Positions 1 through 64,000 of a stretch of 64,000 nucleotides of DNA are shown here, one piece after another. The notes under the pieces are model-generated. The model worked only from the letters and a program-made list of their open reading frames with translations, ran no database searches and was not told the DNA's origin. The stretch's first letter is position 1. Each line of letters opens with the position of its first letter. This stretch comes from Paenibacillus sp. UNC499MF (GTDB taxonomy: Bacteria > Bacillota > Bacilli > Paenibacillales > NBRC-103111), in contig NZ_FNVF01000001.1 of assembly GCF_900107975.1 (NCBI RefSeq), forward strand, positions 997,237-1,061,236. The letters are read 5' to 3'. Made by a program: the position numbers and the translations under genes.

Positions 1-52
1 CTTTGTTTATACAAACCCTCCGTCTGAAGGGATGATCGCGTGGAGAAAACGC

Positions 53-96
53 AAGCCGCATTCGAACCGTTGCGATAACGGCCGGATGCGGCTTTT
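53..96 (+). terminator. Intrinsic terminator of a gene left of the window
   Basis: A 10-bp stem (55-64 with 83-92, one G-U pair) is followed by TTTT. The T-run is on the plus strand, so it ends a plus-strand gene lying before the window rather than the minus-strand gene at 153-512. Confidence 0.6.
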
Positions 97-152
97 GGCG
101 TTCTGCGCTTAATCGGAAACGATACTCCGCAAGCAAACAGGGCTTACAAAGC

Positions 153-512
153 TTAGTCTTCTTGCCTGTGAGACAAAATGTTGACGAGCTTGCCCAGCGG
201 ATCGCGCACAAAAAAACGCCGGACCCCCCATGGCTCGTTCACAGGTCCATATTCCGGGTGAAAACCCGCTTCCTCCATGCGCGCAAGCGCGGCGTCCAGA
301 TCGTCCACTTCGATGGATAAAGCCGGTGTCGGGGTGCCGGACCCTCCCTGCGAAGCGATGCTGACCTGGACGTTCATCGTCTCGCGGCTGCCGTACGTTG
401 CGATCCAGCCGTGGTCCATGAGCAAATCGAGTCCGAGCGCATCCCGATAAAAGCGCGCGGCCGCCGCAAGATCCGTCGATTCCAGATTCGAGATAATTCG
501 TTTAACCTTCAT
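153..512 (-). CDS. VOC-family (glyoxalase/bleomycin-resistance fold) protein
   Basis: 119-residue single-domain protein of the vicinal-oxygen-chelate superfamily. The N-terminal strand and helix carry the usual pattern of a subunit that compares 'AAARFYRDALGL', and the C-terminal half has 'FFVRDPLGKLVNIL', the typical end of the second beta-alpha-beta3 module. Members bind a metal and act in aldehyde detoxification, ring cleavage or antibiotic sequestration; the substrate cannot be read from sequence. The ATG at 512 was chosen because an AACGGAGGTC ribosome site lies just upstream; a longer reading frame to 674 has no ribosome site. It is monocistronic and divergent from the acetyltransferase at 867. 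Confidence 0.8.
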   Translation of the reverse strand: MKVKRIISNLESTDLAAAARFYRDALGLDLLMDHGWIATYGSRETMNVQVSIASQGGSGTPTPALSIEVDDLDAALARMEEAGFHPEYGPVNEPWGVRRFFVRDPLGKLVNILSHRQED

Positions 513-866
513 AGTCGGTCGACCTCCGTTTCTAACCGTTGCCGGTTGCCGGTAAACTACTTCGACAAAGAAGGCACTTTTTTCCTTGTTTCCGCAAACA
601 TCGGAGAATCGTTCCGGGCAGCGGGCATCAGGGGGAAGAGATGCGAAGGCGCAGAACGAGACAGCAGGCATCAAGGCGGATACATTTGGCCATGGATACG
701 CTCCAACGCGAGTGCCAACGGTAGTACATGGAGTTGATGGGCAGCCGGCCGTGCCGAAAAAACGGCTATAATCAAATCCGCCTTAACGGCCGGTCTTTTT
801 TTTCCATTATAATGAATAGGACTGTGAGCCATCACGGCTCTTAATATATCGATAAGGGGAATCTTG
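513..866. other. Intergenic region between divergent genes
   Basis: About 350 bp without a convincing gene. Short overlapping reading frames on the plus strand lack ribosome sites and family features. It contains the terminator-like hairpin at 743-803 and, right after it, a TATAAT at 808-813 that is a plausible -10 box for the gene starting at 867. Confidence 0.5.
743..803 (+). terminator. Terminator-like hairpin upstream of the GNAT gene
   Basis: An 8-bp GC stem (745-752 with 786-793), with a smaller nested GCCG/CGGC hairpin in its loop, runs into ten T residues. No plus-strand gene ends just before it, so it may close a short untranslated transcript, or simply shield the acetyltransferase promoter that follows. 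Confidence 0.5.
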
Positions 867-1754
867 ATGCCGGATACCGGAATTGTTCTGCCTGTGAATC
901 GTTTAACGCGTGATCAATTGGCGCAAGTGAAAGAACTGGAAAAGCGCTGTAACGAATACGATTCCATTACCTTAAAACTGAACTGGGATATGCTCGAAAA
1001 CCGGAAAGCGGAAGAATGCAGCGACTGGCTTTACGTGGAGGACGGAAAAGCAGTAGGTTTTCTGGGCCTGTTTGCCTTTAAAAGCAGCGAAGCGGAAATC
1101 AGCGGTATGGTGGACCCGGCTTACCGCCGCCGGGGAATTTTCCGGAAGCTGTTCGAAGCGGCCGCCGAGGAATGCCGGAAGCGCGGGATCCCCGAAATCC
1201 TGCTTATCGTGCAGCGGGGGTCGGAGCCGGGGCGCTCTTTTGCCCGACATACCGGGGCCGCTTATGAATTTTCCGAGTACTGGATGGAGCTGCCCTCCCA
1301 TTATGACCGCGACGTGCTGAATTCCGTCATTTCCGCCGGTCAAATCAAGTTGCGTCCCGCGGAGGCGGCGGATATGGAAGTAGCGATCCGGCTGGACATT
1401 GACGGGTTCGGCGTCACGGAATCAGATGCCAGGGGATTCAACGAACAGAAATTGGCCGCGGCCGGAGAGAGCTTCTGGATTGCCGAGCTTGAGGGGACTC
1501 CCATCGGGAAAATCAACATCCAGCTTTACGACGGCGGGTATATTTCGGGATTTTGCGTGCTTCCGGCTTACCGCGGGCAAGGACACGGAAGAGTGATCCT
1601 GGCCAAAGCGATAGCGGTAGCGGAGTCGAAAGGGCTTTCGGGCAAGCTGGCACTGGAGGTGGCGGCGAGCAACGATCGTGCCCTCGGTTTATACAAATCG
1701 GTGGGTTTCGTCGAGCGCGGCGTAAATGATTATTACCGGGTAACCGTGGGATAA
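867..1754 (+). CDS. GNAT N-acetyltransferase with two acetyltransferase domains
   Basis: 295 residues with two tandem GNAT folds. Acetyl-CoA-binding motif A is visible twice: 'VDPAYRRRGIFRKLFEAA' near residues 76-93 and 'VLPAYRGQGHGRVILAKAI' near 230-248. Tandem GNAT proteins of this size usually have one active and one structural domain. The acceptor substrate is unknown. A TTG precedes the ATG, but the ATG at 867 is better spaced from AAGGGGA at 854-860. It stands alone and is followed at once by a strong terminator. Confidence 0.85.
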   Translation: MPDTGIVLPVNRLTRDQLAQVKELEKRCNEYDSITLKLNWDMLENRKAEECSDWLYVEDGKAVGFLGLFAFKSSEAEISGMVDPAYRRRGIFRKLFEAAAEECRKRGIPEILLIVQRGSEPGRSFARHTGAAYEFSEYWMELPSHYDRDVLNSVISAGQIKLRPAEAADMEVAIRLDIDGFGVTESDARGFNEQKLAAAGESFWIAELEGTPIGKINIQLYDGGYISGFCVLPAYRGQGHGRVILAKAIAVAESKGLSGKLALEVAASNDRALGLYKSVGFVERGVNDYYRVTVG

Positions 1755-1763
1755 TCGTTACGT

Positions 1764-1803
1764 AAAAAAGGACATCGGGGCGGCTGCCCTGATGTCCTTT
1801 TTC
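1764..1803. terminator. Intrinsic terminator after the GNAT gene
   Basis: A 12-bp stem (1770-1781 with 1786-1797) is flanked by an A-run and a TTTTTTC run, so it can work in both directions. The 220 bp from here to 2026 hold nothing recognisable. Confidence 0.85.
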
Positions 1804-2025
1804 TTGGAGACGCTTGTTGGGTGGAGGAACGGCCATGCAGATGCGCAGCCTGCACGAACCGCCTAAACCGTGAATGGAAGCCTGCCGTCCGGTTCTCAGT
1901 GCGCGCGAATCCCTGGCGTACGTTACGGCCCTGGCGGCGGTCGGTCGAACCGAAGCGTTATCGGAAGGGAAACGCAAGCGGGGCGAACGACAACAGACAG
2001 TGTGTGCGTATACGGAATCCGGCCG

Positions 2026-2955
2026 TTAAGGACGCAGCGCTTTCATGACGTCGTCGACGATTTTCTCGGCCGCGATGACGCCGTTATACAGCCAGCTGCT
2101 GGATGATGCGATTTCATAGACGCGGCCGTTTTTAACCGCGGGGATGTTTTTCCAGAGATCTTCTTCCAGGTTTCCGGCCTGGCCTTTATCGTAATTGACG
2201 AGAAAAAGATAATCGGCGTCGAGCTCGGCCAGCTTCTCCAGCGAAACGGGAACCCAATTGGCCTTGGAGTCCGGCAAAGAATTCAGCAGGTTCGGTTTGT
2301 TCAATCCCAAATCGCCATACAGCACCGCTCCGCTGGAAACGTTCCCGTTGACGACGTAGAAATTTTTCTTGGTGAGCCACAGCACCGCGACTTTCTTGTC
2401 TCCGATCGTTTTCAGCAGGGTGTCTTTGGACTCTTTGGCCTTCCGGTCGTAGGCGTCCAGCGCTTTTTTCGCTTCTTCCTGCCTGTTTAATAATTCCGCC
2501 ATTTTCGTTAATGTTTTCTTATAATCGTCGGCGTCTTCCTTCGAGAGGACGAAGGTAGGCGCTATTTTCGCATACTGCTCGTAAAGGTTGTCTTGAGCGG
2601 CGGCTTCCGGACGGAGAATGATCAGATCCGGGTTAAAGCTGAGAACGGTCTCCGGGGGCAGATTCGACGGGATAGCGGGAATTCCCTCCAGCTGAGGGCG
2701 CAAATATTCCTGCACGCTTCCGCCCTTTACGGACCATTGGGCAACGGGTTTGATGCCGAGGGCAAGCAGAGGATCCTCCAGGTAGGAGGCAATAATTTTC
2801 TTGGGTTCGGCGGGCAGGTTCACTTGGTGACCCATCCCGTCCGTGACTGTTTGCTGCCGGGGCTCCGCGCTCTCCTTGCTGCCGCAGCCTGCCGTAAAGG
2901 CGAGCAGAAGCAGGATAAATAAAGCGAGTGTGCCGGACTTTTTGAGAGTAAACAC
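2026..2955 (-). CDS. Iron-siderophore ABC transporter substrate-binding lipoprotein
   Basis: 309-residue FhuD/FepB-type (cluster 8) binding protein. It has a lipoprotein signal with lipobox 'LLLAFTAGC', then the TroA-like fold with 'IIASYLEDPLLALGIKP' and 'FNPDLIILRPE', typical of Fe3+-siderophore receptors. It is membrane-anchored and hands its ligand to a FecCD-type permease. No permease or ATPase gene adjoins it, so it probably shares a transporter encoded elsewhere, possibly the operon at 16761-20564. The GTG start at 2955 lies 7 nt after GGAGG; longer in-frame starts have no ribosome site and would put extra residues before the signal peptide. A perfect 7-1-7 Fur box lies at 3015-3029. 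Confidence 0.88.
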   Translation of the reverse strand: MFTLKKSGTLALFILLLLAFTAGCGSKESAEPRQQTVTDGMGHQVNLPAEPKKIIASYLEDPLLALGIKPVAQWSVKGGSVQEYLRPQLEGIPAIPSNLPPETVLSFNPDLIILRPEAAAQDNLYEQYAKIAPTFVLSKEDADDYKKTLTKMAELLNRQEEAKKALDAYDRKAKESKDTLLKTIGDKKVAVLWLTKKNFYVVNGNVSSGAVLYGDLGLNKPNLLNSLPDSKANWVPVSLEKLAELDADYLFLVNYDKGQAGNLEEDLWKNIPAVKNGRVYEIASSSSWLYNGVIAAEKIVDDVMKALRP

Positions 2956-3014
2956 GATAGAATTCCTCCATATATGCAGGTTGAAAAGGATAGCTTTTCC
3001 AAGCTTCATTATAT

Positions 3015-3029
3015 TGATAATGATTATCA
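3015..3029. promoter_or_regulatory. Fur box
   Basis: TGATAATGATTATCA is an exact 7-1-7 inverted repeat, identical to the Bacillus Fur consensus. It lies 60 bp upstream of the GTG start of the siderophore-binding lipoprotein and predicts iron repression of that gene. Confidence 0.9.
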
Positions 3030-3123
3030 TTGTCAACAAATAAAAGGGGAGCTGCATTGCGAAGATTCTGTTTATCGGCCGTTTTTCTCGGGGTAAGAAG
3101 CCGTTTCTTCGACTGTTTTTTTA

Positions 3124-3152
3124 TTGTCGTGTCCGTGATTGTAAGATATAAT
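3124..3152 (+). promoter_or_regulatory. Sigma-A promoter for acsA
   Basis: TTGTCG at 3124-3129 and TATAAT at 3147-3152 are 17 bp apart. The start codon of acsA is 73 bp downstream. No clear cre (CcpA) site was seen between them. Confidence 0.65.
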
Positions 3153-3225
3153 CAATTCCGATGGAATTTATTAGGATAAATTACAAATTGAATTCGGGAA
3201 AGAGAATGGGAGGATGAGTGCTAGA

Positions 3226-4956
3226 ATGACGATGCAACCGGAAGAGCAGGAAATCATACCGGTTCTTACAACGGGTAACAATCTGGCCGATTATGAAGAG
3301 GCGTACGCCAATTTCGACTGGGCGGACGTGGAGAAGGAATTTACGTGGTCCCGCACGGGAAAAGTAAATATCGCTTACGAGGCGCTCGACCGTCATGTGG
3401 AGGAAGGCCGCGGGGATAAAACGGCGCTTATTTATACGGACGCGGCACGGAATGAATCGTATACGTTTGCACAAATGAAAACACTCTCCGACAAATTCGG
3501 TCATGCTCTGCGGTCTCTCGGCATCGGCAAAGGAGATCGTATTTTCGTGTTTATGCCGCGTTCTCCCGAGCTGTATACGGCTTATATCGGGGCTGTAAAA
3601 ATCGGGGCGATCGTCGGCCCGCTGTTCGAAGCGTTTATGGAAGCGGCCGTGAAGGACCGGCTTCTGGATTCCGAAGCCGTGGCCATTATCACGACCCCTG
3701 CGCTTAAAGACCGCATTCCCGTTTCCGAGCTGCCCGCGCTCAAGCATGTCATCGTGGTGGGCGAGAACAGCGAGCCGGGCGAAAGGGAAATTTCTTACGA
3801 AGATCTGATGGCAAATGCGTCCGATCAGCTGGAAATCGAATGGGTCGGACTGGAAGACGGCTTGCAGCTCCATTACACGTCGGGCTCCACCGGTAAACCG
3901 AAAGGCGTTCTGCACGTCCATAACGCGATGATCCAGCATCTTCATACGGCCAAAACGGTCCTGGATCTCCAGCCGGACGATATTTACTGGTGCTGCGCCG
4001 ATCCCGGCTGGGTAACGGGGACCGTATACGGCATGTGGGCGCCTTGGCTGAACGGGACGACTTCGCTTGTACGCGGCGGCCGCTTCTCGTCGAACGACAG
4101 CTATCAGACGATCGAAACTTACAAAGTTACGGTGTGGTACTGGGCTCCGACCGCTTTCCGGCTGCTGATGGCGGCGGGCGACGATCTTCTCAAGCAGTTC
4201 GATCTGTCCTCTCTGCGCCACATCCTGTCCGTGGGCGAGCCTCTTAATCCCGAAGTGGTGCGCTGGGGGATGAAAGTATTCGGCAAGCGCATACACGATA
4301 CGTGGTGGATGACGGAGACCGGCGCGCAGGTCATCTGCAACTATCCGGCGATGCCGATTAAGCCCGGCTCCATGGGCAAGCCGATTCCGGGCGTATACGC
4401 GGCCATCGTCGACGATCAGGGCAACGAGCTGCCGCCGAACCGGATGGGCAACCTTGCGGTACGCGCTCCGTGGCCTTCCATGATGCGCCTCATCTGGAAC
4501 AATCCCGCGAAATACGACGAGTATTACCGGTTGAAGCCGTGGTACATTTCCGGCGACTCCGCTTACAAGGACGAGGAAGGATACTTCTGGTTCCAGGGCC
4601 GCGTCGACGACGTGATTAACACGTCCGGCGAACGCGTAGGGCCTTTCGAAGTCGAGAGCAAGCTGGTGGAGCATCCGGCCGTTGCGGAAGCCGGGGTAAT
4701 CGGCAAACCGGATCCGGTGCGCGGGGAAATTATTAAAGCGTTTATCGCGCTGCGGGACGGCTACGAGCCTACCGAGGAATTGATCAAAGAAATTCAGCAG
4801 TTTGTCAAAAAAGGCCTCGCGGCTCATGCGGCTCCCCGTGAGATCGAATTTCGCGACAAGCTTCCGAAGACGCGTTCCGGTAAAATTATGCGGCGCGTTC
4901 TGAAGGCTTGGGAACTGGGACTGCCTACCGGCGACCTGTCCACCCTGGAAGATTAG
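3226..4956 (+). CDS. acsA: Acetyl-CoA synthetase (AMP-forming)
   Basis: Activates acetate with ATP to acetyl-AMP and then acetyl-CoA in the cytosol, for acetate assimilation. The 576-residue length matches Bacillus AcsA (about 572). Visible motifs are the AMP-binding loop 'YTSGSTGKPKGVLH' (217-230), the adenylate motif 'DTWWMTETG', the hinge 'YFWFQGRVDDVI' and the C-terminal 'KTRSGKIMRR', whose Lys553 is the catalytic lysine that AcuA-type enzymes acetylate in Bacillus. ATGs occur at 3214, 3226 and 3232. GGGAGG at 3208-3213 abuts the first, so the ATG at 3226 is preferred. It is monocistronic, with its own promoter and a terminator at 5091-5125. Confidence 0.93.
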   Translation: MTMQPEEQEIIPVLTTGNNLADYEEAYANFDWADVEKEFTWSRTGKVNIAYEALDRHVEEGRGDKTALIYTDAARNESYTFAQMKTLSDKFGHALRSLGIGKGDRIFVFMPRSPELYTAYIGAVKIGAIVGPLFEAFMEAAVKDRLLDSEAVAIITTPALKDRIPVSELPALKHVIVVGENSEPGEREISYEDLMANASDQLEIEWVGLEDGLQLHYTSGSTGKPKGVLHVHNAMIQHLHTAKTVLDLQPDDIYWCCADPGWVTGTVYGMWAPWLNGTTSLVRGGRFSSNDSYQTIETYKVTVWYWAPTAFRLLMAAGDDLLKQFDLSSLRHILSVGEPLNPEVVRWGMKVFGKRIHDTWWMTETGAQVICNYPAMPIKPGSMGKPIPGVYAAIVDDQGNELPPNRMGNLAVRAPWPSMMRLIWNNPAKYDEYYRLKPWYISGDSAYKDEEGYFWFQGRVDDVINTSGERVGPFEVESKLVEHPAVAEAGVIGKPDPVRGEIIKAFIALRDGYEPTEELIKEIQQFVKKGLAAHAAPREIEFRDKLPKTRSGKIMRRVLKAWELGLPTGDLSTLED

Positions 4957-5090
4957 TTCATTCTTTTCGTTCACCTGCCTTCTCCGGAACTTGCGAAGGG
5001 CCGGCTAAGAACAGGTTAATCCCGCTACTGTCAGGTAAGCAGACGGACTTATACGCAGGTCTCTGCACACTGGTGCTTTAAAGCAGCACC
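4957..5090 (+). other. Possible structured RNA segment downstream of acsA
   Basis: About 130 nt between the acsA stop and its terminator are rich in short complementary segments, for example GGTGCT at 5072-5077 with AGCACC at 5085-5090. It includes CCCGCTACTGT, which recalls the CCCGCCACTGT core of cobalamin riboswitches, but the other conserved elements of that class are missing. It could be only 3' untranslated region, or a leader of the DUF606 gene at 5242. No known RNA family was recognised. Confidence 0.25.
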
Positions 5091-5125
5091 CGAATAACCG
5101 GCCTCCCGAGGCCGGTTATTTTTTT
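5091..5125 (+). terminator. Intrinsic terminator between acsA and the DUF606 gene
   Basis: AATAACCGGCCT pairs with AGGCCGGTTATT and is followed by T7. It ends acsA and could also act as an attenuator if transcription toward 5242 starts upstream of it. Confidence 0.85.
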
Positions 5126-5241
5126 CGGGATTCCGGTGTGCTCCGAAGCCTTTTATAGACTTTCAGGACATATGTCCTTTTCTGCACTCCTCCTGCTGGG
5201 ATTTAATAAGAAAGAAGTTCTAAGCGAAGGAGACGGCCGCA

Positions 5242-5667
5242 ATGAAAGGAATTTTATTCGCATTTTTGGGCGGGGCATGCATTACGCTCCAGGGCGTCGC
5301 CAACGCACGCATCAGCCACGACATCGGCACGTGGCAGGCCGCCACGATAACGCAGCTGACGGGTTTCCTGATCGCGCTCGTTATCCTGCTTTTTGTGCGG
5401 GACGGCAGCCTGCAAAGTTTCAAAGGAATCAAGCCGCTTTATCTGATCGGAGGCGCATTGGGGGCGGTGATCATTTTCAGCGAGGTCACGGCGATTCAGA
5501 AAATCGGGGTTACGTTTACGATTGCCGCGCTGCTGATCGCTCAGCTCAGTCTTACTTTTCTCGTCGATATCAACGGGTGGTTCGGCGTCGCCAAACAGAA
5601 AATGAAGCTGCCGCAGTTCATCGGAATCGGGTTAATGATCGCGGGTGTCGTGATCCTCAAACTGTGA
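5242..5667 (+). CDS. DMT-superfamily small membrane transporter (DUF606/YdcZ type)
   Basis: 141-residue very hydrophobic protein with four predicted membrane segments and the family start 'GACITLQGVANARIS', followed by 'GTWQAATITQLTGFLIAL'. YdcZ/DUF606 proteins are small drug/metabolite-transporter relatives that often occur as pairs and may assemble as heterodimers; the substrate is unknown. The ATG at 5242 follows AAGGAGAC. A second family member lies at 6489 with a Crp-type regulator between them, and the tight spacing suggests one transcription unit. Confidence 0.8.
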   Translation: MKGILFAFLGGACITLQGVANARISHDIGTWQAATITQLTGFLIALVILLFVRDGSLQSFKGIKPLYLIGGALGAVIIFSEVTAIQKIGVTFTIAALLIAQLSLTFLVDINGWFGVAKQKMKLPQFIGIGLMIAGVVILKL

Positions 5668-5717
5668 TAGGATAAGGATTTGGGGACAGGATAAGGAAAA
5701 CGCTGGAGGTGACCGCA

Positions 5718-6416
5718 GTGAAGGAAATACAGGACCGGGAGCAGTTGTCCCGTTATTTGCGGGAGCACCGGCTGGAGGCGGTTTTTAACGAAGCTTTGAA
5801 CTCTCATTTGTCTCTGTTCAGCTTCGAGCAGGGAGAGATGATCTGTTCCAGGGGCGAGCCGGCCTGTTATTTGTATGTGCTGGTTAAGGGCAAAATCAAA
5901 ATTTACACATCCTCCGCTGAAGGCAAGACGCTCATTCTCTGCTTCAAGACGCCGATAGAAGTGATCGGCGATATTGAATATATACGAGGAAGCGATATCG
6001 TGAACACGGTTGAAGCCGTATCACCCGTTCACATGATCGGGATTCACCACCGCTGGCTCAAAAAATACGGGAATGACCACGCTCCGCTGCTGAGGTTTTT
6101 ATTGGAGATTGTTACGCAGAAGTTTTACATCGACTCGAATCTCTCCAGTTTTAATTTAATGTATCCGGTAGAAGTCCGGCTGGCCAGCTATTTGCTGTCG
6201 GTTTTCTGCGAAGAGTCGGATAATCTCGTCCGTGGGCGGCTGAGTACGACTCATCTCATGGATGCGGCTAATTTGATCGGAACCAGCTACAGGCATCTGA
6301 ACAGGGTAATCCAGAAGTTTTGCAGCGAAGGACTGCTTCAGCGGACGAGAGGGTTTATTACGATCAAAGACCGGGAAGGGCTGAGCGCGCTGGCCGGTCA
6401 CAATATTTATGAGTGA
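5718..6416 (+). CDS. Crp/Fnr-family transcriptional regulator (YeiL-like)
   Basis: 232 residues: an N-terminal cyclic-nucleotide-binding-like beta barrel ('FEQGEMICSRGEPACYLYVLVKG'-type strand pattern within residues 30-120), a dimer helix, and a C-terminal winged helix with the recognition segment 'DAANLIGTSYRHLNRVIQKF' near 185-204. There is no Cys cluster for an iron-sulfur centre. The GTG at 5718 lies 8 nt after GGAGG; an in-frame GTG at 5709 overlaps that ribosome site and is rejected. Its place between two DUF606 transporter genes suggests that it senses the substrate or state these transporters respond to and controls them. Confidence 0.85.
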   Translation: MKEIQDREQLSRYLREHRLEAVFNEALNSHLSLFSFEQGEMICSRGEPACYLYVLVKGKIKIYTSSAEGKTLILCFKTPIEVIGDIEYIRGSDIVNTVEAVSPVHMIGIHHRWLKKYGNDHAPLLRFLLEIVTQKFYIDSNLSSFNLMYPVEVRLASYLLSVFCEESDNLVRGRLSTTHLMDAANLIGTSYRHLNRVIQKFCSEGLLQRTRGFITIKDREGLSALAGHNIYE

Positions 6417-6488
6417 TCGGTGCAGCGGTGCCCGCTGTGTACGGCAAAAAGCGTCATCGTCATTTTGTAGAGAGAGGGGAGCAAACAT

Positions 6489-6974
6489 ATGATATTGGGA
6501 ATTTTGCTGGCGGTTCTGGCCGGTTCACTGGTCAGTTTGCAGACCGTGTTCAACAGCAAAGTGAATGAGCGGACGGGATCTTGGGCGACGACGACCCTGG
6601 TGCTGGGAATGGGATTTCTGGCTTCCTTGACCATCAGCCTGCTTGTGGAAGGAAAGCAAACGTTCGCCCTGCAAAACATGCAGCTGTGGTATTGGGTAAG
6701 CGGCATGATCGGCGTCGGCGTCGTTATTTGTCTCGTACAGGGAATGAAGCTTCTGGGCCCGACGTATGCCATTTCAATCGTGCTGACGGCGCAGCTCAGC
6801 TTTGCCCTGCTGTGGGACTCGCTGGGATGGCTGGGACTGGAGAAAGTGCCGTTCACGCTGAACAAGCTGATCGGTGTGCTGGTTATCGTCGCCGGAATCG
6901 TGCTGTTCAAATTCGGCGGCAGGCAAGGAGCCGAACCGTCCCCTGCCAAGGCGCCGCAAGGGTTGCCGGACTGA
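6489..6974 (+). CDS. DMT-superfamily transporter (DUF606/YdcZ type), second copy
   Basis: 161 residues with four to five predicted membrane segments. It is a paralogue of the 5242-5667 gene: both have the 'A-G-x-x-x-x-L-Q-x-x-x-N' start, a 'GSWATTTLVLGMGFLASL' segment and 'LTAQLSFALLWDSLGWLGLEK' near the third helix. The extra 20 residues are a charged cytoplasmic tail. The ATG at 6489 follows GAGAGGGGAGC. The pair flanking a regulator suggests a two-subunit transporter; the substrate is unknown. Confidence 0.8.
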   Translation: MILGILLAVLAGSLVSLQTVFNSKVNERTGSWATTTLVLGMGFLASLTISLLVEGKQTFALQNMQLWYWVSGMIGVGVVICLVQGMKLLGPTYAISIVLTAQLSFALLWDSLGWLGLEKVPFTLNKLIGVLVIVAGIVLFKFGGRQGAEPSPAKAPQGLPD

Positions 6975-6997
6975 CGGACAGTCGGCAAGTCAACATG

Positions 6998-7037
6998 AAA
7001 AAACTCAGTCTCTTCCCGGAGAGACTGAGTTTTTTTG
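6998..7037. terminator. Bidirectional terminator
   Basis: AACTCAGTCTCT pairs with AGAGACTGAGTT, flanked by A6 and T7. It separates the converging DUF606 gene (plus) and hybrid kinase (minus). Confidence 0.9.
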
Positions 7038-7070
7038 CTGTTTACGCGGCTGTGAGCCGCCGCCTGACAT

Positions 7071-10000
7071 TCAGTGGACGGGAATGAAGAAAGAAACGGC
7101 GGTCCCGAGACCGGGAGAGCTTTCGAGAATCAACCCCGTGCCGTACATGTGCCGCAGCCGGCGGTCGGTGTTCGCCAGCCCGATTCCCCGGCGTTCTTCC
7201 CCGAAGCGGACGCTCCTTAGCTTCTCGAGGACTGCCGGGTCCATCCCCATGCCGTTGTCCGTCACACGGACTTCCGTCCCGTGTTCGCGTTTTTTCACTT
7301 CGATCCGGATAACGCCTCCCGTCTTTTTCTCAAGCACGCCGTGGATGAGCGCATTTTCAACCAAGGGCTGGATGGAGAGAGGCGGTAGTCTGAGTCCGGG
7401 AATATCCTCGATCTCCCATTGAATGTCCAGCCTGTGTCCGTGCCGGACGGTTTCTATGGCGAGATAGGAGCGGACAAGTTCAAGCTCTCTTTGAAGCGGA
7501 ATAAGCTGCTCCGAGTTTTGAAAGTCGAAGCTGTTTTGCAAATAAGCCGAAAATTCCTCCAGAAGCGATCGCATTTTAGCCGGGTCGATCTCGCTGAGGA
7601 TAGAAATGGAGTTAATCGTGTTGAAGAAAAAATGCGGCTTGATTTGAGCCTGAAGCCATGCGGCTTCCATGCGCAGCCGTTCTTCTACCGACAGTTTGAG
7701 GCCGATCAGGGAGCGGACCCGCGCCTTCAGGTCGTAAGCTCCGAGCGGCTTCATGACGTAATCGTTCGCGCCCGCCAGAAAGCCCGCCGTAATATCCTGC
7801 GGGCTGCTGCGTGCCGTAAGCAGGAGGACGGGCAGCTCGGCCAGCGTGTGCCTGCTTCGGATGATCCGGGTCAGCTCGTAACCGGACATAAGGGGCATCA
7901 TGACATCGCTGATGACAAGATCCCAGCCGTTCCCGTCCAGCAGGGACAGAGCTTCTCTGCCGCCTGCTGCCGTTCCGACGCGGTAGCCTTCCGGTGCGAG
8001 CAGATTGCGAAGCACCGTCAGATTGACCGGATCGTCGTCGACCACGAGTATATGCGGCAGCTTCTCCGGCTGCTCCGCCTCTTCATGCCGTGCGGTTTGC
8101 GCGGCATGTCCGTTCGGGCGGGCCGCAGCGTGTTCTTCTTCGGCGGACGTCAAGGGAACGGCGGGCAGAGCCTCGTTATCTGGAGGAGCGTTCATGCCCG
8201 GCTGAATAGGATGAACCGGCTGGTCCCGCTGGGCCGGATTAGCCGGATAGGCGGCTTCGCGGACCGGCTCCGCGAGAGGCAGCGTAAAAGAAAATACACT
8301 GCCTTGGCCGGGCACGGAGGAAGCTGCGAGCACACCGCCGTGCAGTTCCACCAGGCTTTTGCAGATGCCCAGGCCAAGACCCAGCCCTCCGGCGGGTGCG
8401 GTAATTCCGGAATCGGCCTGTTCGTAAGGCTGGAATAATTGGGCCAGCCGCCGCCCGTCTATTCCGATCCCCGTATCCGTAATCCGGATTTCGGCGTGAC
8501 CGTTTCGCACCTGCGCCCCGATGACAATCGTTCCCTCGTTCGTAAATTTAATAGCGTTGTGAACGAGATTAAACAGAATCTGGGTCAGTCTGTTCTCATC
8601 CGCAATGACGGGCGGAAACGTTTCGGGAACAGCCAGTTTCAGCTCCAAGGGCTTGCCGCCGGTCATATAACGAAGCATATCCGCAACACCTGCCGCGACG
8701 GATTGGATTTTCAGCTTCTTCCGCTGCAGGCGGACGCGGTTTTCTTTTAATAACGTGATGTCCAGCAGATCATTGAGCAGCAGGGACATCCGCTGCCCGA
8801 CCGTGAGAAGCAATTCCATGTTTTTTCTGCTGTCCTCCGTAAGCTTGTCCTGTTCCGTGTTGAGTACGGCCTGGGCCATATTCAAAATTCCGTGCAGCGG
8901 ATTCCTCAGTTCGTGAGACGTGTTGGCGAGGAAGTCATCTTTCCGTTTGTCTTCCTTTTGCAATCTTTCGGCAAGCTCCGCCGTCCTGGCGGAGGTACGG
9001 AAATACCGTTTAAACCAGTAGGCGGCGAGCGCAAACAAAGCGGCAAGCAGGTCAAGCGGATAAAAGTCGGGATCCGGACCGGTTACCGGTTCTATGGCGC
9101 CCCAGAACACGTTGGAGACGACCGCCGTAATTCCGAGCAGCAGAAAAATGCCGTCTTCTTTTTCCCTTTTTACCGTCCTCAGCATCAAAACAAGAACGAC
9201 GAGATCCGTCAACAAGCCGGATAGCGTTAAAAAGACGGAGGAACGGGAGACCATATAAGCGGGCGCGAACAGAATGAACAGGGTGTACAAGACATAAACC
9301 GATTGTAGGATTTTGAATATCCGTTGGCCGGTCTGTTTGAGCAGCCATACTTTCGCAAGCTGAATCAGGCAGAGGGCGATTGCCGTATAGGCAATCAGTG
9401 TCGTCCTTGCCGTAGTTTCGTAACTCATATCCAACCAGTCGGCCAGAGGCTTGGCGTCGTCCGAAAGCACGGCGACCGCCGCAAAGAGGCCGAGCGAAGC
9501 GAATGTGAGGACCGATCTGCGCTGCGCGCCGATCAGATAAAGCAGCACCGCATAAGCCGAGTGAATCAGCAGCACGAGGGCGATGGCAAGCTGGGAGCCG
9601 ACACCGATCCATACGGTGCGCGTCAGGGCGGCTTTTTCCCCGAAACGGACCGAACCCGTAATGCCGCCGGCTTTCATATAGGAGGGACTGGCCGCATGAA
9701 TGACCAGATCCGCTTGACCGCTGTACGTTGTAAACGTGACGGAGGCCGGGCGGTAGCCGGGTCTGAAATCATCGCCGGTCTCCGCCGGCCGGCCGGTTTG
9801 ATGGAGCGGCTGACCGTTTACGAACACCGCGGAAGCCGAACGGATATCGGGAAAGCGGATGCTGAATGTCAGCTTCGTGTCCCGGGGAAGAGACATACGC
9901 AGCCGGTAACTGCCGAAGCGGTAGCTGTCTTTACTTTCCTTCGCAAAGGCCTGCTCCCAGGAGCCGGGAACAGACAAATACTGCATCCTTGAGCCTGCCG

Positions 10001-10253
10001 GCGCGCTGCCCGTGGAAGGAGGAATAAGCTGATCGGGGTAAAATTCCCATTCTCCGTCCAACGTCACAAGCGGATTTTCCGCAAAATCCCACTTTTGTAA
10101 ATCCAGTATTCCTTTAACGGCCGGAGGATGGGCGGGAATGGAAGTCATTTGAGACCACACCAGACGCAGCCCGCCGAGCGAGAGGAAAAAAAGAAGCACC
10201 CATATAAACACTCTTAATTTTTTGTACGTTTTCATCTTGTTGCATTTCGACAA
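7071..10253 (-). CDS. Hybrid sensor kinase with 7TMR-DISM sensor and two kinase cores
   Basis: 1060-residue membrane sensor. In order: N-terminal membrane anchor (13-34), an extracellular carbohydrate-binding-like DISM ectodomain (about 45-195), seven membrane helices (about 205-420), a HisKA domain with His447 in 'NTSHELRNPLHG' and its ATPase domain, a proline-rich linker (about 665-730), a receiver domain with phospho-acceptor Asp783 in 'LVISDVMMP', and finally a LytS/YesM-type kinase core with His874 in 'QIKPHFFFNTINSIS' and a second ATPase domain. Two complete histidine-kinase modules around one receiver in a single chain is unusual. TTG at 10253 is 13 nt from AAAGGA; an ATG at 10235 lacks a ribosome site. 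It diverges from the response-regulator gene at 10476, its likely partner. Confidence 0.85.
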   Translation of the reverse strand: MSKCNKMKTYKKLRVFIWVLLFFLSLGGLRLVWSQMTSIPAHPPAVKGILDLQKWDFAENPLVTLDGEWEFYPDQLIPPSTGSAPAGSRMQYLSVPGSWEQAFAKESKDSYRFGSYRLRMSLPRDTKLTFSIRFPDIRSASAVFVNGQPLHQTGRPAETGDDFRPGYRPASVTFTTYSGQADLVIHAASPSYMKAGGITGSVRFGEKAALTRTVWIGVGSQLAIALVLLIHSAYAVLLYLIGAQRRSVLTFASLGLFAAVAVLSDDAKPLADWLDMSYETTARTTLIAYTAIALCLIQLAKVWLLKQTGQRIFKILQSVYVLYTLFILFAPAYMVSRSSVFLTLSGLLTDLVVLVLMLRTVKREKEDGIFLLLGITAVVSNVFWGAIEPVTGPDPDFYPLDLLAALFALAAYWFKRYFRTSARTAELAERLQKEDKRKDDFLANTSHELRNPLHGILNMAQAVLNTEQDKLTEDSRKNMELLLTVGQRMSLLLNDLLDITLLKENRVRLQRKKLKIQSVAAGVADMLRYMTGGKPLELKLAVPETFPPVIADENRLTQILFNLVHNAIKFTNEGTIVIGAQVRNGHAEIRITDTGIGIDGRRLAQLFQPYEQADSGITAPAGGLGLGLGICKSLVELHGGVLAASSVPGQGSVFSFTLPLAEPVREAAYPANPAQRDQPVHPIQPGMNAPPDNEALPAVPLTSAEEEHAAARPNGHAAQTARHEEAEQPEKLPHILVVDDDPVNLTVLRNLLAPEGYRVGTAAGGREALSLLDGNGWDLVISDVMMPLMSGYELTRIIRSRHTLAELPVLLLTARSSPQDITAGFLAGANDYVMKPLGAYDLKARVRSLIGLKLSVEERLRMEAAWLQAQIKPHFFFNTINSISILSEIDPAKMRSLLEEFSAYLQNSFDFQNSEQLIPLQRELELVRSYLAIETVRHGHRLDIQWEIEDIPGLRLPPLSIQPLVENALIHGVLEKKTGGVIRIEVKKREHGTEVRVTDNGMGMDPAVLEKLRSVRFGEERRGIGLANTDRRLRHMYGTGLILESSPGLGTAVSFFIPVH

Positions 10254-10299
10254 AATGGGGTGAAATCCTTTCTCGTTTCAAAACGTTTTTCCGTGCGGT

Positions 10300-10305
10300 A
10301 TAATT
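10300..10305 (+). promoter_or_regulatory. Candidate -10 box for the divergent response regulator
   Basis: A TATAAT hexamer lies 170 bp upstream of the response-regulator start. No convincing -35 box was seen at the right distance, so this is tentative. The 222-bp divergent region holds no gene. Confidence 0.35.
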
Positions 10306-10475
10306 CTTTAGTCCTATTAAAAATGGGTAGTAAGTCTCCTGAAATTTCTGTTAAGGTAGAGATGGGGGTACGAAGCCCTCTTTTATTGGGATCCTAAGTC
10401 TAACTGTCAGGACATCATTTTGATACATACATCAAGGGAATGGAAAGAACAGAGTTTGATTCGGAGGGACTGAGG

Positions 10476-11624
10476 ATGTTAAAAGCAATTATTCTGGAAG
10501 ACGAGCCTCTTGCCGCTTTACAGATGCAGCGCATGCTGGAAGCGATTCCGGGGATTGAGGTAGCGGGCTCTTTTTCGGATGCGGAGGAAGCGATAGCGAG
10601 GGCCGAGGGGCTGCAGCCGGATGTAGCATTCCTCGATATCCAGCTGCCCGGAAAATCGGGGATGCAGGCGGCCGAGCTTTTGCAGGAAATCTGTCCGGAA
10701 CTGGACATCGTATTTGTGACGGCCTACGATAAGTACGCCGTTCAGGCGTTTGAGTTGAACGCTGTCGATTATGTGATGAAACCGCTGCGCAAGGAACGCC
10801 TTGAGAAAACCGTCCATCGCCTTACGGAAAACGCACGTCTCTTCAGCAGGGGGCGTACCGAAGACTCGTCTAGTCCCGTGCGTATTCGTCTTCTGCAGAC
10901 GCTGCAGTTCGAACGGCGGAACGGGACGGCCGAGACGCTGAAATGGCGCACGGCCAAAGCGCAGGAGCTTTTCGCCTACCTGCTTTATTACCGGGGACAG
11001 GTTATCCGTAAAAGCGACCTGATCGAGATGTTCTGGCCGGATCTGGAAGCCAAGAAAGCGGCCGCGCATCTCTATACCACCGTCTATCATATCCGGCAGG
11101 CTTTAAAACAAACGGGAACGGACATCGGGATCCGCAGTGTCACCATTAAAGAGGGTTATGTTTTGGAAGCCGGTGGCATCCCGCTCGACTCGGAAGAATG
11201 GGAACGGGAGCTGAGCGGGCTGGAAGCCGTTAGTACCGGCAATGCAGGGGAGCACCGAAAGGTGCTGGACCGGTATTCCGGAGACTTTCTGGCGGACTGC
11301 GATTATCTGTGGGCGGAGAATGAACGGCAGCGGCTGCGCATTTTGTGGATCAGCCATGCCCAGAAGCTGGGGGAGTATTATACAGAGCATGGGCAGCTGA
11401 ACGAAGCGGTCACGATCTACAACCGGCTGCAGGAGAAATACCCGCATTTCGAAGGAAGCTGTTTTCCGCTCATGAAACTGTATGCGACCCTCAGGGACCG
11501 CAAAGCTGTGGAAGAGCAGTACGGCCGGTTGACCGCCCTGCTTAAAGAGATGGACGTGCGTCCCGACACATCCGTTCTGACGTGGATGGAAGAGTGGCGG
11601 GAGCGTGATAAAACCTTGCTTTGA
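10476..11624 (+). CDS. Response regulator with OmpR-type DNA-binding and BTAD (SARP-like) domains
   Basis: 382 residues. The N-terminal receiver domain has Asp54 in 'DVAFLDIQLPG' and the conserved Lys in 'YVMKPLRKE'. A winged-helix OmpR/PhoB-type domain follows (about 150-235, 'AKAQELFAYLLYYRGQ' and 'AAAHLYTTVYHIRQAL'). A C-terminal bacterial transcriptional activator domain of TPR-like helices follows (about 245-375, 'FLADCDYLWAENERQRL'). The architecture is typical of regulators paired with 7TMR-DISM kinases in Paenibacillus. ATG at 10476 is 7 nt after GGAGGG. It diverges from the hybrid kinase at 7071-10253, whose C-terminal kinase core probably phosphorylates it; that pairing is inference from position. 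Confidence 0.85.
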   Translation: MLKAIILEDEPLAALQMQRMLEAIPGIEVAGSFSDAEEAIARAEGLQPDVAFLDIQLPGKSGMQAAELLQEICPELDIVFVTAYDKYAVQAFELNAVDYVMKPLRKERLEKTVHRLTENARLFSRGRTEDSSSPVRIRLLQTLQFERRNGTAETLKWRTAKAQELFAYLLYYRGQVIRKSDLIEMFWPDLEAKKAAAHLYTTVYHIRQALKQTGTDIGIRSVTIKEGYVLEAGGIPLDSEEWERELSGLEAVSTGNAGEHRKVLDRYSGDFLADCDYLWAENERQRLRILWISHAQKLGEYYTEHGQLNEAVTIYNRLQEKYPHFEGSCFPLMKLYATLRDRKAVEEQYGRLTALLKEMDVRPDTSVLTWMEEWRERDKTLL

Positions 11625-11663
11625 ACCTAATCGCGCTCTTAATTTCGAGGGCCCGCTTATAAG

Positions 11664-11695
11664 GAAACCGGACTGTGCGCACAGTCCGGTTTTTG
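11664..11695 (+). terminator. Intrinsic terminator after the response regulator
   Basis: AACCGGACTGTG pairs with CACAGTCCGGTT and is followed by TTTTTG. Confidence 0.9.
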
Positions 11696-12016
11696 CATGT
11701 CCGGCTTGTTCAGATTTTGTCGAGATGGACGCGTTACAATACAAAGTGTGCCTTTTTGCGGCATAAACCGATCGGGAGAAAGGAGAGAATTTTGGGAGAT
11801 CAGACCTGATGATGCCGGACGGCAAAAAAATCACCGTTGAAGTCTCTGTCCGATTTGTATTCACTTGTCCGAAGAGATGAGGAGCCGGACGTCTTCAGCG
11901 TCTTAGGAGTCCTCTTCCTGCACGGTGCAGGTGATCGAACCTCTTGCAAGTTAACTACAAAGATAGAGTGATATTGACTTCAGCAAAAAAAGGGAGAATG
12001 GAGGCTTGAAACGTTC
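11696..12016 (+). other. Long leader region of the LPQTG adhesin gene
   Basis: 320 bp without a recognised gene. A possible 23-codon upstream ORF at 11809-11880 starts ATGATG after GGGAGATCAGACCTG and ends TGA. No similarity to a known leader peptide or riboswitch was recognised. The length suggests a structured 5' untranslated region. Confidence 0.3.
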
Positions 12017-15000
12017 ATGCTGAAGCAAAAAATTAGCGCTGCGCTAGTCGCGCTGCTGGTCTTCGTCCAGGTTTTTAGCGGATTCGGACAGTGGAGTACG
12101 GCGAATGCGGCGGGCATTACCGGTTCTATTTTGGACAGCGTAACCTTGGCCGTGTACGATAAAGCCGGTAACGTTGTGACTGACAATGTATACGAACAGG
12201 GCTCCAAAGTGCAGGTGGACTATAATTGGTCTCTGCCTAACGGCCACGGTTACAAGGACGGGGACACGTTCAGTTTTACCCTGCCTGCGGAATTTCTTCT
12301 TTTCAATAACATAAGCGGACCTCTTCTCATCGAGTCTGACGATGTTGGGTCGTTTACGGTCAACAAGGATACCCGTCAAGTACTCATGACCTTCAATTCC
12401 TACATAGAGACACATGATGACGTACGCGGGATTTTAACGATCAAAACCCAGTTTGACAAACAGACGATGACCGGCTCGACTCTTCAGAAAATCAAAATTC
12501 CGATTAAAGGCGGAGAGCAGGTTATTTCCCTCCAGTTTAAACCAAACGTTGCCTCGACAATCGGAAAAAGCGGCGTTCCTCAAGGATACAACGCTAAAAA
12601 TATCGATTGGACAGTAGACGTTAACAAAGAACTAAAATCCGTCGAAAATGCGGTGATGACGGATCCGCTTCCGGCAGGACTTTCCGTTCCGGTTACGGCA
12701 GCGGTTTATGCGCTGGATGTAAATCTGGACGGTACGGTCGTTCAAGGAGCGCTTGTCGATCCCGGCAAGTATATCCTGGATACATCGGGCGGCGCGGTTA
12801 AAGTAAGCTTTACCGACAGTCGGGTTACGACCGCATACCGCATTCAGTTTACGACGCCCCTGACGGACGGTTCTCCGGCATCCTTCAACAATACGGCCAC
12901 GTTTAAGGGCAGCAACCAGAGCGCGGTCAGCGCGAGCGCAACCGTAGCCGTACAGCGCGGAAGCGCGCTGAGCAAGAGCTCCGTGAGCTATGACGCGGCC
13001 ACGCAAACGATCGGCTGGGCCATCAAGTACAATTACAACGAAAGAAACATCTCCCAGACGAATGCCGTACTGACCGATCTGTTTGACGATGTTCATGAAC
13101 TGACGGCAAACTCGGTCCACGTGTACCCGGTTACGCTGGATAGCACGGGCAACGAAACGGTCGGAGGCGAAATCCCGGCTGGCGATTATACGGTGACATC
13201 CGCATCCGCTACCGGAAAGAACGGATTTAAGCTCCAGTTTAACCAGCCGGTCACAGGCGCCTATAAAATTACTTACCAGACCAAGACCGCCGACCGCGTG
13301 CTTGCAGACGGCACCGTTAACAACAAAGTGACTTCGGGAAGCGGCGACAGCGCGACGGGAAGCCGTTCCGTCAAGCAGCTTGTTCTGGTCAAAACCATGG
13401 ATGCCGCTAACTATCAGGACAAAACGGCCTCATGGACATTGACGGTTAACGGCGACAAGCAGCCCATGACCGATGTCGTCGTTACGGATGCGTTCCCGAA
13501 TAAGGGAATGAAGATCATACCGGGCACGTTTAAAGTCAAGCAGGGAAGCACGGTTTTGAACAGCCCTGCCGACTATACGCTGGACGGTACGGTAACGGAA
13601 GATTCCGGATTCAAGCTGACGTTCGGGGGCCCTCTGTCGGAGACCGTCACGATCAGCTATAAAACGGAATACAATTTCGATTGGATAACGCCTCCGGGCA
13701 GCACGAAGAACTTTGTGAACAATGCGGACATCATCTGGAAAGACAGCACATCCACAGCGCAGACAAAGTCCGTATCGGCTACTTTCACCCCGCGCAACGA
13801 GGCTAAAAACAACGGATTCAAAAACGGTGCGTACAATGCCTCAACGAAACAGCTAAGCTGGACGATCGGCGCGAATTACAACAGCAAGCCTCTTAACAGC
13901 GCGAGCGTCGAAGACCTTCTTGAATCGAAACAGACCCTGGTTCCGGGCTCGCTTGCTCTGTATACGATGAATATTGCGGCGAACGGTAATCCTTCCCTGG
14001 GTACGATTATCGACAGCTCCGAATACAGCTATTCGGTTGACAGTGCGAACAAGCTTATAGTAACACTCCTAAATCCTTCCTCGACGCCGTTCTATATCAC
14101 ATATAAAACGAGTCTGGACGGGGAGCTTATCGACAGCACGGTCAGCAACACCGCGGAATTGTTCGACGCCGCGTCTCCCGTAACGGAGAAACTTACCGCT
14201 CAGGTAACGATTCCGAAAGGCGGAGAATACGTCAACAAGACCGGTTCCCAAAGCGGAGACAAGATCAACTGGACCATCAACATCAACAGGGGACAATCGA
14301 CGGTAGCGGACGCGAAAATCGTAGATACGCCTACGGAGAATCAATTGCTTCTGCCCGAATCTTTCCGGTTGTACACGACGAACGTAGCCGCTAACGGAGA
14401 CGTCGTAAAAAGCACGGAAGCTGTCAAAGGAGCCGATTACAATCTTGTGATACGGACGGACGATGACGGCAAGCAGACGTTCGAGCTTAACTTCCTCAAT
14501 GAAATTACCGCGCCTTACGTCTTGGAATATCAATCTTTGATCGTAGCCAACGACCAGGATACGGTTTCCAATAAAGTAAGCTTTAGCGGAAACAACGTAA
14601 GCGTAGTATCTAAGGAAACTACTAACAGCATCGTCGTAGGAGTATCCAGCGGTTCCGGTACGGGAAGCGGCATTAGAGGATCGCTTACCGTCCAAAAATC
14701 GGATGCGGCCGACAGTTCGCATAAGCTCCAGGGCGCCGTGTTCGAACTGTACCGCAAATCCGGATCCTCGCGTTCTCTGATTGACAGCGGAACAACGGAT
14801 TCGACTGGTACATTGGTCTTTAAAAAGCTGCTGGCAGGAGATTATATCATCAAAGAAAAAACGGCGCCGTCCGGTTATGTGCTTGACACTACCGACCGTC
14901 CCGTTACGATTAATTCCACTGCCGGCTTCACGCTGAACGTGACAAACGCGAAGGTGTCCGTGCCTACACCGACACCGACACCGCCGGTGACACCAACACC

Positions 15001-15883
15001 GACACCGCCGGTGACACCGACGCCGACACCGCCGGTGACACCAACACCGACACCGCCGGTGACACCGACGCCGACACCGCCGGTAACACCAACACCGACA
15101 CCGCCGGTGACACCGACGCCGACACCGCCGGTAACACCAACACCGACACCGCCGGTGACACCAACACCGACACCACCGGTGACGCCAACACCGACGCCGC
15201 CGGTGACGCCAACACCGACACCACCGGTGACACCAACACCGACACCGGCGCCATCGTCGTCACCGTCCGACGATAATACGTCGGAGACGCCAACGCCGAC
15301 ACCATCGGCGACTCCGTCACCGTCAGTGACGCCGACACCATCAGTGACGCCTGGACCGACACCATCGGTGACACCAACACCGACACCGTCGGTGACGCCT
15401 GGACCGACACCGTCGGAGACGCCAGCGCCGACACCGTCGGAGACACCGGCACCGACACCGTCAGTGACGCCAACGCCAACGTCCTCTCCGGTAACAGGTA
15501 AAGTCACAACGGACAAAGATACGCCTATCGGAGGAAAAGTCGTTGTGCCGGAAGGGCAGAAGCCGTTTATCGGCAAACAGCCCGAACACGGCAAAGTGAC
15601 GATTGACGAAAACGGCCGCTGGACATATACGCCTGATCCGGGCTATACGGGTAAGGACCGCTTTGCCGTTGCAGGCAGGGACAGCGAAGGCAATGAATCG
15701 CTACTCGCGCTTCTGGATGTTAATGTACAGACAAAGCCGGTCTCCGGTCAGCAAAACCCAGACGCTCCGGCAGCCCTTTTGCCTCAAACGGGTGAATACG
15801 GGCGCTGGTATATCCAAGCGGCCGGTCTCGCTTTAATAGCGCTCGGATTGCTTTGGAGAAGAAAATTAACCGTAAAAAAATAA
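12017..15883 (+). CDS. LPXTG cell-wall-anchored adhesin (collagen-binding/SpaA-type repeats)
   Basis: 1288-residue secreted surface protein. A signal peptide (1-31, ending near 'STANAAG') is followed by about five to six repeated beta-sandwich domains resembling the Cna/collagen-adhesin fold, each with '[10 protein letters not shown]' or 'SWTIGANYN'-like strands and a 'TDPLPAGL'-like turn. A SpaA/Cna-B prealbumin-like domain follows (about 885-977, '[13 protein letters not shown]', '[13 protein letters not shown]'). Next come a Pro-Thr stalk (about 982-1157), a cadherin/Ig-like module ('[19 protein letters not shown]'), and a sorting signal with LPQTG at 1255, a membrane helix and an RRK tail. 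Sortase would cleave after Thr and link it to peptidoglycan. ATG at 12017 follows GGAGG by 12 nt. The sortase gene is directly downstream. Confidence 0.9.
14976..15246 (+). repeat. 24-bp minisatellite encoding the PVTPTPTP stalk
   Basis: About eleven tandem 24-bp units, GCCGGTGACACCAACACCGA plus CACC with a few synonymous changes, encode an eight-residue Pro/Thr unit. The stalk continues to about 15486 as less regular Thr/Pro/Ser/Val-rich sequence. Such arrays change copy number by slippage and would alter stalk length. Confidence 0.9.
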
Positions 15884-15906
15884 AAGTCTTTATTGAATGA
15901 CAGACG

Positions 15907-15959
15907 CCCTTTAAGTAGACTTTGTTTAGAGACTAAACGGGTTTACTTAAAGGGTTTTT
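15907..15959 (+). terminator. Intrinsic terminator between adhesin and sortase genes
   Basis: CCCTTTAAGTA pairs with TACTTAAAGGG across a 24-nt loop, followed by TTTTT. It would reduce read-through from the adhesin gene into the sortase gene. Confidence 0.8.
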
Positions 15960-16008
15960 CTACGCAAAGAAAGAACGGGAACAGTATAAATCAAGGCGGG
16001 GTGTTCAG

Positions 16009-16647
16009 ATGAAAAAAACGATATTCCCCCTGCTGTGCGTGATCCTGGGCATCGCTGTTTTTCTGTATCCGGCTTTACGGGACCGTTACGACGATATTCA
16101 GCAGAGCAAGCTGCTGGAGCAGTGGCAGGCCAATTTGCACAATATCGATCAATCGGAACCGGAGAACGAAACAGACGCTTCTTCTGCCGGACAAGCCCCA
16201 AGCACAACAGAAGATTCCATTACGCTTGCGACAGGGGGGAAAAACATCGAGGGAATTCTGGTGATCGATAAAATCCGGCTGAAGCTCCCCATTCTGACGG
16301 ACGCCACCAAAGAAAACTTGAAGATTTCTCTTGCGAGCATCGCCAAGACGGGGAAGCCGGGGCAAATCGGAAACTATGCCGTTGCGGGTCACCGGAATTT
16401 CGCCTACGGTAAAAATTTTAACCGGCTGGATGAAATGACCCAAGGCGATACGATCGAAGTGGACACGTCCTCGGGCAGGTTCATTTACCGAGTCCAAGAG
16501 AAGCGGTACGTACTCCCCGAGCAGGTGGAGGTACTTCAAGGCAACGGCAAGGATAGTGAAATTACACTTATCACTTGCCACCCGATGAAAAATCCGACCC
16601 ACCGGATTATCGTCAAAGGGACGCTGATCGAGTCCCGGGCCGTGTAG
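16009..16647 (+). CDS. Class D sortase
   Basis: 212-residue membrane-anchored transpeptidase that cleaves LPXTG-type signals and attaches proteins to the cell wall. It has an N-terminal signal anchor (about 5-22), then the sortase barrel with catalytic His128 in 'VAGHRNFAYG', Cys190 in 'ITLITCHPM' (the TLxTC motif) and Arg199 in 'NPTHRIIVKG'. Length and the absence of a C-terminal anchor match class D. It lies 125 bp after the LPQTG adhesin, its probable dedicated substrate. ATG at 16009 follows AAGGCGGGG. Confidence 0.92.
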   Translation: MKKTIFPLLCVILGIAVFLYPALRDRYDDIQQSKLLEQWQANLHNIDQSEPENETDASSAGQAPSTTEDSITLATGGKNIEGILVIDKIRLKLPILTDATKENLKISLASIAKTGKPGQIGNYAVAGHRNFAYGKNFNRLDEMTQGDTIEVDTSSGRFIYRVQEKRYVLPEQVEVLQGNGKDSEITLITCHPMKNPTHRIIVKGTLIESRAV

Positions 16648-16660
16648 AAACTTTGCGCAC

Positions 16661-16693
16661 AAGGGATGGGATACTGCGGTATCCCGTCCCAAA
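16661..16693 (+). terminator. Hairpin after the sortase gene
   Basis: GGGATGGGATAC pairs with GTATCCCGTCCC (one G-U). There is no T-run behind it, so it may only protect the transcript end; the hairpin at 16721 is the better terminator. Confidence 0.5.
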
Positions 16694-16720
16694 TAAACGC
16701 TTTACTCAAGCCGGGCACAA

Positions 16721-16763
16721 CAAAAGAAACCCGTCAGCCTTTGCGCCGACGGGTTTCTTTTTA
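16721..16763. terminator. Bidirectional terminator between sortase and permease genes
   Basis: AAAGAAACCCGTC pairs with GACGGGTTTCTTT and has A- and T-rich flanks on both sides. On the minus strand it begins at the stop codon of the siderophore permease. Confidence 0.85.
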
Positions 16764-17768
16764 CTTTTTCAGCAATAAAGAGATGAAGTACGGGGCACCG
16801 ATCAAGGCGACCATAATACCTGCGGCGATGCCGTCGGGTTCGATAATGTTGCGTCCGATCGTATCGGCAGCGAGAAGCATCCAGCCGCCGAGAAGAATGG
16901 CGAGGGGGATGAACATCTGATTTCTCGGGCCTACGAGCGATTTTGCGATATGGGGCGCCATAAGACCGATGAAGGAGATGCCGCCCGTTACGGAAACGAC
17001 GGAAGCCGCCAGTGCGATGGCCGCCAGCAGGAGGCCTGCCCGCTCTTTTTCGACCGCTACGCCGACGCCGACCGCTACGCTTTCGCTCATGCCGAGCAGG
17101 TTCAAGCGGTTAGCTTTATAGAGGACGAACGGAATGAGGAGGACCAGCCACGGAAGAACGGCGCCGATAAAAGGCCAGTCCGCTCCCCAGATGCTGCCGG
17201 CCAGCCATTTTGCGATAAAATCGACTTTGACCCGTTCCGCGGACGAGATGATCACAATCATGACGCCCGACAGGGCCATGGAAAATCCTACGCCGATCAG
17301 CACAAGCCTGACGGGCTGCAGGCCGGTTTTCCGGCTGTACGAAAGAAGATAAATCAGGCACGCGGTAATGAGTGCACCTGCAAAAGCGACGATCGGCAGC
17401 AAATAGACAAATGACCCGGGATCGATCGGGACGAATAAAAAGAAAACGGCAATGGCGACGCCTGCACCGGAATTGATTCCGATAATACCCGGATCGGCGA
17501 GGTCGTTGCGGGTAATACCTTGAAGAACCGCACCCGACAAGGCCAGTCCCATTCCCGCCAGGAGGGTGATAATAATACGCGGCAGGCGTATCGAGAACAA
17601 AACAAAATTTTCTTTGAACGACCCTTGGCCCAGCAGAGTGGGAAGCAGGCGGTCATACGACAAAGAAGAATACCCGAGCCCCATGCCTGCCACGATAGTT
17701 AAGACGATAAGCACGATAGCGCCGGCGACCAGGAGCCGCTGTTTCCGGATCAGAGAAGGATGGATCAT
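16761..17768 (-). CDS. Iron-siderophore ABC transporter permease (FecCD family), subunit 2
   Basis: 335-residue integral membrane protein, about ten predicted helices, of the BtuC/FecD/FhuG type. Diagnostic segments are 'PRIIITLLAGMGLALSGAVLQGITRNDLADPGIIGIN' in pattern (positions about 58-95) and 'GGISFIGLMAPHIAKSLVGP', the loop that contacts the ATPase. It forms the heterodimeric channel with the upstream permease. ATG at 17768 overlaps the stop of the upstream gene by 4 bp, with AGGAGGGAGAG upstream, which indicates translational coupling. It is the last gene of the Fur-regulated operon. Confidence 0.9.
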   Translation of the reverse strand: MIHPSLIRKQRLLVAGAIVLIVLTIVAGMGLGYSSLSYDRLLPTLLGQGSFKENFVLFSIRLPRIIITLLAGMGLALSGAVLQGITRNDLADPGIIGINSGAGVAIAVFFLFVPIDPGSFVYLLPIVAFAGALITACLIYLLSYSRKTGLQPVRLVLIGVGFSMALSGVMIVIISSAERVKVDFIAKWLAGSIWGADWPFIGAVLPWLVLLIPFVLYKANRLNLLGMSESVAVGVGVAVEKERAGLLLAAIALAASVVSVTGGISFIGLMAPHIAKSLVGPRNQMFIPLAILLGGWMLLAADTIGRNIIEPDGIAAGIMVALIGAPYFISLLLKK

Positions 17769-18784
17769 GAGAGGGCTCTCCCTCCTTTACGTTCAATGAG
17801 CAGGAAGAAAGGCAGTCCCAGCATAGCTACGATCGCGGCCGCAGGCGTTTCATACGGAGCGTGGATGGTCCTCGCGAGCGTGTCGGCGAAGAGCATGAAA
17901 GATGCGCCGCATACAGCCGACATCGGCAGGATGAAGCGGTAGTCGGTTCCGACGACGGCACGGACGATATGGGGGACCAGCAGGCCGATAAACGCCATAT
18001 TGCCGACGAGGGCCACGGAAGCGCCGGCGAGCAGAACGACGACGACAAAAAGGACCGCTTTCACCCGAAACGTCTTCTGGCCCAGCCCTACGGCAACTTC
18101 TTCGCTCAAGCTGAGAATGGTGAGCTGCTTCGAAAGAACAAACGAGATGAGAATTCCCGCCGCGATAAAAGGGGCGATAGTCTGAAGCTGGCTCCAGTTC
18201 GTACCGACCAAGCCGCCTGCGGTCCACATGGACACATCTTTGGAAATTTTGAAAATAAGCCCGATGCCTTCCGACACGGCATAAAGAAAGGCGGATACGG
18301 ATGCGCCTGCCAGTACGATTCTAAGCGCAGAGAATCCGCCCTTTTTGAGCGCCCCGATGCCGAAAACGAGCCCGGCTCCGATAACGGCTCCGACGAAGCA
18401 GGCCGTCATGATGCCGAAGTAGCCCACCGCCGGAACGAACGCGATCGTGAAGGCGAGCGCGGCGTTCGCGCCGGCGGTTAACCCGAGCAGGCCGGGATCC
18501 GCCAGCGGGTTGCGGGTCATGCCCTGCATAACGGCGCCGGATACGGCAAGCGCGGCGCCGACGAAAACGGCGGCAACCTCGCGCGGAAGCCGGATTTCCC
18601 GGAGAAGGGTGATCTGCCCGTCCGATGAGGAAGAAGTGAGAGCGAGCCAGACATCCTTTACGGTAACGTCGGCCGCGCCGAAAAGCATGGCCGCCATAAA
18701 CATGCCGGCAAATACGAAGATACCGGCTGCGAGCTTGTATGAAAAAGGAAGGATACGCGGGTTTTGTTTGTTCATCCGTCTCAT
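17765..18784 (-). CDS. Iron-siderophore ABC transporter permease (FecCD family), subunit 1
   Basis: 339 residues and about ten predicted membrane helices. Family signatures are 'LPREVAAVFVGAALAVSGAV' with 'GMTRNPLADPGLLGLTAG', and the coupling segment 'NMAFIGLLVPHIVRAVVG'. It pairs with the next gene to form the import channel for a ferric siderophore. The ATG at 18784 gives the longest form; an ATG at 18775 is also possible, as neither has a strong ribosome site. It is co-transcribed after the binding-protein gene (63-bp gap). Confidence 0.9.
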   Translation of the reverse strand: MRRMNKQNPRILPFSYKLAAGIFVFAGMFMAAMLFGAADVTVKDVWLALTSSSSDGQITLLREIRLPREVAAVFVGAALAVSGAVMQGMTRNPLADPGLLGLTAGANAALAFTIAFVPAVGYFGIMTACFVGAVIGAGLVFGIGALKKGGFSALRIVLAGASVSAFLYAVSEGIGLIFKISKDVSMWTAGGLVGTNWSQLQTIAPFIAAGILISFVLSKQLTILSLSEEVAVGLGQKTFRVKAVLFVVVVLLAGASVALVGNMAFIGLLVPHIVRAVVGTDYRFILPMSAVCGASFMLFADTLARTIHAPYETPAAAIVAMLGLPFFLLIERKGGRALS

Positions 18785-18847
18785 CTTTTCTGTATGGAAT
18801 GGAAGAAGGAATTCTTCCGAGAAAGAATCCCTTCAGGAGGGTGCTGC

Positions 18848-19768
18848 CTATTTCCCGAGATGCTGGATAAAGAAATCGAGCTGATAATTGAGGGTAAGCG
18901 GGTCGTTGAAGTAAAACTCTTTGGCGTTTGCTTCGTATACATGACCGTTTTTAACCGCGGGAATGTTTTTGTACGTTTCCGTCTGCTGGAACGCGTTATC
19001 GGCATCCGGGTTCTTACTGAAGATGACATAATCGCCGGCATATTGCGGCAGCACTTCGGCGGACAGAGCATAGTAGCCGTCTTTCAGCGCCATTTCTTTC
19101 ACTTTATCCGGCATTTTCAGCTTCATTTCCTGATAGAGGATTTCCGTTCCGCGGCCCCAGTTATCGCCGAAGACGTACAGCTGCTTGTCGAAGCTTTCGA
19201 TGACGGAAATCGTTTTATCCGCACCGATTTTGGCTTTGATGTCGTCGCCGGCTTTAGCCGCCCGTTTTTTGAAATCGTCGACCCAAGCTTTGGCTTCTTT
19301 TTCTTTATTGAGCAGTTTGCCGATTTCCAGATGCTGCGTGAGATAATCGACTTTTCCGTATGTAAAAGTGACGGTAGGAGCGATCTGCTTCAGCTTGTCG
19401 GCGTTTTTGATATTGGAAAGGCCGATGATCAGGTCCGGCTTCAGTTCGATGATTTTTTCCAGACTTTCGTCGGAAACTTCCTGAACGTCTTTTAATTTAT
19501 CGAAGCGGGAATTTTTTTTGGACCAGGAGTCCACGCCCACGAGGTTTACGTTGAGAGCCATAACGTTGCCGGCGAAGGTGGAAAGCACGATCACACGCTG
19601 AGGGTTTGCGGGAACTTCAACGGGACCGCTTTCGGACTGGTAGGTAATGGTTGCAGGCTGTTTACTATCCGAAGCGTTTCCTTTGTCGGCGTTGTTTTGC
19701 GGTTTGGCGCCGCAGGCGGACAGAGTGAGAACCAGAATGAGCAGAACGGGAAGCATAAGTCTTTTCAT
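18848..19768 (-). CDS. Iron-siderophore ABC transporter substrate-binding lipoprotein
   Basis: 306 residues with lipoprotein signal 'LVLTLSACG' and then a FeuA/YclQ-like fold: 'VIVLSTFAGNVMALNVNLVG', 'ELKPDLIIGLSNIKNADKLK', 'YALSAEVLPQYAGDYVIF'. It captures a ferric siderophore at the outer face of the membrane and delivers it to the two permeases encoded next. It is only distantly similar to the orphan binding protein at 2026-2955, so the ligands may differ. The gene order ATPase, binding protein, permease, permease is less common than binding protein first. Confidence 0.9.
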   Translation of the reverse strand: MKRLMLPVLLILVLTLSACGAKPQNNADKGNASDSKQPATITYQSESGPVEVPANPQRVIVLSTFAGNVMALNVNLVGVDSWSKKNSRFDKLKDVQEVSDESLEKIIELKPDLIIGLSNIKNADKLKQIAPTVTFTYGKVDYLTQHLEIGKLLNKEKEAKAWVDDFKKRAAKAGDDIKAKIGADKTISVIESFDKQLYVFGDNWGRGTEILYQEMKLKMPDKVKEMALKDGYYALSAEVLPQYAGDYVIFSKNPDADNAFQQTETYKNIPAVKNGHVYEANAKEFYFNDPLTLNYQLDFFIQHLGK

Positions 19769-19772
19769 GTTG

Positions 19773-20564
19773 TCAATCTCCCTTGATTAAGTTATAGGTG
19801 CAGCACATCGGCTTGCCCGTACGGGGATCGCGGCCGATCTCCGCGTCGATTTGAAACACTTGCTTTAAAACGTCGTGGCTGATCACTTCTTCGCAGCTCC
19901 CGGCTTTTACGACTTCACCGTCTTTAAGGGCGATGATATAGTCGGCGAACCGGGCAGCCTGATTAAGATCGTGAAGAACCATAACAATGGTGCGTCCCTG
20001 CTCGAGGTTCAGCTTGTGCAGAAGTTCAAGAACTTCCAGTTGATGCGCCATATCGAGATATGTGGTGGGCTCGTCGAGGAAAATGATTTCCGTCTCCTGG
20101 GCGAGCGCCATGGCGATCCAGACGCGCTGCCGCTGGCCTCCCGACAGGGCATCAACGGGGCGGTACTTGAACTCCCTTGTGCCGGTGACCTCCAGTGCCC
20201 AATCGATGACTTCGTAGTCCTTCTTCGTTAAGCGGCCGAAGCCCGTCTGATACGGAAACCGGCCGTAGGATACGAGCTCGCCGACCTTAAGCCCGTTAGC
20301 GCTTTCCGGAGACTGGGGGAGGATGGCCATTTTCCGGGCCAAAACCTTCGTGTTTTCCTTAGAAATCAGTTCGCCGTCCAGAAGGATGGAGCCCGACTGA
20401 TGGGAAATAATCCGGGTAGCCGCTTTCAGCAGCGTCGATTTGCCGCAGCCGTTGGCGCCGATAATCGTCGTGATTTTTTGGTCGGGAAACGACACGCTCA
20501 AATTTTTAACGATTAAACGATCCCCGTACCCGATGTTCAGTTCATCTGTATATAGGCGAACCAT
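19773..20564 (-). CDS. Iron-siderophore ABC transporter ATP-binding protein
   Basis: 263-residue FecE/FepC-type ATPase. It has Walker A 'GANGCGKST' (36-44), a Q-loop 'LPQSPE', signature 'LSGGQRQRVWIAMALAQ' (near 138) and Walker B 'IIFLDEPTTYLD' with the H-loop 'VLHDLNQ'. It powers the two permeases downstream. Two ATGs are adjacent: 20564 lies 7 nt from GGAGG and is preferred over 20567 (4 nt). First gene of the operon, directly behind the Fur box at 20609-20623. Confidence 0.92.
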   Translation of the reverse strand: MVRLYTDELNIGYGDRLIVKNLSVSFPDQKITTIIGANGCGKSTLLKAATRIISHQSGSILLDGELISKENTKVLARKMAILPQSPESANGLKVGELVSYGRFPYQTGFGRLTKKDYEVIDWALEVTGTREFKYRPVDALSGGQRQRVWIAMALAQETEIIFLDEPTTYLDMAHQLEVLELLHKLNLEQGRTIVMVLHDLNQAARFADYIIALKDGEVVKAGSCEEVISHDVLKQVFQIDAEIGRDPRTGKPMCCTYNLIKGD

Positions 20565-20608
20565 CATGCGACCTCCAATAGGTGTGTAAAAATAAACGCC
20601 GTTATCAT

Positions 20609-20623
20609 TGATAATGATTATCA
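20609..20623. promoter_or_regulatory. Fur box of the siderophore ABC operon
   Basis: An exact TGATAATGATTATCA 7-1-7 repeat lies 45 bp before the ATPase start. It is flanked by further ATCAT repeats, so two Fur dimers could bind. Confidence 0.92.
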
Positions 20624-20715
20624 TCATCAGTACATTACATACTTTAATAGGGGGACAAACATTTGTCAACCCGCATTTGGACTTGTAAAATTTAAGAAAA
20701 GATCGTATATTTTAT

Positions 20716-20730
20716 TGAGAATGATAATCA
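20716..20730. promoter_or_regulatory. Fur box of the ferredoxin-NADP reductase gene
   Basis: TGAGAATGATAATCA matches the 7-1-7 Fur consensus at 13 of 15 positions and lies 32 bp before the start of the plus-strand reductase gene. Confidence 0.8.
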
Positions 20731-20761
20731 ATCACAACTTAAAGGCAAGGAGTGCGGGAAC

Positions 20762-21811
20762 ATGAACGAGAAAGAACTATTCGATGTAACTGTCATTGGA
20801 GGGGGGCCGGCGGGTCTCTACTCCGCTTTCTATAGTGGGTTAAGGGAACTCAAAACGAAGATCATCGAGTTTCAGCCGCATTTGGGCGGGAAAATTCATG
20901 TGTATCCGGAGAAAATGATCTGGGATGTGGGGGGGCATACGCCGCTTCCAGGGGCTGAACTCATTGAAAAGCTGGTGGAACAGGGGTTAACGTTCCGTCC
21001 CGAAGTGGTGTTGAATGAAAAGGTGGAGTCGATTAACCGCGACGATGAAGGAATTTTTATTTTACATACGGCTTCCGGACAGAAGCATTATTCCAAAACG
21101 GTTATCGTGGCTGTCGGCGGAGGGATCTTGAAGCCGCAAAGGCTGCAAATCGAGGGAGCGGAGCGGTACGAGGTTTCGAACTTGAACTACACGGTGAAAT
21201 CGCTGCAGCGCTTCAAGGACAAGACGGTGGTCATTTCCGGAGGCGGAAATTCGGCGGTCGACTGGGCGAACGAGCTGGAACCCGTAGCGAAGCAGGTCTA
21301 TCTGACTCACCGCAAGGAGGCGCTCACCGGTCACGAAGCGCAGGTCAAGCAGCTGATGGAGAGCTCCGCCGTTTGCTTCCTGAATTCGTCGATTACGAAG
21401 CTGATCGCCGCTTCCAGCCATGACATCATCGAGTATGTCGAGCTGACGAATCACTTGACGGGCGAGCTCACCCATCTGCCGGTCGATGAAGTGATCATCA
21501 ATCACGGCTATGAACGGGACAGCACCCTGCTCAAAAGCAGTGGACTAGAGATTGAACTGGCGGATGATTTCTACATTGCGGGCAGCGCTTCAAGCGTCTC
21601 GACGGTGGAAGGGCTTTATGCCGCCGGGGATATTCTGAAGCATGACGGCAAGCTGCATTTAATCGCCGGCGCTTTCCAGGATGCGGCGAACGCGGTCAAC
21701 CAGGCGAAGCAGTATATCCAGCCGGGCTCGGATAAAACCGGCATGGTTTCTTCCCATAACGATATCTTCAAGAAACGGAACCGTGAGCTTGTGAAGCAGC
21801 TGATGGGGTAG
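20762..21811 (+). CDS. Ferredoxin--NADP+ reductase, thioredoxin-reductase-like type (YumC/YcgT family)
   Basis: 349-residue FAD- and NADPH-binding flavoprotein. The FAD-binding motif 'VIGGGPAGLYSAFYSG' lies at 11-26 and the NADPH-binding motif 'VISGGGNSAVDWANEL' near 157-172. The CxxC redox pair of true thioredoxin reductases is absent, which marks the ferredoxin-NADP reductase type 2 group. These enzymes reduce ferredoxin or flavodoxin. The B. subtilis paralogue YcgT is iron-regulated, so with the Fur box and the divergent siderophore operon here a role in reductive iron release is likely, by inference. ATG at 20762 follows AAGGAGTG. Confidence 0.9.
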   Translation: MNEKELFDVTVIGGGPAGLYSAFYSGLRELKTKIIEFQPHLGGKIHVYPEKMIWDVGGHTPLPGAELIEKLVEQGLTFRPEVVLNEKVESINRDDEGIFILHTASGQKHYSKTVIVAVGGGILKPQRLQIEGAERYEVSNLNYTVKSLQRFKDKTVVISGGGNSAVDWANELEPVAKQVYLTHRKEALTGHEAQVKQLMESSAVCFLNSSITKLIAASSHDIIEYVELTNHLTGELTHLPVDEVIINHGYERDSTLLKSSGLEIELADDFYIAGSASSVSTVEGLYAAGDILKHDGKLHLIAGAFQDAANAVNQAKQYIQPGSDKTGMVSSHNDIFKKRNRELVKQLMG

Positions 21812-21877
21812 GGGCGGTACATTCCGGTACGGAAATGCAAGACCTAAAAAGGTTCATGTACCGCCTTGTTCTCAAGG

Positions 21878-21898
21878 CAGGTTCAGGAACCTTTTTAT
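21878..21898 (+). terminator. Intrinsic terminator after the reductase gene
   Basis: AGGTTC pairs with GAACCT, followed by TTTTTATT. A larger imperfect hairpin, GGCGGTACAT with ATGTACCGCC, lies just upstream (about 21813-21864). Confidence 0.7.
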
Positions 21899-22053
21899 TC
21901 GTGTGTGGGCCGATCTCGGCGGGCGCGTTTCTCTATGGAAGGGGAAGCTTCAGACATGCCAGCAAGCATTTGCCCACAGGAGCGAACCGAGGTTCATCCG
22001 AGGCTCACCCGTGGCTTACGCTAAACTCGCCCCTGATCAATCTTCCGAGCCTT

Positions 22054-22473
22054 TTAAACGGGGAGCCGGGAATTTCTCGACATTCCGTAAAAGTCCGGAT
22101 ACATCAGCTTAAACCCGAAGGATTGGTACAACCGGATTCCCGGCGTATCCGAAATGACGAACACCTGTGATCCTTCGGACGCATTCTCATCGAGGTACCT
22201 GACAAGTTCCTGCATAATCCTTTCTTCGACAACGCTTCTTTGTTCCCCGCAAGAAGGATGCACCAGTACATCCACCACTTGAAAATAGCAGGCTCCATCC
22301 CCGACGATTCTTCCCATTCCCATGAGCCGGGATTTCTCGTCACGCACAACTACCGTGAAAATGGAGCCGTTCAAACCGGCCGCGGCTGCGGCTTCTTCCA
22401 AGGGAGCTAACCCTGCGAGTTTCCTCAACTCGGCATACTCCATGGGACCGGGCCGCTCATGCTTAACGTACAT
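22054..22473 (-). CDS. GNAT family N-acetyltransferase
   Basis: 139 residues, one GNAT domain. 'MGMGRIVGDGACYFQVVDVLVHP' forms strands 3 and 4, and 'IRLYQSFGFKLMYPDFYGM' is the usual C-terminal end. In motif A the usual RxxGxG/A stretch reads 'GEQRSVVEERIMQELV', a divergent acetyl-CoA loop also seen in other proteins of this subfamily. Substrate unknown. ATG at 22473 was chosen because AAGGAGAGG lies 7 nt upstream; an earlier ATG at 22491 overlaps this ribosome site. Monocistronic. Confidence 0.85.
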   Translation of the reverse strand: MYVKHERPGPMEYAELRKLAGLAPLEEAAAAAGLNGSIFTVVVRDEKSRLMGMGRIVGDGACYFQVVDVLVHPSCGEQRSVVEERIMQELVRYLDENASEGSQVFVISDTPGIRLYQSFGFKLMYPDFYGMSRNSRLPV

Positions 22474-22631
22474 ATCAACCTCTCCTTTCATCCTACAGCC
22501 TCACTATACAACATGAATGCAAGTGATAAGGAAGCGGCAATAACGCGGGGATTTTAGGGAGTCGGTGCACATAAAGATTATCTTAGGACTTTAAACTTTT
22601 AGTTTAGAAATTCCGGTTTCCTCCCGTAATA

Positions 22632-22664
22632 CAAAAAAAGAACCGCGCAAAGCGGTTCTTTTTA
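22632..22664. terminator. Bidirectional terminator
   Basis: AAAGAACCGC pairs with GCGGTTCTTT around GCAAA, with A- and T-rich flanks. On the minus strand it serves the decayed gene at 22734. Confidence 0.85.
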
Positions 22665-22733
22665 AATAGGCGAGCGGTGTACGAGCCGTATCGCACACGG
22701 ATGGCGCTCCCGTCCGGTTATGCAGCCGTCGTT

Positions 22734-23080
22734 TTATTTGCCGGCTTTTAACGTGGTACCCAGCGGATTGCTCGAATTGATCACATAATCCCCTTTGCCG
22801 CCGAGCGGGAAGTCTGGAGAAATATTGCTCGGGAAAGTTGTGTGTAGCTGCCGCCGGATTGCGATTGCACGAGCACGTTGCTGAAAGAAGCGTTGGTGTA
22901 GCTGTTTTTGTCCTGGTTATCCAGCGTGGAATGAACCATTTTTACGGTTGTTGCCGCTTTAAGCGCACCCGCATTCGCGACCGGAAGGTTTGTATAGGCC
23001 GCGACGCCGTTTACATAGAGAGTGGCGGTGTCGTTCAAGTTATGACCAGCTTTAGGGACTTTCGATACGATTAGAAATGT
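22734..23080 (-). pseudogene. 3' remnant of a secreted carbohydrate-active or beta-sandwich protein, frameshifted
   Basis: The reverse strand encodes the C-terminal end of a larger protein: 'NDTATLYVNGVAAYTNLPV', then 'VHSTLDNQDKNSYTNASFSN'. The frame breaks near 22830, where one base seems missing in TTTCCC, and resumes as 'PSNISPDFPLGGKGDYVINS' with stop TAA at 22734-22736, directly before a terminator. The 5' part is missing. The exact family was not recognised; the 'LYVNG' and terminal 'GDYVINSSNPLG' segments recall extracellular polysaccharide-acting proteins. The frame stays open upstream to about 23080. Confidence 0.6.
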
Positions 23081-23162
23081 TCTAGAAGCTTTGGGGGTTC
23101 AAATGAGCGAGGTGGGGGAAGGACTAATAAGTGTAGCTATCGACACCTTGAAATCTAAATAG
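23046..23162 (+). pseudogene. 3' remnant of an XRE/addiction-module-type HTH regulator
   Basis: The plus strand encodes 38 codons, 'PALGTFDTIRNVLEALGVQM' and then 'SEVGEGLISVAIDTLKSK' before TAG. The first part resembles the last helix-turn-helix half of XRE-type antitoxins, which usually read P-x-L-x-T-l-x-x-V-L-x-A-L-G. The frame is closed by TGA immediately upstream, so only the 3' end survives. It abuts and partly overlaps the opposite-strand remnant, marking a recombination junction near 23046. Confidence 0.4.
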
Positions 23163-23171
23163 CAAATTTCA

Positions 23172-23209
23172 GAAGAGAGCAATGTCTAACAATAGGTTTT
23201 GCTCTTTTT
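23172..23209. terminator. Repeated terminator hairpin, copy 1
   Basis: GAGCAAtgtCTAacaaTAGgttTTGCTC with T5 behind it, 10 nt after the XRE remnant stop. Same sequence family as the hairpins at 23872 and 25589. Confidence 0.8.
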
Positions 23210-23367
23210 CATTGCGTTTTAATTATATACATATATAGTAAATTGGTAATATGATAACCTTTTTTGGTAAGTTGGTGACACAATGCACAGCAACTGTTGA
23301 AATCCATAATTTGTAATTATATGATGATAATGTATCAAATAGAAACTATTATAAAGGAGTGTCAACA

Positions 23368-23850
23368 ATGAAAAAAACTTTTTCCAAATTAGCGGCTGCT
23401 GCAACTCTTCTCTCTTCTGCTTTATTGATTTCGGTTGCACCAGCAGGTGCCACTTCTGCACTTAGTGGAAATTCTAGTGTTTCCGTGAATGAAAGTTCCC
23501 AATCCAGTGGTATTATCACTCCTTACGCGATCAAAGATACATTAACTTGGGATTTGAATGGCAATGTTGTGGACCCTAGCACCAGTTATTCCATCACAGT
23601 TGGATATCCGAATATCAAACTGTATGCCAAAAATACAGGAGCATATGATTTCAGAATCGAAGTAAAACACAATGCTAAGAATAAGGTTATTTTTGATAAG
23701 ACGGTTAAAGCAGGTGGAACGGTAGAAGCAATAAACAACGATAGCAGTCCAACTGTTCCCTCCGGCGATTATACTGTAACAGTCTACGGTGGATCTGGTA
23801 AGCCAAAAGGACAAGTCGTCCTTAAGAGTTCTGACACGAAATGGCAATAA
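23368..23850 (+). CDS. Small secreted protein of unknown function
   Basis: 160 residues. A clear Sec signal peptide (about 1-29, KKTF start, hydrophobic core, 'APAGATSA' cleavage area) precedes a Ser-rich linker and a roughly 105-residue beta-strand-rich domain ('ITVGYPNIKLYAKNTGAYDF', 'KTVKAGGTVEAINN', 'GDYTVTVYGGSGKPKG') that looks like an extracellular immunoglobulin-like or C2-like sandwich. No family recognised. ATG at 23368 is 8 nt after AAAGGAG. The gene is AT-richer than its surroundings and sits in the decayed island between two copies of the repeated terminator. Confidence 0.8.
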   Translation: MKKTFSKLAAAATLLSSALLISVAPAGATSALSGNSSVSVNESSQSSGIITPYAIKDTLTWDLNGNVVDPSTSYSITVGYPNIKLYAKNTGAYDFRIEVKHNAKNKVIFDKTVKAGGTVEAINNDSSPTVPSGDYTVTVYGGSGKPKGQVVLKSSDTKWQ

Positions 23851-23871
23851 GCATATAGTATGATGGAAGTG

Positions 23872-23912
23872 AAAAAAGGAGCAATGCCTAACAATAGGTG
23901 TTGCTCTTTTTT
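23872..23912. terminator. Repeated terminator hairpin, copy 2
   Basis: A6 then GGAGCAATGCCTA, a short loop, TAGGTGTTGCTC and T6. It lies 22 nt after the secreted-protein stop and differs from copy 3 by only a few bases in loop and tail. Confidence 0.85.
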
Positions 23913-24084
23913 CATCTGTTTTGTGCCCAAGAAAATATTGTAATATTCAAAACCCATGTTATGTTTTTCTGGCAGGGTATTTAGTCCTATTTTGTAGTGA
24001 CAAACAGCAGGGAGGAAGTCTATGGGAAATACTCTGAATTTGCAACCAGATTAAGTTGAGCAAACAAGCTAATGGAGGGTCTTT

Positions 24085-25583
24085 ATGAAAAAACGAATTT
24101 ACACGATGATTATGGGTTTTGCATTATTTGCATTGTTTGTTGTAGTTCCGGGAAGAGCATCGGCTACGGATATTAATGTTTCATTAGATAATGAGAAAAT
24201 TAAATTTGATGAGAATCCCGTACTTGAAGATGGCACCACACTCGTTCAGTTTAGACCAATCTTTGAAAAATTAGGTTTGTCTATTAAATGGGATGGGAAC
24301 AAACTAGAAGTTACAGGCACAAAAAGCAACCTAGAAATTAAACTGACCATAGGGGAAAAATTTGCGTTCGTTAACGGTGAAAAAAGGAACTAGAAAAAGC
24401 ACCTAGACTTGCCAATGGCAATACTCTTGTACCGTTACGTTTTGTTACAGAAGCAAGCGGAGGTATAATCACTTGGTCGTCTGTATCTAGTTGGGTATCT
24501 ATTTTTGTTAATGAAAAACCAACGATACATGATGCGGCTTTTGGCAATGATACAAAATTGTTAGAAGAACACATTAAAAAAAATGTTCCAATAGATTCCT
24601 TAGATAAGTATTCTAGAACTCCACTTTTGATAGCTGCACAAGAAAGCTCAACTGATGTTATTAGGATTCTTTTAAGTCATGGCGCCAATGTAAACAAAGC
24701 AGATGAGTATGGTTGAACTCCACTGATCTATGCAGCAATGAGATCTGAAAAAGATGTCGTGCAACTATTGTTAAAAGGTGGGGCAGATCCAAACCTTGCA
24801 GCAAATGATCACGCAACTGCCTTAATTTATACGGCTTCTAGCAAGTCAAATGAAGGCACCGAAGTTTTGAGAATGTTATTGGATGCCGGTGCCAATCCAA
24901 ATGTACTTACTGACTATGGAAGGACTCCACTTTTAGCAGCAGCATCGGGAGATCATGTTGATAGAGTCAAGTTGCTAATCGAAAAAGGAGCAGATCCTTA
25001 TCAAAAGTTAAATACACATCCACTAACTGATGCTGCTACAAAAGAAAAACTTAAAAATATTATTGCAGGATTACAACCAAGCAAAGATAGTGGAACAAGC
25101 ACACCTAAAGGAAACACAAATACAGAAAACAAAGGTAAAGGAAATCTAAAAGGAACTATCACATGGCGATATAATGAATATATAGGAACAAAACCAGATA
25201 TTGATGCCAGAGTTTACCTGATTCCCGTCAACTTCGACAAGAACAGCATAACTGAAGAACAATCACGTCGTTTTACATTTGGTTATACACCTGATAACAA
25301 CACTAGCTTGTACTACAAAAGCGCAAATGGATACGGAAATTTCGAAATTAATTCCATTGACGCAGGTGACTACTATGCAGTAATTTCTTCAAGTAAAACA
25401 AAGCGCAGAAGTCTAGAACCCCTAAGTGAATATGTGGTAAGTACTCTGAAACCTCTCTTGAGAGATTGGGATGACTTTTCCAAATTCTTTTTGCAAATGA
25501 ACAAGCATGAGGTGAAACGAATTACCATCAAACCGAATGAAACCCTGAATATAAGCCATGATTTTGGATACACTTATTATTAA
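24085..25583 (+). pseudogene. Secreted copper-amine-oxidase-N-domain and ankyrin-repeat protein, broken by a frameshift and a stop
   Basis: Would encode about 499 residues: signal peptide (1-27), a copper amine oxidase N-terminal-like domain ('DGTTLVQFRPIFEKLGLSIK', then 'NGNTLVPLRFVTEASGG'), four to five ankyrin repeats ('TPLLIAAQESSTDVIRILLS', 'TALIYTASSKSNEGTEVLRM'), a Thr/Lys linker and a C-terminal beta domain. Two lesions are visible. One A is missing from the A6 run at about 24380-24385, which gives an early stop at 24391. An in-frame TGA at 24713-24715 stands where the ankyrin motif D-x-x-G-W-T-P-L expects TGG. The 3' part could in principle restart at 24738. The A-run makes a sequencing error or slippage possible for the first lesion; the second looks like a true nonsense change. 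Confidence 0.8.
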
Positions 25584-25588
25584 GAAAG

Positions 25589-25632
25589 CAAAAAAGGAGC
25601 AATGCCTAATGAATAGGTGTTGCTCCTTTTTT
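25589..25632. terminator. Repeated terminator hairpin, copy 3
   Basis: AAAAAGGAGCAATGCCTA, loop, TAGGTGTTGCTCCTTTTTT, five nucleotides after the stop of the ankyrin pseudogene. Confidence 0.88.
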
Positions 25633-25754
25633 GCTTTACAGTTAAGTCACGTATAACTAGGCAATCCAGATTGTACTTTATTTTCATTTTCATATCCAGT
25701 AACCAAAATATGCTCACTACTCTGCGCAAACGACAGTTCAGATGTAAGTAATAG

Positions 25755-25942
25755 CTCATCTATCCGATCCCTAAATTACCCCGAAAGATCTTGCAGGCTG
25801 GCACGTATGCCTGCAGGTTGTCCGGCTCCTGCTGGACGGGGAGGAAATGCCTTCCCGGAAGAAGGAATGGGAATTGTGGTACGAGAAATACACCCGTCAC
25901 GTGGATGCGTTTCTTGCCGAAGAGGGCAGTCAAAGGAACTGA
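25755..25942 (+). pseudogene. 3' remnant of an SRPBCC (START-like/AHSA1) domain protein
   Basis: Sixty-two codons on the plus strand without a start end in TGA at 25940-25942. 'DLAGWHVCLQVVRLLLDGEE' followed by 'WELWYEKYTRHVDAF' matches the C-terminal helix of SRPBCC/Hsp90-activator-like proteins (the G-W-H-x-C-L pattern). No ribosome site or N-terminal fold precedes it, so it is a relic. The rest of the 533 bp between 25584 and 26116 shows only terminators. Confidence 0.6.
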
Positions 25943-26056
25943 GACGATCTAGGAGAGAATGCGGGACGGACCGGTAAGGACGGTATTCTAAGCACTATAA
26001 GCACATGAAAAAAACGGAAGTCCGGAGGTAAGTTCCGGGCTTCCGCTTTCCAAACC

Positions 26057-26105
26057 AAAAAGCCCGGCAGCAGATCGCTAAACGATCCGTTTGCCGGGCT
26101 TTTTT
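26057..26105 (-). terminator. Intrinsic terminator of the sugar-binding-protein gene
   Basis: AAAAAGCCCGGCA pairs with TGCCGGGCTTTTT. A second hairpin with GGAAGTCCGG/CCGGGCTTCC lies beyond it at about 26013-26047. Confidence 0.9.
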
Positions 26106-26116
26106 CGATGAAACCG

Positions 26117-27778
26117 CTATTTGGACGAGACCGACTTATACCAGTCGTTGACTTCTTTCGTAATTTGTTCGCCGCCGTTTGCTTTCCAGTTGGCGACAAA
26201 TTCGTCAAAAGCGGTGATAGGCAGTTTGCCGTAAATAATTTTGTTGAACGTTTCCATTTCCGATTGACGGAGAAGGTTCCACTTGGACACCATCGTCGGC
26301 GTAGCCGCCCCGGTGAAATAGTTCTGCTTGCGGATGTCCTGCTGGGACATGACGATTTTGGCCGCCGCCCAGTTTTCCGGTTTGCGGAATTCGGCCATCT
26401 GCTTCTCGTAAGGTGTCTCGGGAGTCTTGCCGTCGGCGAGCTTCACGAGCGTTTTCATATACAGATCCGGAATACGGGCGGGACCGGTCAAGAACGGGAA
26501 CTCATTGGAGAAATCTTTGATTTTCTCCTTGTCGCTGGTCGGTTTGCCGTCAATAATGTCCCAGTCGTACCCTTTCGCGAATCCGTATTCGTACTTGCTT
26601 CCGGCAGCCGGGTTAGCCAGATTGTCGAGCAGGTAGTTGTAATACAGGAAAATGGCTTCCGGATGTTTGGCGTCTTTGTTGATCATAATACTGGCGTTAA
26701 CGCCGGAATTTTGCCATTTCGTCCCGATTTTGCCGTCAGGCCCGGCGGGTATCGGGTAAGCTTTATATTTCGAGCCTTTTACGTTCTTAAGCAGATCCGG
26801 TGCGGGCCAGTCCGGTACCCAGTTCGCTCCGGGCAGAATGCCCGCGGTTCCCTTGGTCCAGCTTTCCGCCGACTTGGCTTCGTCCCACAAGGCGGAATCC
26901 GTATGGATGTAACCTTTGTCCATCCATTCCTTCAGCTTGGCGAGGGCTTCTTTGGCGCCCGGGTTGGTGGAGCCGTATTCGAGGTTGCCGGAAGCGTCCT
27001 TGTTCCACTGCTCCTGAATCGTTCCGTAAGCGCCGAACAGCCAGTCAAGCGAACCCATCCAGGTGTTCGTATTGTTTTTCAGTGAAATCGCCAGCGGAAA
27101 AACGTCCTTCGGAGCGAGGCCGTCCGGATTCTGGTTTTTGAATTTGTCCATAATGACTTCCAGGTCGGCAATCGTCTTAGGCGCTTGGAGATTCAGCTTT
27201 TCCATCCAGTCTTCGCGCAGCCACAGCAGTGTGTCGTCATTGTCGGTATACTCCATAATCGGCATATTGTATTTTTTGCCGTCTCTCGTGAACGGATACC
27301 ACAATTCCGGGTGCGCTGCGGAATGGTCTTTTAATATTTTGTTGGCATATTTGTCGAAAAGCTCGTCAATGGGCATGAACTGGCCGGAATCGATGAGCTG
27401 GTTGGTGAGTACCGGATTGGTCGGTACGGATACGAAGTCGGGCAATTTTTCTCCCGAAGCGATCGCGAGCTGAAGCTTTTGCTTATATTGGTCATCATTG
27501 GCCGGATACCAGGTATCCTTATGCTTAATGCCTAACGTTTCCAGCATCCATCGGTCGTGGACGTTGTTTTCTTTGGTATCGCCCTGTACATATTTCTTAG
27601 GCATCAGCACGGAGCTGATTTCGATCGGCGGATCATATTTTCCTTTGGAGAAGGCGGCTTCGGCTCCGGAGGAAGCCGTACTGCCTTTCGTTGTGTCATT
27701 GGATGCCCCGCTGCAGGCCGTAAGCGTGACAAGGCTGGCCGTGATGAGAACCGATCCCAATTTTCTTAACTTGACCAT
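26117..27778 (-). CDS. Extracellular sugar-binding lipoprotein of an ABC transporter (LplA type)
   Basis: 553 residues; lipoprotein signal with Cys22 in 'LVTLTACSGAS', then a family 1 solute-binding fold: 'GIKHKDTWYPANDDQYKQKL', 'LWLREDWMEKLNLQAPKTI', 'GYIHTDSALWDEAKSAESW'. LplA-like proteins in Paenibacillus bind complex plant or host oligosaccharides. The matching permeases are the divergent genes at 31459 and 32425; no ATPase is encoded here, as usual for this group, which shares a general MsmX-like ATPase. It is read after the response-regulator gene (99-bp gap) and may also have its own promoter. Confidence 0.9.
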   Translation of the reverse strand: MVKLRKLGSVLITASLVTLTACSGASNDTTKGSTASSGAEAAFSKGKYDPPIEISSVLMPKKYVQGDTKENNVHDRWMLETLGIKHKDTWYPANDDQYKQKLQLAIASGEKLPDFVSVPTNPVLTNQLIDSGQFMPIDELFDKYANKILKDHSAAHPELWYPFTRDGKKYNMPIMEYTDNDDTLLWLREDWMEKLNLQAPKTIADLEVIMDKFKNQNPDGLAPKDVFPLAISLKNNTNTWMGSLDWLFGAYGTIQEQWNKDASGNLEYGSTNPGAKEALAKLKEWMDKGYIHTDSALWDEAKSAESWTKGTAGILPGANWVPDWPAPDLLKNVKGSKYKAYPIPAGPDGKIGTKWQNSGVNASIMINKDAKHPEAIFLYYNYLLDNLANPAAGSKYEYGFAKGYDWDIIDGKPTSDKEKIKDFSNEFPFLTGPARIPDLYMKTLVKLADGKTPETPYEKQMAEFRKPENWAAAKIVMSQQDIRKQNYFTGAATPTMVSKWNLLRQSEMETFNKIIYGKLPITAFDEFVANWKANGGEQITKEVNDWYKSVSSK

Positions 27779-27877
27779 TCATCATTTCCCCCTACTTGTG
27801 TGATCCTTACATGTGTTACTGTATCAACTTTCCGGGGAAAGCATCTATATGAGTTTGTTAGTTTCGATAGGAATCTG

Positions 27878-29497
27878 TCATGGTAATAAAGCCCCGTCCC
27901 GGTACTCCTGCGGCGTCACACCGAAATGGCGCTTGAACACTTTGATAAAATAGGCGGGGTCCATATAGCCGATTTCCATGCTGATTTCATACACTTTCTT
28001 GCCGGTGGCCTTGAGCAGATGGCAGGCGCGCTCCATGCGAAGCCGGGAAATATAATCGCTGATGCCTTCTCCCGTCTCGATTTTGTAAATTTTGGACAAA
28101 TGGGTCGGGTGCAGATTGACATGGTCCGCCAGAGCCCGCAGGGACACGTCCTCGTGCAAATGCTTGTCCGCATATTCCTGTATCTTCTTCACGTATTGGG
28201 AGCGGCTATCCTTCACGCTGCTGGAGCTGACTTCTTTCAGCTTGTGGAGCACGCTCCGCGACCAGTTTCCGAGCTTCTTGATCGAAACGAACGCTTCTCC
28301 GCTCTGAAGCGCCTCCATATCGTCGGACCCGAGCAGCTTCGTTAGCGTATAGCCGCTGCGGTGGGCGAGATTGCTGAAGGAAGCGGTGATGAGGAAGCCG
28401 GCTTCCATGCAGTGCTCCCACGATTCCGGCCATTTGTCCTCCAGCTCCGTACATACGGCCGCCAGCTTGGCTTCGGCGGCATCCCAGTGACCCGCCTCCA
28501 GCAGGTTGACGAGGGAGGGCGGCACGTACAGCGCGTTTAGCGGCCCTTGCGCCGGTGTGTGGTCGACTTCGTTGACGCGTACAACAAAATCCCGTTCGTC
28601 GCCGACGATTTCCCGGAAATAGGCGGAAGCCTGCCGGAACCGGTCGGGCAGCTGCTCCGGGAAAGCGAACCATTCCGTGATAACGATGGAGAGAGAGCCC
28701 TGCAGAAACTGCTTCACTTTGGACTGAAGCTGCTGGGAGAGCTTCTCCAGGAGATTTTCCTGGCCTGCGGCGCTTGCGGTTTCTTTAAGCTGGAGGAGGA
28801 AGACGAGATAGCCGTGCTCTTCCTTAACGCCCCAGACTTCCATAAATTCGCCGAGAATTTCTTCGGCCATGTTCATGATCGCATATTCGATCAACGGCTG
28901 TCCGTTGTTCTTGTAGCGGCCGAATTCTTCTTCGAGCCGGACCAGCATCAGCGCGCTGTCCCCGAAATCGAACGGCAGTCCGTAGTCGCTCAGCTTGCGG
29001 TGCCATTCGTCCACCGAGAGACGCCGGCCCTGCAGGGCTTCCAGCAGGAGCTGCCCGCGCAGAATCGGCAGATTTTCGCGAAGCGTATGCCGGGTGCGCT
29101 CCAGCGAGCTGACCAGCTCCCATTCGGCATTGAGCTGATCGATGGCCGTTTTGACGGCGCCGAACAGCTCCTGGTCGGTCGGCGGCTTGAGGAGATAATC
29201 GACGGCGTTGTGCCGGAGCGCTTTTTTGGCATATTCGAACTCCGAATGTCCGGACAAGATAATGCATTTCATCTTCTTGTCGCGGATTCGTATGCGTTCG
29301 ATAAGCTCGATACCGGACATCTCGGGCATTTGCACGTCCGAGATCACGATATCGATCGGATGCGTATCGATCATTTGCAGCGCTTCGAATGCGGAATAGG
29401 CTCTGTGTACGTGTTCGATTCCGAATTCATGCCAAGGCTTGTGCAATGCGAGGTTGTCCACCCAGTGGGATTCGTCGTCAACGATGATCATTTGCAT
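27878..29497 (-). CDS. AraC-type two-component response regulator (YesN family)
   Basis: 539 residues. The N-terminal receiver domain has Asp54 in 'IVISDVQMPEMSG' and the conserved Lys in 'VDYLLKPPTD'. A long linker region (about 130-430) follows, then a C-terminal AraC-type double helix-turn-helix, 'SLRALADHVNLHPTHLSKIY' and 'KVYEISMEIGYMDPAYFIKV'. It activates a carbohydrate uptake regulon once phosphorylated. ATG at 29497 follows AGGAGA and overlaps the upstream kinase gene by 20 bp, so the two are translationally coupled. Likely targets are the adjacent transporter genes. Confidence 0.92.
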   Translation of the reverse strand: MQMIIVDDESHWVDNLALHKPWHEFGIEHVHRAYSAFEALQMIDTHPIDIVISDVQMPEMSGIELIERIRIRDKKMKCIILSGHSEFEYAKKALRHNAVDYLLKPPTDQELFGAVKTAIDQLNAEWELVSSLERTRHTLRENLPILRGQLLLEALQGRRLSVDEWHRKLSDYGLPFDFGDSALMLVRLEEEFGRYKNNGQPLIEYAIMNMAEEILGEFMEVWGVKEEHGYLVFLLQLKETASAAGQENLLEKLSQQLQSKVKQFLQGSLSIVITEWFAFPEQLPDRFRQASAYFREIVGDERDFVVRVNEVDHTPAQGPLNALYVPPSLVNLLEAGHWDAAEAKLAAVCTELEDKWPESWEHCMEAGFLITASFSNLAHRSGYTLTKLLGSDDMEALQSGEAFVSIKKLGNWSRSVLHKLKEVSSSSVKDSRSQYVKKIQEYADKHLHEDVSLRALADHVNLHPTHLSKIYKIETGEGISDYISRLRMERACHLLKATGKKVYEISMEIGYMDPAYFIKVFKRHFGVTPQEYRDGALLP

Positions 29498-31316
29498 GTG
29501 TAAGGTCTCCTTGCAGGCTTCTATAGCCGGATGTTTTTGCGGCAGGGGGGATCTCCCAGACGATTTCGGTCCGGAGTCCGCCGAGCGGCGACTTGACGAA
29601 AGCCAGATAGGACCGGTCTCCGAACTGATGCATGATGCGCTGATTCGTATTCCATAAGCCGCAGCCCATTTCTTCCTGCAGCGGCTCCTGCATTTTCCGG
29701 TTCAGCGCCTTCTCTTGTTCGGCGTTCAATCCCGGTCCGTCGTCATCCACGTACACTTTGCAGAAGCCGTCCGCCATCTCGCCGGTAATCCGGATTTGGC
29801 CGGAGGTGTATGATTTTCCGACCCCGTGGATAACGGAGTTTTCCACAATCGGCTGAAGCATCAGCCGGGGAACGGACTGGCTGCGCATTTCTTCGGGAAT
29901 GTCGATCTTATAGTCGATCCGGCCGTTCCGGAGCTTCTGGATATCGAGATAGTTCACGAGCAGCTTGATCTCTTCTTCCAGCGAGGCCGTTTCCCGTTCC
30001 ATCCGCGTCGTATAGCGGTAATAGGCGCTCAAATTATACGCCATCGCAACGACGGCTTCCTCGTCCTTCATCTGGGCCATATTAATAATATAGCCCAGGC
30101 AGTTATACAGAAAATGCGGATTAATCTGGGCCTGAAGCTGCTTAAGTGTCGCTTCCCGGGCACGGATTTTTTCGTTGAACACGTTCTCGATGAGATCCTG
30201 GATCTGACGTGACATATCGTTAAACCGGTAAAACAGAAACGAAAATTCGTTATGGTCCCGGGTATGCAGCCGGACAGTGTAATCACCGCGCTGTACACGG
30301 CGCAGCCCGTTAATCAGCTTGAGAATCGGCTTCTGAACGTTGCGGTACAGCAGAATCGAAGCCGCAATACCGACAAGGAACATCAGCAGCATAGAGAAAT
30401 AGAACAGGTTCCGGCTAAACGAAATCGGCCCCAGGATCTGATCGAGCGGAACCACATCAACCAGATGCCAATCGAGATAGGACGATTTTACGGAGCTTAC
30501 CAGATAATTTTTGCCGTCAAGCTTGACGACATGCTGCGTCGTGTTGTCGGGGGAATGCTCGTCCAGGTAGCCGATCAATTCTCCCGTCAAATTTTTATCC
30601 GCGCTGCGGTTCAGGATCGGCGTGCTCCCTTTATGATAAAAGAACGGATCGCCCTGTCCGCCCGCTTTGTACGTATCCAGCATATTCTGGATATTTTCGT
30701 AACTGAAGCTCGCTTCGATGACGAGACTGCTGCCCGTCAACATGCCCGGCTGGGACAGGGAATCGTTATAGAACCAGTAGAAAGCGTCCAGCCCTCCGTG
30801 ACCTTCGCCGGTACCGTCCCCGTAAGTCCATTTTCCGCTCCGGTTGTTCTGTAAATATTTCTCGTCGTACGCCGGCGATTTGTAATTGGAGATAATGTCT
30901 TTGTTCTGCTGGGAGTAGACGGCATACCGGGCCGGCCAAATATCGGTCACTCTGGACTGAAGGGCCATTTTCTCCTGAATGACGTACCGTGTCTGCATGC
31001 GGTCGTAGCGGTCCTCCCAGATGTTCAGCCCGTTGAATTTTTGGACGTTCGGGTCCCTGGAGAAGACCAGGCTGAACTCCATCATCTGACTAATGCGCGA
31101 ATCGATTTGACTGGACAAAAAAGTAAGCTGCTTGGTATTCGACTTCTGCAGCTCCGAGCTGACGACATTGAAAGTGACGTCGTTTGAATACGTATACACA
31201 AGAATAATCGGGATAAAAAGCAAGATAATCAAGCCGTTCATTTTGGCGAACAGACTGAATCTGTACCGCGCCTTTCCCCGAACCTTCGCAGCAATTCCCG
31301 CTAATCCCAAACTCAT
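29478..31316 (-). CDS. Sensor histidine kinase (YesM family)
   Basis: 612 residues. Two membrane helices (about 25-45 and 345-365) enclose an extracellular dCache-like sensor domain. A HAMP domain follows, then a HisKA_7TM-type core with phospho-acceptor His401 in 'QINPHFLYNCLGYI', and an ATPase domain with 'PIVENSVIHGV' and 'DDDGPGLN'. It senses an extracellular sugar, or the loaded binding protein, and phosphorylates the YesN partner encoded next. ATG at 31316 lies 4 nt after GGAGGAGA; the upstream TTG form is not supported. Confidence 0.92.
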   Translation of the reverse strand: MSLGLAGIAAKVRGKARYRFSLFAKMNGLIILLFIPIILVYTYSNDVTFNVVSSELQKSNTKQLTFLSSQIDSRISQMMEFSLVFSRDPNVQKFNGLNIWEDRYDRMQTRYVIQEKMALQSRVTDIWPARYAVYSQQNKDIISNYKSPAYDEKYLQNNRSGKWTYGDGTGEGHGGLDAFYWFYNDSLSQPGMLTGSSLVIEASFSYENIQNMLDTYKAGGQGDPFFYHKGSTPILNRSADKNLTGELIGYLDEHSPDNTTQHVVKLDGKNYLVSSVKSSYLDWHLVDVVPLDQILGPISFSRNLFYFSMLLMFLVGIAASILLYRNVQKPILKLINGLRRVQRGDYTVRLHTRDHNEFSFLFYRFNDMSRQIQDLIENVFNEKIRAREATLKQLQAQINPHFLYNCLGYIINMAQMKDEEAVVAMAYNLSAYYRYTTRMERETASLEEEIKLLVNYLDIQKLRNGRIDYKIDIPEEMRSQSVPRLMLQPIVENSVIHGVGKSYTSGQIRITGEMADGFCKVYVDDDGPGLNAEQEKALNRKMQEPLQEEMGCGLWNTNQRIMHQFGDRSYLAFVKSPLGGLRTEIVWEIPPAAKTSGYRSLQGDLTHANDHR

Positions 31317-31458
31317 CCCATCTCCTCCAGCCACTGCCCTAATAAATCCCTATGGAAGCCTAACATTGTACTATAGTCAGCTTTCCGAAATGCTTGCTAC
31401 TATTTATAGCAGAGATTGATCGAACACACAAAATAATTTTTTGGGGCGGGAGAGAGCG

Positions 31459-32409
31459 ATGGGAGTGAACACGGTGCAGCAGGTCAAGGCCGGAAAAGCC
31501 CGGCGCACAGACACAAAAAAAGGCTACAAGCAGCCCTGGATTCTTCACTTTATGGTTCTGCCGGCGGCTGTTCTCGTATTTATATTTTCGTATATCCCCA
31601 TGTCGGGGATTATTATGGCTTTCCAGGACTATAAACCCGCGCTGGGAATTTCCGGCTCTCCCTGGGTCGGTTTGAAGCATTTCCGGTATATGTGGGAGAA
31701 CGATTATTTTTTGAAAATCACGTGGAACACGTTGTTCTTCGCCTGTTCGAAAATGGTCATGAATCTGATCATTCCGTTTTTCTTTGCTTTGCTGCTTAAC
31801 GAAGTGCGGAAGATGGCGCTGAAAAGAACGATCCAAACGCTCGTTTATTTGCCGCATTTCCTGTCTTGGGTGACCTTATCGGGAATATTGATCGATATGC
31901 TCGCTCAAACCGGACTAATCAACCAGTTTCTTACGGCCATGTTCGGCGTCAAGCCGATTTTCTTCCTGGGAGACGGCAGCTGGTTCCGGTTTACCATTAT
32001 TTTCAGTGACGTCTGGAAGGAATTCGGTTTTAACACGATCATCTTCCTGGCGGCGCTCTCCGGCATTAATCCGTCGTTGTACGAAGCGGCGGAAGTAGAC
32101 GGGGCCGGGCGCTGGAAGCAGACGTTCTACATTACGATTCCCGCGCTTATCCCGATTACGATCGTCATTGCGACTCTGGCGCTCGGCAACGTGCTCAACG
32201 CGAACTTTGACCAGGTGTTTAACCTGTACAGCCCGCTCATTTACCAGCAGGGCGATATCATCGACACGTTCGTGTACAGGGAAGGTCTGCTCAGCGGACA
32301 GTTCAGCTTTGCCACGGCCGTCAGCTTGTTCAAATCGTTCATCAGTCTGATCCTGATCGCGGTCTCGTATAGGCTGGCCTACCGGTTTGCCGGATACCGA
32401 ATTTTCTAG
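31459..32409 (+). CDS. Sugar ABC transporter permease (LplB type)
   Basis: 316 residues, six membrane helices and the binding-protein-dependent-transport signature 'EAAEVDGAGRWKQTFYITIP' (the EAA loop that contacts the ATPase). N-terminal segment 'LPAAVLVFIFSYIPMSGIIM' is typical of LplB. ATG at 31459 follows GGGCGGGAGAGAG. Divergent from the sensor kinase; the 140-bp gap carries a TGCTA(N7)TAGCA palindrome at about 31393-31409 that could be an operator. Confidence 0.92.
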   Translation: MGVNTVQQVKAGKARRTDTKKGYKQPWILHFMVLPAAVLVFIFSYIPMSGIIMAFQDYKPALGISGSPWVGLKHFRYMWENDYFLKITWNTLFFACSKMVMNLIIPFFFALLLNEVRKMALKRTIQTLVYLPHFLSWVTLSGILIDMLAQTGLINQFLTAMFGVKPIFFLGDGSWFRFTIIFSDVWKEFGFNTIIFLAALSGINPSLYEAAEVDGAGRWKQTFYITIPALIPITIVIATLALGNVLNANFDQVFNLYSPLIYQQGDIIDTFVYREGLLSGQFSFATAVSLFKSFISLILIAVSYRLAYRFAGYRIF

Positions 32410-32424
32410 AAGGGAAGAGAGCGG

Positions 32425-33297
32425 ATGTATCATAAAACACTGCCTTACCGGATATTCAGCCTGTTCAACAACGTGTTTTTAACGGTTCTGGCCATTCTGT
32501 GCCTGCTGCCTCTGTACCACCTGCTGATGGTGTCCCTCAGCGCATCGGCACCGGCGAACGCGGGCCTGGTTACGTTCTGGCCGATCGGCTTTACGTTCGA
32601 AGCTTACGCGAAAACATTCGACAACGCGAATTTCTTGTCGTCCCTGTGGGTATCCGTGCAGAGAACGGTGCTCGGAACGGCGATGGCTCTGGTAGTGAAT
32701 ACCATTGCCGCCTACGCGCTGTCCAAAGAAAGTCACGTATTTCGCGCACGCAATTTGTATCTCTGGTATTTCGTCGTGACGATGCTGTTCAGCGGCGGAC
32801 TCATTCCAAGCTATATTCTGATCCTGAAGCTCGGGCTCATGAATACGCTGATGGCCTTGATTCTTCCGGGGCTTGTGGGTGTCTTTAACATCATTCTGCT
32901 TATGAATTTCTTCCGTACGGTGCCCAAAGACCTGGAGGAAGCGGCTTTCATTGACGGAGCCGGCCAGCTCCGCACTTTTCTCAGCGTGTACCTGCCCGTT
33001 TCCCTGCCCGTCGTCGCCACTGTCTCCTTGTTTATGATGGTCGGGCACTGGAACTCCTATTTCGACGGGATCATCTATATCCGGGATTCCGAGAAGCTTC
33101 CCCTCGCCACGTTTATGCAGACGATTATCGTGCAGGCCGATATGTCGAAGCTGGATCCGGCAGCCGTTGCCAGCCTGTCCCAGCGTACGATCCGGGCGTC
33201 GCAGATCTTTATCAGCGCCCTGCCGATCCTGCTCGTCTATCCTTTCCTGCAGCGCTATTTCGTAACCGGCATCGTAGTGGGTGCGGTTAAAGAATAG
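32425..33297 (+). CDS. Sugar ABC transporter permease (LplC/YtcP type)
   Basis: 290 residues, six membrane helices, EAA loop 'EEAAFIDGAGQLRTFLSVYL'. Partner of the LplB-type permease 15 bp upstream; together they form the channel for the sugar bound by the lipoprotein at 26117-27778. ATG at 32425 follows AGGGAAGAGAG. The substrate is probably an oligosaccharide, by analogy with LplABC and YtcP systems. Confidence 0.92.
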   Translation: MYHKTLPYRIFSLFNNVFLTVLAILCLLPLYHLLMVSLSASAPANAGLVTFWPIGFTFEAYAKTFDNANFLSSLWVSVQRTVLGTAMALVVNTIAAYALSKESHVFRARNLYLWYFVVTMLFSGGLIPSYILILKLGLMNTLMALILPGLVGVFNIILLMNFFRTVPKDLEEAAFIDGAGQLRTFLSVYLPVSLPVVATVSLFMMVGHWNSYFDGIIYIRDSEKLPLATFMQTIIVQADMSKLDPAAVASLSQRTIRASQIFISALPILLVYPFLQRYFVTGIVVGAVKE

Positions 33298-33365
33298 GCC
33301 GGTTCACCGGCGTTTCACAGATTATAGACAGAGAAGAGAGACAATAAAGTGTGGAGTTTTGCGAT

Positions 33366-33397
33366 AAAAAGTCCGTGCACCGCACGGGCTTTTTTTG
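33366..33397 (+). terminator. Intrinsic terminator of the permease operon
   Basis: AGTCCGTGC pairs with GCACGGGCT (one G-U) around ACC, followed by T7. Confidence 0.9.
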
Positions 33398-33585
33398 TTT
33401 TGTGCGGAATTCGGGCTCTCGCGATCCAACGGTCCACTTTATACATCAGAAAGAAAGTGTCTAATGACCAAAGTAAACGATTGTATATAAATGTAAGAAG
33501 ATATCTCTTTTTCACAGGGATGGGCACCTTATAGTATTAACAGTGGATGGGTCTATTCATCGCATCAAGCATCGAAAGGAGGTAA

Positions 33586-33633
33586 ATGACGAAACGGAAA
33601 AACAGCCAGTGTGCGGCCCAGCCTTACCGCTAA
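33586..33633 (+). other. Candidate 15-codon upstream ORF in the GH20 leader
   Basis: ATG at 33586 stands 3 nt after a near-perfect AAAGGAGG and opens a frame encoding MTKRKNSQCAAQPYR before TAA at 33631. The real gene starts 53 bp later with a weaker site (GAGGATG). The remaining 390-bp intergenic region shows only the terminator at 33366. Confidence 0.4.
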
Positions 33634-33685
33634 AACGCAGGGTAGAAAACGATCTCCACTCCTTCAGAGAAATGAGGATGAGTCA

Positions 33686-36600
33686 ATGAAGACAAATCAA
33701 GGACTGAAAGCGAAACTTTCACGAATACTCACATTTGTACTTGGATTCTCGATCGTTTTAAGCGCGGGCCAGCCTGCGGTCCATGCGGGTCCAAATCCGA
33801 AGAGCCCGGGAGCGGCGGATGTGCAGACGGGAACTGCTCCGGAGGCTATCCCCGTTGCGGAAGAAACGTACGGCGGACCGGCGGAACGCCCGGCTCCCGA
33901 ACAACGTCCGGGGCCTTTTCTGAGCGCGCCGTCCGGCAGCGGCGAAAATTTTGCCCTGAAAAAATCCGTCAAAGCTTCGGGCAACGAGGTGGATTACGGT
34001 CTGTTTCCCGAGATGGCCGTCGATGGGGATAAAGGGACCCGCTGGTCGTCCGCCAAAACGGATGATTCATGGTTCGAGGTGGACCTTGGCGGCAAAAAGG
34101 ACATCGGCCAAGTGGTGATTCACTGGCAGACCCCCGCCAAATCATACCGTGTGCTTACTTCCGTATACGGGGACGTATGGGAGAATATTAAGGAAAACGA
34201 CGGCTTGATCCAATGCGAAGGGGGCATGGAGGTGCTGAATTTTCCTTCCCGCGAAGCAAGATACGTCAAGTTCCAGGGAGTGGAGCGGGCGCCGGCAAGC
34301 GACGGCATCCTGTACGGGTATTCTTTTTACGAATTCGAAGTGTACCAAGAGGACCCTATCGCTAAAATTATCGGAGGTATTCAGAAGCTTGACCCGGTCG
34401 TTAAGGGACAGACCTCACTTACGCTGCCGCCCATGCCGCCCGGCTATAAAATATCCGTCTACGGCAGTGACGCCCTGCCGGTCATTGACAAAGAAGGCCG
34501 CATCCACCCGCCGCTAACGGACCGCACCGTTCAGCTCCTTCTGCAGGTGGAGAGTGAAGCGGATCCCGCCCGGAAAGCAGTGACCGGCAACATCGGCGTG
34601 CATGTTCCCGGGCTGTACACCCAGACGCCGGATCGCAATCCCGAACCGAAGGTCATTCCTTCGCTGCGCGAATGGGCCGGTGGAACAGGCCGCTTCGCTC
34701 TGACGGCCTCCTCCAGGATCGTGATCAGCGACCCCGCTTTGCTGAAGACGGCCGAGATAGTCCGGACGGATCTGAAAGAGATGACCGGACTTAGTCCGCA
34801 GGTCGTTCAAGGCAAAAAAGCATCCGCCGGGGACCTAGTCATGATCCTGGATCCGGCCTTGAAGCATCTCGGCGCGGGCGGCTACCTGCTGGATGTGAAA
34901 GACAACGTGACCATTACAGCTCAGGAAACGAAAGGCATTTTCTGGGGAACCCGCTCGGTGCTGCAGATTCTGAAAGGAGATCCGGAGCGACGGCATCTTC
35001 CAGCCGGAACGGCGCGCGACTACCCCAAGTACGAAACGAGGGGGCTGATGATCGATGTCGCCCGGAAGTTTTACACGATTGATTTTCTGCGGGACTATGT
35101 CAAACTGCTGGCCTGGTACAAGATGACGGATCTCCAGATTCATCTGAACGACGATGTCGGCGTTCCGTTCAAGAACGGGCAGCGGGCCGCCTTCCGTCTG
35201 GAAAGCGAGCGTTATCCCGGCCTGGCGAGCTCCGACGGCCATTACACGAAGGAGGAATTCCGCGAGCTGCAGAGACTTGGAAGCGATTACAGCATCAACA
35301 TTATTCCTGAAATCGACACGCCGGGGCATTCGCGGATATTCACGACCTACGATCCTTCACTCGGCACGGACCACACGCTTGACATTTCGAAGCCCGCAAC
35401 CGTGGATTTTGTCAAAAGTCTTTTCGACGAATATATCGACGGCTACAACAACGGGGAACCGACGTTTCTCGGGCCGGATGTTCATATCGGAACGGACGAA
35501 TACGGGGGGCCTTCCAAAGAAGTTTTCCGCGGCTATATGGATACGCTGATCAAGCACATCAACAGCAAGGGCAAGCATCCGCATCTTTGGGGCGGCCTGA
35601 ATGAATACGCGGGGACGACTCCCATCAGCAACGAGGCCACCATGGGCATTTGGTATGAGCCGTACGGAGGTCCGAAGCAGGCGATGGATTTGGGTTATGA
35701 CATCGTCAATTTCGATACCAACTATATGTATCTCGTTCCGCGGCTGTACCGGGATTATTTAAATACCCCGTTTCTTTACCGGCAGTGGGAGCCTGTGAAA
35801 TGGCCGGGCGTTACGCTGCCCTACGGGCTTCCGCGGCTGAAAGGCGGCATGTTCGCCATCTGGAACGATATTTCGTATGAAACCGGCGTTTCGATGGATG
35901 ATTCTCATATCCGTATGCTGCCCGCAATGCAGGTTCTTTCGGAGAAAATGTGGCAGGGAGCAAGGGAGGGCAATGATTATGACGACTTTATGGCGACGGC
36001 TGCGGAGATCGGCGAAGCACCCGGCGTGAACCGCCTGCACCGTGTCTCTACAGACCGGCCGGACGGCCTGGTGATCCGGTATCCGTTCGACGGGGGGACA
36101 GTGGACACTTCCGGCAGCAAGCTTCACGGAAAAGGCGAGAATATTGCTTTTACGGAAGGAAAATACGGGAAAGCGGTCTATCTCCGGGGCGGTAAAAGCT
36201 ACGTCGAAACTCCGATCGACACGATGGGCTTCGGCTGGACAGTATCCATGTGGATCAAGCCTGAACGTGATAACCCGGAAGATGCCGTACTGATGGAGTC
36301 TCCTATGGGGAAAATCAAGCTGAAGCAAGGAAAAACGGGCAAATTGGGCTTTTCCAAAGAGGATTACGACAGTGTCTTCAACTATGAGGTGCCGGCTGAC
36401 AAATGGACGCATCTTTACTTGACGGGGGATGCGGCGGGTGTTTCTCTTTATGTGAACGGCAATGAGTACGCCGAAAAACTCGGGCTTCCGGTCAGACGCA
36501 TTCAGACGCTGATGCTGCCGGTTCAGAAAATCGGAAGTGAGACGAACGCTTTTAAAGGCGCGATCGACAATATGAACATTTACAATGAATTTCTGCCTCT

Positions 36601-38230
36601 GCTGGATGTCAATAATCTGGCTCTTCATCAAAAAGCGGAGTCTTCTCCCCTCGAAGCTCCCGAGCATACGCCGGGCAATTCGATCGACGGCAATTTGTTC
36701 ACCCGGTGGTCGAGCGCGTACGATGACGCTTCATGGATGATCGTCGATCTCGGCAAGTCTCAAACGATCAACAAAGTCCAGATCGGATGGGAGACGGCGG
36801 CGGAGAAATTTAAGCTTCTCGTATCCGAAGACAAGCAGACATGGACCAATGTCAAAGGGAGTGACGAGACACTGGCTTCCGCGGGCAAGCTGGACATCAT
36901 CGACTTTCAGCCTGTAAAGGCGAGGTACGTCAAATTTCAGGGAGTCGAGAGAAAGCCGGTCGACGGGACTAAGTACGGGTACTCGATCTACGAGTTCGAA
37001 GTATCCGGCGACGATAAAATGGTGCCTTACCAGGCATTGATCTCCGAATCCGCCAAGCTGCTGTCCACGGGAAAAGGCAGCCCGGATTTACGCCGGCAGG
37101 TGGAGAATCTGCTGCTTCAATATCCGGTCCGCTTCGAAACGGTTATCGACACGCTTCGCGATTTGAACGCCCGCTTAAAAGAATCGATCCAACACTCGGG
37201 GCCGGACCCTGATCCGGGAGACGGGGGCAGCGGGCCGGGTGCAGGCGGCGGCTCAAGCGGCGCGGGAGGTTCGCAGCCTGACGGAGAGACCGGTAAACTT
37301 ACGCTGAAGCCCGGCGAAGGGGGGAGAACCGGTCTTGGGAACGAAATCGGAATCGAGGTTCCTGCCGGAGTCTCGAAGGAAACCGTCACGTTCGGCATCC
37401 GAAAAATCGCGGATCCTACCGGGCTTACCGGCGGGGGGCGGGAGAGAGTCAGCCCGGTTTTTGAAGTGACGCGCAGCACCGGCAGTAGCCTGGATAAGCC
37501 GATTAAGCTGACGCTGGCTTACGATGTAGGGAAGGCAGCAGCAAATCGTCAAGCGGCGGTCTTCACCTATGATTCTGCCCGGAAGCAGTGGACCCGGCTC
37601 GGAGGCGAAGCCGCGGACGGCAAAATCAGCGTGGATACGGCCGATACGGGAATATTCGCCGTCTTTGCGGTGAAGGAGGAAGAGGCGAAGACCCCTCCGC
37701 TTTTCCGAGACACCGCCGGACACTGGGCGGAGGAAGCGGTCTTCCGAGCGGTCGCGGAGGGGATTGCCGACGGATATCCCGACGGCACGTTCCTGCCGGA
37801 CGCCCGGGTGACGCGGGCTGAATTCACGGTGCTGCTGGCAAGAGCGCTGCACCTTGACGGCACCGCGTCCCTTCCCGGCTTTGCGGACGCGGCCGATATC
37901 GGCGCCTGGGCCGGGACGGCGGCGGCTCAAGCCGTCGCAGCCGGCATCATCGACGGCTACGGCGACGGTACGTTCCGGCCCGGGGCGGACATCACCCGCA
38001 CGGAGATGGCGGTCATGACCGCCCGTGCGCTGAAGCTGCCCGCGGAGCGGGAAACGCGGACCGCATTTGCCGACAACGGCGACATTCCGGCATGGGCACG
38101 CGGTTATGTCGGCGCAGCCGCCGGGCTGGGCCTTGTCGCGGGACGCGAAGGCGGCATTTTCGCGCCGGCTGATCCGGCTTCGCGTGCGGAAGCCGTAACG
38201 CTGCTGCTGCGGGCCGCCGGCCGAAAATGA
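33686..38230 (+). CDS. S-layer-anchored beta-N-acetylhexosaminidase (GH20) with F5/8C, LamG and SLH domains
   Basis: 1514 residues, secreted. In order: signal peptide (1-32, 'QPAVHAG'), an F5/8 type C carbohydrate-binding domain (about 89-215), a GH20 N-terminal domain (about 330-445), a GH20 barrel (about 448-755) with catalytic Asp604-Glu605 in 'HIGTDEYGG', a LamG/concanavalin-like domain (about 797-970), a second F5/8C domain (about 976-1110), a Gly/Pro-rich linker (about 1170-1200), a ZU5-like module, and three SLH repeats (1336-1514) that hold the enzyme on the cell wall polymer. It releases terminal N-acetylhexosamine from glycans. ATG at 33686 follows GAGGATGA. Just downstream of the sugar transporter genes, so it may feed that system. 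Confidence 0.93.
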   Translation: MKTNQGLKAKLSRILTFVLGFSIVLSAGQPAVHAGPNPKSPGAADVQTGTAPEAIPVAEETYGGPAERPAPEQRPGPFLSAPSGSGENFALKKSVKASGNEVDYGLFPEMAVDGDKGTRWSSAKTDDSWFEVDLGGKKDIGQVVIHWQTPAKSYRVLTSVYGDVWENIKENDGLIQCEGGMEVLNFPSREARYVKFQGVERAPASDGILYGYSFYEFEVYQEDPIAKIIGGIQKLDPVVKGQTSLTLPPMPPGYKISVYGSDALPVIDKEGRIHPPLTDRTVQLLLQVESEADPARKAVTGNIGVHVPGLYTQTPDRNPEPKVIPSLREWAGGTGRFALTASSRIVISDPALLKTAEIVRTDLKEMTGLSPQVVQGKKASAGDLVMILDPALKHLGAGGYLLDVKDNVTITAQETKGIFWGTRSVLQILKGDPERRHLPAGTARDYPKYETRGLMIDVARKFYTIDFLRDYVKLLAWYKMTDLQIHLNDDVGVPFKNGQRAAFRLESERYPGLASSDGHYTKEEFRELQRLGSDYSINIIPEIDTPGHSRIFTTYDPSLGTDHTLDISKPATVDFVKSLFDEYIDGYNNGEPTFLGPDVHIGTDEYGGPSKEVFRGYMDTLIKHINSKGKHPHLWGGLNEYAGTTPISNEATMGIWYEPYGGPKQAMDLGYDIVNFDTNYMYLVPRLYRDYLNTPFLYRQWEPVKWPGVTLPYGLPRLKGGMFAIWNDISYETGVSMDDSHIRMLPAMQVLSEKMWQGAREGNDYDDFMATAAEIGEAPGVNRLHRVSTDRPDGLVIRYPFDGGTVDTSGSKLHGKGENIAFTEGKYGKAVYLRGGKSYVETPIDTMGFGWTVSMWIKPERDNPEDAVLMESPMGKIKLKQGKTGKLGFSKEDYDSVFNYEVPADKWTHLYLTGDAAGVSLYVNGNEYAEKLGLPVRRIQTLMLPVQKIGSETNAFKGAIDNMNIYNEFLPLLDVNNLALHQKAESSPLEAPEHTPGNSIDGNLFTRWSSAYDDASWMIVDLGKSQTINKVQIGWETAAEKFKLLVSEDKQTWTNVKGSDETLASAGKLDIIDFQPVKARYVKFQGVERKPVDGTKYGYSIYEFEVSGDDKMVPYQALISESAKLLSTGKGSPDLRRQVENLLLQYPVRFETVIDTLRDLNARLKESIQHSGPDPDPGDGGSGPGAGGGSSGAGGSQPDGETGKLTLKPGEGGRTGLGNEIGIEVPAGVSKETVTFGIRKIADPTGLTGGGRERVSPVFEVTRSTGSSLDKPIKLTLAYDVGKAAANRQAAVFTYDSARKQWTRLGGEAADGKISVDTADTGIFAVFAVKEEEAKTPPLFRDTAGHWAEEAVFRAVAEGIADGYPDGTFLPDARVTRAEFTVLLARALHLDGTASLPGFADAADIGAWAGTAAAQAVAAGIIDGYGDGTFRPGADITRTEMAVMTARALKLPAERETRTAFADNGDIPAWARGYVGAAAGLGLVAGREGGIFAPADPASRAEAVTLLLRAAGRK

Positions 38231-38266
38231 ACAGTTGACTACCGCAGGAAGGAGGCATGCATGCAT

Positions 38267-38352
38267 ACCCCCGCTCGCTTTTGTGCTTCTCTGGCGCCTT
38301 TGAAATAAAGGCGGGAGGTGATATACTTTTGAGAAAAAACAAGCGGGGGTAT
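38267..38352 (+). repeat. Inverted repeat before the Nudix gene
   Basis: ATACCCCCGCT (38267-38277) is complementary to AGCGGGGGTAT at about 38342-38352, 65 nt apart, with an inner GCGCCTTT/AAAGGCG hairpin. The right arm covers the G-rich ribosome site of the gene at 38358, so folding could hide it. Confidence 0.4.
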
Positions 38353-38357
38353 ATCGT

Positions 38358-38762
38358 ATGTCAGCAGCAGGTATAGATAAAATCGCGTGGATTTACGTGG
38401 AAAACGGCCGCATTCTTAGCGCGCGCTCTAAAGGAAAAGACACGTATTACATTCCCGGAGGCAAACGGGATCCCGGCGAATCCGATACCGAAACGCTTGT
38501 GCGTGAAGTGGAGGAAGAGGTTTCCGTCCGCATCAAGCCAGAAACCGTGTCGCATTTCGGGACGTTTGAAGCCCAAGCTCACGGAAAAGAGGAAGGAACT
38601 CTCGTGCGGATGGCTTGTTACCAGGCGGAATTCGAAGGCGATCTAAGCCCGGCTTCCGAAATCGAGGAACTTGTCTGGTTAACTTATGCAGACCGGGAGC
38701 ATGTCTCTCCTGTGAGCCGGCTCATTTTCGACCGGCTTCATGAATTAAAGCTGCTTCTGTAG
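38358..38762 (+). CDS. Nudix hydrolase
   Basis: 134 residues with a complete Nudix box at 35-57: 'GKRDPGESDTETLVREVEEE' and the following V-S-V, matching G-x5-E-x7-REV-x-EE-x-x-V. Enzymes of this family hydrolyse nucleoside diphosphates linked to another group, with Mg2+. Substrate unknown; the short single-domain form resembles housekeeping or MutT-like members. ATG at 38358 follows GCGGGGG. Confidence 0.9.
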   Translation: MSAAGIDKIAWIYVENGRILSARSKGKDTYYIPGGKRDPGESDTETLVREVEEEVSVRIKPETVSHFGTFEAQAHGKEEGTLVRMACYQAEFEGDLSPASEIEELVWLTYADREHVSPVSRLIFDRLHELKLLL

Positions 38763-38802
38763 CCGGTAAAGCCGGTAGGCGGCATCTGGCAATGTAAATC
38801 TT

Positions 38803-38845
38803 AAAAACCGGCTAAAGTCTCCAGGGACTTGCAGCCGGTTTTTCT
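38803..38845 (+). terminator. Intrinsic terminator after the Nudix gene
   Basis: AAAAACCGGCT pairs with AGCCGGTTTTT around a 19-nt loop. Confidence 0.8.
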
Positions 38846-38910
38846 TTTGATGACTTGGTGAAGCAGATGGACAATGCGCTTGTGTATGCTTTTTCCGGAG
38901 AATCGTGCGG

Positions 38911-39133
38911 TACGCATGATAGGAGGGTGTAACGCACATAGAACGTGCGACAACACACGTAGAACGGTACGATAACGCACGAAAAATCGGTGCGGCAACA
39001 CACGTAGAACGGTACGATAACGCACGATAGGAAGGTTCAGCAGCGCACGTAGAACGATGCGACAACCTACGATAAAACGATGCGACAACCCCAGATAGAA
39101 CGATGCGGCCGCGCACGACAGGACGGCGCACAT
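38911..39133. repeat. Imperfect tandem repeat array, 21-23 bp units
   Basis: About nine to ten head-to-tail units with consensus RCACGTAGAACGRTRCGAC plus AAC. Unit starts at 38911, 38934, 38955, 38977, 39000, 39022, 39045, 39067, 39090 and 39113. Units at 38955 and 39000 are identical 22-mers, so pairs of unlike units form a 45-bp higher-order repeat. Reading frames across it exist on both strands but carry no ribosome site, and the mixed 21, 22 and 23-bp lengths shift any frame, so it is most likely non-coding. Function unknown; spacers are absent, so it is not CRISPR. Confidence 0.8.
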
Positions 39134-39460
39134 ATTCCGTTTTGACGTTTTAAAACAGCGGATGTTCGGGGCAAATAAACACCATGCACGGGCGGACGTC
39201 AGCACTCGTGTTCGAAAGAACAGACGGCTTTCCGTGCGGCAGTATCCGTTTTTTGTAAATTGCAAGAGGAAGGCTTTATACTGTATAGAAAGAGGCCGTT
39301 GGGTACGTAAACCGATGGCGGGAACATCCAGTCGGACAAACATGCTCGCTGCACTTTCTCTTCCGAAACATTCGCCGGAAGGCCGGCCGTTCCGCTGCTT
39401 ACGAGCGGGCGCCATGCTCTCAGCAAAACATCATCTCGCGCCGGTTGTCCGCCGTAACGT
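39134..39460. other. Intergenic region without recognised gene
   Basis: About 330 bp. A 110-codon plus-strand frame here has no ribosome site and no family features and overlaps the pentapeptide gene end. A weak promoter-like TTGTAA-18-TATACT pair occurs near 39255-39284. Confidence 0.4.
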
Positions 39461-40336
39461 TCAATGCCCGGCGGCTGACCAGTGCGAGGGATGAAGAAGC
39501 GCGGACGGAATCTTCGTGCGCGCATCGCCTCTCGCCGCGTTGAGCTGGGCCTGCGTGAGGAATAAGCTCCCGCGGAGATCGGCTCCCCCGAGATTGGCGT
39601 CGCGGAAATCCGCGCCGATCACGTCAGCCCCTCTCAGATCGGCGTTCCGGAGATCGGCGGCGATGAGGTACGCCCCCCGCAAGTTGGCGCCGCTCAGATC
39701 GGCTCCCTTCAGGTTCGCCCCCATGAGGTCGGCGCCCCGGCCGACTTTACGGCGCGGCGTACTGCCTTTCCGCCGGCTCGCGGCATCGGCTCGGACGAGT
39801 TCGCTCGTCCGCAAAAGAAGCTCGTTGACTTTCCCCCTATGCATGGAGACATCAAGCTCGAGAAGAGCTTCCGGGGCCAGGAAAGTCAGGCGTTCCGTCT
39901 CGTCCAGCGCGGAGCGCAGCTCACTATGCACGGAACGGGCGGGCTGGAGAGTCAGCGCTTCGGACAAGTACCACAGAAGCTCATGAAGCTGCCGCATAAC
40001 CGGGAACACCTCGAACATCTGCTTCGCGGACCCGGGATCCCGGCGCCAGTCTTCTCCGGCATAAGTCACCTGCGAAACCTTCTGTCCCGCGCCGAAGCAG
40101 TCATAGACCGTGCAGCCTTTGAAGCCCTGCTGACGCAGGCCGGTGTGAATGCCGCAGCGGAAGTCATGCCGCAGATTCGGACACGGCTGTCCGGCGTCCT
40201 TGTCTAGCGCAAAGTCGGCGGATGCCGCGTAAGGCAGCGCGACGCAGCAGAGGCCGAAGCATTTTTCGCAGTCGGACAGAAGCTCCTGCGGGTTTTTATA
40301 GGAATCCGTTTCCGGATTTTCATGAGGTTGAGACAC
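39461..40336 (-). CDS. Pentapeptide-repeat protein with Cys-rich N-terminal region
   Basis: 291 residues. The N-terminal region carries a cysteine pattern 'CEKCFGLCC' near residues 22-30 and further Cys around 53-80, suggestive of metal binding. The C-terminal part (about 205-275) is a run of A(D/N)LxG repeats: 'ADLMGANLKGADLSGANLRG' and onward, forming a right-handed quadrilateral beta-helix. Known pentapeptide proteins include gyrase-protecting Qnr types, but this shorter helix with a Cys domain is a common Paenibacillus protein of unknown function. GTG at 40336 is 8 nt after AAGGGAG; an upstream ATG at 40366 overlaps no ribosome site. Confidence 0.85.
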   Translation of the reverse strand: MSQPHENPETDSYKNPQELLSDCEKCFGLCCVALPYAASADFALDKDAGQPCPNLRHDFRCGIHTGLRQQGFKGCTVYDCFGAGQKVSQVTYAGEDWRRDPGSAKQMFEVFPVMRQLHELLWYLSEALTLQPARSVHSELRSALDETERLTFLAPEALLELDVSMHRGKVNELLLRTSELVRADAASRRKGSTPRRKVGRGADLMGANLKGADLSGANLRGAYLIAADLRNADLRGADVIGADFRDANLGGADLRGSLFLTQAQLNAARGDARTKIPSALLHPSHWSAAGH

Positions 40337-40566
40337 TGTAATAACTCCCTTCGTATGACCGTACAAATGCGAGTGGCATTCTCCATTTTAAGGTCAAGTC
40401 CGCCCGAAGCGAAAGGATTTTTTTCTTATAATCAAAAAAACGGTTATTACGGACTGTTCAAAATAAGATCAAGGAGGAAAAGCAGGCAAAGATTTTGAAC
40501 TCCCCGGAGCATGAAACCTAACTCCCATACCTCAAAATAAGAGGTCCTCCGCACAGAGCTCATTTG

Positions 40567-40728
40567 ACATTAGTACCAAGAGATTTGAATGCCGCTCCTT
40601 GGCAGGTTCCCGGTTTCGAGCCCGACCTTTATCTGGAGAAGTTGTACGAGATTCACGGGATTATCGTAGAAAAAGGTTATTTCCAAACGACACATCACCG
40701 CTTTATTATTAAAGCCCGGCCTGCATAA
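40567..40728 (+). pseudogene. 3' remnant of a SAM-dependent methyltransferase
   Basis: An open frame without start encodes 'TLVPRDLNAAPWQVPGFEPD' and 'LYLEKLYEIHGIIVEKGYFQ' then TAA at 40726. The pattern is the C-terminal end of class I methyltransferases of the 'PWxVPGFEP' type. The Rossmann core is missing, so it is a relic. The rest of the 461 bp between 40337 and 40797 shows nothing else recognisable. Confidence 0.6.
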
Positions 40729-40797
40729 ACAATAGGGGGCCTTTCTTGGCGGAAGGCTCTCTCCATTTCTAAAACCGCCACAGACAGGAGGAGGACC

Positions 40798-41541
40798 ATG
40801 CCTTTTACGTTCGCGCATCCCGCGGCGGTTATGCCGTGGTGGAACAAAACGACACTTCCGGTATCCGCTCTGATTATCGGATGCATGTCCCCGGATTTCG
40901 AGTATTTCATCCGTTTCCGGGCTGCCGGTGTATGGAGCCACGAAGGCGCGGGGATCGTGCTGTTTAATCTTCCGGTAATTATCCTGCTGTTTCTGCTCTT
41001 CGAAACCGTTGTCCGGCCTGCGCTTTACGATTATTTGCCGGGGCGGTTTCCTTACCGCTGGAGAAGGGAAGGCAGAATTCCCGGCTCCTTCAAAGGCTGG
41101 TTCGCCGTCGCGGTTCTGGGCTTGGCCGGCACGGGCACTCACTTGATTTGGGACCAATTCACGCACAAAGGCGCCTGGATAGTCAACCATGTCTCCTTCC
41201 TCAGCGAAGCGGTAACGGTGGGAAGTCTGGAGATCCCCATCTACAAGGCGGCACAGCACGGAAGCACACTGATCGGGTTGATAGGGACGGCCTGGTGGAT
41301 ACACCGGCATTTACGCGTACCGGCAGAGGAGAGAACGCGGGTTTCCGCTGCGCCTTTCTGGTTGACCGCGCTTGCCCTGTTTGTCTTGATTTTCGTGATA
41401 GCGGCTGTGTTCGCAGCGGACGGCGAGGGACTGGCGTTTCTTTTGCGGCTTGTCGTTCCGGCCATCAGCTCATTTATGCTTGCCGTTTTTCTGGCTTGTC
41501 TGCTTTTTATCAAAAGTGTCCGCGGAAACCGCCTAAGTTGA
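40798..41541 (+). CDS. DUF4184 family membrane protein
   Basis: 247 residues. The N-terminal 'MPFTFAHPAAVMPWW' and 'ALIIGCMSPDFEYFIRF' are the family hallmark, and 'LAGTGTHLIWDQFTHKGAW' carries conserved His and Asp residues like those of membrane metal-dependent hydrolases (YdjM-like). Six predicted membrane helices. Function not established. ATG at 40798 follows AGGAGGAGG. Monocistronic. Confidence 0.85.
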   Translation: MPFTFAHPAAVMPWWNKTTLPVSALIIGCMSPDFEYFIRFRAAGVWSHEGAGIVLFNLPVIILLFLLFETVVRPALYDYLPGRFPYRWRREGRIPGSFKGWFAVAVLGLAGTGTHLIWDQFTHKGAWIVNHVSFLSEAVTVGSLEIPIYKAAQHGSTLIGLIGTAWWIHRHLRVPAEERTRVSAAPFWLTALALFVLIFVIAAVFAADGEGLAFLLRLVVPAISSFMLAVFLACLLFIKSVRGNRLS

Positions 41542-41720
41542 AGTGGTTGTAACGAGAGGGCCTTCTTTCGGCGGCTTTAAAAAGAGGCGAAGAGAAGCAA
41601 ATAGAAGCAAAAAGTGAAGTGAAAAAGTACGGAGAATCACGCTCTTTTCAGCCTGTAGACAAAGTTCCTTTCGGATTTTACACACGATCATTAATACGAG
41701 CGCTCGGGATGCCGTACACG

Positions 41721-42077
41721 TCATCGTCGGTTTGCTTGTTCATTTTGATCAATCGGTTTCGAAATGTTTATGAGCACAATGCCTAGTGCAACTAAAAGCA
41801 ACGATATGATTTTGATGACGGATATGTTTTCATTAAAAAATGCAACGCCTATTATAGCCTGCAAACCTGCTCCTGTTCCACCCCATACGGCATAGGCAAT
41901 CGACAGAGGAACAACCTTCATAGAAAAAGATAAGAGTAAAAAAGCGACAAAATAAAAAGACAACGCGCCTGTTGTTGACCATACATTAGAAAATCCGTCA
42001 GACAAATTTAAAAACGTCCCGCCCGTTATTCCGCATGCAATAGCAATTGTTAAATAAAGCGTGTGCTTCTCTAACAT
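41721..42077 (-). CDS. SMR-family efflux subunit lacking the conserved glutamate
   Basis: 118 residues, four membrane helices, small multidrug resistance family ('VPLSIAYAVWGGTGAGLQAI' in helix 3). Aligned to EmrE, the essential membrane Glu14 is replaced by Gly16 ('IAIACGITGGTFLN'). It should therefore work only as partner of the other subunit, which keeps the Glu. ATG at 42077 lies within the GAAGGGATGG-led start region and just after the end of the upstream gene, so translation is coupled. AT-rich compared with neighbouring genes. Confidence 0.85.
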   Translation of the reverse strand: MLEKHTLYLTIAIACGITGGTFLNLSDGFSNVWSTTGALSFYFVAFLLLSFSMKVVPLSIAYAVWGGTGAGLQAIIGVAFFNENISVIKIISLLLVALGIVLINISKPIDQNEQANRR

Positions 42078-42090
42078 TGTACCCATCCCT

Positions 42091-42402
42091 TCATACAAAA
42101 TTTAGCAGAAATACTCCCAAGAGTAGAGCGAATAATCCTGTTATGGATTTCATGGTTATTTTTTCTTTCAAAAAAAGAATTCCGATCAAAACGGTTAAAG
42201 CCGTTCCTATACCTGACCAAGTCGCAAAAACAATCCCCATGGGAAGACTTTTTAAAGACAATGCTAAAAAATAAAACGTCGTCCCGTAACCAATTAAAGT
42301 AAATAAAGCTGGCCAGAACCTCTGAAATCCTTGCGACAATTTTAACTGAACAGAAGAAAAAACCTCTAACAGAATAGCAATAAACAAATATAAATAAGCC
42401 AA
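42091..42402 (-). CDS. SMR-family efflux subunit (conserved glutamate present)
   Basis: 103 residues, four membrane helices; conserved Glu13 in 'YLFIAILLEVFSSVQLKLSQ' and 'MGIVFATWSGIGTALTVLIG' in helix 3. Proton-coupled exporter of cationic drugs or related compounds. Forms a two-gene operon with the Glu-less subunit downstream, like other paired SMR transporters. It is preceded by an operator shared with the TetR gene. Confidence 0.88.
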   Translation of the reverse strand: MAYLYLFIAILLEVFSSVQLKLSQGFQRFWPALFTLIGYGTTFYFLALSLKSLPMGIVFATWSGIGTALTVLIGILFLKEKITMKSITGLFALLLGVFLLNFV

Positions 42403-42428
42403 AGAATAATACTCCTTTCATAAATTAG

Positions 42429-42446
42429 ATATAACGATCATTATAT
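42429..42446. promoter_or_regulatory. TetR operator at the SMR operon promoter
   Basis: ATATAACGATCATTATAT, near-palindromic around GATC. It lies 27 bp upstream of the first SMR gene. The same 16-bp core in opposite orientation is found at 43031-43048 before the TetR gene. Confidence 0.8.
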
Positions 42447-42477
42447 TTTTGTCTAAAAAAATAAAGGATCTTCTCTT

Positions 42478-43014
42478 TTATTTTATTATTGTTTTTAACA
42501 ATCTCCTTGCTTCTTTTATCGCTTTTTCATGCCCAATTATTTCAGCCATGGAAGTAGATCCTTCAATAATGGTATGGATACGAAGATATAAATCTGGCGA
42601 ACGGTTATTTTGGGATAGCACCTCTCTTAAATAGTCCATAAAAGCCTGTTTATGATCTATGGTAAGTTTTTCTATCGCTTCGCTTCTTCCTCGATATTCT
42701 TCCAACGCTCGTAAAAAAATACAACCGATGTCCCCTTTTTCGGTCAGCCATTTAGCGTGACCATTCATCACATCGTCTATATCCCACTTTTCAGAATCTC
42801 TATTTTGCGGCCTTACAAGATTCCAATAATAAAGTTCTCTCTTTTTTAATACTTCCACAACCAAATCTTCTTTAGAGGAGAAATGATTGTAAAAAGTCAT
42901 CAAAGCTACATCAGCCTCTGCTATGATTCTTTTCAGCCCAATGGAGTGAAAACCATATTCATAAAACAAAGTTTCTGCTGTATTTAATATAGCTTCTCTT
43001 TTCTTTGATGCCAT
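42478..43014 (-). CDS. TetR-family transcriptional repressor
   Basis: 178 residues. Helix-turn-helix at about 22-45 ('GLKRIIAEADVALMTFYNHF'), followed by an all-helical ligand-binding domain with 'DIGCIFLRALEEY'. Located directly upstream of the SMR pump operon, in the same direction. The shared palindrome before both units predicts repression of itself and the pump, released by a pump substrate. ATG at 43014 is 8 nt after AAGGAG; an in-frame start at 43023 overlaps that site. Confidence 0.88.
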   Translation of the reverse strand: MASKKREAILNTAETLFYEYGFHSIGLKRIIAEADVALMTFYNHFSSKEDLVVEVLKKRELYYWNLVRPQNRDSEKWDIDDVMNGHAKWLTEKGDIGCIFLRALEEYRGRSEAIEKLTIDHKQAFMDYLREVLSQNNRSPDLYLRIHTIIEGSTSMAEIIGHEKAIKEARRLLKTIIK

Positions 43015-43030
43015 GATGTACACTCCTTTT

Positions 43031-43048
43031 TATAATGATCGTTATATA
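43031..43048. promoter_or_regulatory. TetR operator at its own promoter
   Basis: TATAATGATCGTTATATA; its core TATAATGATCGTTATA is the exact reverse complement of the core at 42430-42445. Sits 17 bp upstream of the TetR start, overlapping its ribosome-site region. Confidence 0.8.
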
Positions 43049-43326
43049 TATAATAACACTTGGAATCATTTAGTAAAGTCGACCAGTCCTCTTAGTTCAA
43101 CAATCTGGCACGGACGTTGAATAAAAAAGACATCCAAACTTATCTCTTCATGTAAAAGTTTCGATGCAAATGATGCTCGTTTTCGCTTGCATGAACCTCA
43201 AAAAGTTAGCCGCCCGGCTCTGAAGGTTGGGTGGTAGGTCTACCTCCACTGTAATTCTTCTCTTCTTATTAGCTGAAAAAATGAACAAACTTAGTTCCGA
43301 TGGAAACAAGGGAGTTTGTCTGCAAT
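43049..43326. other. Intergenic region with a possible minus-strand relic
   Basis: On the minus strand an open frame without start runs from about 43325 to a TGA at 43148-43150 and includes 'NKKRRITVEVDLPPNLQSRA'. No family recognised and no ribosome site, so it may be a decayed gene or a non-coding repeat. Nothing else was seen. Confidence 0.25.
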
Positions 43327-43359
43327 GAGAAAAGAGCGGAGATATCCCGCTCTTTTCTC
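43327..43359. terminator. Intrinsic terminator of the sugar dehydrogenase gene
   Basis: GAGAAAAGAGCGG pairs with CCGCTCTTTTCTC around AGATATC. Lies right after the minus-strand stop. Confidence 0.85.
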
Positions 43360-43374
43360 ATTCGCACGCTATGT

Positions 43375-45615
43375 TTAAAAGTTAGGCGCTAACCGGATCA
43401 GTTTATCGGGAGTCCCGTCTCCGTTCTTGTCCCCGTTGTTGCTGGTTACGAAATAAAGCGAGCCGTCGGGAGCCTCGACAATGTCGCGGATACGTCCGTA
43501 TTTATTGCCGTACAAATAATTGAGACTGCCGCTGTCGATGACGGGCTTGCCGTTCTGTTCCTTAACGGTCATGCGGATAATCTGTTTGCCCTTCAAATTG
43601 GTGACAAGCAGATTCCCCGCCCACGGCCCTTTGGTCACAAATGTGATGCCGGAAGGCGCCCATGTGGTTCCGCTGGCGTAAAGAAGAGGAGGCGTGATGC
43701 CCGGCTGATTCTGATTTCCGCCTTCATACTGAGGCCAGCCGTAATGGGCTCCCGGCTGAATGAAGTTGATCTCGTCTTTGGACGATTCTCCATGCTCGGA
43801 CTCGAAAAGCCGGTTCGTTCCGGGCTGCCACGCCAATCCCTGCGGATTGCGGTGTCCCCGGCTGTAAATCGGGGAAGAAGCGCCGAACGGATTGTCGGCC
43901 GGGATCGTGCCGTCCAGATTCAGGCGGAATATTTTTCCTCCGAGGTAGGTCAGAGTGTCGTCCTTGTTCCCGTAGTTGCCGTTACTGAAATAAAGCTTTT
44001 TGTCCGGGCCGATTTTGAGGCGGCCGCCGTTATGATACACCGCTCCGGGAAGGTTCGTCATCAGGACTTTGTCGATTTTGGCGGTATTGTTGCTTTCGAT
44101 GAGACGGACCACCCGGTTGGCTACCTTGTTGTCGGAAGTCTTGTAGGAATGGTAAATATACATATAATGGTTCTTGTCGAAGTCCGGGTCGAGCGCCAGT
44201 CCCAGCAGACCTCCTTCGCTCTTGGGCATATAGTAGAAAGGTGATCCCAGCGTAATGACCGGTGTGGATTTCAACTGGCCGTTCACCACGACGCGTACTC
44301 TTCCGCTGTTGCGTTCGGTGAAGAAAATCCGGCCGTCCGGCGCGAAATCGACCGCCCACGGCGTTTCCAGATTGGAAGCGACGACCTCGGGCGTGTACGG
44401 TTCCGAAGAGGCCGGATTCGTTTTAACCGACAGCGCTTTACTGGCGGGGGAGACGTTCCCGGCCAGATCGCGGGCTTTCACCGTAAAGCTGTAGGAGGTA
44501 TTGGCGGTAAGCCCCGTCACGTTGTAAGAGGTCTTGTCGGTGCTGCCGGCCAATTTGCCGTTCGTGTAAACATCATAGGCGTACACGCCTACGTTATCCG
44601 TTGCCGCTGTCCAGGTTAACTGGACGGATGTGGACGTTTTGCCCGAACTCGCAAGTCCGGCGGGAGCGGCCGGGCTCTCCGTATCGGAGCCGCTCGTTGT
44701 CTTCACCGTCAGGGGAGCGCTGGCCGCGGAGCTGTTTCCGGCGGCATCTCTGGCTTTAACCGTAAACCGGTAGGTGGTGGCGGGCGTCAAACCCGTGAAT
44801 GTATAAGAAGTGCCGGTAACGTTACTTTGGGTTAGAACATCATCCTTGTACAAATCGTAGCCGGTAACTCCGACATCGTCGAGCGATGGAGTCCAGACGA
44901 TTTCCGCGGACGTATCGGTCACGGATTTGGCCTGAACGTTCGTCGGTTCGGTCGGCGGAAATACATCTCCGGAAGCGTTCACCGTCACATTGGTAAAGGT
45001 CGCCGTGCTCAGCTTGGAGGTGCTGTGGCTGGTGACGGCAAGACCGACAAACACGGAGGCGTTCATCTTTAAAGTCAGCGTCCCCAGATCGCCCCAGTTC
45101 AGCCCGTTGTTGGACACGTACCCCCGGATGACGCTGCCTTTGCGCTCCAGCTTAACCCAGGCCGGACTGGTCGAAGCGATTTTCTCGCTTTGGGAGGTGC
45201 CGCCGTTTTCCGTCCGGTACTGGAACGTGAATCCGTTGGAAGGCGTCAGCAGCAAATCGGCATGTTTGGCGTCCGGCTTCAGCGTTTCGCGGATCGTAAT
45301 GCCCGCCTTGGCAAAGTCGTGGGTGTTCGTCTGCGAGGAAACGAGAGCTACAATCGAGCCGTCTCCCGTCCAGGGCTGATAGACGAAATTGAACTGATCC
45401 GATTTGCCCCAAATGTCCGTGCCCGAGCCGCTGACTTCAAAACGGCCCGCATCAGGATCATAGGAGGCGGTTCCCGGCAAAGCGGGCGAGCCGATGTTTT
45501 GCTGCTTCCAGGGAGCCGGCACACTTTCCGCCTTGGCCGATCCCGGCCCGGGTATCAAAATGAGCAGAAGACAAAAGCAGAGACTTAAAGCAACCTGTTT
45601 GCAATGCGTAATCAT
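43375..45615 (-). CDS. Secreted PQQ-dependent-type sugar dehydrogenase (GSDH beta-propeller) with two FN3 domains
   Basis: 746 residues. Signal peptide (to about 'GSAKAES'), an N-terminal concanavalin-like domain of the DUF1349 type (about 35-210), two fibronectin III domains (about 220-305 and 315-400, 'PTNVQAKSVTDTSAEIVWTP', 'PAGLASSGKTSTSVQLTWTA'), then a glucose/sorbosone dehydrogenase six-bladed propeller (about 405-746, 'LETPWAVDFAPDGRIFFTER', 'NGGRLKIGPDKKLYFSNGNY', 'SRGHRNPQGLAWQPG'). The propeller His and Arg match soluble PQQ aldose dehydrogenases; cofactor use is not proved. ATG at 45615 lies 9 nt after AAGGA. A catabolite-responsive-like element is upstream. Confidence 0.88.
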   Translation of the reverse strand: MITHCKQVALSLCFCLLLILIPGPGSAKAESVPAPWKQQNIGSPALPGTASYDPDAGRFEVSGSGTDIWGKSDQFNFVYQPWTGDGSIVALVSSQTNTHDFAKAGITIRETLKPDAKHADLLLTPSNGFTFQYRTENGGTSQSEKIASTSPAWVKLERKGSVIRGYVSNNGLNWGDLGTLTLKMNASVFVGLAVTSHSTSKLSTATFTNVTVNASGDVFPPTEPTNVQAKSVTDTSAEIVWTPSLDDVGVTGYDLYKDDVLTQSNVTGTSYTFTGLTPATTYRFTVKARDAAGNSSAASAPLTVKTTSGSDTESPAAPAGLASSGKTSTSVQLTWTAATDNVGVYAYDVYTNGKLAGSTDKTSYNVTGLTANTSYSFTVKARDLAGNVSPASKALSVKTNPASSEPYTPEVVASNLETPWAVDFAPDGRIFFTERNSGRVRVVVNGQLKSTPVITLGSPFYYMPKSEGGLLGLALDPDFDKNHYMYIYHSYKTSDNKVANRVVRLIESNNTAKIDKVLMTNLPGAVYHNGGRLKIGPDKKLYFSNGNYGNKDDTLTYLGGKIFRLNLDGTIPADNPFGASSPIYSRGHRNPQGLAWQPGTNRLFESEHGESSKDEINFIQPGAHYGWPQYEGGNQNQPGITPPLLYASGTTWAPSGITFVTKGPWAGNLLVTNLKGKQIIRMTVKEQNGKPVIDSGSLNYLYGNKYGRIRDIVEAPDGSLYFVTSNNGDKNGDGTPDKLIRLAPNF

Positions 45616-45756
45616 TCCCACACGTCCTTTTTATGGTTTGGAATGGCACTAAGGGTTTGCTTAAAGACGAATCCGATCCTCCTTTCGAAAGTTAAAGCGC
45701 TTATACTTTCGTAAATCATTTTACCATATATCCCAGTAAAAGGTATATAGAACAAA

Positions 45757-45770
45757 TGTAAACGCTTATC
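45757..45770. promoter_or_regulatory. Candidate cre (CcpA) site
   Basis: TGTAAACGCTTATC matches 12 of 14 positions of the cre consensus TGWAARCGYTWWCW. It lies in the divergent region between the sugar dehydrogenase and the acetyltransferase; a weaker TTAAAGCGCTTA occurs at about 45690. Confidence 0.5.
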
Positions 45771-45774
45771 CTTT

Positions 45775-45802
45775 TTGCGGCGCAGAGCAGGCGTGTTACA
45801 AT
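45775..45802 (+). promoter_or_regulatory. Sigma-A promoter of the acetyltransferase gene
   Basis: TTGCGG and TACAAT with 16-bp spacing, 41 bp before the ATG at 45844. The cre-like site sits directly before the -35 box. Confidence 0.55.
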
Positions 45803-45843
45803 AAAGATTGTGTAAATCCGAGCTAAAAAGGAGTTTAGACACG

Positions 45844-46446
45844 ATGACGGACCCGCAGTCTATGACCGAGAAACAAAAAATGATAGCCGGCAAGCCTTAC
45901 AAAGCGTTTGGAGAAGAGCTTCTGAACGAACGGCAGCATGCCAAGGAAGTGTTGTTCGACTATAACGCCCTGCGTCCCGGCGAAGTCGAAAAAAGGAACG
46001 AACTGCTCCGGCCGCTGCTCGGCCGTGCGGGCCGGAACTTTTTTGTGGAACCTCCGTTCCGCTGCGATTACGGGTACAATATTTCGCTGGGAGAAAATTT
46101 TTATTCCAATTACAATTTAACGGTTTTGGACTGCAATCAGGTAACGATTGGCGACAATGTGCTCATCGGTCCCAATGTGAGTATCTTTACGGCCGGCCAT
46201 GCCATACATCCCGAACCTAGAAAGGATGGAGTGGAGTACGCGCTCCCGGTTTCCATCGGCAGCAACGTCTGGATTGGAGGTGGCGCCATTCTCAATCCCG
46301 GCGTGTCGGTCGGCGACAACACGATTATCGGCTCGGGGAGCGTGGTTACGAAGGATATCCCGGCGAATGTCATTGCCGCGGGCAATCCGTGCCGCGTCCT
46401 TCGTCCCATTACGGAGGACGACAGGAACCAGTTCCGGGACGCTTAA
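45844..46446 (+). CDS. maa: Maltose/galactoside O-acetyltransferase (hexapeptide-repeat family)
   Basis: 200 residues. The N-terminal Mac domain has 'KMIAGKPYKAFGEELLNERQ', followed by left-handed beta-helix hexapeptide repeats ('GDNVLIGPNVSIFTAGHAIH', 'SIGSNVWIGGGAILNPGVSV') and the active-site His in 'TAGHAIHPE'. It transfers acetyl from acetyl-CoA to sugars such as maltose and glucose. ATG at 45844 follows AAAGGAG by 10 nt; a longer frame from 45808 has no ribosome site. Confidence 0.9.
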   Translation: MTDPQSMTEKQKMIAGKPYKAFGEELLNERQHAKEVLFDYNALRPGEVEKRNELLRPLLGRAGRNFFVEPPFRCDYGYNISLGENFYSNYNLTVLDCNQVTIGDNVLIGPNVSIFTAGHAIHPEPRKDGVEYALPVSIGSNVWIGGGAILNPGVSVGDNTIIGSGSVVTKDIPANVIAAGNPCRVLRPITEDDRNQFRDA

Positions 46447-46463
46447 ATGCCGGAATACCTTTA

Positions 46464-46496
46464 AAGACCGCTTCTTCCGGAGCGGTCTTATTTTTT
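46464..46496 (+). terminator. Intrinsic terminator 1 after maa
   Basis: AAGACCGCT pairs with AGCGGTCTT, then ATTTTTT. Confidence 0.88.
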
Positions 46497-46525
46497 GGCG
46501 GCCCGCATGTGGCGTGCTTTTCCCG

Positions 46526-46553
46526 GATGCCCGATTTTGGGCATCTTTTTTTT
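46526..46553 (+). terminator. Intrinsic terminator 2 after maa
   Basis: GATGCCC pairs with GGGCATC around GATTTT, then T8. A second barrier before the metallophore operon promoter. Confidence 0.8.
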
Positions 46554-46566
46554 GCAAACGAATGTA

Positions 46567-46595
46567 TTGACGCTGTCCCGCAATGTGAGTATTAT
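46567..46595 (+). promoter_or_regulatory. Sigma-A promoter of the cnt operon
   Basis: TTGACG (46567-46572) and TATTAT (46590-46595) are exactly 17 bp apart, 87 bp before cntK. The Zur-like box begins at the next base. Confidence 0.8.
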
Positions 46596-46616
46596 AAATA
46601 GTAATCGTTACGATTA
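46596..46616. promoter_or_regulatory. Zur-like box of the cnt operon
   Basis: AAATAGTAATCGTTACGATT plus A resembles the Bacillus Zur consensus AAATCGTAATNATTACGATT, with two mismatches in the inverted-repeat core. It directly follows the -10 box, so a bound repressor would block transcription start. It predicts induction by zinc shortage, as known for cnt operons of Staphylococcus and Pseudomonas. Confidence 0.7.
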
Positions 46617-46682
46617 CGATTAAACACCGGCCGGTGATGTAAACTTCTTTTCGTAAAAATTTGTCCAGAGGGTAGCTGCGCG

Positions 46683-47516
46683 ATGAAACGTGAAATTGAC
46701 TTTGTGAAATGCAATCCGACCCAGAACATGACCATCCTTGTGAAAACGAGTCATCCTGCCCGGGAGCATAAGCATATTGCCGCAAAAATGATGTCCTATG
46801 ATCATGTATACGCCGAACAAGTAGGGTTTATCGAACGACCGGGCAAAAGCGGAGCCGAGGCCCGTTTACAAATGGCGGGCGGTGAATTTTGCGGCAATGC
46901 TTGCATGGCCCTAGCCGCTTTCGCTGCATCCGAGAAAGAAATGAGTTCCGGTGATTTCACGGAAATCGTCCTGGAAGCTTCCGGTACGGAACAAGTAGTG
47001 GCATGCCAAGTCGAAAAAGTGGGGGAACAGTACCGGTGCCGGCTGACAATGCCCGTCCCCCTGAGAGTAGACCGAAAAACGATTACGTTTGAAGGCGATG
47101 ATTTGAACCTCGTCGTGGTGAAGTACCCTGATTTTTTACATATTGTGATTGAAACCGATCTCTTCGATGTGACGGTGAGAAATAAGGCACAGTCATTAGC
47201 TAGGCTGCTTGGAATCACTATGGAAGCTGACGCAATCGGCATTCTGCTTTTTAACCCCGATACGGCTGAACTGGCTCCGCTCATTTACGTTCCTTCCATA
47301 GAAAGCATGATTTGGGAAAGAGGGTGCGGTTCCGGCACGGCCTCAATCGGCGCTTTTCTGTCCTGGAGATGCCGAGGGGCCGTCTCTGCGCAAATCAAGC
47401 AGCCCGGGGGCGCCATGAACGTTACGGCCGAGTGGGCCGGAGATGAGATAACGAGCCTTCTCATTCAAGGTTCCGTTGAAATCGTGGCACAAGGCAAAGC
47501 TTTTATTGACGGTTAA
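46683..47516 (+). CDS. cntK: Histidine racemase CntK (DapF-like), first step of opine metallophore synthesis
   Basis: 277-residue cofactor-independent racemase of the diaminopimelate epimerase fold, converting L-His to D-His. The two catalytic cysteines are present: Cys70 in 'MAGGEFCGNACMALAAF' and Cys215 in 'WERGCGSGTASIG', matching Cys72 and Cys216 of S. aureus CntK. Sequence differs strongly from true DapF, and the neighbours are nicotianamine-synthase-like and opine-dehydrogenase genes, so the assignment is secure. ATG at 46683 follows GAGGGTAG. First gene of a nine-gene operon; its presence decides that D-His, not L-His, enters the product. Confidence 0.92.
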   Translation: MKREIDFVKCNPTQNMTILVKTSHPAREHKHIAAKMMSYDHVYAEQVGFIERPGKSGAEARLQMAGGEFCGNACMALAAFAASEKEMSSGDFTEIVLEASGTEQVVACQVEKVGEQYRCRLTMPVPLRVDRKTITFEGDDLNLVVVKYPDFLHIVIETDLFDVTVRNKAQSLARLLGITMEADAIGILLFNPDTAELAPLIYVPSIESMIWERGCGSGTASIGAFLSWRCRGAVSAQIKQPGGAMNVTAEWAGDEITSLLIQGSVEIVAQGKAFIDG

Positions 47517-47545
47517 TTATTTAATCCCGACTGGAGTGAAAATGT

Positions 47546-48355
47546 GTGAACGGGTCTGAATCTTTTCTGCGAACGTTAACCGGTTTTCAACAAAAATTTA
47601 CGGATATAGCCGGTCGTTATGACGGCACTTTACATCTTAGCTCGGAATTAGAAGCGGTCATCGATCATTATTCGGCTTTGATAACAAACGAGGGAAATAA
47701 AGAAGTGTGGGAACAGATAGATTGGCAAGCCCCGGGCCCCGCTTCCTCGCTAGCGGCGGATCTAAGGAAGAGTTCGGCGCATTGTGTGGCGATTATGGAA
47801 AAATACCGTGCATGGAAGCTGCTGAATGGAGAGGCCGACAGGACGGATTATTTCCGGAATATAAATTCCTGCATCGAAAAAGAATTCGGAAGCTTTCAAG
47901 TGGCAGCGGATTCGAAAGTGCTGCTGGTGGGCTCGGGTTCATTCCCCATGACGCCTTTGTACATAGCAGAGCAAACGGGTGCGGAAGTGGTCGGTATTGA
48001 TATTGACGAAGAGGCGGTAGAGCTTGGAAGAGGGGTTATAGAGAAATTAGGAAGCGGATTGAACATCAGGCTGGAGAACGTATCCGCAGAACAACTGGAG
48101 GACATTCAAGAGATGACTCACATCATATTCAGCTCAACGGTTGTCGATAAATATGACCTGCTGGACCAGTTGGAGCTGTTAACCGCCGATCATGTGATTG
48201 TGGCCATGAGATACGGCGACGGATTGAAATCTTTGTTCAATTACCCGCTGCGGGAGACGGACGGGCGCAAATGGAGCCTGGTTGAAACCGTTCGGCGTAC
48301 GGGACATGTGTTCGATGTCGCATTGTATCAAAAAGCAAAGACTTCAAGGCGGTAA
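47546..48355 (+). CDS. cntL: Nicotianamine-synthase-like enzyme CntL (D-His aminobutyrate transferase)
   Basis: 269 residues (S. aureus CntL 271). Transfers an aminobutyrate group from S-adenosylmethionine to D-His. The SAM-binding Rossmann core is 'VLLVGSGSFPMTPLYIAEQT' (about 127-146), followed by the acidic 'EVVGIDIDEEAVELG' strand end; 'ITNEGNKEVWEQIDW' is the conserved N-terminal helical part. GTG at 47546 lies 9 nt after GGAG; an overlapping ATG at 47542 is in another frame. Gap of 29 bp from cntK. Confidence 0.93.
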   Translation: MNGSESFLRTLTGFQQKFTDIAGRYDGTLHLSSELEAVIDHYSALITNEGNKEVWEQIDWQAPGPASSLAADLRKSSAHCVAIMEKYRAWKLLNGEADRTDYFRNINSCIEKEFGSFQVAADSKVLLVGSGSFPMTPLYIAEQTGAEVVGIDIDEEAVELGRGVIEKLGSGLNIRLENVSAEQLEDIQEMTHIIFSSTVVDKYDLLDQLELLTADHVIVAMRYGDGLKSLFNYPLRETDGRKWSLVETVRRTGHVFDVALYQKAKTSRR

Positions 48356-48370
48356 AGGAGAAGAGGCTGT

Positions 48371-49687
48371 ATGAGTCATGTTCAACGCGTTCTGCTGGCG
48401 GGAACGGGGCCCGCTTCCATTCAATTGGCCGTCCTGCTAAAAACATACGGAAACTGCCGCATAGGAATCGCCTGGCGGGAGTCCGCGCGTTCCCGGCAAT
48501 TTTTTGCCGGACTGAAACAAAACGGCCGGCGCATCCGCGCGGACATTCAAAATGAGAGTCACCGGCGTCTGCAAGGCGAATGCCTCGTCGATGAAGTTTT
48601 TGAGGGATATGAAACGGTTGCGGGTCACTGGGATACCGTTATCCTGTCCGTTACTACGGACGCTTACATCAAGGTGCTCAAACAAATGGATGAAAGGCTG
48701 TTGCGGCAAGTAAGATGCGTCGTGCTGGTTTCTCCTACATTCGGATCGGGAAGCTTGGTGCGGCAATACATGGACGAGCTTCGTTCGGATGCGGAAATTA
48801 TAAGCTTTTCCACTTATCTCGGCGATACCCGCTGGAAGCACGATGAGCCCTCCGGTCATGTCCTGACGACAGGAATCAAGAACAAAGTATTCATCGGCTC
48901 GACCAAGACTTCCTCCGAAAATGTCAGATGGCTTTATAAGCTGCTTGAGCAATCGGGTATTCACCTGGAAGTCCTGAGTTCTCCGTTCGAAGCGGAAACG
49001 AGAAATATTTCCTTATACGTCCATCCGCCTTTATTTATGAATGACTTTTCGTTAAATGTCATATTCGGAGAAGCTGTTCCCGCGAAATTCGTCTATAAAA
49101 TGTTTCCCGAAGGCCCCATCACCCCTGCTTTAATTCGCGACATGCTGGCCCAGTGGAAAGAAATTTCGGCCCTTATGGAAAAGTTGAACGTGAAGAGCCT
49201 GAATTTGCTGAAGTTCATGACAGAGGACAATTATCCCGTGTGGCCGGAAAGCTTATCCCGCCTGGATAAGGAAAACTTTATTCATTTGGATGCGATTCAT
49301 CAAGAGTACCTGCTGTACATCCGGTATACGTCGCTGTTAATCGATCCTTTTTCCGAGCCGGACCCGCAGGGAAAATACTTCGATTTCTCGGCAGTTCCCT
49401 ACCGGCGGATTTTCGTTAACCGGGAAGGGGATTGGGACATCCCGCGAATGCCGAAGGAAGATTACTACCGGATCAAAATCATACAAGGCATTGCGAAATA
49501 TATGGATTGTAGCTGTCCGACCATCGACAAATTCATTACAGCCTACGAGGCGAAAATGAAGGAAACGGCGGAGGGGATGCTAAAGGGCGAGTTGCTGTCG
49601 GATGCATTCGCCGTGCAAAGCTTTGAAGAAGACCTGAACATGATTTGCAGTGAAATAGGAACAAGGCTGAGTTCCGGGAACGAATAG
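48371..49687 (+). CDS. cntM: Opine metallophore dehydrogenase CntM, predicted staphylopine type
   Basis: 438 residues. NADPH-dependent reductive condensation of the CntL product with an alpha-keto acid. N-terminal Rossmann motif 'LLAGTGPASIQLAVLL' (8-23); 'LYVHPPLFMNDFSL' and 'YKMFPEGPITPALIRDM' are hallmark segments. Aligned to S. aureus CntM, Arg36 ('IGIAWRESA') matches Arg33, reported to favour NADPH, and Asp152 ('STYLGDTRW') matches Asp150, reported to select pyruvate. Paenibacillus mucilaginosus and Pseudomonas enzymes that accept 2-oxoglutarate have Ala there. Predicted product: staphylopine. ATG at 48371 follows AAAGGAGAAG. Confidence 0.93.
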   Translation: MSHVQRVLLAGTGPASIQLAVLLKTYGNCRIGIAWRESARSRQFFAGLKQNGRRIRADIQNESHRRLQGECLVDEVFEGYETVAGHWDTVILSVTTDAYIKVLKQMDERLLRQVRCVVLVSPTFGSGSLVRQYMDELRSDAEIISFSTYLGDTRWKHDEPSGHVLTTGIKNKVFIGSTKTSSENVRWLYKLLEQSGIHLEVLSSPFEAETRNISLYVHPPLFMNDFSLNVIFGEAVPAKFVYKMFPEGPITPALIRDMLAQWKEISALMEKLNVKSLNLLKFMTEDNYPVWPESLSRLDKENFIHLDAIHQEYLLYIRYTSLLIDPFSEPDPQGKYFDFSAVPYRRIFVNREGDWDIPRMPKEDYYRIKIIQGIAKYMDCSCPTIDKFITAYEAKMKETAEGMLKGELLSDAFAVQSFEEDLNMICSEIGTRLSSGNE

Positions 49688-49712
49688 AGCGCTGCATACT
49701 GGAGGAAAAGTT

Positions 49713-51320
49713 ATGACTGGACTAAAAAACATTGTATTAGCTGCGTTACTCGGTGGCGCTGCCCTCCTGGCAGGCTGTGCCGGCGGAAATGGCGCGAAGA
49801 CGGAGGCTATGGAACGAAGCAAAGAACTCGTATACGCCACATCGAAGGATATTAACGATATGAATCCCCATTTATATGCAGGCTCGATGCCGGCGCAGGG
49901 CATGGTGTACGAATCGCTGGTTGAAAATACGGAAGATGGAATAGAGCCGCTGCTGGCCGAGTCTTGGGAAACTTCAAAGGACGGGAAAACCTACACCTTT
50001 CACCTGAGAAAAAACGTGACCTTTCACGACGGGGAGCCGTTTAATGCGGAAGCCGTAAAGAAAAACATCGAGGCCGTTCAGAGAAATGCCGGCAAACATT
50101 CCTGGATCAAATTATCGGCCAAAATCGTGAGCTGTACGGTACTGGATGAATATACGGTTGAATTGGCTTTGTCGGAGCCCTATTACCCGGCTTTACTGGA
50201 ATTGTCGATGACAAGACCGTATGTGTTCATTTCGCCCAAAAGTTTTATAAACGGGGAAACTAAGGATGGCGTGAGCGGGTACAGCGGCACGGGACCTTAT
50301 AAGCTCACGGACCATAAAACCGACCGGTACGCCGTTTTTGAAGCAAATGACAGCTATTGGGGCGGCGCTCCGAAAGTGAAGAAAGTTACGGCGAAAGTTC
50401 TTCCGGCAGGGGAAATGACCTTTTTGGCGCTGCAAAAAGGAGAAGTTAATTTTATTTTCACGGACGACCGGGGTGCAGACAGTATTGATGTGGAAGCGAT
50501 GAATAAGTTAGTTCAATCCGGTAAATTCCAGATGATCAGAAGTAAAGCGATGAATACGAAAATGATTATTGCCAACAGCGGCAAATCAGGTCATCCCGTT
50601 CATGAAACGGCTGTACGTGAAGCGATCGGGTATTCCATTGACCGGGAAACCATTAGCAAACAGATCTTTAACGGGCTGGAGACGCCGGCCGGCACGCTCT
50701 TCTCATCCAATGTCCCTTATGCCGACGTCGACTTGAAGAAGCGGGGCTATGATTTGGAAACGGCGAAAACGCTGCTGGACGAAGCGGGCTGGAGACTGGA
50801 AAACGGCAGCGAAGTCAGAACGAAAGCCGGAAAACGGTTAGCCATGAAGCTGTACTACGACGTCAATTCTTCTTCGCAAAAAACGCAAGCCGAGTTCATT
50901 CAGAGCGCATTGAAGAAGATCGGTTTGGGGCTGGAGCTTATCGGCGAAGAATCCTCTTCCATTGCGAAAAGAAGATCGTCGGGAGATTATGACTTGATGT
51001 TCAATCAAACATGGGGGCTGGCCTATGATCCGCAAAGTACAATTGCCGCCTTCACTTCGGAAGCCTCTTACAAACATACCACAAGCGGCATAACGAAAGC
51101 GGCCGAGCTGTATAAGAAAATAGATGAAGTGATGGCGTCAACTGACGAGAAGACGCGGAAATCGTTGTATGCGGATATTTTGAAAACGGTCCATGAGGAA
51201 AGTGTCTTTATCCCCATCACGAATGGCAGCGTCACCGTCCTGGCTCCCGACAATTTGAAAGGAATCTCGTTTAAGCAGACGCAATTCGAGCTGCCGTTTG
51301 AGCGGATGTACTTTGAGTAG
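49713..51320 (+). CDS. cntA: Metal-opine ABC transporter substrate-binding lipoprotein CntA
   Basis: 535 residues (S. aureus CntA about 532). Lipobox with Cys22 in 'GAALLAGCAGG', then a family 5 (oligopeptide/nickel) solute-binding fold: 'MVYESLVENTEDGIEPLLAE', 'SGYSGTGPYKLTDHKTDRYA', 'YGDVDLKK'-like region and 'SSGDYDLMFNQTWGLAYDPQ'. Captures the metal-loaded opine outside the cell. ATG at 49713 follows GGAGGAAAAG. A stem-loop separates it from cntB, which often allows higher expression of the binding protein. Confidence 0.92.
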   Translation: MTGLKNIVLAALLGGAALLAGCAGGNGAKTEAMERSKELVYATSKDINDMNPHLYAGSMPAQGMVYESLVENTEDGIEPLLAESWETSKDGKTYTFHLRKNVTFHDGEPFNAEAVKKNIEAVQRNAGKHSWIKLSAKIVSCTVLDEYTVELALSEPYYPALLELSMTRPYVFISPKSFINGETKDGVSGYSGTGPYKLTDHKTDRYAVFEANDSYWGGAPKVKKVTAKVLPAGEMTFLALQKGEVNFIFTDDRGADSIDVEAMNKLVQSGKFQMIRSKAMNTKMIIANSGKSGHPVHETAVREAIGYSIDRETISKQIFNGLETPAGTLFSSNVPYADVDLKKRGYDLETAKTLLDEAGWRLENGSEVRTKAGKRLAMKLYYDVNSSSQKTQAEFIQSALKKIGLGLELIGEESSSIAKRRSSGDYDLMFNQTWGLAYDPQSTIAAFTSEASYKHTTSGITKAAELYKKIDEVMASTDEKTRKSLYADILKTVHEESVFIPITNGSVTVLAPDNLKGISFKQTQFELPFERMYFE

Positions 51321-51329
51321 TGAAATGAA

Positions 51330-51360
51330 TGCACAGGAATCCTCCTTGGTACCCTGTGCA
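51330..51360 (+). promoter_or_regulatory. Intercistronic stem-loop between cntA and cntB
   Basis: TGCACAGG (51330-51337) pairs with CCTGTGCA (51353-51360). The loop contains CCTCCTT, complementary to the AAGGAG ribosome site of cntB directly downstream. No T-run follows, so it is not a terminator. It may protect the cntA transcript end or lower cntB translation. Confidence 0.6.
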
Positions 51361-51374
51361 AAAAGGAGACGGCT

Positions 51375-52307
51375 ATGGGCGGTTATATCCTCAAACGATC
51401 TTTAGTATCGCTTCCTTTGCTGGTGACGGTGTCCTTTTTGACGTTTGTCCTGAACAATCTCTCTCCGTTGGACCCGGCCGAAGTGATTTTGCACGCGCAA
51501 GGCGTACCGAATATTACCGAAGAATTGATAGCCGAAACGAAGAGAGCGCTCGGGATGGACCGGCCTTTTCTCATTCGTTATTTGAATTGGTTCGTTTCCT
51601 GCTTGCAGCTCGATTTCGGCCATTCGTACGTCACGGGAAAACCGGTATGGTCACTGTTGGGACCGGCCTTGCTGAATACATTCAAGCTCACAAGCGTTTC
51701 CATGGCGGCCATTATCGTCTTATCGGTAGCCCTGGGCGTGATTTGCGCGTGGAGAGAAGGGAAACCGACGGATAAATCGATTAGAGGCGTCTTGTTTTTT
51801 CTGACGGCTATGCCGTCCTACTGGCTTGGGGCGCTGATGGTGTGGTATTTCTCTGTCCATTTGGACCTGCTCCCGACAAGCGGAATGGATTCCTACACCA
51901 GCTATCTTTTACCCGCTGCCGTGATCGCAATCAGTTATACAGGGGTTTATTTTCGGATTGTCCGAAGTTCCATGATCAGCAATATGAATGAAGATTATGT
52001 GCTGTACGGCAGGGCAAGCGGGCTATCGGAGTGGAACATAACGATCCATCTTCTGAGAAATTCGCTTCAGGTCGCCGTTTCCGTGTTTTGCATGGCCGTC
52101 CCCATTCTGCTCGGAAGCACTGTCGTTGTGGAAAACCTCTTTGCCTGGCCCGGGCTGGGTACGCTGAGTATCACATCGATCCGCAGCAGGGATTTCCCGG
52201 TCATTCAAGCCTATGTCCTTGTCCTGGCAGCGGCCTTCGTTGTGTTCAATACCTTATCGGACATCATCCAGGCGGTCATGAATCCCAAACTGAGGAAGGG
52301 GATTTAA
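51375..52307 (+). CDS. cntB: Metal-opine ABC transporter permease CntB
   Basis: 310 residues, six membrane helices, DppB/NikB-like. Family start 'LVTVSFLTFVLNNLSPLDPA' and the ATPase-contact loop 'YGRASGLSEWNITIHLLRNS'. Forms the inner-membrane channel with CntC. ATG at 51375 follows AAAAGGAGAC by 5 nt. Ends directly before cntC with no spacing. Confidence 0.92.
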   Translation: MGGYILKRSLVSLPLLVTVSFLTFVLNNLSPLDPAEVILHAQGVPNITEELIAETKRALGMDRPFLIRYLNWFVSCLQLDFGHSYVTGKPVWSLLGPALLNTFKLTSVSMAAIIVLSVALGVICAWREGKPTDKSIRGVLFFLTAMPSYWLGALMVWYFSVHLDLLPTSGMDSYTSYLLPAAVIAISYTGVYFRIVRSSMISNMNEDYVLYGRASGLSEWNITIHLLRNSLQVAVSVFCMAVPILLGSTVVVENLFAWPGLGTLSITSIRSRDFPVIQAYVLVLAAAFVVFNTLSDIIQAVMNPKLRKGI

Positions 52308-53201
52308 ATGAAGCTATTCAAGGATTTATGGAAGGATAAGCTGGCTGCCCTATCACTTTCCGTAATCGCGGTCACCTTGATCGCCGGGATATTTGCCCCT
52401 TTGTTTGCGCCGCACGCGCCCGGAGAAGTACATATGGAGCTTCGGTTTGCCGCCCCGTCCATGGAATATTGGTTAGGCAACGATCAACTGGGGCGGTGTA
52501 TTTTGTCCCGAATCATCTATGGCATCCGGCCCAGCGTGCTCTGGGTCATGGCTGCGTTGTTCCTGACGGTAGGAATCGGCGCGTTTCTGGGTTTTATGGC
52601 AGGGTATTTGCGGGGAAAAACAGATGCCGTCGTGATGAGAATTTGCGATGTGATGCTTTCTTTTCCGGGTTATGTCATGATCTTGGCCGTGATCGGGGTT
52701 GCGGGAGCGGGTTTTGAGAATATGCTGCTTGCGTTTGTGTGCATGAAATGGGCCTGGTTTGCCCGCGTCATCCGGACGTCTGTCATGCAATATGCGGAAG
52801 CGGACTATGTGAAATTTTCGAAAGCGATCGGGGCCGGAAGCCTTCATATTATGGCGAAGCATATGGTGCCCGTGGCGCTTCCCGACATTGCGGTTGCGGC
52901 AAGCAGTTCTTTCGGGTCCATGATTTTGCAGGTATCGGGCTTTTCTTTCCTCGGGTTAGGCATTCAAGCTCCTAATGCGGAGTGGGGCATGATGTTAAAC
53001 GAGGCGAGAGAAGTCATGTTCTCCAGGCCTGAGCTGATGGCTGCCCCAGGTTTGGCGATCGTTATTGTGGTGTCGGCCGTCAACTTTTTGTCGGATGCGC
53101 TTCAAACCGCCTTAAACCCCAAATTGATAGCCTCCCAGGTGAAGCCTCATAGTCAGACTGCCGTTTCCGGCGCAGTGATTCAAGGAAATGGGGTGGCTTA
53201 A
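52308..53201 (+). CDS. cntC: Metal-opine ABC transporter permease CntC
   Basis: 297 residues, DppC/NikC-like. N-terminal 'LAALSLSVIAVTLIAGIFAP' helix, 'WLGNDQLGRCILSRIIYGIR' hallmark and EAA loop 'FSKAIGAGSLHIMAKHMVPV'. Start ATG at 52308 immediately follows the cntB stop; the ribosome site GAGGAAGGGG lies inside cntB, so expression is coupled. The C-terminal 14 bp overlap cntD. Confidence 0.92.
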   Translation: MKLFKDLWKDKLAALSLSVIAVTLIAGIFAPLFAPHAPGEVHMELRFAAPSMEYWLGNDQLGRCILSRIIYGIRPSVLWVMAALFLTVGIGAFLGFMAGYLRGKTDAVVMRICDVMLSFPGYVMILAVIGVAGAGFENMLLAFVCMKWAWFARVIRTSVMQYAEADYVKFSKAIGAGSLHIMAKHMVPVALPDIAVAASSSFGSMILQVSGFSFLGLGIQAPNAEWGMMLNEAREVMFSRPELMAAPGLAIVIVVSAVNFLSDALQTALNPKLIASQVKPHSQTAVSGAVIQGNGVA

Positions 53202-54030
53202 TCCGTTGACGACTTGTTTAGAAGTGAAGCAGTTAAAAATTTGGGATGCCCATACCGGACTCGCGATCATTCCGGCTAGCTCCTTTGAGGTGAAACGGGG
53301 AAGCTGTGTGGCCATAGTTGGAGAAAGCGGAAGCGGGAAGTCTCTGACGTGCAGAGCCGTTATGAGATTAAATAAAGCGAACCTGCGCCAGAGCGGTGAC
53401 ATCGTGTTCAACGGAATCAACTTAAGCGGGCTGCCGGAGAAAGAAATGAGAAAACGAAGAGGAAAACAGATCTGCATGATTTTGCAAAACGGTATGCGCG
53501 CCTTCGATCCTTCTTGTGTGGTCGGGGTTCATTTAAAAGAAACGCTTGCCGGACATTTCGGCTGGAGCCGCGACGAAATCACAGCGAAGATGAAAGCAGC
53601 CATGGAAAGCGTCATGCTCAATGATCCGATCGCGGTGATGAATGCGTATCCGCACCAGCTGTCGGGAGGCATGCTTCAGCGCGTCATGATTGCGCTGGCT
53701 ATCGTGCTGGAACCGGACCTGGTTATCGCGGACGAACCGACGACAGCTCTGGATACGATTTCCCAATACGAGGTGGTCGAACAGTTTGTGCGGCTGCGGA
53801 ATAACATGGGCTGCGCCATACTGTATATTTCGCACGATCTGGGCATTGTCCGAAAGCTTGCCGATGAGGTGCTGGTTATGAAAGAAGGAGAAATCGTGGA
53901 AAGAGGACCGGCCCCGGTCATTTTCTCGGAACCTTCGCACGAATATACCCGCTGCTTGGTCTCCTCGAAGCTGTCGCTGAATCACCATTTCACGAAAATA
54001 ATGGGAGGCGGCGGCTGTGCTGAAAGTTGA
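53188..54030 (+). CDS. cntD: Metal-opine ABC transporter ATPase CntD
   Basis: 280 residues, DppD-type ATPase. Walker A 'GESGSGKS' (about 46-53), signature 'LSGGMLQRVMIALA' (about 157-170), Walker B 'LVIADEPTTALD', H-loop 'YISHDLGI'. The ATG at 53188 overlaps cntC; its ribosome site is poor, and a TTG at 53206 preceded by GGGGTGG is an alternative start. Pairs with CntF as heterodimeric motor. Confidence 0.9.
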   Translation: MGWLNPLTTCLEVKQLKIWDAHTGLAIIPASSFEVKRGSCVAIVGESGSGKSLTCRAVMRLNKANLRQSGDIVFNGINLSGLPEKEMRKRRGKQICMILQNGMRAFDPSCVVGVHLKETLAGHFGWSRDEITAKMKAAMESVMLNDPIAVMNAYPHQLSGGMLQRVMIALAIVLEPDLVIADEPTTALDTISQYEVVEQFVRLRNNMGCAILYISHDLGIVRKLADEVLVMKEGEIVERGPAPVIFSEPSHEYTRCLVSSKLSLNHHFTKIMGGGGCAES

Positions 54031-54760
54031 AGGCGTCGGGAAATCGTACCGTAAGGGCAGCTTATTTTCCGCTAACAAACAACATGTATTAAACAACGTC
54101 AGCTTCGTATGTAAGCGGGGGGAATGCCTGGGCATCATCGGAGAAAGCGGGAGCGGCAAATCGACCCTGGGCCGCTTGCTGATAGGCATTGAAGAGCCGG
54201 ATCAAGGAACCGTTTTATTCGAGGGGAAAAGGATCGGGGAGCGAAAAGAGAGACGGGGGAACATTAGCGCTGTTTTCCAAGACTATACTTCTTCCATGAA
54301 TCCGTTTTATACCGTTGAGCAGGCTATTATGGAACCCTTGAAGCTGAAAAATATACCGCGAAAAGAGGCTTCGGGCAAGATAGACCGGCTGCTGCATCAA
54401 GTCGGGCTGGACTCGTCCTATCGGACAAAATACCCCCATGAATTATCGGGCGGGGAGGCTCAAAGGGTGTGCATTGCCAGAGCCGTTTCGACCGAGCCCA
54501 AGTGTATTTTGCTGGACGAATCCATCAGCTCGCTGGATGGTTCGGTTCAAATTCAAGTGCTCCAATTGCTCAAAAAATTGAGGGAAATTTACGGCATGGG
54601 ATACATCTTCATCACCCATGACATTCAGGCGGCCGCCTATATTTGCGACAGGATCATTTTCATGCGACAGGGCAGGATCGAAGAAACGGTGAGCATCGCA
54701 CACTTAAAAGACGTTCAATCGGCATATGCAAGGAAATTGCTGCACATGATCATTCCCTAG
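54017..54760 (+). CDS. cntF: Metal-opine ABC transporter ATPase CntF
   Basis: 247 residues, DppF-type. Walker A 'GESGSGKST' (about 41-49), signature 'LSGGEAQRVCIARAV', Walker B 'CILLDESISSLD', H-loop 'FITHDIQAA'. Walker B reads DES instead of DEP, common in this group. GTG at 54017 is 8 nt after GGGAGG inside cntD (14-bp overlap). It is shorter than most oligopeptide ATPases because the C-terminal oligopeptide domain is missing, as in S. aureus CntF. Confidence 0.92.
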   Translation: MLKVEGVGKSYRKGSLFSANKQHVLNNVSFVCKRGECLGIIGESGSGKSTLGRLLIGIEEPDQGTVLFEGKRIGERKERRGNISAVFQDYTSSMNPFYTVEQAIMEPLKLKNIPRKEASGKIDRLLHQVGLDSSYRTKYPHELSGGEAQRVCIARAVSTEPKCILLDESISSLDGSVQIQVLQLLKKLREIYGMGYIFITHDIQAAAYICDRIIFMRQGRIEETVSIAHLKDVQSAYARKLLHMIIP

Positions 54761-54802
54761 CGACAGGAAGCGGCCGGAGAGAACCGGGAAGGAGCAAGAA
54801 CG

Positions 54803-55990
54803 GTGAGAGGAGCTTTGTCCTGGCCTTTTCTGAGGCTGTATCTATTGACTCTCTTGTATTTCAGCGCCAACTCCATATTAAATGTGATCATTCCTTTGAA
54901 GGGCGAATCGCTGGGGGCCACGAATACAACGATCGGGATCATTATGGGGGCGTACTTATTTACAACGATGTTTTTCCGGCCCTGGGCGGGTCATATGATT
55001 CACAAGTATGGTCCGGTTAAAGTGCTGCGCGCGATTCTTATTATTAATGGATGCGCCCTTATCCTATACACGTTTACCGGGCTCGGGGGATATTTCGCCG
55101 CCCGTATGCTGCAGGGGGTCTGTACCGCTTTTTTCTCCATGGCTCTGCAGCTGGGTATTATAGACGCGCTGCCGGACAAGGACCGTTCGCAAGGCATTTC
55201 GATGTATTCCTTATGCGCTTCCATGCCGAATATTGTGGGTCCTCTGCTGGCTTTGGGCATGTGGCAAACAGCGGATAGCCGTTATTTTACGGCGGCCATG
55301 ATCTTGATTGCCCTTCTTACCGGAGTTACGGGCTATAGTGCGAGTATGGAAAAAAAAGAGGCTGAACCCGCCGGGGGTCATCCGGGGTCTGGCGCCGCAA
55401 TGCTCCATTCCTTCGGTCAACTGGTTAAAAATCCGCATTTATTCAAATGCAGCGTTCTGATGCTGACAGCTTCCCTTGTATTCGGAGCGGTGACAACCTT
55501 TATTCCCCTATATGCCATGCAGATCGAAAGCGGCAATGCGGCCGTTTATCTCATGATTCAGGCGACGGCCGTGGTGGCTGCCCGTTTTACGCTGAGGAAG
55601 AAGATTCCTTCGGACGGAAAATGGCATTCGTCTTTTATGATGGCGATTATGCTGATGTTAGCCGCAGGAGCGCAGTGTGTAAGCTTGTCCGCAGCCGGCG
55701 GAACGGTGTTTTTTTATGCCGGCGCATGTTTGACCGGGATTGCCCAGGCCCTGCTTTATCCGACCTTAACGACGTATTTGACTTTTGTACTGCCGAAATA
55801 TGATCGAAATGTGTTAGTTGGTATATTTATCGCTTCGGCCGATTTAGGCGTTTCGCTGGGCGGCGTCGTTATGGGCCCCATCGCGGATCTTTCCTCCTAT
55901 TCGTTTATGTATACGATTTGTGCGGTTTTGGGTGTGTCGATGATCTTTTTTGCCTATGATCGACGAAAGATTGCGCGACCGGGTTTATAG
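54803..55990 (+). CDS. cntE: MFS exporter CntE for the opine metallophore
   Basis: 395 residues, twelve predicted membrane helices. Major facilitator motif A-like segment 'GHMIHKYGPVKVL' after helix 2, and 'ARMLQGVCTAFFSMALQLGI'. It should secrete the apo-metallophore. GTG at 54803 follows GAAGGAG by 9 nt. Last gene of the operon, 42 bp after cntF, same order as in S. aureus. No strong terminator follows; the next gene starts 61 bp on. Confidence 0.9.
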   Translation: MRGALSWPFLRLYLLTLLYFSANSILNVIIPLKGESLGATNTTIGIIMGAYLFTTMFFRPWAGHMIHKYGPVKVLRAILIINGCALILYTFTGLGGYFAARMLQGVCTAFFSMALQLGIIDALPDKDRSQGISMYSLCASMPNIVGPLLALGMWQTADSRYFTAAMILIALLTGVTGYSASMEKKEAEPAGGHPGSGAAMLHSFGQLVKNPHLFKCSVLMLTASLVFGAVTTFIPLYAMQIESGNAAVYLMIQATAVVAARFTLRKKIPSDGKWHSSFMMAIMLMLAAGAQCVSLSAAGGTVFFYAGACLTGIAQALLYPTLTTYLTFVLPKYDRNVLVGIFIASADLGVSLGGVVMGPIADLSSYSFMYTICAVLGVSMIFFAYDRRKIARPGL

Positions 55991-56051
55991 AAGTATAGTA
56001 CTATTTGCGGACAGTGGACATGTTCATAAGTAAGTTCGGGGAGGTGTATGT

Positions 56052-57062
56052 TTGGATAAGACGAAATTACTGCAAACAGCCATAAAACAGTATGGATTAA
56101 ATCCTGACCGACTAATAATTGAAAAAGAACTCCAACCGGATAGTTGGCATGGCGATTTACATTTCAAAATTCATGTGGATCACAAATCTTATTCAGCCAG
56201 ATTTATTGGAAATGAGCGCTATGAATCAGGCGTATTCATTAACTTGTCTGATGAAGTTCTGACGGAACAAGTGAGATTTTGCAATTTTCTTCTTGATTCC
56301 GGCATCCCTTTTATGGAACATGTGTCCACCATGAATGGGCAACCATTTACTATAGTCGAAGAGGCAGATAAACTATGGAGATTCGTGCTTTTTGAGTGGC
56401 TGCAAGGTCAACATCTTACCTATTGTACGGATTCCCAGGCAGAAAAATTTGGTGCATTCGCACGAAAGATACATAACATCTCGTCGAAATTCGAAACGGT
56501 GGTTTTTCCTAAAGAGTCACATTGTAAAGGTTACGATCATTTTTACCAGTTACTTTGTAACCACGCTGACTCGGCCAAGTTTTCGCCCTCCACAAATGCA
56601 TTATTAAAAAGTTACTTCAATGAAATTGACTATCATAAAGAGAAAGCAAAAACGGATTCGTATGACTATATCGTTCAATCTGACCTAAACCCCTTAAATA
56701 TTCTTTGGGATGATAAGGAGGAAATTATCGGCGTCGTTGATTTTGAATCCATCACATATACGGATAGGGTAGAGGGGCTGGCGTGGTTAGTAAAATGGTA
56801 CTCTCGAACTCATGGAATCGCCTCTCATGAAATGTCGCCAATCCTTGCAAAATCAGTACTACGGGGATATGGGGCAGAAGAATTGCTTGCACAAAGAGAT
56901 TTTGAGAGACTTCCTTCCTTGTTATGGTTAACCGGTTGTTTGAATTGGAATTTTACTGCCAAGACCATGGAGTTACTAAAGAACCATGAAGATGCTCTTC
57001 TGAAAGAACATTTGACTAAGTATGCTAAGCGAGGAGAAATGCTGCTTTCACTCCTACTCTGA
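56052..57062 (+). CDS. APH/choline-kinase-like phosphotransferase
   Basis: 336 residues, protein-kinase-like aminoglycoside phosphotransferase fold (Pfam APH). The catalytic segment reads 'QSDLNPLNILWDDKEEIIGV' (about 209-228): Asp and Asn are kept, but the usual His before them is Gln-Ser. The Mg-binding 'VVDFES' follows. Substrate may be an antibiotic, homoserine, choline or a sugar; not decided by sequence. TTG at 56052 is 7 nt after GGGGAGG. AT-rich relative to the cnt genes, and its function is probably unrelated to them. Confidence 0.8.
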   Translation: MDKTKLLQTAIKQYGLNPDRLIIEKELQPDSWHGDLHFKIHVDHKSYSARFIGNERYESGVFINLSDEVLTEQVRFCNFLLDSGIPFMEHVSTMNGQPFTIVEEADKLWRFVLFEWLQGQHLTYCTDSQAEKFGAFARKIHNISSKFETVVFPKESHCKGYDHFYQLLCNHADSAKFSPSTNALLKSYFNEIDYHKEKAKTDSYDYIVQSDLNPLNILWDDKEEIIGVVDFESITYTDRVEGLAWLVKWYSRTHGIASHEMSPILAKSVLRGYGAEELLAQRDFERLPSLLWLTGCLNWNFTAKTMELLKNHEDALLKEHLTKYAKRGEMLLSLLL

Positions 57063-57186
57063 AAGAGATAGTAATTGCGAATCGTCAGTCACTGGGTGAA
57101 TATTTTGGAAAGCAAATATGCTACTTTTATGGTGTATATAACACATTTGAAGCTATATAGATTGGTTAGCACCCGATCGTGAGAAG

Positions 57187-57423
57187 ATGTTAGTCAAAAT
57201 TGATGGGTTTTATCAACAAGTTATTGTATTTGGTAGGGAATGCAACCATTTTGAGTTGAAAAAAATGTATCGGGATGCAATGGCACAAATCACAGATAGT
57301 AAGGAACTGGCCGAAGTGTTTTGCAGACTCCATAATTTTGAAATAGTACCGTACTCGGAAGATGTACAAGTAGCTTTTGTTATTGATACCGACGTTAACA
57401 TTATCTATGCTCCTTCTTACTAA
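57187..57423 (+). CDS. Small hypothetical protein
   Basis: 78 residues, no recognised family. Mixed alpha/beta appearance, with 'LKKMYRDAMAQITDSKELAE' as a likely helix and 'QVAFVIDTDVNIIYAPSY' at the end. The ATG has only a weak GAGAAG ribosome site; the frame is open 36 nt further upstream to a TGA. It may be a 3' relic of a larger gene. Confidence 0.45.
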   Translation: MLVKIDGFYQQVIVFGRECNHFELKKMYRDAMAQITDSKELAEVFCRLHNFEIVPYSEDVQVAFVIDTDVNIIYAPSY

Positions 57424-57802
57424 AACAAGTTGAAACAAAAAGAGCGGCTTGTTTTAGCCGCCCAAGTCATAAGAGCAAATGCCATTTCTGTGGGAATGTT
57501 GCACTCCCTCAACTACACACATGTGGAATGCTGTTTACTACTCGTGAGGAAAGATTAATAACAAAATGTATTGGTGCTCAAACCCTTCCTGTGACTGGAA
57601 GGGTTTTTCATTTTTAAGTGGAATTTTTATATGGAGTGAACAATTGAGGGGTCTTTATGGAGAGGTAAGAAAATTCGAAGTTATTATTCCATTTCTTAGC
57701 TAAAAAATTGCGACATGGTGTTTTGATAATCAAAGGAGACCTTTTTAAGTAAATTGGTGAATTCAATTTTTCCGAGACGAAAAATGAGGTTGATGGAACA
57801 AT
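57424..57802. other. AT-rich intergenic region with terminator
   Basis: 379 bp without a recognised gene. It holds the terminator at 57580-57616 and an AGCGGCTTG/TAGCCGCC hairpin at about 57442-57462 that lacks a T-run. Confidence 0.5.
57580..57616 (+). terminator. Intrinsic terminator
   Basis: AACCCTTCC pairs with GGAAGGGTT, followed by TTTCATTTTT. Confidence 0.85.
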
Positions 57803-58327
57803 ATGAAAACTTTATTTGTACATGTTCGCCATTTGCTATTTTGGTATGGAGTATATGGATTCTGTAAAAAAAGTTGTAATGATGAAATCACACTATACAT
57901 GGATGAACAGAAAGATAATTTTCTAGGTTACTTTGATGTATTAACACAGCCCTGTCTAATAAATGTATTAAATAATGAACTTGATAAAATTGAGGACAAA
58001 GATTTCTGTAGTGAAATTGAAGGGTTTATAAACGGCAACTTGGATGTAGGGTATAGCTATATTTATCCGAGGGATCAGGAGGATATTTCACATCAAGTTA
58101 CCCACTCTGCTCCAATGAATAACAACGTTCATAAGCCTATCTATATTTATGTTTGGTCAAAGTTGTCAGAGGCTTGGGATATAAGTAGCATGGAGAAAAT
58201 AGTGAAAATTATAGCTAATGACTTTTTTCGGTTGAATATTGAAGAAGTTAAATTTTTGGAAATACCTACGTATGAAGAAACGAAAGTATCCTATCAGAGG
58301 GATTACGAACCTTACATACAAAAATAA
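57803..58327 (+). CDS. Hypothetical protein
   Basis: 174 residues, AT-rich, no recognised family. No signal peptide or membrane helix is evident; the N-terminal 'VRHLLFWYGVYGF' is hydrophobic but short. Conserved-looking 'YIYVWSKLSEAWDIS' and an acidic middle. ATG at 57803 has a weak AGGTTGATGG site. May belong to an immunity-type or orphan accessory cargo. Confidence 0.6.
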   Translation: MKTLFVHVRHLLFWYGVYGFCKKSCNDEITLYMDEQKDNFLGYFDVLTQPCLINVLNNELDKIEDKDFCSEIEGFINGNLDVGYSYIYPRDQEDISHQVTHSAPMNNNVHKPIYIYVWSKLSEAWDISSMEKIVKIIANDFFRLNIEEVKFLEIPTYEETKVSYQRDYEPYIQK

Positions 58328-58501
58328 AGGTGGAGGCACGGAAGCGTGCCTAAGATAAGCAAGCATGATGTTGTCTTTCCCCCTCAGCGATGAAAGTATT
58401 TTCATTAGAACATAGAGGATTGAGCGCCGTTTGTTGTATGATAACGAATAGAGCGACTGCCCCTATAGGCAGTTATTAATAATATAGAACAAGGTGAATA
58501 C

Positions 58502-59071
58502 ATGTCCTGGAGCAAATTGAAACAAAATCTGGAGAGTTTTCTATGTCCTGCGTTAGAGGGAAGAGTCGAATACCGTGCAACCGGCTACCGTTATTTACCT
58601 GATAAAGCTGGAATTTGTTATATTACGGTCGATAAAAAGAACATACTTAACATGAATGATGCAGCTAACTTAATCAGATGGTATCAGACGGAGCTGGAAA
58701 TTAAGAATGATCCCGATATCCAAATTCCTATCAGCCATGAAGAGATTGAAGCAGTCAGAAAAGAAACGAAAGGGATGGTTCCGGAGGATCGTCTAAAAGT
58801 AATTGCAAGAAGCAGAAAAATAGCTGATTATGCAAAGGAACTTTTGTCGGTACAGACGTCATTAAGTAAATCAAATTTTATCGTTGTAGCTAATAAATTT
58901 TTATCCACTTCTATAGAGGAAAGCATAGAGAGCCATGATATTTTATTGAATATTCTGGCTTTGGTGGATAGACGAGTTGGAAAAAAGCGGATTTTGAACA
59001 TGTCCGAGAAGATCAAGTTAAAGCACCCGATTGTGCAGTATTTTTATGAACTGCGGCGTAGTACGTTATGA
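58502..59071 (+). CDS. SF0329-family hypothetical protein
   Basis: 189 residues. 'MSWSKLKQNLESFLCPALEG' and 'VEYRATGYRYLPDKAGICYI' match the start of the SF0329 family, cytosolic proteins of unknown function found in Firmicutes and enterobacteria. ATG at 58502 follows AAGGTG. The gene stands alone in an AT-rich stretch. Confidence 0.75.
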   Translation: MSWSKLKQNLESFLCPALEGRVEYRATGYRYLPDKAGICYITVDKKNILNMNDAANLIRWYQTELEIKNDPDIQIPISHEEIEAVRKETKGMVPEDRLKVIARSRKIADYAKELLSVQTSLSKSNFIVVANKFLSTSIEESIESHDILLNILALVDRRVGKKRILNMSEKIKLKHPIVQYFYELRRSTL

Positions 59072-59237
59072 AAAATGAACGGTTCGTGAGCTTTCGCCTG
59101 CTTAATCGCAAGATCTCACCGCTGGACAAATCGATGATGAGTAAAAAAGTAGACGACCTCGAACTTTAGTTAAGCCCGGGGTCGTTTTCTTATGTCCAAC
59201 AATATGAAGTTAGGCGAGGGTTCCATGAGCTATGTAA

Positions 59238-59726
59238 TCAGAAAATATAGAAGATGAGACCTTTGCCTTCGGCTGCGGTTTGGCTGTAGAAACGTCGGAT
59301 TTCGTTAAAATGCTGAAGCAAGTAGGCGAAAAACTCGTCCGCATCCTCGTCTGAATGAATGCCAGCCTCAAGAGGATATACCTCTTCCTTGAGCATGACC
59401 GGAAAATCATACCGCAAGCGGAGCTGCGCTTCATCCAGCTCAGACATAGCCTGAAGCGCTTCGGCAACTTGCTCGGCACGTAAGGAAAACGCCCCGAAGG
59501 AGCCGAAATCGATGCCTTTGTCCGACGTTATCGGCACCACATAGCCAAGAGGGGGCTCACCGTCGGCAATACTTCCACAAAGCAAGAAATGAATCGCCTC
59601 CCAGGTTCTATCAATGTCCAGTCCGGGATATTTGTCTATTTTCAAATCCTTCAATGCAATGTCGCCTGCAGCGATTTGCTGCACCAGTTCGTTATCCATA
59701 GAAAAGTAATATCCTCTCATTGCCAT
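59238..59726 (-). CDS. DUF1877 family protein (YfbM-like)
   Basis: 162 residues. 'YPGLDIDRTWEAIHFLLCGS' is the family core (D-I-D-K-x-W-x-x-L-H-x-L-L), with 'PPLGYVVP' and a C-terminal 'NEIRRFYSQTAAEGKGLIFY'. Function unknown. ATG at 59726 lies 8 nt after GAAGG. Monocistronic and divergent from the leader at 59900. Confidence 0.82.
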   Translation of the reverse strand: MAMRGYYFSMDNELVQQIAAGDIALKDLKIDKYPGLDIDRTWEAIHFLLCGSIADGEPPLGYVVPITSDKGIDFGSFGAFSLRAEQVAEALQAMSELDEAQLRLRYDFPVMLKEEVYPLEAGIHSDEDADEFFAYLLQHFNEIRRFYSQTAAEGKGLIFYIF

Positions 59727-59899
59727 GCTGTCAGCCTTCTTTCCATTTTTAGTAGGGGTTATACTGCACAATCTAAATGTAACATTCTGGAAGTGAGTAT
59801 TTCAAGGAACAGTAGACATATGAGTCAAATCTCGGATATCTCAATGTAGTAGATCCGTATGTGTCCAGGCCGAAACAGGCAGCCTTATTCTTTGAGATG

Positions 59900-59928
59900 T
59901 TGCAATGTAAAAGCGGGCATGTTAAGAT
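59900..59928 (+). promoter_or_regulatory. Sigma-A promoter of the Cfr-like gene
   Basis: TTGCAA (59900-59905) and TAAGAT (59923-59928) with exactly 17 bp between. Transcription would start near 59935, giving a leader of about 465 nt. Confidence 0.6.
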
Positions 59929-60090
59929 CGTGCTGACACTTAACGATCGGAGTTGAAGAGGATAATGTAAGTTTTCTTGCCACTGTTTAAAGAATAAAAC
60001 AAAAAAATGGTTTATTCTTTATCGGCAAGAAAGTTACCTTATTCTTTTCTTTCAAAAAATATCCTTCTCATACCCTGCATAGGGGGGGGA

Positions 60091-60126
60091 ATGTGCCGGT
60101 ATTTTTTTGAGCTACAAGAAAGGTAA
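60091..60126 (+). CDS. 11-residue leader peptide of the Cfr-like attenuator
   Basis: ATG at 60091 directly follows AGGGGGGGGA and encodes MCRYFFELQER, stop TAA at 60124-60126. The last six codons form the 5' arm and loop of the terminator hairpin, so ribosome position on this ORF controls folding. An even shorter start-stop (ATGTAA) lies at 59965-59970. Leader peptides of this size control resistance genes such as vmlR and erm in Firmicutes; this one is inferred from layout. Confidence 0.6.
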   Translation: MCRYFFELQER

Positions 60127-60146
60127 CTTTCTTGTGGCTCTTTTTT
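60109..60146 (+). terminator. Attenuator terminator in the Cfr-like leader
   Basis: GAGCTACAAGAAAG pairs fully with CTTTCTTGTGGCTC (one G-U) around GTAA, followed by T6. A 14-bp stem 255 bp before the gene start, with no gene ending here except the leader ORF, is best explained as an attenuator. Confidence 0.85.
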
Positions 60147-60175
60147 ATTTTGACATTTCCAGGAGGATGAAAGCG

Positions 60176-60289
60176 ATGATGAATGAGGTTGTAGATGATT
60201 GTGTGAATCGGTTCCTGATAGATGAAGCGGTTCACAAAAAAACAAATCGGTTGCCGGAGGCTTACCCATCTATCGACAGATGCACATAG
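60176..60289 (+). CDS. Small ORF in the Cfr-like leader
   Basis: 37 residues, MMNEVVDDCVNRFLIDEAVH and onward, ending TAG at 60287. ATG at 60176 lies 9 nt after AGGAGG, a strong site. Acidic helix-like N-terminus; no family recognised. A second terminator-like structure follows (about 60302-60366: GCGCTTT with AAAGCGC, outer CAACCG-type pairing, then TTTT), so it may be a second leader ORF. Confidence 0.5.
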   Translation: MMNEVVDDCVNRFLIDEAVHKKTNRLPEAYPSIDRCT

Positions 60290-60400
60290 CGATCCGTCTG
60301 CAAACGTTATGCGCTTTTTCTGCATAGTTGGTTAACGACGTGTCAAAGCGCCATCTGACGGTTGCTTTTATTACGTTTTCTCCGGCAGTAAGGAGAAGAC

Positions 60401-61432
60401 ATGAAACTACCCTCTAAATATGAAACGATTCGGCAAATATTGTCCGACTTCAAGCAGCCCGAGTATCGGTATGCTCAGATTATAGATGCGATTTTCAAGA
60501 GAAACGTCGGGGAATACGAACGGATGACCATGCTGCCCCAATTTTTGCGCGGCGAGTTGACCCGGATGCTTGGTCCGAACGTCTGCAGTATCGTTCCCGT
60601 AAAAGAACTCACGTCGAAACAGGTTAACAAGGTACTGTTTGCGATTGCGGGCGGCGAGCGCGTGGAGGCCGTGCGACTTACTTATGAGCGGGGCTGGAAA
60701 TCTTACTGTATTTCCACGCAGTGCGGCTGCGGATTCGGGTGCAGATTTTGCGCCACCGGTACCATCGGCCTGAAACGAAATCTGACCGCCGACGAAATTA
60801 CCGACCAATTGCTGCACTTCCGCTTGCACGGTCACGCCTTAGACAGCGTCTCCTTCATGGGCATGGGGGAGGCGCTCGCCAACCCGCATATTTTTGATGC
60901 CATAACGATTTTGACCGATCCGCATCTCTTTGGTTTAGGACATCGGCGAATTACGGTATCCACCATTGGCCTGCTGCCGGGTATCGATAGGCTGACACGT
61001 GAGTTTCCGCAAGTCAATCTAACCTTCTCGCTGCACTCGCCGTTCGACGATCAGCGAAGCGAACTGATGCCGATCAACGACCGATTCCCGATCCAAGATG
61101 TGTTGAATGCATTGGATCGACATATCCTGCAAACGGGGAGAAAAGTATATATAGCGTATATTCTTCTTCGGGGAGTCAACGACTCGGCGGCGCATGCGGA
61201 AGCAGTTGCCGAGTTGTTAACGGGAAGGGGACCTGTGGAACATCTTTACCACGTTAACTTGATTCCGTTCAATTCGACCGAAGTTACGCCGGACAGCTAC
61301 CGGCAATCTGAACCGGATCGGATTAAAGCGTTTGTTCGGATCTTGAAATCAAAGGGAATCCGTATGACGGTCCGAACTCAGTTCGGATCGGACATTAACG
61401 CGGCATGCGGCCAACTGTACCGCTCCGAATAA
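60401..61432 (+). CDS. Cfr-type 23S rRNA (adenine-2503-C8) methyltransferase
   Basis: 343-residue radical-SAM methyltransferase. The cluster-binding motif is Cys110, Cys114, Cys117 in 'QCGCGFGCRFCATG'; Cys103 and the methyl-carrying Cys336 ('NAACGQLYRSE') match Cys105 and Cys338 of Cfr. Cfr-specific stretches such as 'MGMGEALANPHIFDA', 'VNLTFSLHSPFDDQRS' and 'LMPINDRFPIQDVLN' are kept, and the longer N-terminus of RlmN is absent. Methylation of A2503 at C8 blocks phenicols, lincosamides, oxazolidinones, pleuromutilins and streptogramin A. Similar chromosomal genes (clbA, clbB) occur in Bacillus and Brevibacillus. ATG at 60401 follows AAGGAGAAG. Confidence 0.9.
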   Translation: MKLPSKYETIRQILSDFKQPEYRYAQIIDAIFKRNVGEYERMTMLPQFLRGELTRMLGPNVCSIVPVKELTSKQVNKVLFAIAGGERVEAVRLTYERGWKSYCISTQCGCGFGCRFCATGTIGLKRNLTADEITDQLLHFRLHGHALDSVSFMGMGEALANPHIFDAITILTDPHLFGLGHRRITVSTIGLLPGIDRLTREFPQVNLTFSLHSPFDDQRSELMPINDRFPIQDVLNALDRHILQTGRKVYIAYILLRGVNDSAAHAEAVAELLTGRGPVEHLYHVNLIPFNSTEVTPDSYRQSEPDRIKAFVRILKSKGIRMTVRTQFGSDINAACGQLYRSE

Positions 61433-61524
61433 TCGATCAACCGGTCCCCTAAACAGCATTTGGCTTAAGGACGCGTGGGTCATAAATAATAGATGCTCGA
61501 TATAGGTGATACATCCGAAATAAT

Positions 61525-61560
61525 GAAGCCTGCCTGCCAACGGCAGGCTTCTGACGTTTT
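61525..61560 (+). terminator. Intrinsic terminator after the Cfr-like gene
   Basis: GAAGCCTGCC pairs perfectly with GGCAGGCTTC around TGCCAAC, then TGACGTTTT. The remainder of 61433-61756 (324 bp) holds no recognised gene. Confidence 0.8.
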
Positions 61561-61756
61561 AACGCCCTTTAGGCTCCGGCTAACTTACCTCCAGGCAACG
61601 AAAAGTCCGGGTTTGAGATCATCTTTTTTACTAATGGTTCCACTTCCTTATCAGGCAGTATTTTATGATCCCCAAAAGATATTTTAATATATGTGACATT
61701 GACCCTTGAACGAATAATCGGGATAATTAACATGAAAAAGCAGGAAGGAAGTGGAA

Positions 61757-62236
61757 GTGATAAACCCTCTGAATTATATTGAATATTTGGGACACAGCAG
61801 CGTTTACCCTCCTTTGATCGATCAGCTTTCGAGGGACAAAATAACTTGGCGGCCGAATGTGCGGAGGAATCTGAATACGACCTATTTTGTAAGTGGAGAG
61901 GGTCTCGTTCTCCATTTCGATATTGACGCTGAAACCAACGGTATCACCAAGAAAAGCGAGGGTGACTATATATTTGACGAATTAACAATGACGATTATGG
62001 AAGAAAATAAGAAACATGGAAAGTATGTCGGTCCGATTCCCTATGGATTGTTACAAAACGATTCAAGAGCCCAGATCGAAGCCAAGCTGGGCACACCCAC
62101 GAGGAGAGCCGAGGAGTTGGATAACTACTATTTGGATGGCCTCGTATGGACGGCAGCCTTTGAAGGGGAAAGGTTTCAATTTCTGAAGGTGGCTGTTCCA
62201 ACAAATGGCAAGCGAAAATATGGCCTCTGCCCGTGA
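61757..62236 (+). CDS. Hypothetical protein, distant paralogue of the 62500 gene
   Basis: 159 residues, soluble, no recognised family. 'GPIPYGLLQNDSRAQIEAKL' followed by G-T-P resembles 'TPFPGDLPKGITMRSTPDEP' of the gene at 62500; both continue to an aromatic 'WTAAFE' or 'ILAWRK' strand. Such proteins are often immunity-type or orphan cargo. GTG at 61757 is 8 nt after GGAAGG; a GTG at 61751 abuts that site. Confidence 0.65.
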   Translation: MINPLNYIEYLGHSSVYPPLIDQLSRDKITWRPNVRRNLNTTYFVSGEGLVLHFDIDAETNGITKKSEGDYIFDELTMTIMEENKKHGKYVGPIPYGLLQNDSRAQIEAKLGTPTRRAEELDNYYLDGLVWTAAFEGERFQFLKVAVPTNGKRKYGLCP

Positions 62237-62291
62237 TGTATTGCAGGGATATTAGTCCATATACATAAAATGCTTGTGCGATTTCTCAAAG

Positions 62292-62432
62292 ATGGATAAT
62301 CTCCGGCAGTTGGAGTTGAATTCCTTGAAATCGCTGCGGGACATCGAAAATCTGTGGACCGCCAGGCGGATTGAGGTTCCGGGGCTGAAAGAGATTCATA
62401 CAGCCATTTGGGCAGAAGCCTTTGCTCTCTAG
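62292..62432 (+). pseudogene. Small ORF or relic between the two paralogues
   Basis: 46 codons with no clear ribosome site: 'MDNLRQLELNSLKSLRDIEN' and 'TARRIEVPGLKEIHTAIWAE', then TAG. Leucine-rich helix pattern; probably the 3' end of a lost gene. Low certainty. Confidence 0.3.
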
Positions 62433-62499
62433 AGGGACATGCTGGGCCTGCGTCACGTTGTGTGTGCATTTGAGGGCACGAAAGGAAGGGATTATAAGC

Positions 62500-63048
62500 A
62501 TGAAAGAACCATCAGAACAGCTCATTGAAATGCTTGGACATCCATACAGTCCCAAGAATGTTCAAGCTTTGCTGCAATCATTAGGCGTCAAGCGGATGCC
62601 GCCCGCGAACAGCTATTTTAACGACGATATTATCTGGTCTGTGAAAGCATCGCTGCGCATCGATCTTTATCGCGCCCCCAAAATAAATGATCTGACTGGG
62701 CTCAATTATACAGATCAAGATGGATGGATCATTGGCGCGATACATTTTCTTGCACCCGGGTCGGATGACAGAATTAAAACTCCGTTTCCCGGAGATCTTC
62801 CCAAGGGAATCACGATGCGCTCAACACCGGATGAGCCGATAAAGGCATATGGCCAGCCCGAACTGGATGAAGAATGTGAATGGCCCGGATTTTCCGGCCG
62901 GATTTTGGCATGGCGCAAGCCGGGCATAAATATCGCAATTCAATATGCGGACAGTGAGACCGGCAGCAGCATGATAAGCTTCACAGCCTGTTTAATCGGC
63001 TGCATAGGCGCCTGGCGAAGCGATAATCCGGAAATCTTTGCTCCCTGA
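62500..63048 (+). CDS. Hypothetical protein, distant paralogue of the 61757 gene
   Basis: 182 residues, no recognised family. N-terminal 'EQLIEMLGHPYSPKNVQALL' resembles the start of the 61757 protein ('EYLGHSSVYPPLIDQLS'). ATG at 62500 follows AAAGGAAGGG by 10 nt; a longer frame from 62422 is not supported. The C-terminal 'SMISFTACLIGCIGAWRS' is hydrophobic. Confidence 0.7.
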   Translation: MKEPSEQLIEMLGHPYSPKNVQALLQSLGVKRMPPANSYFNDDIIWSVKASLRIDLYRAPKINDLTGLNYTDQDGWIIGAIHFLAPGSDDRIKTPFPGDLPKGITMRSTPDEPIKAYGQPELDEECEWPGFSGRILAWRKPGINIAIQYADSETGSSMISFTACLIGCIGAWRSDNPEIFAP

Positions 63049-63303
63049 TTACAGAGGCGAAATTTTCTCATTGAATAAAAGGCGCGGAGTTGTTCTTCCG
63101 GGTCTTTTTTTGCTTCAAGCAGGCTTTCAGTATCTGCCTTCCTTTGAGATAGGTTACCGTATTCAAATTGGATGTGCCTCATCCATTATGATAATGGCAG
63201 GGTGTGCATTTTCATGGACTATTTGCTCGGGTCTATACAGATAAGACTTTTATTAATGCATTAAAATATCGTTATATACTAAAAGGATTGGTTGGTGATT
63301 TAG

Positions 63304-63903
63304 TTGATTACAAATCTTTATTTTGTTCGACATGCTCATTCTACTTATTCTGCCGATGAATTAAATAGACCTTTATCAGAACGTGGACAAGAGGATGCTA
63401 GCAAAGTTACTAATATACTGAAAAACGAAAGTATAAATGTCCTGATTTCAAGTCCGTATAAAAGAGCAATACAAACTATTGAAGGGTTAACCGGAATAGT
63501 TGGTATTGATATAGTCATAGAAGAAGATTTTAAAGAAAGGTTATTATCTGAGAAGCCCCTCAATGACTTTGACAGTGCAATTGCTAAGGTATGGGAGGAC
63601 TATTCCTTTTCATGGGAGGGGGGAGAATCGAACGTTGTTGCCCAGAATAGGGGAGTTAGAGCGCTCGAAAGAGTATTGGAACGACATGAAGGTAAAAATA
63701 TTGCAATCGGGACACATGGTAATATCATGGTATTAATTATGAATTACCTGGATAAAAAGTTTGATTTCACATTTTGGAAACAGCTGGATATGCCTGACAT
63801 TTACAAGTTAAGTTTCGACAATCGGAGACTTATTGAAGTAAAACGCATATGGGACAAGGGACAAGAGAAGCCTGATAATACAAGCCACGTAACCTCTCTT
63901 TGA
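63304..63903 (+). CDS. Histidine phosphatase family protein (phosphoglycerate-mutase-like)
   Basis: 199 residues. The RHG-type motif reads 'LYFVRHAHSTYS' with catalytic His10, and the second His lies in 'IAIGTHGNIMVL' near residue 138; 'SSPYKRAIQTIEGL' is the conserved middle block. Broad phosphatase family; substrate unknown. TTG at 63304 has a weak upstream GGTTGGTG site. AT-rich. The last 97 bp of the window show no gene. Confidence 0.85.
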   Translation: MITNLYFVRHAHSTYSADELNRPLSERGQEDASKVTNILKNESINVLISSPYKRAIQTIEGLTGIVGIDIVIEEDFKERLLSEKPLNDFDSAIAKVWEDYSFSWEGGESNVVAQNRGVRALERVLERHEGKNIAIGTHGNIMVLIMNYLDKKFDFTFWKQLDMPDIYKLSFDNRRLIEVKRIWDKGQEKPDNTSHVTSL

Positions 63904-64000
63904 CCTTACGTCCCAGCTTGTTTTATGACTCAGGTTGTTCTTGCAGACCTATAAGCATCAGGCTATCAGCCGCCTCTTCATTTGAGCAGATACTATTCCT

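Follow-up and report, generated by a model that had tools for sequence, protein, structure and literature searches.

How is a chromosomal cfr gene switched on? The effect of Cfr-type methylation extends to several drug classes at once, and the switching-on of chromosomal cfr genes is little described in the searchable literature. The window analysed here is a 64,000-nt stretch of contig NZ_FNVF01000001.1 from the 5.84-Mb genome of Paenibacillus sp. UNC499MF. An earlier note, made from the sequence alone, had placed in it a ribosome-mediated transcription attenuator in front of a Cfr-type gene. The assignment of the gene holds: its translation exceeds the curated cut-offs of the TIGR04432 equivalog (626.6 vs 550 bits) and of NF011024 (602.9 vs 468) and carries the radical-SAM motif CxxxCxxC as CGFGCRFC. 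By family membership, the protein would methylate A2503 of 23S rRNA at C8 and confer the matching resistance. The closest plasmid-borne Cfr is 56% identical to it; among the named cfr loci listed, from which very close records may be missing, the top match is that of Paenibacillus sp. HGH0039 (93%). The evidence below makes it quite probable that this gene lies behind a leader in two parts: an attenuator built around AUG-UAA and inherited from a deleted lsa gene, followed by cfr's own ORF2 leader (Table 1).

Table 1. Features of the cfr leader region (positions within the window, read 5' to 3').
Feature	Position	Strand	Remarks
Promoter-like pair: -35 TTGCAA (59900-59905); extended -10, TG (59920-59921) and TAAGAT (59923-59928); spacer 17	59900-59928	+	Position conserved in relatives
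SD-like GGAG (59949-59952) and AGAGG (59957-59961); one-codon uORF AUG-UAA (59965-59970), proposed drug sensor	59949-59970	+	77 leaders compared
SL-1, predicted anti-antiterminator hairpin; the uORF lies in its 5' arm	59955-60050	+	Covariance-model match 59949-60055; covariation above shuffles and slides
Segment 2 (CAAGAAAGTTACCTT): can form the 3' arm of SL-1 or, with 60120-60134, the antiterminator	60026-60040	+	Exact 15-nt complement; 98.5% of cells pair in 77 leaders; antiterminator predicted with AUG masked
SL-2, putative pause-type hairpin, then TTNTTT motif; contains the start of the non-conserved 11-codon ORF	60053-60108	+	
SL-3, predicted intrinsic terminator: stem 60109-60140, T6 60141-60146	60109-60146	+	Changes on both sides at 5/14 pairs in 77 leaders
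Site of the lsa gene, or of an lsa 3'-end remnant, in relatives	60147-60160	+	Inferred for the window; almost no lsa left there
SD (60161-60166); ORF2 (60176-60289, 37 codons and stop), predicted cfr leader peptide; hairpin arms 60203-60209 and 60229-60235; segment X TGCCGGAG (60252-60259)	60161-60289	+	
Predicted hairpin hiding the cfr SD: TTCTCC (60378-60383) with GGAGAA (60392-60397); CTCCGGCA (60380-60387) complementary to segment X	60378-60397	+	
Cfr-family 23S rRNA A2503-C8 methyltransferase gene	60401-61432	+	343 aa; TIGR04432 626.6 bits, cut-off 550

The first part of the leader (59949-60146) comprises three predicted hairpins: an anti-antiterminator, a pause-type hairpin and a terminator. 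The predicted fold of 59940-60150 has -75.1 kcal/mol; 200 dinucleotide-preserving shuffles average -42.0 (sd 3.95; z -8.4), and none of them is as stable as the native sequence. The terminator, which the earlier note had called a perfect 14-bp stem with a T6 tract, does have 14 pairs and the T6, but one of the pairs is G-U. The two alternative partners that the note had given to segment 2 are both borne out: this segment is the exact reverse complement, over 15 nt, of 60120-60134, that is, of the terminator loop and 3' arm, and it is also predicted to pair with 59967-59981 inside a single long hairpin. When the 5' arm is removed (59985-60150), the predicted fold is the antiterminator. The promoter-like boxes noticed earlier are likewise kept in relatives (TTGCAA, 17 nt, TAAGAT with a preceding TG), though a generic promoter scan did not include the pair at 59900 in its list. 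SL-2 is a putative pause site by virtue of its motif; TTNTTT is found ahead of the terminator in 100 of 120 related leaders vs 991 of 2400 shuffled segments. SL-1 is nearly self-complementary, and the covariance model built on it (R1) scores the minus strand as well (59953-60053, 43.7 bits); matches on both strands were taken as one element.

Conservation was assessed in a collection of 126 leaders. Six of these were set aside as lying outside the span searched, although they contain segment 2 or a near copy, and the remaining 120 were reduced to 77 non-redundant leaders by dropping near-duplicates and those without a fitting SD motif or length. Pair counts in SL-1 gave 41 double-change cells, against 14.4 in shuffles, and those in the terminator 39, against 14.7; both figures also stand above slid controls. 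Of the 924 cells of the antiterminator helix, 98.5% pair, with zero covariation in the 77 leaders, its sequence being too conserved. Lack of conservation of the complementary segments in relatives, one of the outcomes that would have refuted the note, is thus not observed. As far as folding and conservation tell, 59949-60146 is predicted to be a ribosome-mediated transcription attenuator, with computational support for its structures, its conservation and its fold switch.

Which start codon would be occupied by the sensing ribosome? The note had chosen the 11-codon ORF at 60091-60126, which overlaps SL-2 and the 5' arm of the terminator. Such a sensor has some appeal: a G-rich stretch could serve the ORF as SD, and a ribosome stalled in mid-ORF would abolish the terminator. 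An ATG-started counterpart of more than one codon, however, exists in just 6 of the 120 leaders, the window included; at the same site, 5 others have a bare ATG before a stop, 17 only TTG, 4 only GTG, 72 no start and 16 no stop. In the first cfr loci aligned, too, the frame mostly lacked an ATG or was shifted. When pairing was forbidden in a 32-nt footprint, a mimic of a held ribosome, placed on the 60091 start, the probability of the terminator remained 1.00. Moving the footprint to mid-ORF removed the terminator, yet no antiterminator formed, and the conserved segment 2 stayed locked in SL-1 without a role. Since this ORF is not conserved and the folding tests put the switch elsewhere, it was rejected as the sensor and retains very little probability. 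The claim of an attenuator before a Cfr-family gene survives, being of the vmlR/ABC-F kind with a second leader stage; it is the sensing ORF that had been misplaced.

The likely sensor is the AUG-stop uORF in the 5' arm of SL-1, which stands behind a conserved SD-like element; the note had overlooked both. A start codon is kept there in 77/77 non-redundant leaders (ATG in 76, GTG in 1), and its T, unpaired in the fold of the window, is invariant. The second codon is a stop in 71/77 (TAA 46, TAG 16, TGA 9); in the other six leaders the uORF encodes MYTFLRA, MYISC, MWNFLANI, MEFSC, MDFSC and MDFSC. These counts were taken from aligned sequences, regular-expression counts having picked a wrong upstream ATG in loci such as L026, L031, L195, L233 and L237. 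The stop may not have been selected as a stop: the second-codon positions pair with segment 2, and because any T-purine-purine would pair, a stop codon could be there as a consequence of the pairing. TGG, also competent to pair, is about as frequent as expected under independence (seen once in the 77 leaders vs 2.3). A reading of ATAATG as a -10 box rather than a start codon was considered and rejected: the sequence just ahead of the ATG is variable, some copies have GTG in place of ATG, and the conserved promoter-like pair lies upstream. In five leaders (L241, L242, L243, L249 and L250) the terminator loop is itself ATGTAA, a second start-stop at the site of antiterminator pairing.

Masking the AUG at 59965 reverses the predicted fold. 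In the window, the probability of the terminator falls from 1.00 to 0.08 and that of the antiterminator rises from 0.00 to 0.92. Across the 119 leaders evaluated, the terminator exceeds 0.5 in all when unmasked; with the AUG masked, the antiterminator does so in 110, and in the other 9 the terminator still prevails above 0.5, a lack of switch that counts against the explanation preferred here. Sliding the footprint along 30 of the 120 leaders gave the antiterminator in 27 with the ribosome at the AUG, in 2 at -15, in 9 at +15, in 1 at +30 and in none from +45 to +135; in 3-nt steps, it formed in 19 to 27 leaders between -6 and +9 and in 13 at +12. The switching zone of the window is wider, the antiterminator probability being 0.84 at -6 and still 0.83 at +21. 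In these predictions, then, a ribosome more than a few codons beyond the AUG usually fails to switch the RNA, a limit that would account for the brevity of the uORF.

The leader belongs to a widespread family. BLAST revealed a second copy in the window's own genome, before an ABC-F gene, and matches in 43/98 relatives; R1 matches occur in 201/392 genomes of the order, representing 29 of 49 genera, and in 30/299 genomes drawn from the class (the genome sets behind these surveys overlap one another). The downstream gene of the 126 leaders was called by script as ABC-F in 79 cases and cfr in 27; among the 20 left uncalled are one cfr (L195) and, judged by eye, several ABC-F genes. A second test, based on short protein motifs, found an lsa motif downstream in 96, a cfr motif in 36 and neither in 5, where the labels of L183, L185, L194 and L217 may reflect lsa remnants rather than intact genes. 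Two of the ABC-F genes were checked and pass the Lsa cut-off (770.9 and 763.0 vs 750). The best solved relative of the ABC-F protein in the window's genome is LsaA (430.7 bits), the next scoring 191.5 and 6ha8, which we take to be VmlR, 179.3; VmlR was rejected as the ABC-F of the relatives, the genes checked being Lsa. Among 33 named cfr loci, 19 have a strong R1 match (48 bits or more, on the cfr strand), against 105.6 bits in the window, and 14 have none, some because the contig ends; the match in L092 is weak and far upstream.

A blastn search with the leader against 72,556 plasmids gave none at E 1e-5. In four plasmid cfr loci R1 matched just twice, weakly and on the minus strand (E 0.22 and 0.32), and no AUG-stop attenuator like that of the window was seen; in a set of 18 plasmid or more distant cfr loci it found one clear match (L296) and weak ones in L308 and L310 (minus strand). 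Rfam searched at a permissive threshold over 59500-60600 returned 12 matches, all far below gathering scores, and at the gathering threshold it had no match in five other copies of the leader. Two copies within the family have unusual neighbours. One (L017, G046:C19), with an altered uORF region and neither lsa nor cfr in the list of downstream ORFs, is possibly an orphan attenuator; in the other (L022, G051, 1786-2097), the ABC-F gene behind the leader is open for only 103 codons, and the leader seems to have outlasted the gene.

The home of this leader seems to be before lsa-type ABC-F genes. The order leader, lsa, ORF2, cfr is found within one stretch in seven loci (L172, L174, L179, L181, L204, L233 and L237), and in five others (L036, L040, L041, L044 and L054) an lsa frame immediately ahead of ORF2 is open for 391 to 417 codons, as far as the stretch extends. 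In loci of several genera, leader and cfr have no intact lsa between them. Of 25 leader-cfr loci, 8, from genera g1, g7, g11 and g12, still carry pieces of the lsa 3' end between terminator and ORF2; g1 is the window's own genus (G002, G003). These pieces align with scores of 41-176 vs a shuffle maximum of 32. The longest remnant-bearing interval is 174 nt (L151, L186). The references for this search span only about 98 nt before ORF2, and L185, which by eye holds pieces of both lsa ends, was left uncounted. From these remnants, cfr seems to have kept the leader of an lsa gene deleted from an lsa-cfr operon. For the window genome the deletion is deduced from relatives, since almost no lsa is left there. 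As to the reverse loss, three loci (L188, L208 and L232) have lsa and an ORF2-type leader with no cfr in the stretch fetched, leaving orphan leaders after an apparent loss of cfr.

The second part of the leader (module 2) extends from 60161 to 60400. The second ORF that the note had pointed out there exists and is conserved: a DNA profile recognizes module 2 in 30/33 named cfr loci and matches Ruminiclostridium and Anaerocolumna weakly and in part; some of the loci from which the profile was built come from the same genomes as the named ones. ORF2 behaves as a coding sequence. Its ratio of replacement to silent changes is 0.47 in frame vs 1.26 and 1.04 in the shifted frames, over 46 related sequences that are not independent trials; the shifted frames are closed in 46/46, and the spacer after ORF2 is free in phase (17, 15, 14). 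One of 47 sequences, L059, has ORF2 frameshifted. On this coding signal ORF2 is predicted to be a translated leader ORF. The other element reported earlier, a second terminator-like structure, is weak in the window and unlisted by the scan; by inspection, it looks good only in more distant cfr leaders. There, a GCACCGG...CCGGTGC hairpin with a T run stands opposite a segment of the CCGGAGC type, an arrangement which, judged by eye, suggests an older form working by transcription attenuation. The window has a stronger feature in the hairpin hiding the cfr SD. Pairing of the TCTCC:GGAGA type, at least 5 bp long, is found in 45/47 rows, L073 and L089 having other or shorter pairing, and segment X can pair with the anti-SD strand in 349/376 cells. 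In 44 of the 47 homologues (L059, L085 and L089 were skipped), equilibrium folding without a ribosome gave the SD hairpin in 33, which supports repression by this structure. The pairing of segment X with the anti-SD appeared in 7/44 without a ribosome and in 19/44 with one at the ORF2 start (0.12 in the window, whose fold thus hardly changes); these figures weakly support release by a ribosome held at ORF2, the least certain stage of the scheme.

Leader-peptide translation attenuators of the erm/cat kind combine a translated leader ORF with a hairpin in which the SD of the resistance gene is sequestered until a ribosome stalled in the ORF opens it; module 2 shares with them the coding signal of the leader ORF and the SD-hiding hairpin. 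For the staphylococcal pSCFS1 cfr, the available text of one report proposes that uORFs and an RNA structure occluding the RBS make Cfr inducible as a translational attenuator (PMC8752094). A staphylococcal plasmid leader (L282) has a 59-codon ORF ahead of cfr (485-664), and similar ORFs occur in other Bacilli (L288, L298, L302); in all four, a segment of the CCGGAGC/TCGGAGC type lies opposite a hairpin of the GCACCGG/GCACCGA type. The L282 leader encodes KQLPEL in another frame, as does ORF2 of L082 in its own. By eye, L282 shares with module 2 a stretch resembling CAGTTGCCGGAGCTTTGCC and the stretch GCACCGGT, and its match to the profile is weak (E 0.0018); a tblastn search of plasmids with the ORF2 peptide gave no match. 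Mobile cfr leaders may, on this slight likeness, descend from module 2. A Lysinibacillus plasmid has the order lsaB (annotated in two pieces), uORF, cfr. Before the cfr-like genes of L304-L308, two consecutive CCGG-centred terminator-like hairpins with T runs follow a GTTTTCGC...GCGAAAAC repeat; judged by eye, they are apparently another kind of attenuator for Cfr-like genes.

Two further explanations concern the leader as a whole. A ribosome-independent riboswitch, or a terminator under protein control, would let a ligand or an RNA-binding protein choose between SL-1 and the antiterminator, and a long, highly conserved and widespread leader RNA is what it would predict. It leaves the conserved start codon behind an SD-like element and the invariance of its unpaired middle base without a reason, and the folding switch is located precisely on this AUG. 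The usual downstream genes belong to ribosome-protecting resistance families, and no Rfam family is reached at threshold; the explanation is judged improbable. In the window, the first leader could instead be a mere leftover of the deleted lsa, with cfr under the control of only the ORF2 leader or another promoter. That the lsa remnant has nearly gone, that 14 of the 33 named cfr loci lack a strong first-leader match and that ORF2 forms a complete leader in its own right would all fit. But the window retains SL-1, segment 2, the terminator, the promoter-like pair and AUG-UAA, each of them intact, and the coexistence of leader and cfr without an intervening intact lsa recurs in several genera. 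The generic promoter scan lists no plus-strand promoter-like pair between 60146 and 60401, but neither did it detect the conserved one at 59900. This explanation, too, has a low probability, on a par with that of the riboswitch.

The two-part leader would operate as follows. Without drug, a ribosome initiating on AUG-UAA would be released at once, SL-1 and then the terminator would form, and transcription would end near 60146. If a drug held the initiating ribosome on the AUG, the 5' arm of SL-1 would stay covered; segment 2 would then bind the loop and 3' arm of the terminator, letting RNA polymerase continue. Candidates for such a drug are lincosamides, pleuromutilins, streptogramin A and perhaps phenicols or oxazolidinones. 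In the second part, a ribosome held early in ORF2 would free the cfr SD from its hairpin. The first part would have reached cfr by deletion of the intervening lsa from an lsa-cfr operon. In this scheme, the response to drugs, the termination in the cell and the switch in part 2 are what we infer.

The order of parts recalls vmlR of B. subtilis, whose uORF, in the accessible text of PMC9226507, is a tripeptide (MIN and variants). Both leaders have a uORF with SD at SL-1, a pause hairpin SL-2 with TTNTTT, a terminator SL-3 and an overlapping antiterminator; vmlR is reported there to be switched by a ribosome held at initiation, as folding leads us to propose here. The likeness described here is one of arrangement. 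The vmlR-type features found in this family are the uORF with SD at the anti-antiterminator, hairpins that are mutually exclusive by folding and the TTNTTT pause motif. It differs from vmlR in that the uORF is AUG-stop and that the family usually precedes lsa; 79 of the 126 leaders precede an ABC-F gene, and the gene in the window is of the Cfr family, behind a second leader. Short uORFs with terminator/antiterminator or SD control have also been described for cplR, VmlR2 and LsaA (PMC10201436) and for the tiaA and are5sc leaders (PMC12421871). Their uORFs, as far as the accessible parts of these two papers go, are MR[I/M], MK[L/Q], MAGN, MLV and MVGDDDISG, with no bare start-stop among them, and the genes are all ABC-F, whereas that of the window is cfr. 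The uORFs reported in the available text of all three papers are three codons or longer. According to PMC12421871, as accessible, lincosamide-type drugs stall ribosomes at the start codons of ABC-F uORFs while erythromycin does not, and toeprinting shows start-codon stalling by drugs on the ARE5 uORFs of tiaA and are5sc. Literature searched by title or abstract, with subscription papers largely outside its reach, yielded neither transcription attenuation of cfr nor a start-stop uORF in a bacterial drug attenuator.

A bolder proposition, which we regard as possible though somewhat doubtful, is that AUG-stop constitutes a codon-free sensor, using neither an elongator tRNA nor a nascent peptide. 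It would report only ribosomes frozen at initiation, as by drugs of the peptidyl-transferase centre, and respond neither to amino-acid starvation nor to macrolides. Two ribosome sensors would then act on cfr one after the other, as an AND gate, and the first of them would have been captured from lsa by deletion more than once, in different genera.

If the scheme is true, a start and a stop are enough to make a regulatory uORF, and the sensing of an initiation-held ribosome would be separated from the sequence of a leader peptide, a minimum requirement that is directly testable. Environmental cfr genes may then be inducible at two levels, and tests run in the absence of an inducer could miss them. 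The adjacency of cfr and lsa is known in pathogens, according to the accessible text of PMC10201436. In Paenibacillus and its relatives, lsa and cfr would once have formed one regulated operon, and the order lsa-uORF-cfr on the Lysinibacillus plasmid is a possible trace of the source of the mobile cfr leader.
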